A stretch of 64,000 nucleotides of DNA from Liolophura sinensis (lineage: Eukaryota; Mollusca; Polyplacophora; Chitonida; Chitonidae): positions 20,377,608 to 20,441,607 of the forward strand of contig NC_088300.1 in the NCBI RefSeq assembly GCF_032854445.1. The letters are read 5' to 3'. Each line of letters begins with the position of its first letter. Positions within the stretch are counted from its first letter, which is position 1. The position numbers and the translations under genes were made by a program. Shown here one piece after another: positions 1-64,000 of the stretch. A model generated the notes under the pieces. That model had not been told where the DNA came from. It did not search any database and saw only the letters and a program-made list of their open reading frames with translations.

Positions 1-915
1 TCACTTATTTGTAATTCAATACATCATGTGATATCACTCGATGTTGTTTTTTTTTGGACTGACACGACTATTTTATGTAAACCAAATAATCTTTCATTGT
101 ATACTCATTATCAAACACATATGAATGAAATTATTTCTCTGATGGCCATATTACTCTCCTAAGAAGACGTTTTTTCAGACGCAAAAATGTTGAAGAGCAC
201 TTCATTATTTTCACTCGCTGAAAGACACCAGGCCTTACCTAGAAACTACTCAGTCCATCAAGTGTGACTCATTATTCTGAACATAACATTTAATAAACAA
301 TCACATGAAAACAATGCAAAGGGAAGCATTGATGCCTCTTAGTCCACCAGCAGAACTCTGATTTATGCTTGCATACAATATTAGACTACAGCATAAAGAA
401 CACACCAGTTATGACTGGCAATGGGTAATCGTCAAACCTGACATCACTTTATTGACTTGAAATGTTCCTTTCCAGTTCATCATGATGACGTCACATCAAA
501 GACACTACGACGTTACAACATAAATGGATACATCGTAACGGTGTAGACGTTACGCTACAATCCATTTTCGACTAAACAATAGCTCGAGGTCTTACTTCAC
601 ACTGGCGCCACCTCACGGATTAAAAAATATGCCGTCTCCCCATTGTTCAAGAACGTAACGAGTGACATCCAGTCTCATGTCGATTTATCTCAGTTAGGAC
701 TTTAAATATACCAAAATGTTTATTGTAAGTCAGGAACATCGTTATGTGAGGTTTGCCTCTAAGTGTGTGTTTGAAAAAAAAAATACTACTTCTGCCATTT
801 TACAGAGGCTGGAGTCAAATCCGATGAAAATTTACACCCAGACAATGTGAAGAGTCATTTCGATCCTAAATTTTAACGACGTTTTTAAAAATCGTTTAAC
901 AGATTCAGAAACAAA
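1..915. other. 3' flank of the lectin gene; no gene seen
   Basis: No coding sequence, repeat or RNA gene is recognisable here. For the minus-strand lectin gene that stops at 916, this stretch must hold the 3' untranslated region. A minus-strand AATAAA (TTTATT at 448-453 on the plus strand) lies about 460 bases past the stop and is a reasonable polyadenylation signal, but it is only one hexamer in AT-rich DNA. Confidence 0.4.
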
Positions 916-3900
916 TTAACTGAGCTTCTGGTACCTTCCATCTGTCTTACCGTAACATTTTTCTCTGGAAACTGTACACCGCCCAGGTGATGTCACCTTT
1001 GTTAGTTCATCTTTGGTTAATATCAGACACGTGGGTGAGAAACCAGAACAATGTATTGCTCCAGCGCAGGTTTGTTCAGAGGTACATATGTTTTCGCAGT
1101 CGTTCACAGTTTTGACAGACTTCATGGCGAACAGATTAAAAGGAAACGGGGGCGCTGCCGATTCCTGCTGAAACACACAGCCTTCCGCTGAAGGCAGTAC
1201 AAGTAAAGGCAGGTAAAGTAAAAGCTTTTATCAAAATCTATCATATAACTTTTTGTAGCTTTTAAATCTGTATGATTATTAAAGTGCAAGAGTTTTTGTC
1301 CACTGTCCAACATTTAATACAGGTGATACAGCCGGAATGATTTGCTGATAAAGATAAACTATACTGGTATCAACCGACAAACAACAATTGGCATGAAAAG
1401 TTGAGTATTCATAAACATGACACGGATATGGAGATAGATATTGAAGCTATCTCGTATCATTGAACATTGATGTCGTAGCAGTGCATACACACCATATAAC
1501 CCTTTGTCACCGTTTACTTTGTCTTTATTTTACATTTATTTATTTATTTATTTGATTGGTGTTTTACGCTGTACTCAAGAATATTTCACTTATACAACGG
1601 CGGTCAGCATTATGGTAGGAGGAAACCCACGACCATCCGCAGGTTGCTGGCAGACCTTCCCACGTACGGTCGGAGAGGAAGCCAGCCTGAGCTGGACTTG
1701 AACTCACAGCGACTGCATTGGTGAGAGGCTCCTGGGTCATTATGCTGCGCTAACGCGCTAACCAACTGAGCCACGGAGGTCCCCTCTTTATTTTACAACG
1801 ACCGTTAATATAGTAAAGCGTGGATTTGTAACCTAATGTAATACTTTAACCCTAAGGGGATAAACATGCACACCCACAGTACTCCAATGTTTAATGCTCT
1901 TGCAAGTTTGTACAGGTAGTCCAGATCTACTACGAGACAAGTTCCTTTATATTATCGGATTGGATTTAAATAAATTATTTACTGATTTATTTATCGATGA
2001 TTGCCCGCAGGCAGTGGTCACTAGAGGGGGCTCCTCAATCGTATATATGCCATATAAACTATATACAGAAGCGTAAGAATACAATTTATCACAACTAATT
2101 AAAATGCATGTGCGCAAGGGTGGTTATGTGATGGATAGCTTGATCAGTTGTCTAACACAATATAAATGTACTGAATATAATTATACAAGCAACACGCACC
2201 TGTTCTTATCTCGCAGATGAACATATGTCTCTTTTCACATAGTTCTGGTCTCAAATAAACAGACATTAGCGTGGACAGAAAACAAGGCGACATCACGGTG
2301 GACGACGCGTACCAATCAACTGAAGCTTCTGTCTTAGAAGTACAAGAGTTTGTCCAGATGTAATCTCTCATTGGTGGATTTGTGTCGTATAGGCCAGTCC
2401 AAAAGGCATAGTCGTCTTCGCTGTAAGGGGAAAATGAGTTCTGGTATTATGATTAGTTATGTTCACAACAGACAAGAATAGCACATTAAGACATTGGCAA
2501 GTAGAATACTATATGTGGTTGTTCAGACATAAAAGTAGCATTTCTTACTTAATCCCAGGAACAAGGAGCTAATGATTTCATTAAATATATGCAATACATC
2601 TTTACCTAATATATTTTATATTTGAAATGTATCTATCATTTATAGTATTATTTAACCGCTTCTGCGACCTAATGGTTAGAGCATCCTCCTCGAAGTCTGT
2701 AGACCCCAAGATCAAACCCGAATCGAATCATAACAAAGACTTTTAAAATGGTACTCGCTGATACCTCGTTTGGCGCTCAACAGTGAGAGGTTAGAACAAG
2801 GAAACATGACTGGTTGGCCCGGTGTCTGACATATAATATGAATGAGTGGAGTGTCATGTCTTGTGTCTTCGTCATGATACTTTAGTGGCGCAAGCACTTT
2901 GGCAGCATGGCCTCGCCCTGCCACGAGAAGACACAATTTGCACACACCCAAATGACTCCTCGTCGTCATACGACTTAAGTGCGACGTTAAGCCCCAAGCG
3001 TGCATACATACGTTTATAGTATTACGTTATTCGCATTCGCAAATTGCAAATGAAAACAGAGTGCACATCTTAGTCACTAACTCTATTGAATTGTTGATGG
3101 GAAATCAAGCTTAAACTACCTATCTGTGAGCTTTCGTGAGGTTTAGAAATAAGTGCAAATCGTTTTGATGGAAATTGCATTATTATCTGATGAATATTAA
3201 ACCCATGTTATCTTGCTTACTAGAATTTTAAATTACTTATTAGCTCGCAAACTTCTGAACTAAAAGAACTATGATTCGTGAGAGCTGTTCCTTCGTCTCA
3301 TATTTATGTTATTTGATTCATCAACTGTTTATTGCCAACAATGGCCATGCGCTTAATGTCTCCGAGCTATCGAAACGCAAGCACCTAAACCCATCGGCCG
3401 CTGTTTTCTTCCTGCTTCATCAATGTACATACCAAAATACATAACTAATGCATTAAATGGATGTTTCGCAAAATACAGAGTAGGGAGATACATCCTCACC
3501 TTACTGGGGTGAACCACGGCTCCACATTCAATAGGTCTTGAATCAGGCTGTTTGTTGAGGAGGTGGTAATCTCCAGGAGAAAGCCGTTCTCCGCAATACA
3601 AGCCTCACGCGCTGCAAACCACGTGGCGCGTGCTGTGTGGAGTTTATACGTCGTGTAGTAAGTAGTCTCCTTTTGAGCACCTGCAAACAGTTGAAAAAAT
3701 AATAGAATTTACAATGTATAAATGGTACTTGGATGACTGAAAATCTTCATCATTTCACTATTGTGTAAACCATGCTATATGTATTGAAATGTATTTTTCA
3801 ATTACATATAACAAAATCAACTTTTTAAACCGGATTTTACCTAGTTCAAAGCATTTGGTTAATACCAAAACATCGGTAAATTCCGAAATAATACAGAGTT

Positions 3901-4145
3901 TTCTATGGTAGCAAAATATACACGCTTGCAACAATTGTCCTGGAGGACGCCACAACGCGTCTAAATGATATCTGTAGGCCTACCCTACCTGTATAAGCAT
4001 TTCAAAATGTCACATTTATTCTTCTCTTACAGTACACATGTAGTGTTTAAATGGCACCTTTTTCATATAACCTACCTGTATTAGAGTAACAGAAGACAAC
4101 TATCAAAACTGCAACAATTTCCATGAAAACAGATGAGCCCTCCAT
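916..4145 (-). CDS. Secreted C-type lectin-like protein with C-terminal PAN/apple-like module (4 exons)
   Basis: Exons on the minus strand are 4145-4076, 3680-3500, 2420-2200 and 1187-916. Junction phases are 1, 2 and 1; every intron begins GT and ends AG, and the frame stays open for 247 codons plus TAA. Residues 1-23 are a signal peptide (hydrophobic EIVAVLIVVFCYS). Residues ~30-156 are a C-type lectin-like domain: TWFAAREAC at 43-51 (helix start and first Cys), FWTGLYD at 90-96 (the WxGL strand), DYIW at 103-106, then LCEKRHMFICE at 144-154 with the closing cysteines. No EPN/QPD or WND calcium-sugar motif is visible, so classical Ca-dependent sugar binding is doubtful. Residues ~160-240 carry nine cysteines (161, 188, 192, 198, 204, 211, 228, 235 and others nearby) in a PAN/apple-like layout including DCENIC and C..AIHCSGF. 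It is probably exported and could be an immune recognition protein, which is inference. The start codon sits 56 bases downstream of a TATA box. Confidence 0.86.
1535..1784 (-). mobile_element. Family A tRNA-derived SINE, near full length, with 13-bp target-site duplication
   Basis: The element reads 5' to 3' on the minus strand. Its tRNA-like head holds an A-box-like TGGCTCAGTTGGT (1773-1761) and a B-box-like GAGTTCAAGTCC (1705-1694). The body contains GGATGGTCGTGGGTTTCC and TATAAGTGAAATATTCTTGAG, and the 3' end is a short (AAAT)n tail. TCTTTATTTTACA is present at both 1522-1534 and 1785-1797, a perfect target-site duplication, so both ends are well defined. It lies in the third intron of the lectin gene. 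The central block resembles conserved SINE cores known in molluscs and other invertebrates (Meta-type); that name is from memory and unverified. Confidence 0.9.
2651..3012 (+). mobile_element. Family B tRNA-derived SINE with 12-bp target-site duplication
   Basis: TTTATAGTATTA occurs at 2639-2650 and again at 3013-3024, bracketing this element exactly. The head (about 2658-2725) is tRNA-like, with an A-box-like CGACCTAATGGTTAGAGC and a B-box-like GATCAAACCC. The body contains CTTCGTCATGATAC and the 3' end has CGTCGTCATACGACTTA and GACGTTAAGCCCCAA, followed by a short CATA-type tail. The same 3' end recurs in the elements at 7352-7640 and 7653-7995, defining a second SINE family. It lies in the second intron of the lectin gene. 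Confidence 0.85.
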
Positions 4146-4193
4146 TATTATTCTGCGTTGTCCAACAGTAAGATCAAACAGAGGAGATTCCTT

Positions 4194-4201
4194 CTTTTAT
4201 A
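4194..4201 (-). promoter_or_regulatory. TATA box of the lectin gene
   Basis: The minus strand reads TATAAAAG from 4201 to 4194, a consensus TATA box. It predicts a transcription start near 4168-4170 and a 5' untranslated leader of only about 25 bases before the ATG at 4145. This supports both the chosen start and the view that no further 5' exon is needed. A TATA-driven, compact gene of this type would fit inducible or tissue-restricted expression. Confidence 0.7.
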
Positions 4202-5399
4202 CCACTATTTGTTTGCTCACAGGATACTGACACTTAAAAATATGTCCAAACCAAACCAAGAGAGTGTACATCTGCGGTACTGGTTTTGTTATACGTATAT
4301 CTAGTCGAGTGTAAGAAATCATCGATTCTGGTAAGGTTATTGAGATGAAATGAACTTTGCAAAAGTAATATGATTTACGAGAGACCTAATGAATCTTTAA
4401 TGTTACCATTTATACGGTGCTATATACCAATGAACCAAGTGATTGATCGGGTGGAATGTCTATTTGTATATCTGTTGCCAGACACCCATCATTGGTTCCC
4501 ATATTTAGTACTAGTGCTTTCGTCTCAAAGTAGTTAATTTACGTCAGCCTGTCATCTATAAGCATACTGGACCAAGGCCATACAATAGATCGAGAAAGAG
4601 ATAATCGTGGCAGACCGCTTTGTGTAAATATCACAGGTAAACACGGGAAATCATTTAATGTCTCTTAATATAGCAAAGTTTATATAACAGAGTTATGTTC
4701 CTTCCTTGGCGCGCCAGACAGTGTAAACTTTGCGGATATATTTCAACCATCGTGTACATACATAACGATCGTGTTCGTGAATAAAGATGTCACACGACGT
4801 TATGTACATGGTACTACCTCATGGGACTGCCATATTTCTATTCCTTATAAATAATTGGATAGGAAAGCCAGCCAGCTAAAATAACACGCCGTACTTGTTT
4901 TAAATATTGAAAACGTGTTTATATTTTTATGCCAAAAAGAAACATATCATTACGACCACTGAACATTTTAAGGATAGTCACTGGTCACCTGTCCTGAAAC
5001 ATACTCCTGCAGAAAACAGTTACTTGAAGCTAAAATAACTCCACAGTCTTTTTGACCCAAAGTGTTTCTTATGGCTTTAAACGATTTGCTCCAGACCTAA
5101 AAAAAATGGGAAGATATTTACATAGGCCTACCTGAGCCAAGGGTGGTTATGTATTTTTTGTTGGATGCTACTAGACACCATAGGCCTTCGTAGCACGACC
5201 ACCTGTCACATTCTGATTCAAATTCTTTAAAAATGCACGATTCCTACCTGGTTTGTGAGATAAGACAGACATCTTTTTCCTGTAGTGAAACAGGTGTTCA
5301 CCATTTCAGAAAAATGCATGTGCTACATTACAATGTCGGTGTGTTTGAGTGTAAGCACAACTGAGATACTCATGCTTAATCCAGAATTGAACCCAGGCT
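4202..5399. other. Intergenic, nothing recognised
   Basis: This is AT-rich sequence upstream of the lectin gene. No exon with matching splice phases, no tRNA-like fold and no clear repeat was found on either strand. Confidence 0.4.
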
Positions 5400-5552
5400 C
5401 TATTTATATATTTATTTGATTCATTTATTTGGTTGGTGTTTCACACCGTTCTCAAGAATATTTCATTTAAAGGACGGCGGCCAGCATTATGGTGAGAGGA
5501 AAATGGGCAGAGCCAGGGGGAAACTCAAGACCATCCGCAGGTTACTGCGACC
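5400..5552 (-). mobile_element. Family A SINE fragment (3' part)
   Basis: Read on the minus strand, this matches the 3' half of the element at 1535-1784: the core with the CCGCAGGTTACTGC segment, the CAGCATTATGG block, the CTCAAGAATATTTCA block and the A/T-rich tail. The tRNA-like head is missing, and divergence (for example AAAGGACGGCGG) indicates an old copy. Confidence 0.8.
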
Positions 5553-6306
5553 TATTACTTATTTATTTTATGTTTTACAATGAGCTCACATATACAGGTA
5601 CGTACAAGGACTGGATGCTTCGTGAGACAACGTGTATCTTTTTTTTGTATCCATCTTTTAAAAAAACTGCTTTACAATGAATGAATCTTTACTCAAGATG
5701 ATTGAGTAGAACAAAGTATTCTTATCGTGTGCATTTAAGGGAGGTAACTCTAAGCGAACCATTCTCTCTAGGTCCACAGCGTCAAACGTTTGTCCTGATT
5801 GATATATATATTTTCTTCATAAACTTCGCTAAAAGAAAATTTAGACTCTCAGAATTGTAAAAAAAGCCGCAAAATACAAAACAAAATATTTAATCAAGCA
5901 TGAGTTAGACAGCCAAGCAGAGACAAACAAGGGTAAGTAAAAGTAGAAGGGTGAGTTGTATTAAAGATTTAAGCTACAAAATGTTTCTTAGGTTCACAGT
6001 AATATATACATATACATATAGTAGCACGTGAGAGACACGGTGTTCATAACGATTTCGGAAGTCGGTGAATAATCGCAGCATGAATTCATTGCTTATCAAA
6101 TACTTATGTACATGTGCTTCTGTATTAATGAGACGCAGTCCATATTGCATAGGCCGTATTATGCAAATCTCTTAAACTATCCGAATTCATACAAATTGTA
6201 AGAGCGAAAAATTACATTATCATTACTTCTAACAGTTCTAAAGTTTTTTTTTTAATTCAAAGGCGCTTCGTTTTCTCAGAGAGCTCTCTAAATGAAGCCC
6301 TGCTGA
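5553..6306. other. Intergenic, nothing recognised
   Basis: AT-rich sequence with short open frames only. I see no coding exon or repeat family beyond simple A/T runs. Confidence 0.35.
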
Positions 6307-6565
6307 AATAATTCCACTCCAGAGTCCTCCAGTATATGATACCCTTGTCCGTGACAGTAATACTAACACGTAATAATTCCACTCCAGAGTCCTCCAGTAT
6401 ATGATACCCTTGTCCGTGACAGTAATACTAACACGTAATAATTCCACTCCAGAGTCCTCCAGTATATGATACCCTTGTCCGTGACAGTAATACTAACACG
6501 TAATAATTCCACTCCAGAGTCCTCCAGTATATGATACCCTTGTCCGTGACAGTAATACTAACACG
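6307..6565. repeat. 65-bp tandem repeat, 4 copies
   Basis: The unit begins AATAATTCCACTCCAGAGTC and is repeated at 6307, 6372, 6437 and 6502 with almost no mismatches. The near identity indicates a recent expansion or active gene conversion. Because 65 is not a multiple of three, the minus-strand open frames crossing it encode the same peptide in shifting registers; I do not regard them as genes. Confidence 0.95.
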
Positions 6566-7339
6566 AAAGGACTTCTTTTGCAAACCATGAAACGCATGTA
6601 GTTGACATGTGTAAGTAACTCGTGAACTGTCTACATGATTTTCGAATGCCATAACACCGAAATTATGTGTGTCTATTTTGAGAGAAAAGTTATCATTTGA
6701 AAGAAACGTATGCAATAAAAATTTGGGAAATTAAAATTTATCAATCCCGCACATGTGATTCTCCTTTCCTCCTTTTCAGATTCGTGAGACACTTTTTTAT
6801 TATCCCACGTCGACCTGTGGAGGGCTTGTCCTGGAAGGAAAACGATCTACATAGGTTTATCTAGAAGATTGTCCATGATTAACGGTTTCTAAAGTAATAG
6901 CAATTATCTAAAACCGTTTGAATTCCAATAAAATCGGTATTAACCGCTTCTGAGTTTAATCTTACTTTGAGCAATTTGGGATTTGTTTTTAAATACAATG
7001 ATGTCTTTTTATATTAATAGTGTCATGCAAAAGAGAAAATCTAGTCTTTTAATGATGTTAGAAAACGATCGCCGGTGTTTTAAAACAGATGTATAAGGGG
7101 ATATATCGCAAACTGATTTTCAGGCGCTTGGCAATATATATCGTACTCAGCTACACCAGCTTAAATTATCACATTTTGCAAATTATCGTCTTATCCCGCC
7201 TGTTCGACGACCAAATATACACGGAAAAATTACAGGATATATGTACCAAATGTGTCAAACCAAAAATCGTTCAAAAGAAATGCAAATTTGAAGAGCTACA
7301 TATAAGTGCTATTAAACGCTGTTTATATGAAACTTTTTA
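6566..7339. other. Intergenic, nothing recognised
   Basis: AT-rich DNA. A 91-codon plus-strand open frame (7089-7364) shows no recognisable domain and runs into the target-site duplication of the next SINE, so I do not call it a gene. Confidence 0.35.
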
Positions 7340-7351
7340 TCTATGCTATCT

Positions 7352-7640
7352 GAGTCACACCTAAGACTTTAAAAGAGGGAGTTGTGGCTTCATCGCTTGG
7401 CGTTCAGCATGGAGGGGATAGTGCAATGACTGATTGGCCCGTATCAGTATAAGGGCTCGGGCGGGGCGGCTTACTTGCCTTCGGTAAGTCGTTTCAGTGA
7501 AGCAGCACTAGATAAAAGAGCGGTGGAAATCCGTCCTGCAACAAGGAGGTACATTACATACACCCTAAGGATTCCTTCGTCGTCATATGACTGAAAAATT
7601 GTTGAGCACGACGTTAAACCCCAATCACTCACTCACTCAT
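7352..7640 (+). mobile_element. Family B SINE, 5'-truncated, with 12-bp target-site duplication
   Basis: TCTATGCTATCT is found at 7340-7351 and at 7641-7652. The element between them aligns with the body and 3' end of the following Family B copy (GGCTTCATCGCTTGGCGTT, GCAGTGGAAATCCGTCCTGC-like, CGTCGTCATATGACTG, CACGACGTTAA) and ends in (CACT)n. The tRNA-like head is absent, which is the usual signature of incomplete target-primed reverse transcription. Confidence 0.85.
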
Positions 7641-7652
7641 TCTATGCTATCT

Positions 7653-7995
7653 AAGGCGCACACCGGCCCCGATGGCCCGATCAGTTCCTAGAGCGCCCGC
7701 TTCGCGGTTATGGATCTAGCTTCAATCCTGGGTCGTGTCACGTCTAAGACCTTACAGGAGGAAGTTGCAGCTTCATCGCTTGGCGTTTAGCATTAAGGAG
7801 ATAGTGTAATGACTGTTAGATCCGTGGCAGTATAATGGTACGGGTGGGGCGGACTACTTGTCTTTGGTAAGTCGCCTCAGTGAAGAAGCAGCACCAGATA
7901 AAAGCGCAGTGGAAATCCGTCCTGCAGCAAGGAGGCACATTACATACACCCTCATGGCCGAAAAAAGTACGACGTTAACCTCAAGCACTCACGTT
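7653..7995 (+). mobile_element. Family B SINE with tRNA-like head
   Basis: It begins just after the target-site duplication of the preceding copy. The head (about 7668-7740) reads GATGGCCCGATCAGTTCC and GCTTCAATCCTGGGTCG, tRNA A-box-like and B-box-like, and the body and tail match the copy at 7352-7640 at most positions, ending CTCAAGCACTCAC. It lacks the CGTCGTCATA segment seen in its neighbours. No clear target-site duplication was found for this copy, so its ends are approximate. Confidence 0.75.
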
Positions 7996-8224
7996 ATCGT
8001 TTTACAACATGAGACACTGAATGATATTGCATTGCAACATTTCGCTTGAATTTGCATCAAAACACGTTTTAATTTGCACCAAAACACCTAGAGGTTGAAA
8101 GGTGAGCACCTTAACCACTCGACGATGCCCTTCTTCCGGTGTTTTTTTTTTTTTAATTTTTAAAATAATTTACTCATTTGATAGTTGTTTAACATCATAG
8201 TCAGGAAATATTTATTTACACGAG

Positions 8225-8345
8225 GGTGGTCAGTTCTCGGTGGCGGAAACCATGCAAAGTGACCAGTGTAAACCATCGATCTTTGGCAACGTACTGAAGA
8301 TATTCCCCACGTGTGACGTACAGATGTGCAAAACCATGCATAATG
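8225..8345 (-). mobile_element. Family C SINE core fragment
   Basis: On the minus strand this reads CATCTGTACGTCACACGTGG followed by a TTGCCAAAGATCGATGG segment, which aligns with the core of the more complete Family C element at 21826-22195. Only the core is preserved. The long open frames over this region on both strands are chance readings through it. Confidence 0.65.
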
Positions 8346-8667
8346 GTGGAAGACGATTTAAGTGGTCATTAATACACGTACTTATAAACGGTCCTGTTAG
8401 CCTTGTTGCCCGCTTATATAATGTAACTAAGGCCTCACGAAAAGAGCGGAGAATCTCACTGCTCCTCAACATGTAGTAGACAGTAACATGTGTGCCACAA
8501 TTTTGTACGAGCGTATCATTTAATCTATTTGAGACATTATTAATCATAACATACAGCAATTTCCACAACAACGTTAAACACAAAACACTAAAAATGTATA
8601 TATAGTATAGAAAATATGACGGTGTCATAAGTAAGAAATTAGGAGAGAGGCATGCAGTCAAGAGTTT

Positions 8668-8745
8668 TTATTTATTTATTTATTTATCTATTTGATTGGT
8701 GCTTATGACACACTAAAGAATATTTTATCTATATGACGGCTCAAA
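8668..8745 (-). mobile_element. Family A SINE 3'-end remnant
   Basis: A (TTTA)n stretch followed by ATTTGATTGGTGCTTATGAC, then AAGAATATTTTATCTATATGACGG, matches the last ~75 bases of Family A SINEs in minus orientation. It is strongly diverged. Confidence 0.6.
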
Positions 8746-9311
8746 ACTCAAGAGTTTTTAGTGATACCGAAAAAAAGTGCACGAAGAATGCCTAATTTAA
8801 CCAGTATATTCCAAATCGTGTACTTTGTGCTAGTTTATATGTTGACGTTAATGAAGAATATATATTTTAGTTGTGTTATATGATTGTCACTATTCGTACT
8901 CACAACGTCGCGATCTTATTAAACACGACGTTTTTGACGTAAACACAATTTCTGACGTAAACTGAAACCACCATGTTGCTCATCAGTGCTACTAAGACAA
9001 AAATGTTCGAGTTAAAATATTACTGTGGTGTAGAAATTAAAGAGAGAAGTTGTTTTGGTGAGAATATAAGACAGAATCAGTCGTCAAGTTGATTCAGGGA
9101 TGACAGCCGGTATTTAAGGCAAGAAATTCAAGTTTAAAATAGGTATTGCAGATCAAATACAAATAAAGGCATTCCAGTTGTTCAGGTAGTCATATATAGC
9201 ACTATGTACAAATGTCTTAAACATTAGTATGCTTATTTGCCCCTTAACCCCGTGCAAGCTTAGCGGAATTATATACATCAGTGACAACTATTAACGCTCT
9301 CGTTGTATTTG

Positions 9312-9446
9312 TTGCAACCTGTGGATGGTTGTGGATTTCCCCAGTGCTCTGCCCGGTTTCCTCCCACCATAATGCTGGCTTCCGTCGTATAAGTGAAATA
9401 ATGTTGTGTTCGGCGCGAAACATTAATTCGTAAATAAATAAATCAT
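9312..9446 (+). mobile_element. Family A SINE fragment (core and 3' end)
   Basis: GCAACCTGTGGATGG, then the CTCTGCCCGGTTTCCTCC and ATAATGCTGG blocks, CGTCGTATAAGTGAAATA and a terminal AAATAAATAAAT match the Family A body in plus orientation. The head is missing and the segment before the tail is diverged. Confidence 0.8.
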
Positions 9447-9772
9447 TGTACTGATTCTCGATTAATTGAACAAAGACCGAATGATACACTGGATTACTTC
9501 CCGAAGACTTTTGAGCACATTTATTTGGTTAACTCACATTAATCATGATGCTTCTGTAATGAATCATTGATACTTCTAATCGATCCTGTGGTTAAGCGGA
9601 TTGTTCATTTCCCGGCTGATTAATACACGTGTTTGTCTAGTTCGTTTATTTCTTCCTTTCGGAAATATGGAAATTTTAAATCAATGTAACTTACAGGCCC
9701 CTCAAATGTTTCACTCTACAGTTGTTAAAGCCAATGCAACAGGACAGTATTTGGTGAGGAAGACTATAGAAA

Positions 9773-9867
9773 GGTTGGTTGGTGTTTGCGATATTGGCGT
9801 GGATGACTCATTTACACCAAAACAACATGGGCGTCAAAGAAATCTGTATATTTCAGGTTATTCTGTA
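9773..9867. repeat. Dispersed repeat shared with 44296-44414
   Basis: GGTTGGTTGGTGTTTG, a GATATTGGCGTG segment, TTTACACCA, ATGGGCGTCAA, TCTGTA.ATTTC and TTATTCTGTAA occur in the same order in this copy and in the one near 44.3 kb. Spacing differs slightly. The family is unidentified; the two copies alone do not show its true ends. Confidence 0.65.
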
Positions 9868-11039
9868 ACTAAAATTACAATAAAAAAAATTAAAATCTTC
9901 CGGAGGACACAACAACCTCTGAAAGTGCCTGGGGAATTCTGATCCTGCTCTTCTCTGGAACAAGTACACCGTGCATTGCAAGGTACTTATCTTTAAGTGA
10001 GGCTTCCCACTGTTGCAGCTTGAAACAAAGCTGGCTGAATGTATTACACCTAAGTAAAAAGTGCTCCAAAGATTCTTCCGCAATGGTCACATAGACCTGT
10101 ATAGCATATAAATTTGATCTGTACAGACGTGCATGTAATGGACATATTCGGGAAAGAATTCTAAAAGCCTTACGACTTCTTAGTTAAATAAAAAACACTA
10201 CAGAGAGTGTAGTCTATCAAATATACATGGATATATCCCCCTGACTGGGTAAGGCGTAACAGATGATGTTAACAAGTTAGGTTAGAGTGTGGAATTTGCC
10301 ATGTCTGAACTTTTTTTGACTATAGCAGAGATATCTTAAAGAATCAATCTTCCGTTGGCGTATGTTCATGTACGAATCTTAGGGTGTGCTGTGGTTTCTC
10401 CTTGGGTTTTTTTTCCCGATTTTCTCTACTTTTTTATAGAAAGCTTGCCCCCGTTAGTTATTTCACATAATTTTAAATAAATACATCAAACAAACAAACA
10501 ACTGAATGAATAAATAAAGAGATCAGACGTCAGTTTTGCCAGACTACGATAGATTAGTTGTTCTAAATGGAGTATTCAGTCTGTCTTACTATTATTAGCG
10601 TCTCACTTTGTACCAACTTTTTTTTTCTTTTTTCTGTTGTTACCCCTGCATGTTCAGCTTTCGCTCACCAATATATAGACATGCATACTTCAGCTTTTTA
10701 TATATTGTGAAAGCTGCATCTCTGCTCAACCAGGTAACTTTTGGATTCATTTCACTACAAATACACATATAACTGAGTAATTGCAATTTTGGGATATATA
10801 TATAGGGTTTCCTTATGTATATTAACTTCGAGTATATAAAAGATCAACGTCCACATTACTGGCGAGTATCATTTTAGTCGCTTCATTCATAAATTTATTG
10901 TACGTGTATATAGGCCTAAGTTTGATATACGTCGCTTGGTCGTAATAAATACTAGACAAAATTTTAATTACTTACGCTGGATGATCAAACACACATTTAT
11001 TTTGTGGGAATATATACATATATATATATATATATATCA
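9868..11039. other. Intergenic; simple A/T repeats only
   Basis: There is no recognisable gene. The stretch contains short homopolymers, (AAAC)n and (AAAT)n runs near 10490 and a (TA)n microsatellite at about 11016-11037. Confidence 0.35.
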
Positions 11040-11400
11040 ATGAAAAAAGGTTTCTCCGCTGTGCGGTGAAAAACTAAAAAGATTTTCTCAGCGGCCTAAA
11101 CCTTTTCCTCTCGTTCACAGGGTGTACATCGCGGTGCAAAGCATTGCACATCGGAAAAAGCTTCTCCGCCGCCGAGAAAAGATTTGCACCCCGGTCAAAA
11201 AATCTTCTCCGCAACGTACACCTTGTCTTGTCTCCGCTGAGTAAAGCTTTTCTCCGCTGTGGAAAGGTTTTTTCTGCGTTGCTGCCTTTTCCTTCGAAGT
11301 GTGAACCTTTTCTCTGCTGTAGAAAGGTATTCTCTACAATGAAACGGCTTAGAAAGCGTGGAAATTCTGAGCACTGCGGAAAACGTTTTTCCATTTTTTA
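11040..11400. repeat. Degenerate short tandem repeat built on a CTTTTCTCCGCTGTGGAAAG-like unit
   Basis: Variants of TTCTCCGC followed by GTGGAAAGG/GAGAAAAG recur every ~20-30 bases (for example near 11047, 11161, 11206, 11225, 11249, 11300 and 11325). Each unit is roughly self-complementary (TTTTC...GAAAA), so both strands look alike and both carry open frames. No coding function is apparent. Confidence 0.55.
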
Positions 11401-11530
11401 TTTTATCAATTAAGTTGATCAATTTTGTCTGGGACATATTCTGTGTCTGTGCTACTTCGCTTTCATTTATAGTGTTTACAATAGTTCAATTATTTAATAG
11501 TAAATTCTATCAATCACTGTAAATCAGTAT

Positions 11531-11672
11531 TTATTATTTTATTTATGTATTTGGTAGGTGTTTTAGGCAGTACTGAAGAATATTTCACTTATACGACGGC
11601 GGCCATGTAGAAATCGGGCAGAGCTTGGGGAAAACCCAAGAACAGCCGCAAATTGCTGACAGGTCTTCAAAC
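11531..11672 (-). mobile_element. Family A SINE fragment
   Basis: TTATTTATGTATTTGGTAGG, then GAATATTTCACTTATACGAC, GGCGGCCAT and a diverged core with GGGCAGAGCTTGG match Family A in minus orientation. About 20 bases around the CAGCATTATGG block are deleted and there is no tRNA-like head. Confidence 0.75.
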
Positions 11673-12899
11673 GACCATAGAGGAGTATGAACGCTCCTTT
11701 GTCATTGTGCTGCTTTATTATCATTCGGAAACTGGCTGTTTGTAAATCAACACAAAATGTTAAAAAAAATCGAATAACACTAACGGGTTACCCTATCCAA
11801 GAGTTGTGCATGCAGAAAATTCGAGGCCTCTATGTTCTGCAGTGCGTTAGCCTTCACAGCTATAATTCTGCTCGCACATTATATGTATTCTATGTATGTA
11901 ACAATGTTCACAGACTTAGTATTCTAGCAATGGTAATACTGTGCTTTCTTAAATTTTTCTATACGAAAATAATTTGTTTGAATTAACTGTGTATTAGTTC
12001 GTGTATGTTTGAAATATTTCACTTACACCACGATGTTAGAGGAGATCGCCATTATTCAGTACGAAAAAATTGGTCGTAAAGTCGCTGTATATTCAACATG
12101 AGATCCATATACATACATTAGATTTGAACACGTAATTTCATGGTAATCCATGCATGGCAAAGAGCGAGCTATTTAAATCTCTAGGCCAGGGAAGGTCCTG
12201 GGTTAGACTTGCACAACAGTGATATTAAAACCCCACCAGAATTAACCAGAAAGTTCCATATTCTGAACATACATTCTACAGTAACTATAGAATTAGTTAG
12301 CATTCTAAGGACCTCGGTACTCAATGCGGTACAACAATATACAGGTTTACTACATCCGTTAGAACGTTCTCGTGATGCCATTGGAAAACAGAATACAACG
12401 TTTGCCTTTATCGCTAGTTTTCTGGTGAATTGTTAGTAGTATTTCGGTTTACAGCGCTCGACAGTACAAACTGTATCAGGACACCAGTTGTGTAGCACAT
12501 GTCTACCCATCACTTTCAGTAGTACATTTTCCCGAGAATTAACTGATTTTACGTCACTGAATTTTATACAGAGGGTCACATAGCGAACAATGAAGATATA
12601 ACATACATTTTCGATTCTGTGTAGTTTTCTAAAAGTCTAACAGAAAAGGCCTATTTTGTCGTACGTGAATAAGGCATGGATATCGCTGATTCATTATGTA
12701 GTGCCAAGAGATCTTCTGCCTATTATTCTCAACCATGTTTTCTCACGCACGCTATCACAGCCTCACGTGAAGAAAACAAAGGTAAATGGCACAGAATTCA
12801 GAAGCTATTAAAATGTAATTTTTGGTCTGAATTGTTGGTGCTGTTAGCGGTTACCGTGACAATAGGGAGGGAAATAGACCGACTGGGCGGATGTGTTAG
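11673..12899. other. Intergenic, nothing recognised
   Basis: Several short open frames exist but none shows a domain, a signal peptide or compatible splice sites. Confidence 0.35.
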
Positions 12900-12904
12900 G
12901 GTTG

Positions 12905-12972
12905 ACGGAGTGTGTGAGAGGGGGTGGGGGTTGGTGGTGGGTGGTGAGGAGGGGTGGGGGGGAGGGGTGTTC
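12905..12972 (+). repeat. G-rich tract with G-quadruplex potential
   Basis: From about 12918 the plus strand has at least five runs of three or more G separated by one to eight bases (GGGGGTGGGGGTTGG, GGGTGG, GGGGTGGGGGGGAGGGG). The tract satisfies the usual G3+N1-7 quadruplex pattern several times over. It is flanked by a C21 run 190 bases downstream. Confidence 0.7.
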
Positions 12973-13064
12973 GTGAGTCTAGCTGAATACAGTTGGACAA
13001 AACCATGGGCACGGCATAGTTAAGCAAATTTGCAAAGCAACGATTTCATGCCTTTATCATTGGG

Positions 13065-13790
13065 TTGCTTAAATTTCTCGTTAATAACAGCTATGTGAAA
13101 TTCAGGGAAACCATAGATCAACAGTGTATAGGTATTCCGATGGGTAAAAAAATTTGCGCCCCCCCCCCCCCCCCCCCCCTCCCCTTCTCTTTTGGCCGAT
13201 CCGTACCTGTTCTTGAATACGACTGTATGCAGGAAACCATTAAGGAGTTATCCTCACCACGCCCGATCTTTTCCACTCACTAAACGGTATATTGATGATC
13301 TGCTGGTTTTAAACAACCCATGCATATATAGCAAAGGCTGTGAAAGACATTTAGTCAGCTTCGCTGGATTTAAAGGAAACCACAGTCACTCCAGATGGCA
13401 CATCTTATCTTGACCTGCATTTGTGCAAAGACCAAAACGGCTTCCTCTCTCGTAGACATTAAGCCAAGAGTGATAGTTTCAATTTTGACGTTGTAAATTA
13501 TCCTTCTACTTGGACAGTAATAAACCAGAAGTCCTGCATATGGCGTATACATATCTCGCCTTGCAGCCTTTTGTTAGATCCTGCGTGTTTTGTCACGATT
13601 TCAATCAACGTCTCAAGTTATTACTACAAAAACTAGTGTGTCAGTGTTATTTCATCAAACGCTTTCACTCCCTCACTCAGTCTCTTAAGTTTTGCTTTGA
13701 GTATAAATCTCTCGTGGGTAAGTATGGACAGAGTCTGCAGAATCTCAGAAGATTTTCTTCATTATTGTGTCTAATTCCGCTTAATTAGGT
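13065..13790 (+). pseudogene. Decayed reverse-transcriptase relic (GIPMG / Y-I-D-D class)
   Basis: The frame must be shifted several times, but conserved pieces appear in order. FRETIDQQCIGIPMG (about 13100-13145) is the RT motif preceding the catalytic site. RYIDDLLVLNNPC (about 13281-13320) contains the Y.DD catalytic box. TSYLDLHLCKD (about 13400) and FDVVNYPS follow. DFNQRLKLLLQKLVCQ through FEYKSLVGKYG (about 13590-13730) is the C-terminal part. These match a reverse-transcriptase family with many copies in marine invertebrates, perhaps Penelope-like; the class is my inference. A run of 21 C residues (13159-13179) sits where NCAP-type codons are expected, and stop codons interrupt the middle. 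It is not functional. Another fragment of the same family lies at 47800-47975. Confidence 0.75.
13159..13179 (+). repeat. C21 homopolymer inside the RT relic
   Basis: Twenty-one consecutive C residues, then T and four more C. The run follows TTTGCG (encoding I-C-A) and so looks like an expansion of proline codons in the dead RT gene. Such runs are sequenced with uncertain length. Confidence 0.9.
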
Positions 13791-13893
13791 GACATATATT
13801 CATCGTGTTGAAATAGGTCGCCATCTTGGATATATGAACAGTTGCAATCAAAGCGCAACTGACATGCATATTTCTTTATCGAGAATTGATATT

Positions 13894-14155
13894 CCATTTA
13901 TTTATTTATTTGATTGGCGTTTACTCAAGAATATTTCACTTATACGACGGCGGCCAGCATTGTGGTAGGAGGAAACCGGGCAGGGCCCGGCGGAAACCCA
14001 CGACCATCCGCAGGTTGCTGCATGACCTTCCCACTTACGACCGGCGAGGAAGCCAGCATGAGCTGGACTTGAACTCACAGCGACTGCATTGGTGAGAGGC
14101 TTCTGGGTCATTACGCTGCGCTAGCGCGCTAACCGACTGAGCCACGGAGGCCCTT
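13894..14155 (-). mobile_element. Family A SINE, near full length, with imperfect target-site duplication
   Basis: It has all the parts of the copy at 1535-1784: a tRNA-like head ending GGGCCTCCGTGGCTCAG on the minus strand, a B-box-like GAGTTCAAGTCC, the core with CCGGGCAGGGCCCGGCGG and the (AAAT)n tail at the low-coordinate end. AATTGATATTC (13883-13893) and AACTGATACTC (14156-14166) are a duplication with two mismatches, so this insertion is older than the one in the lectin gene. Confidence 0.87.
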
Positions 14156-14215
14156 AACTGATACTCTAGCATGGTCCACGATTTGAATACAGATTTCACT
14201 AGAACATACATTGCG

Positions 14216-14390
14216 TCTTTCCAACATCACTGAAAACTGTTGACTGCTTCTCTTTGCATGATTCCGTCCTATTTTCGTACTTTATATACTTTCTTTGTTC
14301 GTTGGTGGTTTTTGTTATACCGGAAACCTTGAGAACACGCATCATATACCAGAATATTAGAGATCACGCACTACATATTTGAAAAAGTGA
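14216..14390 (+). repeat. Repeat block B, copy 1
   Basis: TGCGTCTTTCCAACATCACT through CGTACTTTATATACTTTC, TTCGTTGGTGGTTT and CCGGAAACC to ACGCACTACATAT is repeated with about 10% difference at 15004-15175. The two copies flank repeat block A in direct orientation. Confidence 0.85.
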
Positions 14391-14395
14391 GTATT

Positions 14396-14995
14396 TATGT
14401 TTGCTTCAATTATGGTGTTGTAAAATAGTATTGTCAAGATAAGAGTCATGTAGTCAGTGCGCCTCTTTACATCACGACCTGAACGAAATTGGAATTATGT
14501 TAAATATACTTTAAAACATAAATATGGAATTCCTAGCTCTTCAGGAAAACTTGCGCACACAGTACGACTAAAGTATACCCATTCACATGACAATGTCGAT
14601 GTGTGAAAACGAAACCGGGAAAACTTATCTCGATTCGATAAAAAATGCAAGGCCTCATGTGGTGAATTAAGGTGTTAAAACAACAGAGGGTGAATTTATA
14701 GTTATCAGAAATCAAGATTGTCTTGCATTTGCAGACTGCAGTTTTGTTTTACTTGAAACAACATTAACTAGTTGTCTGTTTAAATTTGTCTTGGTTTCAT
14801 GCAAACAGTCTGGTTTATAAAGTAATGAGAAAGCCAGATATATGGTTATGCCCTGGCATAGGATATTAGACAGGTGAGCATTCAGCAACAGTGAAGCATT
14901 TCTCACGCATGGACAAGTGTGAAAGACTAATAGATTATTAGAAGAGAAAGGTTAGTTAATAAGAAAATGAACTTAACTTCTTCGTTAATCGATGC
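14396..14995 (+). repeat. Repeat block A, copy 1 (with 164-bp extra segment)
   Basis: Bases 14404-14644 and 14809-14995 align with one continuous copy at 17215-17655. Shared landmarks are AATTATGGTGTT, CTCTTCAGGAAAACTTGCGC, GATGTGTGAA, CTCGATTCGATAAAA and AGAAAGCCAGATATATGG. The 164 bases at 14645-14808 are missing from the other copy, so they are either an insertion here or a deletion there. Confidence 0.85.
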
Positions 14996-15003
14996 CATTC
15001 GAT

Positions 15004-15175
15004 ACCTTGCGTCTTTCCAACATCACTGAAAACTGTTAGCTGCTTCTCTTGATTCCGTCCTATTTTCGTACTTTATTTACTTTCTTAGTTCGTTGGTGGT
15101 TTGTGTCATACCGGAAACCCTGAGAACACGCACCATATACCGGAATATTAGAGACCACGCACTACATATCTGAAA
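15004..15175 (+). repeat. Repeat block B, copy 2
   Basis: Direct-orientation copy of 14216-14390, with small indels such as loss of TGCA in the CTCTTTGCATGATTCC segment. Its end runs into a decayed tandem array. Confidence 0.85.
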
Positions 15176-15400
15176 AACTGACAGAATGCGCCATTTAACG
15201 GAAACCCCTACTACACACAGCACATCCCAGAAACACTGACGCCACGCACCATATATACCGGAATCCCTGATATCACGCAACAGAAAAACTGACGCCGAGG
15301 ATCATATATACTGGAATCCCTGATACCACGCACCACATACTAGTACTTGAAATTCTGAGAGTATGCATCATAAAACAAGAACACTGACAACACAGGGATA
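15128..15400 (+). repeat. Degenerate ~55-bp tandem array
   Basis: CACGCACCATATA, CCGGAATCCCTGA, CACGCACNACATA and CTGAAAAACTGAC recur in order four or five times with drift in unit length. The first unit is the 3' end of repeat block B, so the array may have grown from that block. Confidence 0.6.
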
Positions 15401-16087
15401 CAGGGAACCCTATAATGCACCTCCACTCTGCAAGACACTGCCGTTCACTTCAGCCATACACGATTAAGCGAAGGGAATAAAGCCTGTTGTGGCATGAAAT
15501 GTGACAACATAGTCTCATATGAAAACTTTGTTAAGCAATTTTGTAGATACAAGTATGACATCAAAATATCTTCAAAAGTTATGCAGTATGCTCACTGTGA
15601 ACCGGAATGCAAGTTCTTGATTGTCTATTACTCGAAGAGAGACATAGGCACACGAAGTTATAATCTATTTCTTTTAACGTGTATCCTATATTATCCGTCT
15701 GTGAAATCGCCCATAATCACTAGCAAAATTACTCCTAATCAGCATGCTACTGGTGTTTGAATATTCGTATGACGTCACTCAAATTAATAAGTTCTTGCTG
15801 TCGAAAACAAGCTTTTTATAAATTAGAAAACATTATAAATTAGAAAAGTATCATAAATGAATTTTTTTCGCAATAATATGGGCGTCCAACAAATTAATAT
15901 GTACAGCTTGTGGTGTATCACTGGTTAAAGTCAGCTTTGTTAGATTGCTGAATATACATGTTAAAGAAAGACGTTAAATGAAACAGACTATAGTATAAAC
16001 TGCATACATAAAAACCCTTTTCTCTTGGAAGCAATGAGTTTTCACATTTGGGTCATAACCAAACAAGAGCTTCGTCATTTATTTTGT
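15401..16087. other. Intergenic, nothing recognised
   Basis: AT-rich, no gene or repeat family recognised. An 88-codon open frame at 15494-15760 has no identifiable domain. Confidence 0.35.
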
Positions 16088-16340
16088 GGGGGCCTCTGTG
16101 ACCGAGTGGTTAGCGTGCTAGCGCACCAATGACTCGAGAACCTCTCTCCAATGCATGCAGTCGTGTTAAGTTCAACTAAATCTCATGGTGTCTTCTTCAT
16201 TTGTACGTGGCACAGTCTGACAGCAACCTGAAGATGCTCGTGGGTTTCCCCCAGGCTCTGCACGGTTTCCCCTCACTATAATGCTGACCGCCGCCGTATA
16301 AATGAAATATTCTTGAGTACGGCGTAAAAAACTAAAAAGG
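16088..16340 (+). mobile_element. Family A SINE with diverged tRNA-like head
   Basis: In plus orientation: GGGGCCTCTGTGACCGAGTGG with GTTAGCGTGCTAGCGC as the head, a weak B box (AAGTTCAACT), the core with GTGGGTTTCCCCCAGGCTC, and the end block TGAAATATTCTTGAGTACGG. The (AAAT)n tail has been lost or altered after GCGTAAAAAACTAAAAAGG. Confidence 0.82.
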
Positions 16341-17214
16341 TAATATAAATAATTTAGTTTGGTACAAGAAATAAAGAAATTATATTCCTCGGTCGTAAAA
16401 TTTTCCCACAAAGACACAAAAAAGATGAGCGAGTCATGGCATAGTGAGATCCATGTGCGCGATGATGTAACCACAAACCACACGAGGTTGGGATTCAATC
16501 CAAAAACTAGACCTCAGCGAATTTGTACATTCCCTATCATTTTTCGCGGAGCCTTATAATTAGAGACAAAAGAAAATGACTGATGAACTAAAGCAAATTT
16601 ACTATATGTATATAATGTACACTTTTGTTGCATTGGATTGAATTCATTAAAGTGGTCTTATTAGGACTTTCGCCTATCGTAAGACTTTGTCAGATTGCTG
16701 TCATAGAATGTGATGGCGGTAACAGCTAAGAATTCAGTATGAATAATAATTTAGATGAATGGCCTTTCTTTCATATAGCAAATATAAAAACTTGGAATTT
16801 AAACTAAGGTGGAAGCACGTTTCTTTGGAGTATTCAAACCGTGTGACTTTATGGATATACAAACCCATATGGTAATTGTAAAAACTGGATATTTTCCAGT
16901 ATACAGCGCCTTGCCCAATGAAATATGATGGGCATTTATATGATTTCATCTCGAGTTTAAACCGAGATGACCATTGTTCACGTGTAAAGCATGAGTACCA
17001 GTCCACAGAAGTCCATCCTAAAGGTAGGAATCAGAAACAGACCCTACACATTTTAGATCCGAAGTGCTTTACGGAGGCAAGGTTCCATATGAGTAAACAA
17101 GTCAGTAATGTTTAGGGTAAAACACTTATTCATAAAGCTTACTGGTTTTCCCCGTAACTTTTGAAGGTAAAATACACGGTGTATATCGCGTACATGTACC
17201 AACCTTTCATATGT

Positions 17215-17655
17215 TACTTTCAATTATGGTGTTATTGTAAAATAGTATTTATGTCAAGATAAGACTCATTCAGTCAGTGCTCTTCTTTACATCACAACCT
17301 AAAGGGAAATGGAATTATGTTAAATATACATTAAAACATAAATATGGAATTCCTTGCTCTTCAGGAAAACTTGCGCACACAGTAGGGCTAAAGTATACCC
17401 ATTCTCATGACGATGTCGATGTGTGAATACGAAACCGGTAAAACAAATCTCGATTCGATAAAATCTGGTTTACAAAGTAATGAGAAAGCCAGATATATGG
17501 TAATGCTCTGACAGAGGATATTAGACAAGGGAAATTCAGCAGCAGTGAAGCATTTCTCATGCATGGACATGTGTGAGAGATCAAACAGATTATTAGAAGA
17601 AAAAAGTTTTTAAATGACAAAATGAATTAAACTTTTTTCCTTAATCGATGACATT
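17215..17655 (+). repeat. Repeat block A, copy 2 (continuous)
   Basis: This is the uninterrupted version of the block at 14404-14995, with about 85-90% identity by eye and in the same orientation. Block B is not found next to it. Confidence 0.85.
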
Positions 17656-17929
17656 TCCCAAATCAGTTTCCTATTACTGTAAAGTCCGAGGAATTTCTCC
17701 AAAAAATAGAAACGTATAAAAACGAGCTTGCATTAAAAACAAAATGATGATAGAACGAAAAACACACTCTAATTCAAGGCAAGAAATTCTTGGCCATAGC
17801 CGTTAGCTAATGCACTTGAAGAAGTTCTAAGAAATGGAAACAATTTCTTTGTGCAAATTCAGTACTCTTGTCTCCAAATAATGTGTAAATTTTGTCCCCT
17901 TGTCTTTAAATAAACTACAGAAGAAACAG

Positions 17930-18900
17930 AGAGAGTAGGGGGTAATTTTGCCTTAAGTTCAGGGCAAGAGGCTAAGTGATTAGTACCAGACGACAATTGT
18001 CACCTCGATAATAGAAAAGGGCGGGAACTTCGCCCGATGTTCTGCCTGATCCAGTAACGAAGTTTCAAGTCTTGTAATTGCCTAGAATTTCTCTGCGACA
18101 TTTCCACGTTAGCCTCATTTTCTGGCATTTGCTTTCAAATTTGTGGGACAACTGAGTTATGCTCGACGTCGACTCGCTTGTCAGATTATCTTGTCGATTC
18201 ACGCGCCATTGGAGCGTCGTAACGCTAATAAAGATACTTACGAAATGTCGAGGTATTCTACGAGGCTGTGTGTAGAGCTAACGAGAAGCACCGTGATTTC
18301 CCAATTTCCCTTGGACCAAGGTTTTTGGATGGGAAGTAGCCTGAGGCCATCATTTGATGGTACTGTCTACCAAAACTTCGTTTACTCCTAGGTTATCGTA
18401 GCTAATCTGGCCGCTTATTTTCCATAAATGATTTTCCTAACGAGAAAAATGCGGTTAGCTCTTTGGTTTCTCTAGTGAGGTAATATCATTGGTCCACTCG
18501 TTCGGAAGCCGAGCGGAATGTTAAACTATAAGATTACCAACAACTTTGACGGCTAACCATTCGCCGAGAAGCGATCAAGCTACGGTTCTGACCCCGGTCT
18601 TATTTCCTGCAGGCAAGTTTCGGAAACTTTATCAGGCTTTCTTCGCTTCGTCTCAGGTATGTATACATTTTACCCGACTATCTTCTTTATACATGTCTTT
18701 GATTTACTCCTACCTTTCAAAATGAAACCGACTATCTTTTCTCATTGTATAGCTATTATCTCGCCATTGAGTGTTATTAATGACCATAGTTTAATTCCTT
18801 GCCTGGCGTGGCGCAAATTGACGAGTTTTGCTCTCGCCTCTATAGGAGAATTATTGTTTATTTCATTTCGTTTACTTCATTTTGTCTTGTAACCGTGTTT
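17930..18900. promoter_or_regulatory. Non-repetitive, GC-elevated island; candidate distal regulatory DNA
   Basis: Compared with its surroundings this stretch is less AT-rich, lacks SINE or tandem sequence and is rich in CpG. Open frames (for example 18143-18391) show no domain. It could be a conserved non-coding element or unrecognised exon sequence; sequence alone does not decide. Confidence 0.3.
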
Positions 18901-19594
18901 AGCACGATATATATCTAGGGGTTCAGTCGTGTTTGTGGCTTTATTCTTTAACTAATCTTGTAAGTAACAAAGCGAACGTTTTATTTAGCTCAGAATGGCA
19001 TAAATTAAATAAAACAAATGTAATTTGAGGCGGGAAAGTTTATTGAGTTTCGTCCTTATGAAGTGTCAGGATTATTTCTTTCGAATATATCCTGCCATTA
19101 CTGGATCGTACTACGTTTAATCTCTGATGTTTATCCTAAATTGGTTTTCTTTATTAGCCTTCATATTTCTTCAAGTTTTATCCCACGGCAACGCATAGTA
19201 TATTACTAGATATTAATAATATTTTGCCATCCAGTGGTGCATATATTTAACGACTGTATGGCCTGAACTATTCTGTCTGTTCTCCAGCTTTTACGATGGT
19301 CTGTTTTATATAAACATGCATACGCAAAAGTGTATATTTCCGCATGTTTGTGTGAATTTTATTCATAATGAACACTGTCATTTGTCACCCATAGAAATTC
19401 ATATGAATTGCTGTATCCCAGACATAAGTGTCTCTGTACATAATGGTTACATATTTGTGGTTATCATCCGAGCTTGTCAACGTTGCATACAAGCATAAAC
19501 AGTGAAAATAACGTCAATCAGAAGGGTGCTTAATATAGTCTAATACCAAAAATGTCTTTTTATTTAAGTTGGATATAAATCTTTGTAGGAATTG
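18901..19594. other. Intergenic, nothing recognised
   Basis: AT-rich DNA without recognisable genes or repeats. Confidence 0.35.
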
Positions 19595-19745
19595 ATCTAT
19601 TTATTTATATATAAAATATTTCACTTATACAAAGGCTGCTAGATTTATATAGTGGGAGGAAACTGTGCAGAGCGTAGGGAAAACGTATGACTATCCGCAG
19701 GTTGCTTGAAGACATTTCCTCGTACGGATCTTTGTAGGGAAACAA
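19595..19745 (-). mobile_element. Family A SINE, badly decayed fragment
   Basis: ATTTATTTATATATAAAATA, TTTCACTTATACAAAGG, AGTGGGAGGAAACTGTGCAG and CTATCCGCAGGTTGCTTG align in order with the Family A 3' half in minus orientation, with numerous substitutions. Confidence 0.65.
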
Positions 19746-20010
19746 AGCCTTGTGAGACTACATATATAACATTATTACAGATTAATGTGTAAATATAACG
19801 TATACAGTGCGCGATTTCTCCCCCGGACTGATCCGATATGATTCTTTCCAGTCTTTTATATTATAGTCAAGCCATTTAAATCGGATAAAATAAAATCTAG
19901 CTTATCATTTTAAGCATGCGCATGGTAAATCCAACAATCCATATCAGTTATAAACTTCGCATGAAACATTGTTTCTTCAAAAAACTGAAGCTGTATCATC
20001 GTAAAATATT

Positions 20011-20370
20011 TCAAGTCCAACTCATGCTGGCTTCCTCTCCCTACGTCCCGTGCCAACAACCTGCAGATGGTCGTGGGATTCCCCCGGGCTCTGCCCGGTT
20101 TCCACCCACCATAATGCTGGCCGCCGTCGTATAAATGAAATATTCTTGAGTACGGTGTAAAACACCAATCAAATAAATAAATAAATCGTAAAATATTAAT
20201 AAAAGTAAAGGCTTCCTCTCCCGACGTCCCGTGCCAACAACCTGCAGATGGTCGTGGGATTCCCCCGGGCTCTGCCCGGTTTCCACCCACCATAATGCTG
20301 GCCGCCGTCGTATAAGTGAAATATTCTTGAGTACGGTGTAAAACACCAATCAAATAAATAAATAAATCGT
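20011..20370 (+). mobile_element. Two tandem copies of a Family A SINE body (~181-bp period)
   Basis: GGCTTCCTCTCC begins at 20029 and again at 20210, and the two ~155-base SINE bodies that follow are nearly identical to the end of their AATAAATAAATAAAT tails. Even the flanking CGTAAAATATTAATAAAA after each tail is the same, so this is a segmental tandem duplication and not two insertions. Only the first copy keeps a piece of the head (AAGTCCAACTCATGCTGG). Confidence 0.9.
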
Positions 20371-20385
20371 AAAATATTAATAAAA

Positions 20386-21145
20386 CTAAACCACAGATAC
20401 GAATACAAGCCTAGCGACTGAGTTCGTAGTGGTAAATCTGCATGCAGAAAAAGTCTACATTCAGACAAAATATATTAAAGGACAAGACATTAAACATCGT
20501 TTCAAAATATTTTTAAAAACCCTCAATTTATACACTTTAAAAGCAATATACAAAAAATCTATAACTTTTTGAAATATATGATGTAACAAAATAATTTATG
20601 TAATATTCAACATTACGGAGCAAAGTGTGATGGATATGTGTAAAGACCATTTCTTTAATGCTCATTTAAGAAGATCAACCAGAAAAATACATTTTGTAGA
20701 AGCACGTAAATTTAGTATCAAAATGTGTATGTGTCTTCGATTTACAAATGACGCAAAGGGTAAACTCCACTCCACATAAAACATGAAACTAGGACTTAAA
20801 GCAGTGCAAAGGTTATGTTCTTAATACGGTATTCCTTCCTGTGAATCAAATAGTAAAACTAATACTCCTATAAATACTTTTAGGAGTAACAATCAAGAAA
20901 ATGCAAAAATAAGGTAGCTGTTACATCGCTACCTGCATGATTACATTTTTAATGATCTAATAGTTACATAAGACATTCGCGGATAAAAATGTTCAACTAT
21001 AACAAAAATTCAATTCAATAGTCGTAAGGCAAATTTCCAATTTTCAACATTCCTACATTCCTAAAGTAAGCTTAACTCTGTATATCACGTAACATATTAG
21101 GAGAGTAAGGTGAAAACCTAGAGAGAGAGTCTAGGTCTAGGGGTT
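20386..21145. other. Intergenic, nothing recognised
   Basis: Very AT-rich, with no recognisable gene or repeat. Confidence 0.35.
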
Positions 21146-21146
21146 T

Positions 21147-21172
21147 GCGGTTCGCGGTTCGCGGTTCGCGGC
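21147..21172 (+). repeat. GCGGTTC short tandem repeat
   Basis: The 7-base unit GCGGTTC is repeated three times and then runs into GCGGCGC. It is a CpG-rich microsatellite in AT-rich DNA. Confidence 0.8.
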
Positions 21173-21230
21173 GCTTTCCTTTGAATTACTAAGATGTGCG
21201 GTATACGAGATCAAATCTTGACTTGAACCA

Positions 21231-21340
21231 GGTAGATTTCCGGATTTCCGGTTTCACCCACCCATGAAAATGACCTCCATAGTATAAATGAAAGATTCTT
21301 GAGCATGACATTAAGCAATAACCAAATAAAAACATAAACA
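21231..21340 (+). mobile_element. Family A SINE, diverged 3'-half remnant
   Basis: CGGATTTCCGGTTTCACCCA, ATGACCTCCATAGTATAAATG, AAGATTCTTGAGCATGAC and CAATAACCAAATAAAAACAT match the end of Family A in plus orientation with many changes. Confidence 0.6.
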
Positions 21341-21825
21341 ATGATATTTTAAATGTCAACTTTTAAATTATAAATTTCAAAATCAACGCTAAAACAAAAT
21401 CGGCGAATTTCTTCAAAGGTGATGAATTCACCTTCAACATTCGGCGAAATCAAAAAATGGGACAGCAACATTTCTGCGTTTCGTTTTGGGCTTTTGAGAC
21501 AGTCGACCCGGAGCGAGATAATGACTTTTTATCGATATGTCTTAAAACGAAATGAATGAAAACCCCAATATCTATCCTATTACGTGGTTACTAGAAAGTT
21601 TTGACACATGTTATGGGAAACAAATTTTAGTCTGCAATCTTTTTCCTAGAGTACACATCTCAACACTGCTGTTGGCAGAAGAAAATATATGGCGTTGTAA
21701 AAATATTGCACGAAGCCACAGGGGCCAGTGTTAAGAGCATTGTGACTTTTCAGCACTTATTCTATTATCGTTTGTTGAAAAAAACATATTTTGTCGAAAT
21801 ATAATGATGCAAAATATTAAAAGGA

Positions 21826-22195
21826 AGCCGATCGTGGTCTAGTGGTTACAGTCGCTTGCCTTTCAACCAGTAGGACACGTGAGGTGTGGATTCACACCAA
21901 ACCTTAGGCAGAGAATTGGTAGATTTGCGCACTCCTACTGTTTATAGGGGTTTGGTGACGATAAATGGTGTCGCCTTTACGCATACTAACGTTCGGTGAA
22001 AACTACTTGTCTTTTACCATTCGTGTGCATCTTTGTACGTCACATGAGGGAAAGTTTGTCAGTTACTTGCCAAATGTCGATGTTTTACTCCTGCATCCGC
22101 GCCATGCATGCGGTCAGGTCCCTGACAAAGTTTGTGAGGAACTTTCCAAAAGTCAATATATTTTACTTCGGATACACCTCCACCCATAAATGACA
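21826..22195 (+). mobile_element. Family C tRNA-derived SINE
   Basis: The head (about 21828-21900) resembles a tRNA: GATCGTGGTCTAGTGGTTAC is A-box-like and GGTGTGGATTCACACC is a weak B box. The core includes CATCTTTGTACGTCACATG and AAAGTTTGTCAGTTACTTGCC and aligns with the inverted fragment at 8225-8345. The ends are approximate because no target-site duplication was seen. Open frames across it are not genes. Confidence 0.7.
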
Positions 22196-22852
22196 TGGCC
22201 ATAATATTTAATGAAATTCGACCGAAGGGAGATGAAAATGTTACATGCACCTTTCTACTACAGTGCTGACATTTATTTCCCTATTCCATTTATGAATGAA
22301 GTGGGTTGCTTAAAACAACCCGTTTATATTACTGGCATAAATTTGAGATTATTCCTTGTTTCATTTTTCGACAGCTCCCGGCGACTATCCCATTAAAGTT
22401 CATCTAACAGCGCATAACAGCTTCACGCCTCTTTTTCGCCATCACGCTGACTAAGTGTTAAGGTGAGTTTGAGTTACGTCCATTCTTCATTAACGCACAT
22501 GCCCGAAATAGTCTCGATCAGCCGACAGAATACACTGTGCACCTTGTTAGCTAGGTTCTGTGCCATCTGTTCTCTAACACCCAGAACTTCTGGACATTTG
22601 CTCCTGTGTCGCTTGGAAATAGCTTCAGGAAGTTCTGTGACCATTGACAGAACCTATCTGTATTATTATTGTCATGCAAAACATAGTATTCCGATTAGGT
22701 TTAAAAGAAATTCTGACGGGAAAATATTATATCTATGCTAATATTGTGTGTCAAAGTCATTCATTTTAACTACGAAGTTTTCTGTTTATAACATACAGTC
22801 AAGCTGAAATTACCATTAAAACGTTCTACATTAAATATTAATTGTTCCGCAT
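22196..22852. other. Intergenic, nothing recognised
   Basis: A 92-codon open frame (22463-22741) has no recognisable domain. Nothing else can be supported. Confidence 0.35.
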
Positions 22853-23060
22853 CTTAGTGTGGTGGACCAGGTTCGAATCCGTGGAAGACCTCTCCTTCCA
22901 AAACTTTCTAAATACATGGTACTTGTGTCTTCGTTGCTCGACGTTCACTGTAAGTGAGAAAACTTACTGGGTTTGGGTAGACAGTCTCAATATCTGTGTG
23001 TGGTAAGATGTTTTGGTGTCATCCTCAACGATGTAACAGCAGGCTTCCCAAGAACATCAT
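22853..23060 (+). mobile_element. tRNA-derived SINE relic with consensus B box
   Basis: GGTTCGAATCC (22870-22880) is a perfect RNA polymerase III B box, but no matching A box or tRNA fold precedes it. The following GTGTCTTCGTTGCTCGACGTTC recalls the Family B body (TTCATCGCTTGGCGTTCAGC). It is best read as a decayed SINE and not as a tRNA gene. Confidence 0.5.
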
Positions 23061-24539
23061 CGTAACGTGACGAAAATGGTAGCAAAGTCAGTAACTCCTT
23101 TCTGTGACTTTTAGAAGTTTGGTGAGAAAGTACACTAAATTAGATGTTCATGACTTTATAAAGGTGTTAATATCTTCGTCCAAACGTAGTGCTGATAAAC
23201 CACGGAATTTTATATTCATAAGGAATATCTTCTCAATAATGTACTTAAACACAATTAATGCCTATATAACCTGTCGCCGTCATCTAGAGAATATTTTTCA
23301 ACTGGATTTTATTTGTCGATATAGCTCAGGAATTCATTCGCTAAGTTGTTAAATTCTCTATATGTATGAGGAAATGTTGACTTCAAGTTAATTCCTAAGA
23401 ATCACCGGGGATTACGTATTCGGAGACATCTCCATATATAGACACAATGTGCGAAGCCTTTTTCATGGAGAACAAAATATATACAGACAGTAGATGGACG
23501 ATGCAGTAAAAACACTTTCTTTCTACGAAAAACCACAAAAGTATGCCCAAAAGGTTATATGCCTCACGTTCCTCATGTCCATATGTGCCTTCTAAATATG
23601 TTAGGTATATGAAGATGTGTTGACAATTAGGCTTACAGCCAGGCTGTACTTAGCAAAGCGCCCACTTGTGTGTCGCAAGCCTTTCCACATCTCAAACCTA
23701 TATTGTGCTATGTATAATAAATAAACTCCCTGGGCCATCTGTCGATTTATGAGATGTGGAAGATGTATCATCAGGAGCTTAGACGAAGATATGATCAGAT
23801 AAATTAACTTCCTGGAGAACTGAATGGATGTTAATATAGAGTTACTTCTCCCCTGCCCCGAAGGGCCCAGTCGCACAGGTCAATACCGCTGGCTATTGGT
23901 TTCTCTGCTTCTATGAAAAAAGGTGGAAATTGACAATTTGATCGGTTATATCTGCGATCTGACGACTTCTGCCTGTTAATGCGATACGGGTTGATGCGCT
24001 CCCTGACCCGACTTCGGTAGAATATTGAAAAGGCCTGAGCGACTGGGGTGATTATTTCACAATATTGCTCGCAAATTAAATGATTCCCAGCCCTAAGAAT
24101 GTTCCTTGTTGGACTATTGAGGAGAGGTGCGAAGGCGTTTTTTCTGACTTCAATTCAGCATAATTTCATAACGGCAGATTTAAGTCTCAGGAAACTAAAA
24201 GTTCCACCACTGTCTCAAAGTTAAGGTTTCTAGGGATTTTAACCGCTCTCTGTATTCTTGTATCATCTAGAAATGTTAAATTTTAATGATTAATATGAAA
24301 ATTTAATAAAAGTTGATACATGTGCACATTGTGGGATTTTGTTCAACTGAATGCGTCATGACTTGGAAGAGGAATGTATGGAATCTGTCCAATTTTCTGG
24401 AATGTTTATCATGAACTAATTTTGTTACCAGTCACTGCGGTGCTTTATTTCGTCAAATGATTTGAAGTGGAACATCCGTTCTATCTTCAGTGAAAGACAC
24501 TTCCAGATATATTTTTGTGGAAAAATGTCTTTTTGTAAC
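23061..24539. other. Intergenic, nothing recognised
   Basis: Mixed-composition DNA with no exon or repeat that I can support. Confidence 0.35.
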
Positions 24540-25210
24540 AAAATTCATTGAATTTATCGCGTGATATCAGAACCAAAACTTTCTTGCCCAAGGCTGACTC
24601 ACACAAAGTATCACAACCGGGGCACACGGAATGTACAGGTCGAGATTTGGAGATTATCCCCTGTTCTCAGGTGCTAACTTCCGGATCGCTGCTCTCGGAG
24701 AATACCGCCGTAATCACGCGAGGTAACGAGAAAGCGACTCTTCCCCAAATTCGATTTCTTGACTCGCCTTTAGCCGTGTGCTGCTCACAAAGATGCCCCT
24801 GGACGAATCGAGAGTGGGCTATCTCCACATATTACCCACGGTCAATTGGGCTGCCCCGTAATTTTGCGCTCAAATAGACACATAATTGAAGCATAGTTTC
24901 AATTAGAAAGTCTATTATTACGGGAATGAGAGTGAGATGAGCCTGTAGTGGACGCTGCACGTAAAAACCGGAGCGAGGCTAATCCACGCCAGAGCTTTGC
25001 CACCCGCTAGCCACGACGACTCACCAAAAATCGAGGGGTAGGAAACTAGAAAGAGCAATCCCCCGGCATTGTTGGCTGATTTGTGAAACACAAAAGATAC
25101 CGTGCGTCTTGGCGCTGCCGGGGAAGATGTCCGCTGTTCTATCGTTAATAGATTCTCGATTGATTCTTCGTGAATTACTCCCCGGCTATTCATTCTAACA
25201 TTCGTCCTGC
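24540..25210. promoter_or_regulatory. Candidate enhancer island
   Basis: About 670 bases of higher-GC, repeat-free sequence stand out sharply from AT-rich flanks. They contain paired- and bicoid-type motifs such as GGCTAATCC (about 24979), several TAATT/AATTA cores and a CCCCGTAATTTTGCGC segment. Open frames on both strands lack domains. The island is about 7 kb upstream of the homeobox gene and I infer it may be a conserved non-coding element acting on it. Confidence 0.35.
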
Positions 25211-26254
25211 ACGTAGTTCAGACACGACACGAGGGAAATTTTGCGAGCGGTGAAAAAATGCTATATTGTTCTGCATGAGCGTGTACCTTAATATGAAAAA
25301 TGCATTAAATTTTCATTGCAGAAATGCAAATATTGATGTTTGTTTGCATTAAGAATGATTATAGATGCTCAACAAGAAGGTTGGAAACTTCTACATCAAC
25401 AATTGGAATTGCAAGGGCTCTGTTTGTGTGTGTTTAAATGGGGGCGGGCGGGGGTGGGATAGGATTGACAACCTATTTTATTTCCCGAAACTCATATAAC
25501 TTTACTTCCGATATGAAAGTTATTCACTATTGTCATGTTGCCAAGTAGGTAATTAAGACATATCTGACAAGAAATTTAACGGCAGCATTAGGGAACACTA
25601 CTCATAAGCTCATTTCAGACAAGGTTGGAATAAAAAGCACTGGACTTAAATAGTTTCAATATTATGCATGTACTAAAAGCCTTTTTTTAAAAAACTTCTT
25701 TAAGAGCATATTGTTGTACTATCTATTTGATCACAGAAGTAAATGTTATTATTTATGTGTGTCTTCGCAGAATACATGTGGATTCAGACGTTAGTTTTTA
25801 AATTTGCTTTAATTATCTCTCTGGTGTGCGGACCAGCTTGCTCTGCCACAATTCTTTTGGAAGGGAGACAACTCCTTCAACTGTGATAAATTCGGATGTT
25901 GCATTTCACGCCAAGGTGAATTAACCCTCTTTCAAATGAGTTTGTCTTGCATGTGTATAGTGCTGTTACGGTTAAAGGAGGTTGACAAATGCATGTTGCA
26001 CTAACTTATTTATCATGAATGACAGATTACTATTAAAAGGGCTGACTCTCTTTAATAAAAGAAAGAACAAAAATCATTAACGTCAGTCTGAGTTCAGTGT
26101 AACACCACAAGACCTATGTGCCTCATGGAATAATGGAACAGACAAATTACTTTCGAGTTAATTAAATGTTTACTTTAACAATTTACAGCCACGTCATTGT
26201 ACCATACAATAGTACATCTACTTGTCACAATATCTGAATCTCACGGCATAGATT
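25211..26254. other. Intergenic, nothing recognised
   Basis: AT-rich sequence with a short G-rich run (GGGGGCGGGCGGGGGTGGG near 25440). No gene seen. Confidence 0.35.
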
Positions 26255-27170
26255 AAACATTCAATAACATATACATACTCTGAGATATAAGTAAGCAGGC
26301 CAAGATTAAAAAACATAGATACATACTCTGAAATATAGGTAAACAGACCAATATTCAATAACATATATACATACCTAGAAATGTAGGTAAACAGGCCAAC
26401 ATTCAAAAACATATATACATACCTAGAAATATAGGTAAGCAGGCCAACATTCAAAAACATATACATACACTGAAATATAGGTAAACAGACCAATATTCAA
26501 TAACATATATACATACCTAGAAATGTAGGTAAACAGGCCAACATTCAATAACAAATATACATACCCAGAAATATAAGTAAACAGGCCAACATTCAATAAC
26601 ATATATACATACCTAGAAATATAGGTAAACAGGCCAACATTCAATAACATATATACATACCCAGAAATATAGGTAAACAGGCCAACATTCAATAACATAT
26701 ATACATACCCAGAAATATAGGTAAACAGGCCAAAATTCAATAACATAAATACATACCTAGAAATATAGGTAAACAGCCCAACATTCAATAACATATATAC
26801 ACACCCAGAGATATAGGTAAACAGGCCAACATTCAATAACATATATACATACCTAGAAATATAGGTAAACAGGCCAACATTCAATAACATATATGCATAC
26901 CTAGAAATATAGGTAAACAGGCCAACATTCAATAACATATATACATACCTAGAAATATAGGTAAACAGGCCAACATTCAATTACATACATACATACCTAG
27001 AAATATAGGTAAACAGGCCAACATTCAATAACAAATATACATACCCAGAAATATAAGTGAGCAGGCCAACATTCAATAACAAATATACATACCTAGAAAT
27101 ATAGGTAAACAGGCCAACATTCAATAACAAATATACATACCCAGAAATATAAGTAAGCAGGCCAACATTT
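26255..27170. repeat. 48-bp minisatellite, about 19 copies
   Basis: The plus-strand unit is AACATATATACATACCTAGA followed by AATATAGGTAAACAGGCC and AACATTCAAT. Copies differ at a few positions (CCTAGA or CCCAGA; ACATATATAC or ACAAATATAC; AGGTAAAC or AAGTAAGC). Two variant types alternate in the right-hand third, suggesting higher-order duplication. As 48 is divisible by three and the unit lacks stops in one minus-strand frame, a 16-residue repeat stays open for up to 185 codons. There is no start context, splice signal or domain to make this a gene. Confidence 0.95.
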
Positions 27171-28239
27171 AATGACATTTAATGCACTGTCCGAAAACGC
27201 CACACAAACTTCTGGTATGTTGTCCATTTAAACATAAGTATAGGTAATATATTATCTGGAAAATTGCTGAACCATTCAATGGTCTTCAGCAGAATTCTCA
27301 CAGTTTGAGGCTTGGTCACACTACTGTGATACAAAAGCTTGCCAAATGTTGTCTTTTAGCGATGTCAAGAAGAGCAAAGCTGTTAGGTAGGTAGCTATAG
27401 ACTCTTCTGTAATGAGAAAAAGCCTTCACTGAATTTTACATATGGAAACATATATATCATAACTCTCTGTACATGTATGCAGCTATATTCGGGCTAATGG
27501 CCTCTTAGACTGATCACAAATAAACTTTAATTATGGACACTCGGTATTAGCAAAAATGCGAAGGAGAATTCGATTCATAAGAGAAGATGACTGAAAAAGA
27601 CAAATGGCATGCAGCCTAAATAAATATAGACTCTTTGACTGTGATCCTGACTCGAGGTTTGTTTTGATGCGCCAAAAATAGCCCCTGTGTCTTTGTCAGA
27701 CCATAGCCCGTCACAACTATAATTATAACATTATTTAAATCTGTTTAAATTGTCTCACTCTTTAATATACATGTATAGCAATACCTACAGCATGCATCAG
27801 GAATTCTCGTTAAAGTAAACCTAAAAATCATAGGCATGGTCTTTATGGCCTTTTACTCCCCCCCCCCCTTTCCCGTTATCACCCGTCCCAATCCCTCCCT
27901 TTAATAAAAACTTAAAGAAGGATCTGTGGATTTCTGACTTTTACAGGTTCTGTAATTTAATTAACTTGTGATTAAGATCAGCGCTTCAGTATTAATCACT
28001 GGTGTTTCTTCTGTAACGGAGTTGTACTTTATAACAGAATTAATCGAGTAAGATTTTGAATTGCACAGCCAAGATATTGTACTTAATAATTTTGTCGTAA
28101 TTATATAGGTAGAGGAACATATAAAAAAAAGCATACAAGCAATTGTTTAGTAGTAGACCCATAAAGCGCATAGAGATCATCATGCAAAGTGTTACAACCC
28201 TGCTGTTAAGCACTTAATTTGTTAATCTTAAAATTTAAG
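27171..28239. other. Intergenic, nothing recognised
   Basis: AT-rich, with a short C run near 27858. No gene seen. Confidence 0.35.
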
Positions 28240-28660
28240 GCTGATTTTTATCTGTCGTTATTCCATTCAGTCGATTCGGTAAACTGTCTACAGATGTTGA
28301 CAAGAAAGGCAATAGCTAAAATTTCAAATAATTGTCAACTCGTGGCTTTTATCGATAAGGGCAGCGTCCAAATATTTGTGAGCGAGGACAGATCGGCCGT
28401 GAATAATCACAAAGTCAGCCGAGAAAATGGGCGTTACTACCCAAATATTAACGAGGGCAATTTGCTCTCCAAAAAAGGGAAGGATATTTCCTGTAGAAAG
28501 AACCTCAAAGAAAACCCGTCACTTCCTTTATGTATTGTTAACCACGCCCCATTCATTTACAGTCCACTTTGGCTCCTGTCGATCAGAATATGTACATGTA
28601 AAAGACAAAAAATGAAAGAGTTACAATTTCCTCTTAGTGTGTATCCTTGCTGACGTTATG
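28240..28660. promoter_or_regulatory. Candidate regulatory island with a 144-codon open frame
   Basis: The repeat-free sequence stays open on the plus strand from 28219 to 28653. The putative peptide has no signal, domain or family resemblance, and no flanking splice sites support it. Motif content (TTTATCGATAAGG, AATAATCACAAAGTCAG) resembles developmental non-coding DNA. I favour regulatory DNA over a gene, with low confidence. Confidence 0.3.
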
Positions 28661-29189
28661 ATGAAGCGTGCTTTTGATGGTGTATCTATTCGCCGCAGTA
28701 ATTTACTTTTAATTGCCTGATTAAGGCCTTTTCTGAAGCGGGTGCATATGGCTTAAAACTACTATGTATTCCAGAAATTATCGGCAAATAGGAAACGAAC
28801 ACCGACCATGAGTATACCCGATGGAAACATATATAACCATGTTGTATATCATGACTCACTCATAAAATTGTGGATAATTTGACCATGTCATCTTCATATA
28901 CAATTAACATTTAAGATCAATTTTAGATTGTATATAACAAGAGGTATTTATAAGCAAAATTGATGTCAACAAAGTCATCTGACCTAATCTGAACCACAAA
29001 CAATGTGTTTAAGGTAAATATTCTTGTGTATATTGGCATATTAGGCCAGGTTTCGGGTCAGTAGTTAGATGTGAAACGGCCATAATATCAGAGGTGATAA
29101 AACGTCATACAAAAGCCAATAAGCCTATAACAATTGTGTCTAACACCTTGTTAACTTGTGTCTGTCAGATTGCCTAGGTGTTATGGTCG

Positions 29190-29430
29190 TATACCGTGAC
29201 ATATGGCGTGTGGGGCCCCGACAAGCTCGTTCTGCTTTATCCACCCTCGTTAGAGCTCGTCGCGGGGTGTCGGCTGGTTCACCGAGGCTTGCGAAGTCGA
29301 GCGCGATCCCGGGCATAACAGCGGCTCAATAAGTGGGGTGACCACTGTGCAAAAATCACCTATCGCGCTTCCACGGCCTCTGCTGAAAGCAAAAACTGTG
29401 AGATCGTAAATAAATCTTTATTGTCGTCGT
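29190..29430. promoter_or_regulatory. Candidate enhancer island with Cdx/Fox-like sites
   Basis: A compact GC-rich patch (GTGTGGGGCCCCGACAAGC through CTATCGCGCTTCCACGGCC) ends in GTAAATAAATCTTTATTGTC, which carries fork-head-like GTAAATA and Cdx/Hox-like TTTATTG. It stands out from AT-rich flanks and has no coding features. Confidence 0.33.
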
Positions 29431-30639
29431 CACCTTTTCAACTGCGATGATATAGGGTCAAGTGTCACATTCTGCCTTGTTTTGTTTTCTGTTTTGTCAT
29501 CTCAGATTTTTTCGTACCTGTGTCAAGTTTCATTTTTAATGTGACACGTGACCAACCACTGACTGCAGTATTCACAGGAACAATGGTTTAGCACTTATAA
29601 CAATATACCAACAGTGAGCTACTGAAACGATTGTACAGACCTAATTAAATTAACTATGATGTCGTTAGGTAAAGTAAACACACTTGTTAACCTCAAAATA
29701 AGAATTATACTGCTTGAGGATAATCAAGGACATCTGTATTGTTGATATTAAAAGAGACTTACGTTAAGCTAAAATACGTGAACTACATGAAGGAAAATTA
29801 CATCGCACTTGAACATAATGTTATTGATCGGCTATTTTTCTTACAGATACATTCAAATAAGACAACAGGAGTAAACTTGAAAAGAACATAACTTGAGTTT
29901 CTTTGGTCATTAAGCTTTATTATAACTGATATCTATATATAAGAGGGTTATTGAAAAATTTAAAGACTAAATATTTTCTAATTAATACTAGTAACATTAG
30001 AAAAAACATTTTACCCCGTGAAGAATCTAGGTCAAATAATTGCCCGATTTTAATGTACAATGGTATATTTCTTAATAGTATGTTTTTTGATGATTTCTCT
30101 TTTTTTCACACTTGACTCATTCATTAACGGTTTTTTTCTTGTCGTTTTTATCCCCGCCAGCAAACCGACTGGTCGCCTTTTCCTACTTTATATTAACTAG
30201 ACCATTATTTAATATAGCGTACCTTCAGTAAACTTGTCCATGTTATGTGGTAATGTACACTGTTTAATCACGTTTGACAGTGTCATTATATCACTATAAA
30301 AGTCCATCCTTCCTGATACGAGTCGAGCAAGTTCCTATCCACTCAAGATACTTCAGAGAGAATGCCAGTCTACGACAGAAAGTCGTCGATTTCACAAGAG
30401 GTGTAATTACCGCAAAATCCGAGAGAAGACGAGAGCTTGAGGGCAGAGCCATCTGTCGGATAAAATATTACGGTGTGGAAATAAAGCCAACATAGCGTGA
30501 GGGCCATGGACTCTAACGCGGGTATGGACGGAGCCACAAAATGTGTACAGCATACATTATATGTAGGAAAGGATCCACTTTCTCTCATGAGCAGTGATGT
30601 TTCTTGCGTTCACTGATAAATTTAATTTTCGGTTTCTTT
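29431..30639. other. Intergenic, nothing recognised
   Basis: AT-rich. A 73-codon open frame at 30274-30495 lacks any recognisable domain. Confidence 0.35.
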
Positions 30640-30960
30640 GCATGGTTGTATCAGTGGATCTGTTAAAAAGCGGAGTGTTGACACAGCGGCTGTCAATGAT
30701 TACCCGGCTAACAATCGTCTTCTATTGTTGTCTTAATTAGGCGCGCGTGTACAGTGATCGTTTCACGATCCGCGATTAGTAGCGCGTGGCTTCCTGTCGA
30801 TTTCAAAGCAAACCGTTGACATAAGCCCATGATTGCCTCTCATGAAATCGTGGATGTTTTTATTTGTGCACTTGACGTCAAGTATCCTCCGGCTAAACGT
30901 TGTATACCCAATAGGCTCTTTTGCTCTCACAGAACGAGGTTTATTCAATAAAGTAGTTAG
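30640..30960. promoter_or_regulatory. Candidate enhancer with Meis/Pbx-, Sox- and CRE-like sites
   Basis: Dense motifs lie within 200 bases: CTGTCAATGATTAC (30690-30703, a Meis CTGTCA joined to a Pbx/Hox-type TGATTAC), an inverted Sox-like pair AACAAT...ATTGTT (30710-30729, 8-base spacer), TTAATTAGG (homeodomain), and a perfect 14-base palindrome ACTTGACGTCAAGT (30870-30883) enclosing the CRE TGACGTCA. It lies about 1.7 kb upstream of the homeobox transcription unit. Function is inferred from motifs alone. Confidence 0.4.
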
Positions 30961-32090
30961 AAGTAATTCGATTGCATGGTATTGAAGCTAAGAAAACTGA
31001 TCAATCTTGTACCAATCTTTACCCCATCATTTAATATTACATGGGTATACTTAAACCGTTACCATAAATAATTTGTGTTAATAAAGGGTAAACCTCACCA
31101 CCTTTTGAATGCTTCCTTAAGGCACTGAGGTTAGAAACTGTTACGTTAAACGGGCGCTTCTGTTTGTAATAATGCAATGAATTGGAATAGATAACCACAA
31201 ACAAATCTGAATTGCTAATATAGAGAGGCAGGTAAGCAAATATTGTTGCATCAGTACATGTGTACTGATTCAAAATCAATCCATTTTATATTAGCTAAAT
31301 GTTCAGCTCTCGAATATACGAGTATATGTGGAATGCAATGGCCACACTATAAATACAGCCCTGTCTCCTAGCACTTGAAATAAATGTCTTAAAGCGTCTT
31401 GTAAATCTTCTCTAGGAATGGCACAAACTTGTATCTTCTTAAGTAAGATGATCACATATGCAGAATGTATGTCGTCTTGAAGTCAATGCCACTCGGGTTG
31501 CTCTCGCTGTGTTTTATAATATCGCTAGATGATAAGGTTGGTCGGATAATAATCATGTTGAATCATATGAAGACAACGTCTGTATTTGTGTGGATTTACA
31601 TTCCTATATTTAGCCAACGCTGGTTCGGCCATATAGTTATAAATTATGTATACATTTTATTTTCCCGACATAACAACAGATGACTTGCATTCGTTTCTTT
31701 ACGATACCTGAAAGTTATATCATCAGTTTTATTTGAGAATTTGTACTCATGGTTTTTTTTATTGTTTGCATATATGTTTTTTTTTTCATTGACTTTACGG
31801 CTATCTATATGTGTATACACATCCTGTGTGATAATAACTTCTTGAACACAAACGATCTTTTATTGGAGGATTGTGGGTATAAAGTGTAGCACGATTATTC
31901 TTGGTAGACCGAGCGCTTGTCATCATAGTAGCTTTGGTTAACACGTGGACAATGAGTATAACGGTTTCAGAGTAGACAGCTGGTCCGTCAAAACCGACTC
32001 CCCCTTAATATCAGTAATTTTGTATGGGAAGGAACTCCCATGTAATTTTAAACAGCGGAGAGAGTGATGTCTTGTAGCTGGTAAAATCCC
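30961..32090. other. Upstream flank of the homeobox gene; nothing recognised
   Basis: AT-rich with poly-T runs near 31755-31785. No exon or repeat was recognised. Confidence 0.35.
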
Positions 32091-32348
32091 CTTGATGGAC
32101 CACCGAGTGAGCAGGGGAGTCTTGTGTCTTCGACATTACAACGAGCCAGTCACGCCTCCTCCATCAGCATGCATTGCCCTGGTGCCACGCCGGCCAATCA
32201 AATTGCGCCGCTATCGACCACAGGTCAGGCCGCCAGCGATGGAGGCAAACAATTTTGATTGGACGATTACTGGGCAAAAAGTCACGCTTATGTGTAACAA
32301 CAAACTGCATAAGGGCTATAAATATAAGAGATAGTAAATTTCATTAGT
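32091..32348 (+). promoter_or_regulatory. Core and proximal promoter of the Prop1/unc-42-class gene
   Basis: TATAAATA lies at 32317-32324. A CCAAT box (GGCCAATCA, 32192-32200) and an inverted CCAAT (GATTGGA, 32257-32263) lie 55-125 bases upstream of it, the usual spacing. The predicted start of transcription near 32348 gives a 5' leader of about 175 bases before the ATG at 32523. The whole segment from about 32090 is GC-elevated and repeat-free. Confidence 0.65.
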
Positions 32349-32522
32349 TACTCTAATTTTTCCAGTGCTCTACTGGTCACTGTACACACATACTCTCATA
32401 TCCACCGCTCCCCTGTTTTTCTTTCACGACAGAGGTTGCAGGTCTTCGTTTCAATCCTCCCCACCGTCACCTCTATTTCGTGAGACTTTTGGAGAAGCAT
32501 TTTTGCCGAAGTTCTGGATAAC

Positions 32523-35500
32523 ATGGCCGAGGAACAGAGACTGGACGACCGAGTAGATAAGAGGAAATGTGATGATTTTACATCGCTGTACAGCCTAGAG
32601 CCCACAGTAACCAGCGGAGGTCCTGTATCTCAGAGGGGAATGCCAGATCCGAGCGGTAAGTTCTTGTCTTCACACTCTACCTGGAATCTGCTCCTCAGCC
32701 TGCAGAGTTTTCAAAGGAAATGAGAAAATTCTCCACTCGGCGCCCACTTACCAGACCGCCGAAACCCGATCCAAATGCCAAATCATATTTTACCTCGATA
32801 ATTGATCTAATTTTTCAACGGTTATGTAGTGGAGACGAAATATCCCGAATCGCTCCTGTTAACTCTAATCAAATACCTATAATTTACTTTTCGCCGACTA
32901 ATTCCATTTCGAAGCTTTCTCCATGACATGCGCCAAAAGAGATCTGCGACGCGAATTCCAGCGGCCAAAAGGACGGTAAAAACCTTTTGCAGTAACGAGC
33001 CCAAGCCAAACGTAGTTATGCAACGTGCAATATCCCAGAAAATATCAGCCATAATGGCATTTTCTTGTTACGTTCTTTACCTATGTAACGGCGGAAAGGC
33101 AGCTTTTCCATTGAATGCTGTGGCGATTGGCGTCCAGTAGAAAATCGTATCAGACCAGTAATTAATTTTATTAAATGCTCGCCGGTAAGAATTCTAGGTC
33201 GAACTAACGAAGCAATGTTCGCCAGCTTTCATCTCCTTACGTTTTGCCAATCCTGTGTAAGACTCCAAACGAAGTTGACTCACTTTACGTCCCGGGATTT
33301 CTTTAAAATTTGCCCGTTTGGTTTTTACTTGTTCTGTGGCGTTAAGCCAGCTGAACGTCGCACTGAGGGGATCTCGGCCGACTTACATAGAGCGCATTGG
33401 GAATGTGTACACTTACCGTGCTTCTGTATTCTTCGATGTCCAAATTGTTTTCCTCGAAGCAGTCGGCCATAATGCTACATTATAAAGATATGACGATTTA
33501 CTATGAGGAAACACATTTTCATGGATGTGGGTAAGTACGGCGCTAGATATGCATTTTTTTTTAAACCAAATTTATTCTTTTTATTTCTTATCAAATAGAC
33601 AACAGTTTATTTTTGTTTCTTCGCAAAATCCTAATATTTTAGGAAAATAATCCAACCCATTTCTACATATTGTCAAGCAGGAATTACGAAAAAAGAAACT
33701 ATTGATTCACTGTTTTTTTTTCATCATAATATTTTCATACAAACTGTTTTTATTTCGGCATAAATTCCGATGCAAGAAAGAATTTTTCATCCGTTTTATC
33801 TTCTCCAAAAGGAGATGAGGTCTTTAACTAAGGCATAGAAAACAGATTGGTGTCGGGTGCAGGTCGCGTGTCACACTGAATACCGCACGTGCTCTGTGGC
33901 GAGGTGGTGAGAGAAGGTGTTAAATTCAGACCACCAACATGCGCCCGCTACGGGAAATCGGTGAACGCCAACAGGCCGATGTCAAGCACCCAGAATGTCA
34001 CAAAACTAACGTTCTGTACAAGTTTGATCACTGTTATGCAAGATCATAGCCAAAATATGCTTGTTATCTGTTAAACGCACCAGTTTGTATGACCATCTGT
34101 CCAGGTTGTATCGGGATGGACAAGGTGGGCTGGCGTCAATTAGTGATTACAGTGTTACTGAGGGTATAACAATGTGTAGAAACACTGCACAACTGCTAAG
34201 TAATTTATCACTCATTGTTCTCGGTTAACCTGTTCAATTAAGGCGGATTTAAAAGTTTTTGCTGGGAGACGATTACAAACACAATGTAAACATGATTCAG
34301 GAACAAAAGATTACGGGCAGAAAAATACAGCTATAGCCGACGATAAAAGGTTTCCATTGAAACCGAAACTGTGTATTTAAGTAACGTTTTGTTTCCTACA
34401 GACAGAGCTGATTATAACCGTACGGGCGAATCTCCGGAGATTTACTTTTACTTTATCTTAGAGGTAGATTATAGCCAATCTTTGAGTGATTTACACGGAC
34501 TTGCTATTGACACCAGAGTATATGCAACACAATTCTCCGTCTTATATACAGCAAATGTTTTTATGCTGACAGAAACATCCTACCTTTATAAAGTTTTTCA
34601 TTGGAAGCCGGTTTTTTTTATACATTTCTACAGCTAAAGTCCAATGAATATGTTGACCATATTTCGAGGGATTATTTGTAACACTGATGGAACATGTTAA
34701 CAAGAAGGAAGTTATAATTCTACAAACATCAATTATCCGTATTAACTGTTAGCAAATGAAAACTAGGCATGCTGAGACAATCATGCTCTCCTGGGATAAC
34801 TGACTTGCATAGAACTATTTCGAACTCACGTCATATATCCCGATGTATGTAGGCATATTTAAATCCAAACACTTGTTTTACTAGTGTCTATTAATATTCT
34901 TGCATAATGTCAACATTGAACTATATACAAGTATTTTTATTTTTTAGAACGAATAATTTATGTCCCTCACAGTATGGTTTGAAAAATAAATGTTGTATAA
35001 TCTTGTATATTAGATTTTGGTTTAAAATCAATTTCCATTTTCAGTATTATGTTAACTTTTTCAAACTTATAGCGAAGGGTGTGATACTCATTGACAATTA
35101 ATGCTGAAATGACTTTTTGTTTAAATATTTATTGAAAACAATAAACAAAAACACTGGCAAAATGTTTTCTTCTCTTGCTGATATTTCAATTTTTGGGGAA
35201 TGTGAGAAACATTTAAGTGCACTATGGGTTAACGACTTCATTTATCTATTAATAATATTCAAAACTTGAGATCTGAACCGCGTTAAAATTGAATCCCAGG
35301 CCATGTTAAATCTCAGCAGATAAAGCTATAATATTTATTTAGGGTTTGCTAACAATATTAAATATTAAGAGAAAACGTATAATTCGTTTGAAATAACCAA
35401 AACTAAACAAAATTAGCGAAGTATATACATGTCCACTGAAGCAAATGCAATTACTAGCATCTTTTAATTCATGTAAAGCTTTCTGGAAACAACAAAACGG

Positions 35501-38500
35501 AAATTTTTGATAATTTGCCTGTTTTCTTTGTTTAAGAAGGGGCCTTCAAAAAGATCAAAGCAGAGGGAGTGAATTCATCATCATCAATGGGTGGCGGTAG
35601 CGGCGTGAATTCGGCTAGCGGGCACACCCCGGGCTCTTGCCCCACCCCCGCCCGCCGGAGACACCGGACTACGTTCACCCAGGAGCAGCTACAGGAGCTG
35701 GAGGCCGCCTTTGCTAAGAGTCACTACCCAGACATCTACTGTCGGGAAGAGCTCGCCAGGATCACCAAACTGAACGAAGCCAGAATACAGGTTAGGACTA
35801 GCTATTAAATACCAGCTCGGTTGTCTTCACCATGTCTTTGTTTTGGCCCTACGAAACATATCCTTCTCCAGACCTGTGTGGCATTAACAACTATAAAAAT
35901 TATAGCATTAGATATTTTAACAACCACATGCTCTCAACATTCTTATTCTCAATAATATTTGAAATGTAAAGACATAACATTTTTTTTGTATAAAATAAAA
36001 CACGTGATTACATTGGTATCACTTTTTGAATGAAAACAGGACTTGGAGTAATGTCACAAAAAACATTTTCAAGAAGATATGCTTAAATGCATAAATGCTT
36101 GACATTTCTTAAACAGTGAGACCAGTTCATTTTAGTTTAAAATTTAAAATTTTAAAAGAGCAAAACGGCTGTCCTATTGTAAGGCAAATTCTATCGAAAA
36201 GACTATATAACTTCCTAAAATGATTTTAGTTTGTTAGCGATGTGAGTAAAAAAAATCCAACAGAACGAGGAGATCCCATCATATCCTGTAAGAAAATAAA
36301 TTTTATAAGATATATAACTTAGCTGTGCTGCACTTAATTTTAAACTAGCAAACGTAACACAAAAAGTTGCAAAACAAATGGGGTCACAACCATGCATTTC
36401 CCGCGAAACTTAAACTTTAATCTTACAAAATATATACTGATCCAATATATATATTTGGTGAAAACAGAAGACATGAGTTCATAGCCGGTAGTGGGCGATT
36501 TGAGATTCGTATCTTATTTATATAGTGGTCTACTTCTTTTGAACCAAAAATGCAAAACCTGTACTTTGTGGATTTATGAGTGTTGCAACGAATAGTGTTT
36601 CACAGCTTTCTGATGTTTTTAAATGGTTTAAAAGAACTAAATTAATTAATTTATAGTGTCCCCGTTAAATAGAATTAAAAGTTGTCGTGAAGAGCGAAGA
36701 GTCGTGTGTGTTCATATCGAAAAATGTAAACTGAACGCTGTTAACACAATGCAGAAATAACGACACTAACTGTTATAACTGCAGTCTTCAACTGTTTATT
36801 TAAAGGCAAAGAACACACTAAAATGAAGTATGTACCAGATGAAAGACCATTAAAAACTGTTCAGAAAAATAGTTCGATTTATTTTTTTTTTCGAATTTTT
36901 CCAGCCCAGTGAAATGACTTGAAAATATCTAATTCTGTTGGGATCTGGAGGATCACATGTATATTTTTGGCATGAAATAATTCGATTCAAGGTCCATTCG
37001 GTGAACACGTTCATATTTCTGTATGTTTGTGTTTTTTCATTGATTATATCTAGCAGTCTATGTGTGTCAGCTATCAAAAACCTGATGTGACGTCCCTGTT
37101 ACAAATATGTTCAGGAAGGTCCATCTTAGAATCCAAAATTTCAAATGCAATTAACTAGGACCAAAAAATTCTGAAAAAATAAATCGAACTACTTTCCTAG
37201 ACAGTGTTGGTTGGACTATAATCTGACATGTACTTCATGTTAGTGTTGTCTGCCTATAAGGTGATGTATTTAACAAAGGCTAAATAGTAGAGGTGGGTGG
37301 GGGAGAGGGTGACAGAAGCCATTTAATACTAATATACTATTGACAAATGTTAGGCCATGGAGCTTGAATATAAGAAAAGTATTTTGTGATCCATACACAA
37401 AAGGCTTATCAATGTGAATATTTATGTACCCACTATTTTGGTGGGGATGTGCATGTTGCTTTATTCTTATGGCGGCCCTAGTGATAAATACCACATCAAT
37501 ATTTATTTGGGAAGCGCATCACGGAGTCGCATATTTCAAAATGAAATCTTACAATAGTTTTTGTGGAGAATCAACCCCATACGATAAACACATGTCTGTT
37601 TGAATGTTTTCATGAAAAAGGCGCAGGAAAATGTATAGGTCTTTTTATTGGTGAAGAACACTAACAAAAACATGTACACATGTACAGTTATGTGACACAG
37701 TACGCATTTGTAAGTTTTCGGTGAATGAATATAAATAACGTGCCTGGACTTGAGAAATTTGCGCTTAAGTAAAATTAGACTAGTGCAGAAACACGGCATC
37801 TTGTTAATTGATAAATACTGTAAGAGAATATAAACTCAACATCAATATGACGCAGTTACTGTCGCGTATGTTAAATTGCTCGTATAAGTACACGTTTTGT
37901 CGAAGCCTAGATATCGTTATCTTCAGTACAGTCTGTGAAGCTCTTTTTAAGTTTCACTATGTACGACTGGCATTTAGAAGATTTCATTTGTTGTGTGCCG
38001 ACTATTACTGTTATTGGGTGAGCAAATAGAGCCCTGAGGGATACCAGTCCGGATGACTGGGGACATGTTGGCGTAGCAGATGCCAGTAGCTGCTACAGCC
38101 ACATCAGAGCATTGAATGTCTTGGAAACAACAGAAATTGACTCGGCACTAAGACCTCTTCAAGATTTTAACGTTGCCCATGTTTTTTGTTATTGTGAAGT
38201 GAAAATTTTCTCCGCCACAGCCCGCTAAATGAGCCTGTGTATTGCCGTATGTTCAGTCAAAGTATGGTACTCTCATTTCGCCGTCTGTTACAGCCCTTCT
38301 ACCAAATCCGCCAGCCATTTTCATCATTGACACAGTTCGTATTAGGAACACCGTTCCACATACATGAATCGTATTAACCATTTTTAGGCGTGGAAAATTG
38401 CATTTCCTAAACTACTGTTATCTCATGTATCTGTTATATGTAGCATAGTGTTAAATTGCTACACTATTTACCTGAAAACAAAAAAAAAACATAATAAACA

Positions 38501-41500
38501 GTAGATATTGCCATGACAACAAAGAATTGAGAAAATTATAGAAAGAAGAAGACAAATAAAGGCGACGACAATCTACAGAAACTGGCCACTTTTTAAGTGA
38601 AGTTCGACGAAAAAAGGGAGACGAAAATACCCCCTCCCCGGGGAATAGTAAAATGCAGAAAGTGAATGATTGACAAATTTTAAATTATGCTGTGTATATT
38701 AAAAATCTGTTTAATCTTAATTGTTTCTTGATTTCCGTAATTATGTTTACATCTCATACATGGTCTGGTTTTTATATATAAATATAAAATATTTAGATAA
38801 AACATCTCAAATATTTTCTGATGCTTTCACATATTTAATACATTGAATTTATCCGACGACAAGTAGATATAATAACAAGCCGTGCAGATCTTCCAAACCA
38901 CACTGTATTATCTGAACGACGAATTAATAAAAAATGAAAAGTTGTAACGCGTTCAATATTATTTTATTAACTAGAATAACAAAAGCAGAACCTCAACGAA
39001 ATGAAACAGTACACTATCTACTTTTTATCTGGCCTGTATGTTCTCATTTACATATTCATTAGCCCCTCTTTGCTGATTTACAATATGCTATCACTAGCAA
39101 ATCTTATTTTCGAGGTATATTGGGCGGTGACCGTGAGACTAAAATCATTTTCGTACACACGACCTTCACAATACACGAACATTAATGTTATCATGGTAAG
39201 AATAGGCCGAGGCAATTGCAAAATGTTTAAATGTGTTTGGGGGAATAGGTTGGCAAAGCGGAAAGGTCTAGCGAGTCGACAAGAAACTATTTAGCTAGCA
39301 GACTGCCAAAAGCAGATTTTAAAATTCAATTCCGTGCATTAGTTGCCGAGGTTTAGGCTAGGGGCAACGCTTCTATGCGCTGCTCTTGATTCGGAGCGAC
39401 CAAATTCTGCCAGAACCCTCCTCAGCTCCTCGGTGGCGTTCAAAGGATTTGCTTGTTAGGTCGCTTGTCAATATTCATTTACCGTTTCTTTCTCAAGGGA
39501 CCTCTCTGTGCATTTGCGGCGAATTCATAAAACCCAGAGATCTATCCGTTCCCCGGAGAAAGGTCAGCGAGCAACGTGTCTTCACGTTTGTGTATTCCCA
39601 GCGCGTCGTCCAAGCTCGTAACCTTTTGCTCGCGTACACCGTGCTCGGGGACACAACCCAACAGCTTCTTAAAAGCTGACTACTTCTTGCAAATGGGGAA
39701 TATTCCAAAAACCGGTAAAAGGATGATAACTATTTCAGGAATCTTGAAATCTCCCAACGTTTGGATTAGTCTGGCTGCCTTCCGCCATATTCATAAACGA
39801 GGAAAACGTATTCACATGGGAGAGTTTTCGAAAAAGTTTCTTTCATATTTACGTTCTTAGAAATCATGCATATAAGGATGCGAGAGTGACGGGCCTCCGT
39901 GTTAGAGTTGATAGCATTTTCCTTATTTTCTACACGTGCCAAAGGGTTATCCATGTTTTTTTCCACGCGCTCAATTGACTGAGAGCAGACGACAGTTTTC
40001 ATTGGCGACGAGTTAGCATGACAGGTGCAATAGCCTTGTCGTTATCGGTTTCCACGGAGCTATTTACAAAAGTCGTTAATTGGCTCCAATGAATAGACAC
40101 CCAAATGACCAAGAGTTGGCAATTGAAAAAATAATTCGATTAGAGAGGAATGAACTGGGTGGCGGATTGGCTGGACAGTGTGCCGCCAGAAGAGCTGGCT
40201 GGATCCGTTCAGAGACGGCAGGAGATGGCTCCTGATGAATTCTTAAAATTCAGGAAGTATCCACAAAGAGAAGATGATGCGACGCGCTGAGACGCTCTGA
40301 GTTCACGCAACAGTTCTGAGAAGGAAATTGCAATTCTACGCTCGTCAATGGGTTTAAGATTTCTCGCCTGTTCAAAAATGGTCGGGGAAATAGCGTGGAT
40401 GAGAATAGTTAATCGATTTGTATTGAACTGAGAAGAGTCGATACGTGAACAACTGCCTCTCCTCTCGCCCAGGGATGGTGGGGTTTCTCGAAGGATATTA
40501 ACCAAGTAACACCGATGATGTGGCAGGCGGATACAAGTGCCATGTATCTACGCGCGGCGAAAAAAAAGTTCTATAGCGTGATGGGAAAAAGTTCTTAACA
40601 GGGTAACCTTTAACCGGCAGAAATCCCTCAAGGTACAGACAGAAAATGAATTCCACCAAAGGCCTGCAGCTGGAGGGGACGAATATTTTTTAAAGAACAA
40701 AATGGTTATTGTATTTTTGGTAGAAATGCTGGGATTGCACAAAAAAGTCAAGAAAACGAAGCAAACAAATATGAAGAATTTCACTGAGTCAAATAAATTT
40801 CATTGCAATAAAAACAACCATTACATGTTACAGGAAGTCATATGCAAATCACGTGGTCGTGCCCTTAATCTAATGAGGTCGCCAGCAAACTTCGTTAAGC
40901 GTTCGTGTAACCCTGGGACTCATCTAAGCCGTTGGTAGAATTATGTCAAATTCAGTTAGGTAAAGAGACAAGAAATCGAGTAAAGGTTTAACATTAGCGT
41001 CAATCGGATGAGCCTAAAGCTTTCTATATCTACTATTGTGTGGTCCTTATTCAGTTCTTTATTTTGGTAACAGCGGCATTATATTTGTGTGATTTTATGC
41101 AACCATTAAGTTCAAATACTGATTAAGTCTATAATGAGAACATATAAGAAGACAAGATTGCATGCGAGATATTTTCTCCAAAGCAATATTTCAGCCGTAC
41201 ACGTGGAAGGAAACAGCAATGCAATATAACAGCAGTTGCCTCGGGGATATGACGAAACTGTTGTAAAATAATTTCAATAATATTTCCAATTGTCACCAAA
41301 TAGATTTAAAAAACTGACACGCATGTACAGAATATTTCTGGATCTTTGAAAATTATATACGTTGCGCTGAAATATAAGGTTAATTTAAGCGTATTCTAAA
41401 ACAACTGATCTTTTCCATAAGTAGCTTGAAAATATCAGATACTGTATGTGAACGGAATTTTTCCCGAGAGGTATTATAAAACGGATATACAGTTGATGTA

Positions 41501-42758
41501 GCAATTGTGCATGCTAATATGTTAAATCACCCACAAGACATCTTGCAAACTCAGCAGTATAAATTACAATTAGTTTAAGGGTCAAAAATAAATAAAATAA
41601 ATTAAAAATCTTTTCAATAAAATAAATCCTAATCGAGACAACAAATATGACTGTTATTGCAATTTGTTTACGTTAACACACTTTACACTGATTAACACTT
41701 GCTTCATAGTAACAGTATTGTATTCATTCTATGTCTTTAATAGGTTTGGTTTCCAAAACCGGCGTGCCAAATACCGCAAACAAGAAAAGCAGCTAGCCAA
41801 ATCCTTGTCACCTGTTATACCCACGTGCAATGGTATGATGCGAAATATATATCCAACGGCTTCCCGAGGATACCCTTACCCCACGGGGAATTCCATGAAC
41901 AACGTAATGCCCCGGTACCCACAAATGAACACCGCCTACAACCCAGTGGCTCAGTTCTCGGGGATGAGTTCTATGCCCAGTTCTAACATGTCCAGTATGT
42001 CTGGGATGTCCACAATGCCCAGGCAGATGCAGCAGTTCCAGATGGCCACTGACTATAACCTGGTCGGCTCTCTGCAGGTGAGAATTCATATGTTGACCTT
42101 ATCATATAGGCTTACATAAAACCCAAGGTTTACGCAATAACCAAGTGTTTAATATCTAAATGAAAAGTAAAATTATCAAACTGACGTCAAAATAACACAT
42201 TTTAATTTTTAGAATTTTCACAATTAGTCCATATTTCATTACTTACGTAATTACGTACGTAATTCTACATATAAACGTTATATGTATGCGTGATCGAGGG
42301 TTAACGGTTTATTTAATGTCCACGCAGTTATATTTATTATGACCTCACCTTGATGTACCTTGTGGAATTAGCACCTGAAAGTAGAATTACTTCGGTTGCA
42401 CAATTATGCACATAGTAGACAAACGGTCGTTTGTTCTACCTTGGTATAATTTCGTAAATGTATACGAAATGGTGTAATGTACTCACTTAAAAGTTATTAT
42501 TGTTTCTTCTAAATGGTTATCAAGGATGAAAAAGATTTAGCTGCAAGGTGATTTATTAAAAAAACTCACTGTGGGTTGGTTTTAATTGGAAATAAATTTA
42601 TGGCGGCACTTTTGTATTTTGATCCACATTTTATTTATTTCCTTCACTATTTGTAGGACACCCATGAGGATGACTGGTATAACAAGAGTCTGACGGCTCT
42701 TAGAATGAACAATACACACCCTGGCCTATCAAATTCCGTGCTACAGTACCAAACGTAA
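32523..42758 (+). CDS. Prop1: Paired-like homeobox transcription factor, Prop1/unc-42 class (4 exons; 1-base frame break in exon 3)
   Basis: Coding exons are 32523-32655, 35537-35790, 41744-42077 and 42657-42758, all with GT-AG introns (phases 1, 0, 0). Corrected for one extra base the product would be 273 residues. The homeodomain spans residues 84-143: [20 protein letters not shown] begins it, helix 2 carries [14 protein letters not shown], and helix 3 holds the WF.QNRRAK recognition sequence with Gln at position 50 and Asn at 51. The second intron falls between homeodomain residues 46 and 47, a classic position in paired-like genes. The helix 1/2 sequence and [12 protein letters not shown] are diagnostic of the Prop1 / C. 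elegans UNC-42 / Drosophila CG32532 group. Exon 3 adds a Met/Ser-rich tail, and exon 4 contains a short EDDWY-type motif like the C-terminal DWY of vertebrate Prop1. Expected role: sequence-specific nuclear transcription factor in neural or neuroendocrine cell specification. In exon 3 the frame is broken by one base at 41750-41754 (see findings). Confidence 0.93.
32690..33480 (+). promoter_or_regulatory. Intron 1 proximal island, candidate enhancer
   Basis: The first ~800 bases of the 2.9-kb first intron are repeat-free and less AT-rich than the rest. They contain several homeodomain-type cores (CGATAATTGATCTAAT, CGACTAATTCC) and a CCAAT-like GTTTTGCCAATCC. Open frames here carry no domain. 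Regulatory function is inferred. Confidence 0.3.
33481..35536. other. Remainder of homeobox intron 1
   Basis: AT-rich intronic DNA ending in the acceptor TTTCTTTGTTTAAG at 35536. No nested gene or recognised repeat. Confidence 0.5.
35791..39369. other. First part of homeobox intron 2
   Basis: AT-rich intronic sequence that starts with the donor GTTAGG. I saw no exon, SINE or tandem array. Confidence 0.45.
39370..39900. promoter_or_regulatory. Intron 2 island, candidate enhancer
   Basis: A repeat-free, CpG-containing block stands within the 6-kb second intron. It includes GTTCAAAGGATTT (TCF/LEF-like on the minus strand), GAATTCATAAAACCC, and TTCACGTTTGTG (E-box-like). Overlapping open frames on both strands show no domain. 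Its intronic position in a developmental transcription-factor gene favours a regulatory role. Confidence 0.38.
40130..40500. promoter_or_regulatory. Second intron 2 island
   Basis: A GC-elevated, purine-rich stretch (GGTGGCGGATTGGCTGGACA to GACGCGCTGAGACGC) with a CCAAT-type GATTGG. No coding support. Probably non-coding, possibly regulatory; low confidence. Confidence 0.27.
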
Positions 42759-43410
42759 GGATTTGGGGATGGAAACAGAGATTCGTTGCATGGTAAATTA
42801 CCACGGACCTTTCCAAATGCGTTAAAATTCTAGTGCTGACGTTCGCGAGTAGGTCTATGCCTTGACCGGCTTCCGCTTCGTGCAGGCGGACTGATACTTC
42901 ACGGGACCATCCCGGAATTAGAAAGGTGGAACGTTCAAGACCAACAACGTGAATAGGTGAAATTCTTATAAAAAAAAAAAAACGTCTACCATGTCGTCAC
43001 TATTCACCTGATATTCTGGGGGACCTGTAAGACTATTGTAAACATTGAAGAAAGAACCGTCTGCAACATGGCTTATGCCAGTGTCAAACTTTACAAGACA
43101 AATGTCGAATTTTTAAATGGATGTGGGAAACAGCCAAACTACAAATGGTGTATGTTGTTTGTCGTAATATGTAATACAGTTTTGACTGTATAGATGGGAT
43201 ATTGTCAAAAATATATTATATATATATAATATGTGTCAATCCAGATCTTCCAGTTGTATAAACGGGTGTATGTTTAGTTATTCTGTATTACTGCATAGTG
43301 TCCATAGAGCGACAGTTTCTCTATTTCACACGGAAACCTTATGCAAGAAGTTGCCGACTAAACCTATATATGAAACAGTTTTGGAGTCCAGAAAACTAAA
43401 ATAAATTCTT
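42759..43410 (+). other. 3' untranslated region of the homeobox gene
   Basis: The stop codon TAA is at 42756-42758. The first good polyadenylation hexamer is AATAAA at 43400-43405, giving a 3' region of about 650 bases; further AATAAA hexamers occur near 43611 and 43863, so longer transcripts are possible. CAAACGTAAGG at the stop also looks like a splice donor, but the frame ends there and no downstream exon was recognised. Confidence 0.5.
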
Positions 43411-44295
43411 TCAATGAATAAGTTTTACATGGTGTCGTTAGAGAAATTAGAGAAAACATCGTGTAACAAGAATCACAATTATTATAAATTATTTTATCAA
43501 TAATATCCATGCTGGAGAAGGAATACCCTAAAAGTTTGGTGTTGCCTCATTTAGCACTTCAGTATGCATATGCATGTGTTACTCTGAGAAACAATGTCTT
43601 GCAGTAATAAATAATTAATTTGCTTTTTACATTCCCATTTGCCAAATATGTCTTCCAGAGATTATTTGTTAAGTTTATGGCAATTTCCTATAGAGATGAA
43701 GAAAATGCCCAAATCCCTATATAGCTGCTGACAAGTATGTGCAAAAGTGATCATCAGTAGGTTGTCAAACTATAGCGTGAAATATAAAATATTGTATCAT
43801 TATTTATTAAAATTATTGGACAATCTCTTCTGTTAGCGTGAACCAGTTTACAATGAAATGGAATAAAAGCACGTATAAATCATGCAAGTGGAATTTTGAT
43901 ATTTATGTGAACATGTATTTATGTATTACGTGTTTTTTGAGTTGTTTCTATAAATATTAAGCCTCACATGAAACTACCATTTCGATGTTTTTGTCCTTCA
44001 TTCAATACCATTCAATACCAATGGGGTTATCTTTGGCCGGCTCGGTTCATTGTTTGGTGTATGGTGAATTCCGGACTTTTCACCTGTATACTCATATGTG
44101 TGTAGTTATATTGATGAGTAAAATGTTCTTGATTATACGTGTCCCTTAAACCAGCAAATTTATACAAACCAATACTACGAATTTGACGTAAGGAAAGGTC
44201 CCTACCACCAGAATATCGTGTAAATATATAGAAACCCCGCTCGTAAATTTGCCAAATAAATTACACACAATTCACGTTGAAAGAACACAGTATAA

Positions 44296-44414
44296 TTGGT
44301 TGGTTGGTTGGTGTTTGGGATACTGGCGTGTGTCAGTGCCCCGACGGGACTGGTTTACACCACAACCATATGGGCGTCAACCAAAGTCTGTAAATTTCGG
44401 ATTATTCTGTAAAT
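44296..44414. repeat. Dispersed repeat shared with 9773-9867
   Basis: A GGTT microsatellite leads into GGTGTTTGGGATACTGGCG, then TTTACACCAC, ATGGGCGTCAACC and GATTATTCTGTAAATAAG. It has a ~20-base segment (CAGTGCCCCGACGGGACTGG) not present in the other copy. Family unknown. Confidence 0.65.
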
Positions 44415-45109
44415 AAGAACATAGAATGAGATAATTATGCTATATAGCAAAAAGAAATGTGGCTGAATTTTTGTTCAAATTCTGCACTATAAACAATGAA
44501 TACAATAAATGGTGCAATATTTCGCGACAAAAATCGTCTTATCACTAAACTTAGTACAAATTACTATTCATCTGTACAATCAGAACACAGATACGAAACA
44601 TAGTAAGAAAATATTTTTTATGTGTGCTATTCACATTTCGATATAAATATTATCTAAGTATATATGCATGGTTTATGATTAAAACGAGTATGTTTTACTT
44701 TACAAAATAAACTCTTGTAGGGCCTTTATTGCCTAGAATATAGAAAAACAACACAGCAATGGTTTTGAGAGGCCTTCTTTGTAGCTCCTCTAATCGCCAA
44801 AACATCAAGAGCAACGATCGTTTAACAGATGTACCATTTTATCAATATAAAAATGTGTATCATCGGTCATGAAAATTATTTTTGGCCATTGAGTCAAAAG
44901 CATTGTCTAAGTATTTCACTGACATGCGATGTCATACGTATAAATAAATAAATAAGTAGATAAATGTTACAGTTCACAACGAAATAATTTCGTGCTTAAT
45001 GTTTTTACAGCCATTAAAAAGACAAGACATCAGTTCTTCAAAACATCTAATTGTTCGGGATAAACATTTTAGTATTAGATGCATTAATGCTGAAAGGTAC
45101 GTGGTTATT
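44415..45109. other. Downstream flank, nothing recognised
   Basis: AT-rich with no gene; short AAAT run near 44941. Confidence 0.35.
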
Positions 45110-45490
45110 ATTGTTTAAACAGCCTTCAGGATCGGGGCAATATCGCTAGATGTGTAGCCCACATGTGGTTGTTTGTGATATAGAGCCACTTTGTTACTCT
45201 CCGGAATCACTCAACTCGCAGGCCCTCTATTCAGCTGGGCCGCGCCAACTGTCGACTTGTCAAATTCGATCTGGCCGAACAGGTTTGCTCCTTGACTCGG
45301 CAGCGACAATAATCAACTCTAATTAATTGTTCTTCACATGGAAGGTTTCGGAATCGTCAGATTTCTCCTCCCCAGGGCCTATCTGCTGTCAGCACTGGGG
45401 CTATGTAATGAAGATGTTTCTGACGAGATAAAACACAGGCTGTCCAGAATAACTGTCAGAAAGGCTAATCGCTGGGCTATATAACACACA
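45110..45490. promoter_or_regulatory. Downstream island, candidate enhancer
   Basis: About 380 bases of repeat-free, balanced-composition sequence lie ~2.4 kb downstream of the homeobox gene stop. They include CTCTAATTAATTGTTC (palindromic TAATTA, paired homeodomain type), CAATAATCAACTC, and a CTGCTGTCAGCAC segment. The abrupt return to AT-rich sequence on both sides makes it conspicuous. Function is inferred. Confidence 0.38.
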
Positions 45491-45589
45491 CAATTAGCTT
45501 CATGATGCTTACACACCCCGATGTAAATCTGTTAGCTTGTTTACACATTATAACTTTACGATCGTGTTACATTTGTACTGTAACAATAT

Positions 45590-46190
45590 ACACCGTTATG
45601 TAAGCACACGACAGAGGAGTGTTAATGTGCTCTCAAAAAATTATTTAATTTAATATAAAATCTGTTATTTTAATGGTTCCAGAATGCATGTATACTGATA
45701 TTGCAGCAGATTACTCTGATAAATATTGCACACACATTCTATTAAATCAACATAAAGATTATATTAGACTGACAGGATAATATGCTGAATATAAGACACA
45801 ATATTACGAAATAATAACAGAACACACTGTAGCATCACGCAGACAGAATATTTTCTGATGTTAATTTTTGCTTGAGTGTCTATTTTCAGGCTTTACTGTT
45901 ATGTAACCACATTGAGGACGGAGTGTAAATTTGTACTGTGGCCCTAAACCGGTACGTTAGACGATGCTTGAGTGTAAATGTGAAGTGACACACTATACCG
46001 TTATGTAAGCACAATGACATTCCCCACCGACAATCGCAACGACAGCGGAGTGTCAATATGCACTGATACACTATTATACTGCTCTGCAACCACAATGACA
46101 TCGAAGTGTAAATATGTACTTGCCACACCACACGCACCGTTATATAACAACATTGATAGCAAAGTGTAAATGTGCTATGTTACAGTAGGC
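45590..46190. repeat. Degenerate tandem array, ~50-90 bp unit
   Basis: CCGTTATGTAACCACAATGACA-like and GGAGTGTAAATGTGTACTG-like blocks alternate at about 45593, 45897, 45999, 46079 and 46137. Unit length and identity vary widely, so this is an old array. Open frames crossing it on the minus strand reflect the repeat. Confidence 0.6.
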
Positions 46191-47799
46191 CGTCTTGTGA
46201 CCACACAGTACGGCAACATTGTACTGTGGTACAGAGCTCTATGTATACGGGGCCAAGTCTTCCCGCGAAGACGGCCGAAACATGTCATCAAGGCTATCAA
46301 ATTATTTTCATCATTAATACCAAGACAATTATTGTTTTCCATTACGTGTACAAATGATACAATAGGGCATCACACTTTATATGTACCACACATATATCAG
46401 ATGGAGGTCTGTCACAATATACATATGGGCCTATATGCTTTAGGCAATATTTCAAAATTAATTACACGATTCACAGTCATTAGACAATATTATTTTATAG
46501 TCCATTCTAATGACCATAACAACCATGTGTTTTCAGTATAATACACTGTTTTCAGAACGGTTATCAAACATTGTGGTTTCAGTCTTACAGCTGCGGTGAT
46601 ATTGAAACAAATAATTGAATGTGTGTGGTACAACGGAAACTGTTACCCTATCCCTAAAGACAGGCGTTTAGGTGTTGTGGACTACATTTTGTTTGCTTTA
46701 CTCACGAACAAATGTGCATTTATGGTCAAAATGTGCAGTACCGGAATTAAATATGCACTACGAATTTTAATAAACGTAAACATTTACGGTTAATGTTCAT
46801 CATGTTTCCTGTCGTTGGATCGGGTAACTTAGGGATTGAAATAGGAAACACCAACTTGTCGGACGGTGTTCAACACAAGAAATATGAGATCGAGATAAAC
46901 TGTGGGTGCATTCCGTCTCGTCATAGCGATAAGGCTGTATAAAGAAAGCACGTGTCCGATGCACCATGGGGCATCGCGGACTGCCGACAACATTGACAAT
47001 GCTTGCACCGTACACGCGACTGGGGCAATCTCGGGCGATTATAACGGCCTTCCTTAAGTGTGATGTTGTGAGCCAAGTGAGCCGAAAAATCGCGAATAGC
47101 TTCATTAGACACGGAAAGTGAGCTCGACATCACTACACCGCTTTGTCGAGCTGAAGCACGATCCCTGAACGAGAGCAGCTTCACACGTATAGGCGCCATA
47201 CACGGTCAATGACAGAAGGTGTCTTTACGGGAACATAGCGGCCACTCAAACAGAATCACTCGGTCAAATAGGAGGTGCTCCGGGAGCATGTCAACCTTAG
47301 TTCTGAACACTCAAGGTAGCCTCTCATGGATCGCTTAAGTGGCGAATTGATGCTTTGGTGTCCTGAATAGTGTAACGGTCACATGCCTTTTATCAGTAAA
47401 AATGTGAGAAGATACACATCAAATAACATGATCCAAGCTTTTCTTGGTTTGAAAGAGCAGTTTCCAAGTCACACAAAGAAACTTGATACTATAAAGGACA
47501 GATCTGGTCATATATGGAAGATATATGGAGGATGGAGATATGCGATATAGGCAGGATGGACAAATGTTATAAGGCAGGATGGAAAGATTTTAAGACGAGT
47601 ATCGCATAATGCACAGATGTGAAACAGAGAAACGCAAAATGTATTCTATTTACTCTATATACTACATTCTATGTCATTTCCCATACGGTATACCAACTAT
47701 CTGTTAGCTTTAGATAACCTGTTTTCTGCCACACAGCCTGTGCGACACAAGGAATAGTTTCAGTGTTGACATCGTTAGTTATCCTTTATACTTTGATAA
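46191..47799. other. Intergenic; overlapping open frames of unknown origin near 46.8-47.2 kb
   Basis: Two overlapping minus-strand frames (46800-47105 and 46921-47199) are unusually long for this DNA. Shifting between them gives phrases a little like Tc1/mariner transposases, but no catalytic DDE/D motif, HTH or inverted terminal repeats were seen. I do not assign a gene. Confidence 0.3.
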
Positions 47800-47975
47800 T
47801 AATTTAAGGAAGCAACCTGTAGTCTATGTGGCGAATGCAGCATTTGTTACATTCCGTGTGGCCATTTCAATCAACGGCGCAAGTTGTTACTGCATGTAAC
47901 AGTATTGCCCCAAGGATATTCCGTCAAAGTTACGTAACGTTTACAATAGGCGTAGGCTTCAATTCTGTTATGAGT
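47800..47975 (+). pseudogene. Reverse-transcriptase C-terminal fragment
   Basis: HFNQRRKLLLHVTVLPQGYS (about 47863-47922) aligns with CHDFNQRLKLLLQKLVCQ of the RT relic at 13.6 kb. After a one- or two-base shift, RLQFCYE at about 47955 matches the SLKFCFEYK segment that follows in that copy. It is a short dead fragment of the same retroelement family. Confidence 0.6.
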
Positions 47976-50900
47976 AAACATTTAGTTTAGTTAATTTATT
48001 CACCAAAATATTTACAATGTCTATAAATAAAGGCTTGAATAAAATTTAAAGGGCGTGTACTACCCCATAATGAGTTAATATAACAGATGCGGATATTAGG
48101 TATAATCCATGGTGAAAAAATGTTGGTATTATTTTTGCTCGTGAATGTAACTCTTTAAAGTGCACGCACAGAAACGTTTTAACCTATATTAAAGGAAATG
48201 AAATTAAATCAATTCAAATCACCGAACCAATCAAATAAGATTTTACTTTATTTTAAAGAGCAATATATATCGACATACAGTCCTTACTTTGTGTGATCTA
48301 ATGCATTCTTTAATAGTTTGAGTTGAACGCGGTTCCCAAGTTTGTACATGAATGCCAGACATGACGCTGGGATAATGGATATGACACAATCATTGACATG
48401 GAATGTCCAATATGATTGATACTTGATTAACAAAGCTCTGTTAACTACGCCTATAGACAGTAGTAAAATTGAAAGAAAAGTTACTCAAACTAATACACAT
48501 TCTTACAATTTCGTTAACGTTTGCCTTCATATGCCTAAAACATAAATACAATGAATTTTAATACTTTTTGTTGTAACAGGCAAGATTACAAATATTTGCA
48601 TTACGGTGGCACATACGCTTATATTTGTTGTAATTGATCAACCGGATACATATCGGCACATGAACTAATCAATGGTGGACTCTTGCTGTTTTTCGTAGAT
48701 TTCAAATACAATCAAATCCACGGTAAAATTAACTTGTTAATTAAAGTGTAGCATCACTCTGTTGAGCGTCAAACCCTTGTTTGTATCGGCCATGTATCTG
48801 CTCCGTTATTTATCTGTACATGTCCATGCAGGACTGGGTTTCACGGAACATATTCGCCATGCAAAAGCAATTTATATTTCACTTCATTTTTTTCTAGAAA
48901 CACCCCCATGTCTGACTTTGGCAAAAGCTACCGACTACCGACAATTTTTTCAACTTAGGAAGTTTCGTGAAACCGAATCCAAAAGCATATAAGTATTATG
49001 ATGTACTTAGAATGGCAACAGCTCTCTTATTCTAAAGAATAATTAAGACATATTTGGTTATTCGGTATACTGATTTTTAACGAAAGCAGCTTCGAAGGAG
49101 TACCTCGTATATATTGTCTAAGGTGCATGGTATTGTAAAAGTTTGTTTGTGTGTTTTTTGCAATCCCACTATATCCCTACAAATGTGACATTCAAGTGTC
49201 GTGTACACATCACCAGGGCTATTCCTACCTCAAATACTCTCCCACTTGTTTTATACTCCTCACAAGGCTTTCTGCCTATAAAGCTGTATTTTGGTCTACA
49301 GTGGCTGAACTCTTCTGCCCAAGAAGGTTGATGTAATTACCGTATACGGAGTGGTAAAAGGTGACCAAGTGCAGTGCACCAGTCTCTATACACATGACCT
49401 GTACGTAAGTCCCGAAGATTAGATTTTCTTCGCACAGGTCTACAAACAAGGCCAATATTAATGTAGATGGAAGAGGTAATCACCCATACTGATTATACAA
49501 TTACTAATGGGGAGGGTGAGAGTGTCAAGAAAATGTCATCGTCATTGATATGACCATTGTCAAACGCTGCATACATATAGGCCTGTATTATGTGTGCGCT
49601 CTGTGTAAATAAACCCTTTTGGCATGCACTTTGCGCATTGGTAGTGACTATGCAGGTAGGTTTGCCAAAAGGAGGGTACAATTTGTGCATAGTCGTAATG
49701 ATGATATCTTCTGTTATTTTCTGACATTCTACAGATGGATTTTGGGTTTCAAACTTCATTCGACTTCGGCCGAGTGTTTTTCACAGGGATTTATTTCTTC
49801 AGTGCTGGGATTTAAATAGCAAAAGAAATGACTGTGTAATGATTTACTGGTTGGTGCCTGTCCATCGGGTTAATACTGTCCGTTTTCCGCAACACATAAA
49901 CCTGGCAGCCGTGAAATACTGCTGAGCTCGGACTAAAAAGTCCAGCCACTAAAATAGTCAAGTATAGCAAAATTTCAGGATACACCACACACACTGAATC
50001 GTCAGGCATAGTAGGCCTAAATGCACGTATATCAAAATGTCGGATTCATTCACAACTGCATTTATGGCAATCCCATTGGACTGAACGCATAGCCTTCCAG
50101 CCTCTTTCGGGCAAACTCCATAAATGCTTACATGGCGCAACTTTTCAAAACTTATTTACAGCCACGTTATTCCCATCAATGGTCCAGTTAAACACAAATT
50201 AGACTTATTGGTAGGTGGAAACCACTTTCTCTCAACAGAACCCTGCTCAAGCTCCAAGACAAACCTTTCACTGGATTTGGTTAACGACACTTAAGTATGG
50301 GACGACAATTTTGTACCACTTGACCAAAAAGGTTCTCTTTCACACTTATAAAGATGCATATCGGTCAAATGAAGAATAGAACAGCGATTTAATTGACACA
50401 GTCAGAAGAATGGCTGCATCGAATGTGATTCATTACAAAACTAAATAAGTAAACATCACCCGATCTTTGCATTCAACATGCAGAACAGGTATATTTAATG
50501 GTATTTCATAGTTTATGAATACATATATATGAAGGGAGAGCAATATACAACCCCGCACCGAGACAGCCAAACCCTTCTACAAATAGAATAACAGTATACA
50601 TGTAAATGTATTATTCTGACAACATGTAAAATTTAATTGATGTACCTGGTGAATTAAGTTCTTACCAAACTTTCATTACCATTCACCAAAATATACCTTT
50701 TAGTTCTCAAAGAATAGATTGTATTAATATAGCGATATACATTATATACAAATATATTTAAAAATATACCTCCACCTTCCATTCAATGAGACTATAAATT
50801 GCATAAATTAAGGATGTTAATTACACCATTGTGAACAACAGTGTATATACATTCTGACTTCTGCAAAATATCACGCATTGTTCAGTTTATAAGGACTAGT

Positions 50901-51189
50901 TTTATTTATCTTGCATTTATAAATGCCACGGTCTAGCCGCAATATTACCAACAGTGGCGTTTAGGTGAGTGGAACACACCTGAATGCAATTGTGTTGTAC
51001 TTGATCGATGTCATCAGTTTTCAGATAATCAAACGTTCACATGAAGGTAAAAGAATAACAAGCAATAAACCAAATCGCATCCAAATAGCAAATGGTACAC
51101 CCAATATAAACACAAAATGTAACTAAAATGCGCTACAAACAATTGACTAACAATCCGGAATAGGTCTGTTACCCATTCCCCAGATTACT
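47976..51189. other. Intergenic, nothing recognised
   Basis: AT-rich, no repeats or exons that can be supported on either strand. Open frames are short and domain-free. Confidence 0.35.
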
Positions 51190-51560
51190 TTTGGAATGAA
51201 GATTTGTTTTCTGCGATAACAACATCTATCTGTACAAACGTATTAGTAAAAGAACTGCGCACGGGTCAATGCGTGTCGTTTTGGATGCAAGAGGATCGCG
51301 GATTATCACTTAAAACTTGCAGAGTGTACAGAAAGCAATTACTGGTTGGTCAGACAAGCGGGGATGTTGGCTGTGTGTTAGAATCCCCGGCGGCCTTTTC
51401 GTACTGTTCAAACGTAGACCACTCCCTCAACAATAGCCGGGAACACCTATGGCTTTTCCGATATGGAGCCATCGGTCGGAGCTTTGATGGAAGCGCAGAA
51501 GGAACATAATTTGGTTGGCACCAGCCCGCAGGCGCTTCACAAACGGATGTTGTTACAAGG
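51190..51560. promoter_or_regulatory. GC-elevated island with a 101-codon open frame
   Basis: The plus strand is open from 51204 to 51509, but the peptide has no recognisable domain and lacks flanking splice support. The block is repeat-free and less AT-rich than its flanks. It could be an unrecognised exon or a non-coding element; I cannot tell. Confidence 0.28.
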
Positions 51561-52702
51561 TTTTAGGGTGATCTTATTTAGGTGACTAGTGTCGACCATC
51601 TCAGACCAGGTCCACGCCGGTGTAATTACTTGGCTTTAGGTCACTCTCCCTGGTTTACGAACACAAGGGCCTGGCGGGAATGGAAGCACACAGTTCCACA
51701 TCCGTCAAATCATGAACCACGAACATATAACTATTTACTTTACTTTCACGACTACAAATATTTTTTACACCCAGCGTTGCCACTCATGTTTTTACCAATT
51801 TTGAGTAAATGTATTCAGTCGCCATGTTGAAGCGAACATGCGATTAAAACCGGAAATTATGTGTAGACATTATATGATGATGACTAAAACAAAAGGGCAG
51901 TGAAAAAATATACGTTTCCCGGGAGAATAGAAACGCACAAAAAACTTTGGCGCCCGGCAATTTGCAAGCATTTTACCATGAAATATGTGTTCAAAATCAG
52001 ACAAAACAGCGCCCATAAAACACTTTCTGTCTTGGGAAAGTTTCTGTACTATATTTCACTTCAGAGAAGTATGGGATTTTTTTTAGAATGGTTATTAGCC
52101 TTCTGCTATAGACTGACACTATTTATATCATCTAAATTTGCTACAAAAAGGCCAAGACGAATAAAGGCAATATCAGACCAGACAACCACATTGCAACAAA
52201 ATGTAACTTACACAACCTTTGAAACTGTCACGATTGGTTGAGCACGTGAATGCTCAAGACACCCAGACTTTCTCTTGAAAGAAAAATTGACAAAATGCAT
52301 GACATTTTTTTCTGGTAAAGGCCGTCTCTTTGAACTTGTTCTACAACGGATTAAGTAACCAAATACTTTGGAGCGTCTTCAAGTAATGCATTAATTTTCT
52401 TTTCGTATTATTTACTCCTCTTGAAGTCAAAATGCGCCGTAAATGCAACATTCATCTACTGCTTCAAAAATTGCATCTGCTGAACACTAGACTAGTCATT
52501 GGCAAAATATACATAATGATATTGGGTCACAAAAACAAGAAAATGCAATGTTCCCCTCACTTGTTATGTACAGTTTCAATTCTTCAACTCCACCATTAAA
52601 ACTTGATATTAGTATTAGATTAGTCTACAGCAGAGGACGACAAAAATGTTGAAAGAAACCATTTTGTTCTCAATAATTGTTTAGTTCAGTATTGACATAA
52701 TG
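51561..52702. other. Intergenic, nothing recognised
   Basis: A 113-codon plus-strand frame at 51900-52241 has no domain resemblance. Nothing else is supported. Confidence 0.35.
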
Positions 52703-52705
52703 AAT

Positions 52706-52750
52706 GGCAGGGAGGGGAGGGGGTGGGGGATGGGGGTGGATGGGGGTGCT
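52706..52750 (+). repeat. G-rich tract with G-quadruplex potential
   Basis: GGCAGGGAGGGGAGGGGGTG followed by GGGGATGGGGGTGGATGGGGG has six or more G runs with short spacers, matching the standard quadruplex pattern. Confidence 0.7.
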
Positions 52751-52969
52751 AGAATGCTGCTGCTGAATATGAAACATGAACAATAATATACACACCCAGT
52801 AAATATGACACCATGTGTTGTACATGGTTGGAATGTCCAATTATTTACGGTGAAGGGAAAAAAAACTGACTTCATGTACATTCAAAGAAAATTTGGAGAG
52901 CATACCTTTAATCTCCCCTGGTGCCAAATAGAAAGCATTATAACTACACCAAAACACTCTGAATTACAT

Positions 52970-53220
52970 TTATTTATTTATTTATTTGATTTGTGTTTTA
53001 CGCGATACTCAAGAATATTTTACTTATACGACAGCATTATGGTGGGAGGAAACCGAGCAGAGCCCGGGGTAAACCTACAACCATCCGCAGACCTTCCCAC
53101 TTATGGCGGGAGAGGAAGCCAGCATTAGCTGGACTTGAACTCACAGCGACCGCATTGGTGAGAGGCTTCTAGGTCATTACGCTTCGCTTAGTGCGCTAAC
53201 CAACTGAGCCTCAGAGGCTA
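52970..53220 (-). mobile_element. Family A SINE, near full length, with 8-bp target-site duplication
   Basis: It has the tRNA-like head (minus strand AGCCTCTGAGGCTCAGTTGG), B-box-like GAGTTCAAGTCC, the core and the (AAAT)n tail. AATTACAT flanks it at 52962-52969 and 53221-53228. A ~10-base deletion removes the GGCGGCC block and another removes part of the GGTTGCTGG segment, so it belongs to a slightly different subtype than the copies at 1.5 and 13.9 kb. Confidence 0.87.
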
Positions 53221-53228
53221 AATTACAT

Positions 53229-55101
53229 ATTTCAAATTATACAAATACATACAGGAATGACAAACCTTCTCAACAAAGGATAAAAATTGATGGAATTTCT
53301 TAGCACTCTACAAGTCTTTTCCTGTGAAGCTTCAATTGCACATTACAACCGCTACCCCGTGCCTTTAGCAGGACAGATATTGTCATGTGGAATCATTACT
53401 TGTTTCACAGCCTATACATGCATAAGGGTATTTTGATTTCTTCTAATATTTTGATATCTAAAACATGTTGTTGTCAACCTCTTCTGTTTTGCATGGTTCC
53501 ACTGGTCATGTGCACAATCAGTCTAGTGTGAAACCTGGATTACTCCAGCTTTCTTTCTGATACTAATCTACACCGCAACCAGACAGAACAGATGCCGACA
53601 CATGAAATGGGATGCTGAAAATTGAATGTATAATCGATTTGCTGTACACACACCATGTACATTTTGATTGTTTGATTTAGCACACTTTGATATAGGGCCT
53701 AGTTCAGCCATAGACTAGTTTTACTTCAGTAGACAAATCCCACAGAACTGAAGTCATCCTAAACCTCTGCAAAAGCTAACAACTTATTTGCACATAGACA
53801 ATGTATGTATACATTCAATTGCTGTGACACTGGATAAAAAATGATCTACAACACAAAGTGCTCTGCACATAAATGTAGCACAAGTGAGCAATAAAAAAAG
53901 TGTACAGTGCAATGGAACACCCTTCTTTAAATTTGAAAAATTCTCTTTGATTTTGTTAGGTGAGTTTTGATTGTGTATAACATACATCCAAGTAGTCTTA
54001 AATACATACACAAATGTAATCTTGACATACATGTGAAAACATGAAACAAAAAAAACAAAAAAACCTTTCTGCTTTCAGTTTTAGCTACGAATTGCTGCAC
54101 ACATGGATATATAGATCACATGTAACTAACGTTGATGCTTCAACTCCCAAGGCACATAATTTTACAGTAACATTGATGGACTTACAAATATACTGCCATA
54201 AACACAATGCTTTGATTGTGGAGCCAAAATACCCTCACCAAGTTCAGGATACATTTGCTGTTATCTCAACCTTCCCATCTCAAACAACCACTGTAAATAA
54301 TAAAATAATAATTACACCAATAAAACCAAATATTACAAAAAAGTACACCTACTCTTAAGACATCTATTACCAAAACCTCAAAAATGGAAACCAACAAAGC
54401 AATATTACTATACTACAATCAGACTAAATATCGAACAACGTTTAACGCCTTCAAAAACAAGAGAAGCGAAAGAGCTTAAATGAGACAGCACCTGGTTCAC
54501 ATGTAAAGCTTTCTCTGATCTTTCTTAACCTATTAAAATTGTAACCGTTAAACTTACGAAACAGGCATGATAAAGTATTGAGCTACTGTCAATGGAAGGC
54601 CTAGTGGATGTAACCTATTAAAGTCCAATGTCCATGGTTATATAAACCTATTAAACAGTGCTGTAATCATGTACTAAAATACAGGAAAAATTGGGAAGGT
54701 GAATATTTTTTTACGAATGTTAATATATTTTAGATGAACCAATGAGTAATGCTGACCAAAATGTTGACCAAACATGAAATCTTCATGGTCTGCTGCCAAA
54801 CCTGATCTACTTGCTATGTTTGGAATGATCACACTGTTCAGATGCCTGCTCATATGGGTGCAGCAATTTGAAGTCTTCTCAACTTAAAGCCTAGTTAAAG
54901 TCAAGTGAAAAAAAATTAAGCCAAACCTTATACTTCAGTGAACTTTCTTTTTTTAACTTAAGCTCACAACTACAATGTGTAATCCATTTCATTTGCTGAG
55001 ATAGTCTGCTAAAATAAAAAAAAAACAAAAAAAAAAACAAAACAAACAAACAAAAGATAACAGATCAGATAACATGCTTATCTATGTTACTTTTCCTCTT
55101 C
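53229..55101 (-). other. 3' flank of MCFD2, probably including its 3' UTR
   Basis: The MCFD2 stop codon is at 55104-55102. An A-rich tract (55012-55056, T-rich on the coding strand) lies just downstream. I found no convincing minus-strand AATAAA within the first kilobase, so the transcript end is not placed. No other gene is recognised. Confidence 0.4.
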
Positions 55102-58100
55102 CTATGTCTGACCACCTTGACCACGATTAGCCTTCTGTCGTTCTTGTGCAGTCACAAATTCCACGTATTCTATTAATCCATCGTCATTCAGATCATCATC
55201 TTTGAGAATAACATCAACAATTCCGGTGATGTCAGCATCTGTGAATGGTTTTACCTGATGAACAACATTTGGGTCCTCATCATCTGAAATTACAAAGAGA
55301 TAAAACATCAGAAACGATGGAGGAATATATTTTGAATATTACACATGCACTCATTTAGCTTTATTTATTCATTCATTTATTTACTGGTTGTTTTAAGGCC
55401 ATACATCAGAAGTGTTCACATATATGACAGTCAGTTTTACAGGTGGAAGAAACTGGAGTGTCAGGGACAAATCACTGACCTTGGAGTGTCAGGGACAAAT
55501 CACTGACCTAGGAAGTTAGGTCACACAAGCCAGTTTTGAACCCACACCTTATGTATCCTAGACACTGAACTATGTACATGTATGTATATATGCCTGGGTT
55601 TTTACGTCATATTTTCATTACAATTTTTCAGCTATATGGCCCCTGAAAGAAGAAGAAAACATAAAAATGATGCCAAAATCAGATGAAAGAGCATCAAAAC
55701 TTATTTGCAAATATGATCTTTATTATTTCTTTGGATTTTGTTTTTCAGGAGAAAAGGGTATTTGAAAAGATTTTTGTATGGTGGGTATTTGAGACCAAAT
55801 TTTGGTATTTATCGTTGTTGCATAATAATTTTCTAAATAAGGACGTGATGCTTGACTAATAAATTTATTTGAATGTAAATTTGTTGTTTATATCGAAACA
55901 TATGCATTTAACCTGAATAGTGATAATATTTATGGTAATATGAAAAATATAAATATGATCCAAATTGAGGTTTAATACATTTGTTAGCTGAAATTAATAA
56001 ATTCTAGTGCAAAAACATTTATTAAACCTGTGTTACATCCTCATTTATGGCATTATTAAACAAAGACTATAAATACAAAAAGGTGGTCCCAAATTTCAAC
56101 CATACACAAATTATTTTCAAGTGTCGTTTTCTCCTTAGGAAAAATCGGAAAAAATATTGAAGACCACATTTAGGAATAATTTTTCACAATCTTTCATCTG
56201 AACTTTATGTCATTTTTATGTTTTCTCCACCTTTCAGCGTAGGCACTGTAACACATTTATTCTGCTTCCATTACATAAACTATATTAATGTGAACATGAA
56301 GGTTGTGGTAGTGTCATTCAAAGTGCAGTGTTAATGTGTATCCATTTTGCAAATACATATCTTCTGCAAAATCGTCTCTAATGAACTATGTCAGGATCAT
56401 TTGAAAAAGTTTTAGTGGATTTTTAGGCACTCAAAATATGATGAATGAAATATGGTCTCAAAAAGTTACTTCAGAGAATAACGGATTTTTGTGGAATTTC
56501 TACATTTTAACTCATTTATATGTACAGTACCTAAATATAAATATGGCCAATGAAATTAAATGTGAGTAGCTCTCAAGATAACATAACCACAAACAATCCT
56601 TAGGCACTAGTTACATGTACTGGTGTAATAGAAGAGACAGAAACAACAAATTAGACAATTCTCAGACAATGCGAGAAAATCTCTGAGCCATCTTTGACAA
56701 GGGGTGCCATTTTCAAATCTTTGTAGCGTACTAGTTACATGTACCCATAATTACTGATACAACGGGAGACACATGCACAACAATTCAGACAAAAAGCAGT
56801 ATGCAATACATGAGAAAAAATACTCCCCATAACCTTCTGATATAAAGCTGTGCATACACAAAGCAGCTGGATGATAATTACAACATGCAACAATGAGTTG
56901 TGGTCTTTAGGATGGACACATTATAGCAGTGGACCAGAAAGGGCTTTGCCTTAAACTTGGTGTAGTATACTGAGCAAAGCTGTGAATTAAAAAACTCAAC
57001 ATATAAACATAAAGGAACATGGAAAATATGAAAAAGTGGAACTATTTGTCACTGTTTCTGGTCTGATGACACAGAAATGCACAAAAAGAGGAATGAGAGA
57101 GAGGGAGATGTGGAGGACAGCAAGAGAGAAATCCGACAGAGAATGGATGACCACACCTGAGTCAACCTCAATGTCAGCGTTACCATAGTTACAAATAGAA
57201 AAACCCATCTTGTAGTGCGCCAGGGAACATCTGTCAGCCTTTTAAGGGCCTGGCGTTCGGTGAAGCATGCTGGCGAGAAGAGCGAGGGCAACTTGGTGGC
57301 CCGTTATCTGTTCTAATTCAATTACTAGCCAGGTTGGGCCCGAGCTCGAGTTCTCATCCACCTCAGCTTTCATGTCACTGCTTTGACGTGTTAACGTCAT
57401 AGGACTGTCAGACAAGTTTTCAGAAAACACGAGAACATCTCCCAACCATCTTTGATCAAGGCTGTCCTTTCCAAATCTTCCTCCAGGAAAGTGCAACAAC
57501 TCTCTCAACAAGCTGACAATGGTAGACAATTCAATTGGCTGGAATTGGTTGAGCTACAATTACTACAGCCATTGAGAAAGAGAGAGAGAGAGAGAATTCC
57601 AGTGCACGACAGTATGAGTCGTCATGGGCCACGACTTCACGCTTACAATTCCCTACACAGTTAATCTAGCTTTAATTATTTCTCCTTGAGATTTGTCCTC
57701 GCTAAATAATTAACATTCATGAGGCTGTGGTGGTGTAACAGCCTGGGCGGGGCCCTCACGTCCCACGAGGGGGAGTTCGCGGGAGATCAAGGCCCAACTC
57801 ACTCGGGGATTATCTCACAAATTACCAACGCTTCACACTACAAGAGGCTGGGCTATTTGGCTGAACAGCCATCAAGCCGTAATGAACTGCTGACAGAAGC
57901 CAGGGGAGGAAGTCCCCATCCTGGGCTATACAGGGAGAGAGCACCCACGTGGGGTCTTTTCAATCATGGAACAATTAACACAAATAGTTATTCAGCCAAT
58001 TCAAAGCCAAACAGATTCACTGTTGACAGTATGAATAACCCAGTGTATCAGCACGGTAGAGTTCCATTCATGCATGTCACACAGGGTATCAAACACAAGA

Positions 58101-61100
58101 TTACAGAGAGCACCGAACAAATACACATGTAATTCACAAAAAGAGATTTTAACAGCATTATTAGCGTACTCTCATCAGACAAAAATACCAAAATGTGCTT
58201 GTTACATGGACTAAGGGTTAGATTAATCAACAGTCCATCACCCAACAGAGAGAGAGATGGACTATAAATTATCTTAAACTTGATTCCTAAAAAAAAAAAA
58301 AAAACGTACCCTGTCAGAAAGAATTGGGCTTTTAAGCAAAGAAAGACAGAAAGAAAACTAACAAAAATTCTGTCAAAATCCCAATAAAAACTTAGAGAAG
58401 GCCTTAGTTTTAGAGGGCTGGTGTGATGAGGTCATACGAACATATCTTTAGTGAAGGCTCAATGTATTTTAATGTATCAATCAGGTTAATGCGTGCACAA
58501 GAAAGCAAATCATAAAGCAGAATTACTGAATCAACTGAAAGAAATGACAATGTGCAACATGGGATTTCAGTGTTACAAAAATCTGCACAAAATTTCTCAG
58601 CATCCACTTCTTAAAAAAATGCCCTGAAGGTCTCCTTCATTGCCATTCATTACTCTCAAGGTTGATCTCCAGACTGTGCAAAACTATTATGAATACTACT
58701 ATATAACACCTGTACTGGTGATCAAGTATAACACAAAATGTTACGTGTATATTGTTTATCCACAGTTCTGCTAAAATATAAGAATATATAATAGGACAAT
58801 TTACAACCCAGGATGGCACACTCCCCACCCCTAAAAAAAAACAGCATTCTGGAAGTATTGCTACCACAATGGAGTGAATCAGTGCGTGGGGTTCAACAAC
58901 GTACTTAACAATTTTTCAGTCATATGACGATGAAGTAGTCCTTAAAGTGCAAGGTTAAATGATAAGGATCGAGATAGTCGAAACTGCTTTCTTAAATTGT
59001 AGAAAAAATGCATTGTATTAAAGTTGTTGTTGTTAGTTTGGGTGGATAATACACAAACAAAAGTTTTCTGCCGTTTCCAATTTTGCCTGGTGTGATGTCA
59101 TGCAAGAACAGTTGACATCACCCATCACTGACTTAGAGCAACAAATGACGTCATTCCAGCGTAACTGACTTACGCGAAGTCATATCAGCCTGATTCATCG
59201 TCACATAAGGAATACTACTACGTCAGATTAGGAAAATGTTGTGGAAATTGCCGCAGATTTTATTTTTCAGGACTCTTCATTTATAGGGGTTAAATAGCGT
59301 TATTCAGCGTAAATTTTTTTGAACGGTGGGGCTAGCTACATTCCATAGGGTATACTTCATATCAGTTTAATATTTCAACCTGGTGTCTCTTAGGACTGAA
59401 GTGGCAAGCTAGGAATCTACAACTTCCTCTTTTTAAAGTCTTAGGTGTGCGCTGACCCAGGACTGACGGAAAAACTGTAGAGAAATCAACAAACAATTGC
59501 TTACCATAAAATTTTAAATTAAATATCACAAAGCCTTTTACGTAGAGTGTACATGTGCCTGACATGTGGTATCTGACAAGTCTAATGTTACCTTATACCA
59601 CACTACATGGACATATTGCCTTAGAATTATTATACACCTTCCACGTTGGCCTATCTGTTAACGTTGTGCTAATGTGCTGTATGTACATGTGCCTGATGTG
59701 GCATCTGACAAGTCTAATGTTACCTTATACCACACTACATGGACATATTGCCTTAGAATTATTATACACCTTCCAAGTCTGCCTATCGTTGTGCTGATGT
59801 GCTGTATGTACATGTGCCTGACATGTGGTATCTGACAAGTCTAATGTTACCTTATACCACACTACATGGACATATTGCCTTAGAATTATTATACACCTTC
59901 CATGTCGGCCTATCTGTTAACGTTGTGCTGATGTGCTGTATGTACATGTGCCTGACATGTGGTATCTGACAAGTCTAATGTTACCTTATACCACACTACA
60001 TGGACATATTGCCTTAGAATTATTATACACCTCCCATGTTGGCCTATCTGTTAACGTTGTGCTGATGTGCTGTATGTACATGTGCCTGACATGTGGTATC
60101 TGACAAGTCTAATGTTACCTTATACCACACTACATGGACATATTGCCTTAGAATTATTATACACCTTCCATGTCGGCCTATCTGTTAACGTTGTGCTGAT
60201 GTGCTGTATGTACATGTGCCTGACATGTGGTATCTGACAAGTCTAATGTTACCTTATACCACACTACATGGACATATTGCCTTAGAATTATTATACACCT
60301 TCCACGTCAGCCTATCTGTTAACGTTGTGCTGATGTGCTGTATGTACATGTGCCTGACAAGTGGTATCTGACAAGTCTAATGTTACCTTGTACCACACTA
60401 CATGGACATATTGCATTAAAATTATTATACACCTTCCACGTCGGCGTGTCGCCATTTTTAAACAATGTTCGGCTTTAGCAATGAGATTTTCAATTTTAAC
60501 TTTTCAGTTTCACTGAAAAATTTTGCTAGCTACTTAAATGATCGAAGTTTGTTGCATAATAAGTTGAACTGAATAAATACATGCTGATTGGATCTTTTTT
60601 CGCCCTTCAACGCCAAGCAAAACTAAAACTCGTCCACATCAGCCTGTATTTATTTAATACCTTATAAATGTGATATTATCTGTATCAGGCTCCACAGAAA
60701 TGTTATACATGTACTTGTACATTCAGAGTCTATTTATTCATTCATTTGATTGGTGTTGTATATGGTACTCAATATTTCACTTATGCAACGACAGCCAGCA
60801 TTATGGTGGAAGAAAAACCACGACCATCTGCATGTTGTTGGAAGGTCTTTCCACTTATGACTTCAGAGGAAGCCAGCATTAGCTAGACTTGAACTCAAAT
60901 CGACCGTATTGGTGAGAGTCATTGATCTGCCACTGTCTAATTAAACACCTGGCAAAGCGATCTTAGATTTAGTTTAAATTTCAATCATCAAATTTGGTAT
61001 GTTCCTTTCCATTATTTTAGCTGCAATTTGTTGTACAATAACTTACCCAAAATTTATGTTGTCAAGCAATATTTTGATCTTGTTACATAAGAAATAACAA

Positions 61101-63458
61101 TTTTAATGTGATTTGAAATTTTGACTTAAGTCTAAAATTGTTTCTGATCCTGAGGGCCTGAACACTATCAACGGGAACCTCACAGGACATAAGGTCAGTA
61201 AGACACTATCATGTAAGGCCACATGTACCCAGTAATTATTTGTTCTTTACACAATCATTTTTTTCCAACTTTATGTATTATCATAATGTTGATATGTCAT
61301 GTTTAAATTGTGAGTGTACCATAAAGCCATACTGAAACCTATGTTCTGGGGTATTTTCAAAAGTATTCTGAACTATGTATTTACCTAGAAAAAAGCTTTA
61401 GAAAAACAGTAAAAAAAATTCAGTTCATATGGAGTAGTGTTGTAGTAATACAGTTTATAGTTACATTATAAGCTGAATGTAGTTCACATTACTGCTTAAT
61501 ATAGGGTCGTGCATGACAGGTGAAGACAAGTTTAGTCCACCATGAGTTAACTCCCTTATCATGCTAGCATGTTTCATGCAGCGAGAATGTTAAATATGCT
61601 GAAAACTTCTCAGTTATATCACTGCAAAAATTAACATGATCAATTTACATGCATGTGCACTGACAAACTCATAGTTTATATATTTTTGAACAAATCGTAT
61701 CATACATGTACAATAATTACTGTTTTTATACAGTTAACATGAAGATAGCTCCTGGGATGAATATTTATGAATTACTGCAAATTCTTATCCCTACATGGAC
61801 ATGCTACCACACAATATACTTTGTGTATAGTCATCCTCATTAGAGGCACATGTGCATGCATGTATATGCATGAATGTTGGGGTACCAATATGACAAAGGG
61901 CTGCAGAAGACCTGAAAAGATTGTTTCTTTTAAATGGCTTTTAAACCAATAATCTAAACTAGTCATTACACTGAAAAGCTTAAATACAAAAACCCTGAAA
62001 CAAACAATGCTAATTATCAATTTATGTATAAAAGTGGTCTAAACGGCATTTTCAAAAGACCTGAAAACGAATTAAACACAATGTTCATGGACACAATGTC
62101 TTCAGCATTTTTTAAAACATTTCGACACAAACATGATTAAAAAATACATTGTAATTCTCTTGTATGGTGTGTAAACTATTGCATCAAGCAAATCAAGCAG
62201 CATTATAATGGTACCTATTCATTATGGTCTATAGAGCTTCAATCACGATAATGAACAAAATATTTCATGTTTGATATTCTTTGTTGATATGTAGCCAGAA
62301 TTTATTAATTTGGGAAAGACCCACCAACCTTCCTCTACCCCCACCACTATGCTCCTTACATGCTTTCAGCGAATACACTTTTTTTTCTCTGAATTCTTTC
62401 CAACCTGATCGACCCTCAATACCATATTTGTTCACAATCTCTACATTTTTCATTACCCTGAAAAAAAAAAACAGAAAAAGGGACAAAAGGAATTATCTAC
62501 CATACTATCTCACAAAAGTTTCTTTAAGGATGGCCTTACACACTGACACATACTCCACCTCTGTAACTTGATCAATGATCAAAATGGATGGCACCACGAT
62601 CATAATCATTCATTCAAAAGGACAAATATACAACTGGTTGCACCAACTCACCTGCATGAAAATGCGTAATGGCCTTAGTTAGCTCCAAACCATCTAATTT
62701 ATTATCGTTATTGTAATCATGAAGTTTGAAGTAGTAAAACTGCAGCTCTTGTTCAGACATATCCGCTGTGGACTTGTTCATGATACCATCTAAATGTTCC
62801 ATAATGTGTCTGTAAGAAAATGTAGATGAATAAGAAAAAAATTTAGCAGCCTATGTTTAGACCCACAAGATGAAGTTATTCATATTCACAGGCTTGGTGG
62901 ATAACCATAAAGTACACATAAAATGCTGCACAGTTTGTGCACTCTCATCAGCTGTCAGGAAAGAGTAAGGGAGATAACTCATTTGTAATGTTCATTTTGT
63001 AATTTCTCAATGTCAAAATGGTCCGGGGTTCATTCACTGACCGTGAACAGTGTAAAGAAAACAAAAGCTACATTTTCTGTATAATGTTATACTGGACAAT
63101 TACAAAAATGTATTAAACACACATAATGAATTATTTTCACCAAAAAAATCCACTATAAAATTCTGTCATTGCCTTTTAAGTTTAAGCCATATGTATCAGT
63201 ATTATAAGTGGGTGCGAGGGGTGGGCCGATTTATCCACACAGCAGTAGTTCTGTCTCTTCAATAAACGTTTGAAAATGAGCTCACTCTGCATTTTGTGCA
63301 GCCTCTCTCCAGCCTGGACTTCCCTGGGCCTGGTGTGCATTGTTATGGTGACCTGGGGCAGGTGGGCTGCCTCCTTGTGGGGGAATTCCAGGTGGTTGAC
63401 TGTAAACTAGCGGCACAAGGCCTATACTACATATACACACAAAACACAAGTACTCCAT
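55102..63458 (-). CDS. MCFD2: MCFD2-type EF-hand protein, ER-Golgi cargo receptor subunit (3 coding exons)
   Basis: Coding exons on the minus strand are 63458-63286, 62809-62652 and 55283-55102, with GT-AG introns in phases 2 and 1; they join into 170 codons plus TAG. Residues 1-20 form a signal peptide (MEYLCFVCICSIGLVPLVYS), followed by a Gly/Pro/His-rich linker to about residue 50. HIMEHLDGIMNK (59-70) and MSEQELQFYYFKLHDY (75-90) are near-diagnostic of MCFD2. Two canonical EF-hand loops follow: 89-100 (D, N, D, K, D, E at the ligand positions) and 141-152 (D, N, D, I, E, E with Gly at 6). Mammalian MCFD2 pairs with the lectin LMAN1 (ERGIC-53) in a calcium-dependent way to export glycoproteins from the ER; the same lumenal role is expected here. 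The protein is longer than the human one because of the linker and a Gln/Gly-rich C-terminus (residues 157-170). An in-frame stop precedes the chosen ATG. A strong acceptor (TTCTTTGTTTTCAG, ending 63482) suggests a separate non-coding first exon upstream. Confidence 0.93.
55365..55570 (-). mobile_element. SINE-like element with internal 28-bp duplication
   Basis: On the minus strand GTGTGGGTTCAAAACTGG is B-box-like and the other end is an A/T-rich AAATAAATGAATGAATAAAT tail, which together suggest an old tRNA-derived SINE. Within it TGGAGTGTCAGGGACAAATC plus eight more bases is perfectly repeated at 55454-55481 and 55482-55509. It lies in MCFD2 intron 2. The family is not clearly A, B or C. 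Confidence 0.55.
55571..57079. other. MCFD2 intron 2, ordinary sequence
   Basis: AT-rich intronic DNA without recognisable exon or repeat. Confidence 0.45.
57080..58150. promoter_or_regulatory. Intronic island of ~1 kb, candidate enhancer or conserved element
   Basis: Composition changes abruptly to near-balanced GC with no repeats. Motifs include an RFX X-box-like GTTACCATAGTTAC (57179-57192), a TGAGTCA AP-1 site near 57158, TCF-type CTTTGATC (57450-57457), an inverted TGACG/CGTCA pair around GTTAAC (57384-57399), and CTAAATAATTAAC near 57702. Open frames exist on both strands (57242-57529 minus; 57719-58132 plus), but they lack domains, and frames with splice phases matching MCFD2 were not found. 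Most likely regulatory DNA, possibly for a neighbouring gene. Confidence 0.4.
58151..59548. other. MCFD2 intron 2, ordinary sequence
   Basis: AT-rich, with an A-run near 58290. No exon recognised. Confidence 0.45.
59549..60447. repeat. 134-bp tandem repeat, about 6.7 copies
   Basis: The unit starts TGTACATGTGCCTGACATGT and includes TAATGTTACCTTATACCACA and CTGTTAACGTTGTGCTGATG. Copies begin at 59549, 59682, 59807, 59941, 60075, 60209 and 60343; the second and third carry small deletions (133 and 125 bases), the others are 134. The central copies are nearly identical. It lies in MCFD2 intron 2. Confidence 0.95.
60727..60945 (-). mobile_element. Family A SINE, decayed
   Basis: TTTATTCATTCATTTGATTG, CAATATTTCACTTATGCAAC, CCAGCATTATGGTGG, CACGACCATCTGC, GAAGCCAGCATTAGC and a weakened B box (GAGTTCAAGTC on the minus strand) occur in the Family A order. 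The head is incomplete. It lies in MCFD2 intron 2. Confidence 0.78.
60946..62651. other. MCFD2 intron 2, ordinary sequence
   Basis: AT-rich DNA up to the donor of coding exon 2. No other exon or repeat family recognised. Confidence 0.45.
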
Positions 63459-64000
63459 CACCCTGTTGAAATGACCCTAATCTGAAAACAAAGAAAACAG
63501 TTTGCAAAGATATTAAACTCAAGGTTTTTGTATGCAAATAGAATTTTTAGTAAAACACCACAAATAGTCACATATAACCTCCTTGCATCTATACCGCTCA
63601 AGTGAAAGCTAAAATAAACATATGGCTGATCTTATAGTAGCATACTCTTTTGAGGCAAATTCCAATTAAGTTAACTGGGCAGGTTTATTAGTTCTCAGTG
63701 TTTCTTGTTGCAAACTTACTTTGAAATCTGAGTTTGCTCACTGTGAGTACACACAACCATGCTGTTTTGACTAGTCCTGCAGCCTTTTAAAAGATGGTAT
63801 ATACTCTTCATCGTATTATTTAGCAATTTCTACATTATTTATTATTAGCAATGATCTGGACCTTTGCTGAGTATGAAATTAACACTGTAAGCATAGAGAC
63901 TCCAACGCTGCCAGGCCAGTATAAGAAAAGGCGTCTTTCAGGCCTATATAGTGTGTAGTTCGAGTACACTGACCAGTAGGTTTTAGAGAGGTATATTTGG
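63459..64000 (-). other. 5' leader and upstream part of MCFD2
   Basis: On the minus strand the leader of the first coding exon appears to begin at 63481, right after the acceptor TTCTTTGTTTTCAG. The transcription start and any non-coding first exon would lie at higher coordinates, possibly beyond the window. No TATA box can be assigned. Confidence 0.4.

Follow-up and report, generated by a model that had tools for sequence, protein, structure and literature searches.

A surplus base in a Prop-like homeobox gene of the Liolophura japonica assembly is very probably a sequencing or assembly error

Genes of the Prop family (Prophet of Pit-1) typically share a homeodomain that starts RRRHRTTF, an intron that separates homeodomain residue 46 from residue 47, and an acidic tail motif, DWY, and we take an intact recognition helix to require W48, Q, K or S50, N51 and R53 in one reading frame. 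A predicted gene of the chiton Liolophura japonica resembles Prop genes in its PRD-class homeodomain, its RRRHRTTF start, its 46/47 intron and its acidic DWY tail motif, and differs from them in that its frame, as assembled, is broken between residues 48 and 50; the label Prop-like rests on these motifs, which presumably mark the family. In human PROP1, the alleles c.301_302delAG and c.310delC are likewise small indels that shift the frame in the homeodomain part of exon 2, according to the available text of PMC10522137; unlike the chiton lesion, which is known from one assembled sequence alone, they were seen in the DNA of patients.

The chiton gene lies in a window (here, the whole 64,000-nucleotide stretch of DNA analysed, C6:20377608–20441607) that is free of N runs. 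We built the exon models from open frames and splice signals, and they are predictions; the features are as follows.

32523–32655, plus strand: exon 1, ATG with 44 codons and one base, ending in phase 1 with donor GTAAGT at 32656; predicted from its open frame and splice signals
35537–35790, plus strand: exon 2, N-terminal linker and homeodomain residues 1–46, ending CAG in phase 0 with donor GTTAGG at 35791; an alternative acceptor is possible 3 bases later, 35540
41744–42077, plus strand: exon 3, 334 bases, starting V47 W48, followed by the frame break; donor GTGAGA
41750–41754, plus strand: TTTCC, the stretch holding the surplus base, between W48 and Q50
41984–41986, plus strand: premature TAA stop, met when exon 3 is read as assembled
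42657–42758, plus strand: exon 4, continuing the shifted frame without a stop as far as the natural TAA

Elsewhere in the window, open frames on the minus strand at 26218–26980 derive from a tandem repeat, roughly YMLLNVGLFTYISRYV, that is probably a minisatellite.

The exon 2 piece matched the Pfam Homeodomain profile (PF00046) over positions 1–45 of 57 with 50.5 bits (E 1.8e-13), above the curated cut-off of 22.9 for homeodomain membership, and in a genome-wide profile scan the same homeodomain spanned positions 1–46 with 52.8 bits. The best PDB chains among 22 PDB matches were Pax-3, aristaless-like 4, aristaless and Paired, with no Prop chain among the 22; judged by these nearest solved homeodomains, all of the PRD class, the gene is assigned to that class. 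DNA and protein searches each returned one match in the genome, showing a single-copy locus, and on these grounds we rejected the possibility that a haplotig or a paralogue holds a different version of it. The homeodomain scan, which scored 150 of 312 candidates, listed 150 matches, and among them are two runs of equal or near-equal score at C5:1098451–1163070 (at least 11 matches, profile 2–54) and C9:8214551–8242802 (at least 10 matches, profile 3–46), which suggests that two types of homeobox have expanded locally in tandem.

A preliminary description of this DNA had placed the end of exon 2 after homeodomain residue 46, in phase 0, and the end of the exon 3 acceptor TAG at 41743, followed by V47 and W48, and both boundaries were recovered in our models. 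Reading exon 3 in both frames also bore out its central claim that the Q50, N51 and R52 codons lie one base out of the W48 frame, with one base too many in TTTCC and an exon of 334 bases. From the acceptor, exon 3 reads VWFPKPACQ and runs on to the stop at 41984–41986, giving a product of 209 residues whose homeodomain is missing from residue 50 onwards; W48 and QNRR stand in separate frames, so that the recognition helix as assembled is not encoded in one frame. Read one base further along, the sequence is open through exons 3 and 4 to the natural stop, as the description had said; its count of 109 codons holds when F49 is included, exon 3 having 108 from Q50 onwards. The remainder of exons 1–4 is open with matching phases, and there is no second lesion.

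The description had further held that no shift of donor or acceptor repairs the frame. Combining 90 donor with 165 acceptor positions, we enumerated 14,850 pairings and scored those that kept R44-I45-Q46; none of them gave a W two residues before Q50, nor did any pairing of a GT, GC or AT donor with an AG or AC acceptor open the QNRR frame within 12 residues. Because TGG and CAA AAC CGG stand in one stretch of exon 3, no junction can join both in frame: a junction before TGG leaves it and the QNR codons in different frames, and a junction after it loses TGG. Searching the six frames of the window for WFQN, FQNRR or QNRR gave three matches, with a homeodomain context only at 41751, and a second exon in the window carrying the missing codons was rejected.

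The lesion is rare among the matches to its word in this genome. The intact W48–K55 word, TGGTTYCARAAYMGNMGNNNNAAR, had 83 genome matches (backward control, 1), and the word carrying an added base at this position had one, the window's own (backward control, 1), so that 83 of the 84 matches are intact; the match to the inserted-base word is not due to chance. WFQNRRxK words one base short had two matches (backward control, 0), both reading QNS, not QNR, after the gap because the search pattern admits AGY serine codons. These tighter words replaced a looser search dropped as noisy (276 matches against 194 in the backward control). Six homeodomain matches with odd profile ends, fetched from the 150 listed, showed no clear frameshift: in two (L003 and L007) the match ends with AGAAG, directly before a GTGAG donor; three appear to begin or stop at natural exon boundaries; and the sixth (L006) is ambiguous.

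As a control on the assembly itself we turned to alpha-tubulin. A tubulin scan of the same assembly scored 150 of 160 candidates, and its counts refer to the matches listed; in two pairs of adjacent pieces the frames differed by one base. From it we aligned 36 alpha-tubulin main exons (39,969 bases), excluding C10:958754, which has a different exon structure, and tubulin rows that were not of the main exon. Three of the 36 exons carried six frame-breaking single-base insertions: three in L012 (C6:72086400–72088500), two in L010 (C6:50070000–50072200) and one in L023 (C7:24064766–24065955). The 36 exons contained no single-base deletion, the sole other internal gap relative to L022 was a 6-base in-frame deletion in L034, and each of the remaining 33 exons gave one unbroken tblastn match in a single frame against the reference protein. 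That all six events are insertions has p = 0.016 under equal odds, with the reservation that, grouped as they are in three exons, they are not wholly independent events.

Compared with their paralogues over 368 codons, L012 differed by 28 silent and no replacement changes, L023 by 12 silent and none, and L010 by 85 silent and 9 replacement changes. As the differences are almost all silent, the three broken exons look functional apart from their insertions, and three frameshifts without a single replacement change, as in L012, are not how a pseudogene would be expected to decay. Most of the insertions extend a very short run by one, an exception being the second in L012 (an A between C's), and TTTCC in the window may likewise be a very short run lengthened by one. 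The homeobox lesion equals the alpha-tubulin insertions in size and sign (+1); the same type of lesion, as would be expected of an artefact, recurs in conserved genes without other decay.

Six beta-tubulin copies (L008, L009 and L046–L049) were also fetched, of which L008, L046 and L047 had been picked for their odd look, and these stand outside the count of six insertions. L008 (C8:7102300–7104700) has one isolated coding +1 with more gaps in introns, and L049 (C8:41390200–41392300), fetched for comparison, also has one isolated coding +1. In L047 the first large exon carries two one-base insertions and the following exon a 21-base insertion that keeps the frame. Relative to its neighbour L009, L046 (C8:7094600–7097300) has lost one base at five places and gained one at two, with a further insertion of three bases, and is probably a true pseudogene within a cluster of tandem copies. 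The decay of L046, together with the gaps of L047, means that real frameshifts also occur in this genome and that not every frameshift need be an artefact. Among the matches listed, 30 of 32 second-exon beta-tubulin rows have open frames of at least 272, and two are shorter. The isolated tubulin insertions, those of L012, L010, L023, L008 and L049, are probably assembly errors.

Other families were cleaner. A check directed at off-frame pairs found none within 60 bases in 49 rows of HSP70 (20,268 bases) or in 56 of actin (15,285 bases), although stops were reported inside some of these rows; 50 TCP-1 rows inspected by eye had no off-frame splits. The lack of such splits in these three families, and of a clear one in the fetched homeodomains, indicates that errors outside tubulin are rarer or clustered. 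They seem to be clustered, perhaps where coverage is thin, and may be more frequent in tubulin arrays than in single-copy regions. The probability that a CDS of 823 bases contains one or more such insertions is about 12% at the alpha-tubulin rate and about 6% when HSP70 and actin are pooled with it. A rough extrapolation from these few families to about 28,000 genes gives more than a thousand affected genes, and on that figure a hit in a homeobox requires no special cause.

HiFi errors are best known in long homopolymers, unlike which the runs at the lesion (TTT and CC) are short, a point against the error reading. The available text of PMC11068029 describes the Liolophura japonica assembly as built by hifiasm from HiFi data at 14x, with purge_dups applied, and as having 632 scaffolds and 13 pseudomolecules; a word search of that text returned no Merqury, and 'polish' for DNA ends only, with no sequence polishing. 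The assembly that we examined comprises 609,464,459 bases in 632 contigs, and judged by the published figures in that text its total is about 31 kb apart from the published one, with some scaffolds (for example, C6 and C13) a few kb shorter. A literature search on hifiasm insertion errors, on Prop in chitons and on homeobox genes in Liolophura yielded nothing directly usable.

Working from the assembled sequence, we infer that the extra base is very probably a sequencing or assembly error, a reading favoured because other conserved genes in the assembly carry similar stray +1 insertions. The lesion resembles low-coverage long-read +1 errors: it is one isolated extra base within a short run, the gene is open elsewhere, and its sign is that of the six in alpha-tubulin. 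It differs in that the homeobox locus is without a close paralogue, so that the exact base is not comparable. The low-coverage HiFi assembly would have added one base to a Prop-like, PRD-class homeobox gene that is single-copy and otherwise intact; the tubulin insertions would be errors and the homeobox base one as well, and the animal's own gene would encode an ordinary full-length homeodomain protein. The preliminary description leaned the same way, with a truncated allele as its alternative, and the isolated +1 insertions that break three alpha-tubulin exons in this 14x HiFi assembly lend its view support.

The best-surviving alternative, which we regard as unlikely, is that the sequenced animal really carries the inserted base, in heterozygous or fixed form, and that the protein is cut short ahead of a complete DNA-recognition helix. 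A premature stop upstream of the last exon junction can mark an mRNA for nonsense-mediated decay; here the stop lies 91 bases upstream of that junction (the end of exon 3), which would make the mRNA a candidate for such decay if the allele is real. Loss-of-function alleles should segregate at the heterozygosity of 1.22–1.26% given in the available text of PMC11068029, purge_dups drops the second haplotype, and the assembly has one copy only. Frameshifts in the homeodomain of human PROP1, such as c.301_302delAG, are known to be pathogenic (available text of PMC10522137). Against a null allele, the rest of the gene is open without a second lesion, and a rare deleterious allele does not explain like insertions in several constrained genes.

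A second alternative keeps the base as real and tolerated: the ribosome would slip by +1 on UUU-C, Phe UUU re-pairing as UUC, and so join W48 to Q50 and make the full homeodomain at some efficiency. The sequence UGG UUU CCA would let the P-site Phe tRNA re-pair one base on, both frames are open on their own sides, and influenza PA-X is made by a +1 slip after UUU. The A site, however, does not hold a stop, the added base occurs in this one of the 84 W48–K55 matches and in no other, and no common slippery theme was seen among the tubulin insertions, all of which makes slippage highly improbable; were it true, a conserved homeodomain factor would be made through programmed frameshifting inside its recognition helix. 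A splice form so far unseen that restores the frame deserves equally little credence: nothing was found in its favour, and the enumeration refutes a simple two-site shift, so that it would need a micro-exon replacing residues 47–49 or trans-splicing.

If the extra base is an assembly error, the consequence for the biology of the animal is little, since its gene is probably intact. For users of the genome, stray single-base insertions appear to break conserved genes in this assembly, and any gene loss, pseudogene or odd C-terminus called from the Liolophura japonica assembly needs read support before it is accepted.
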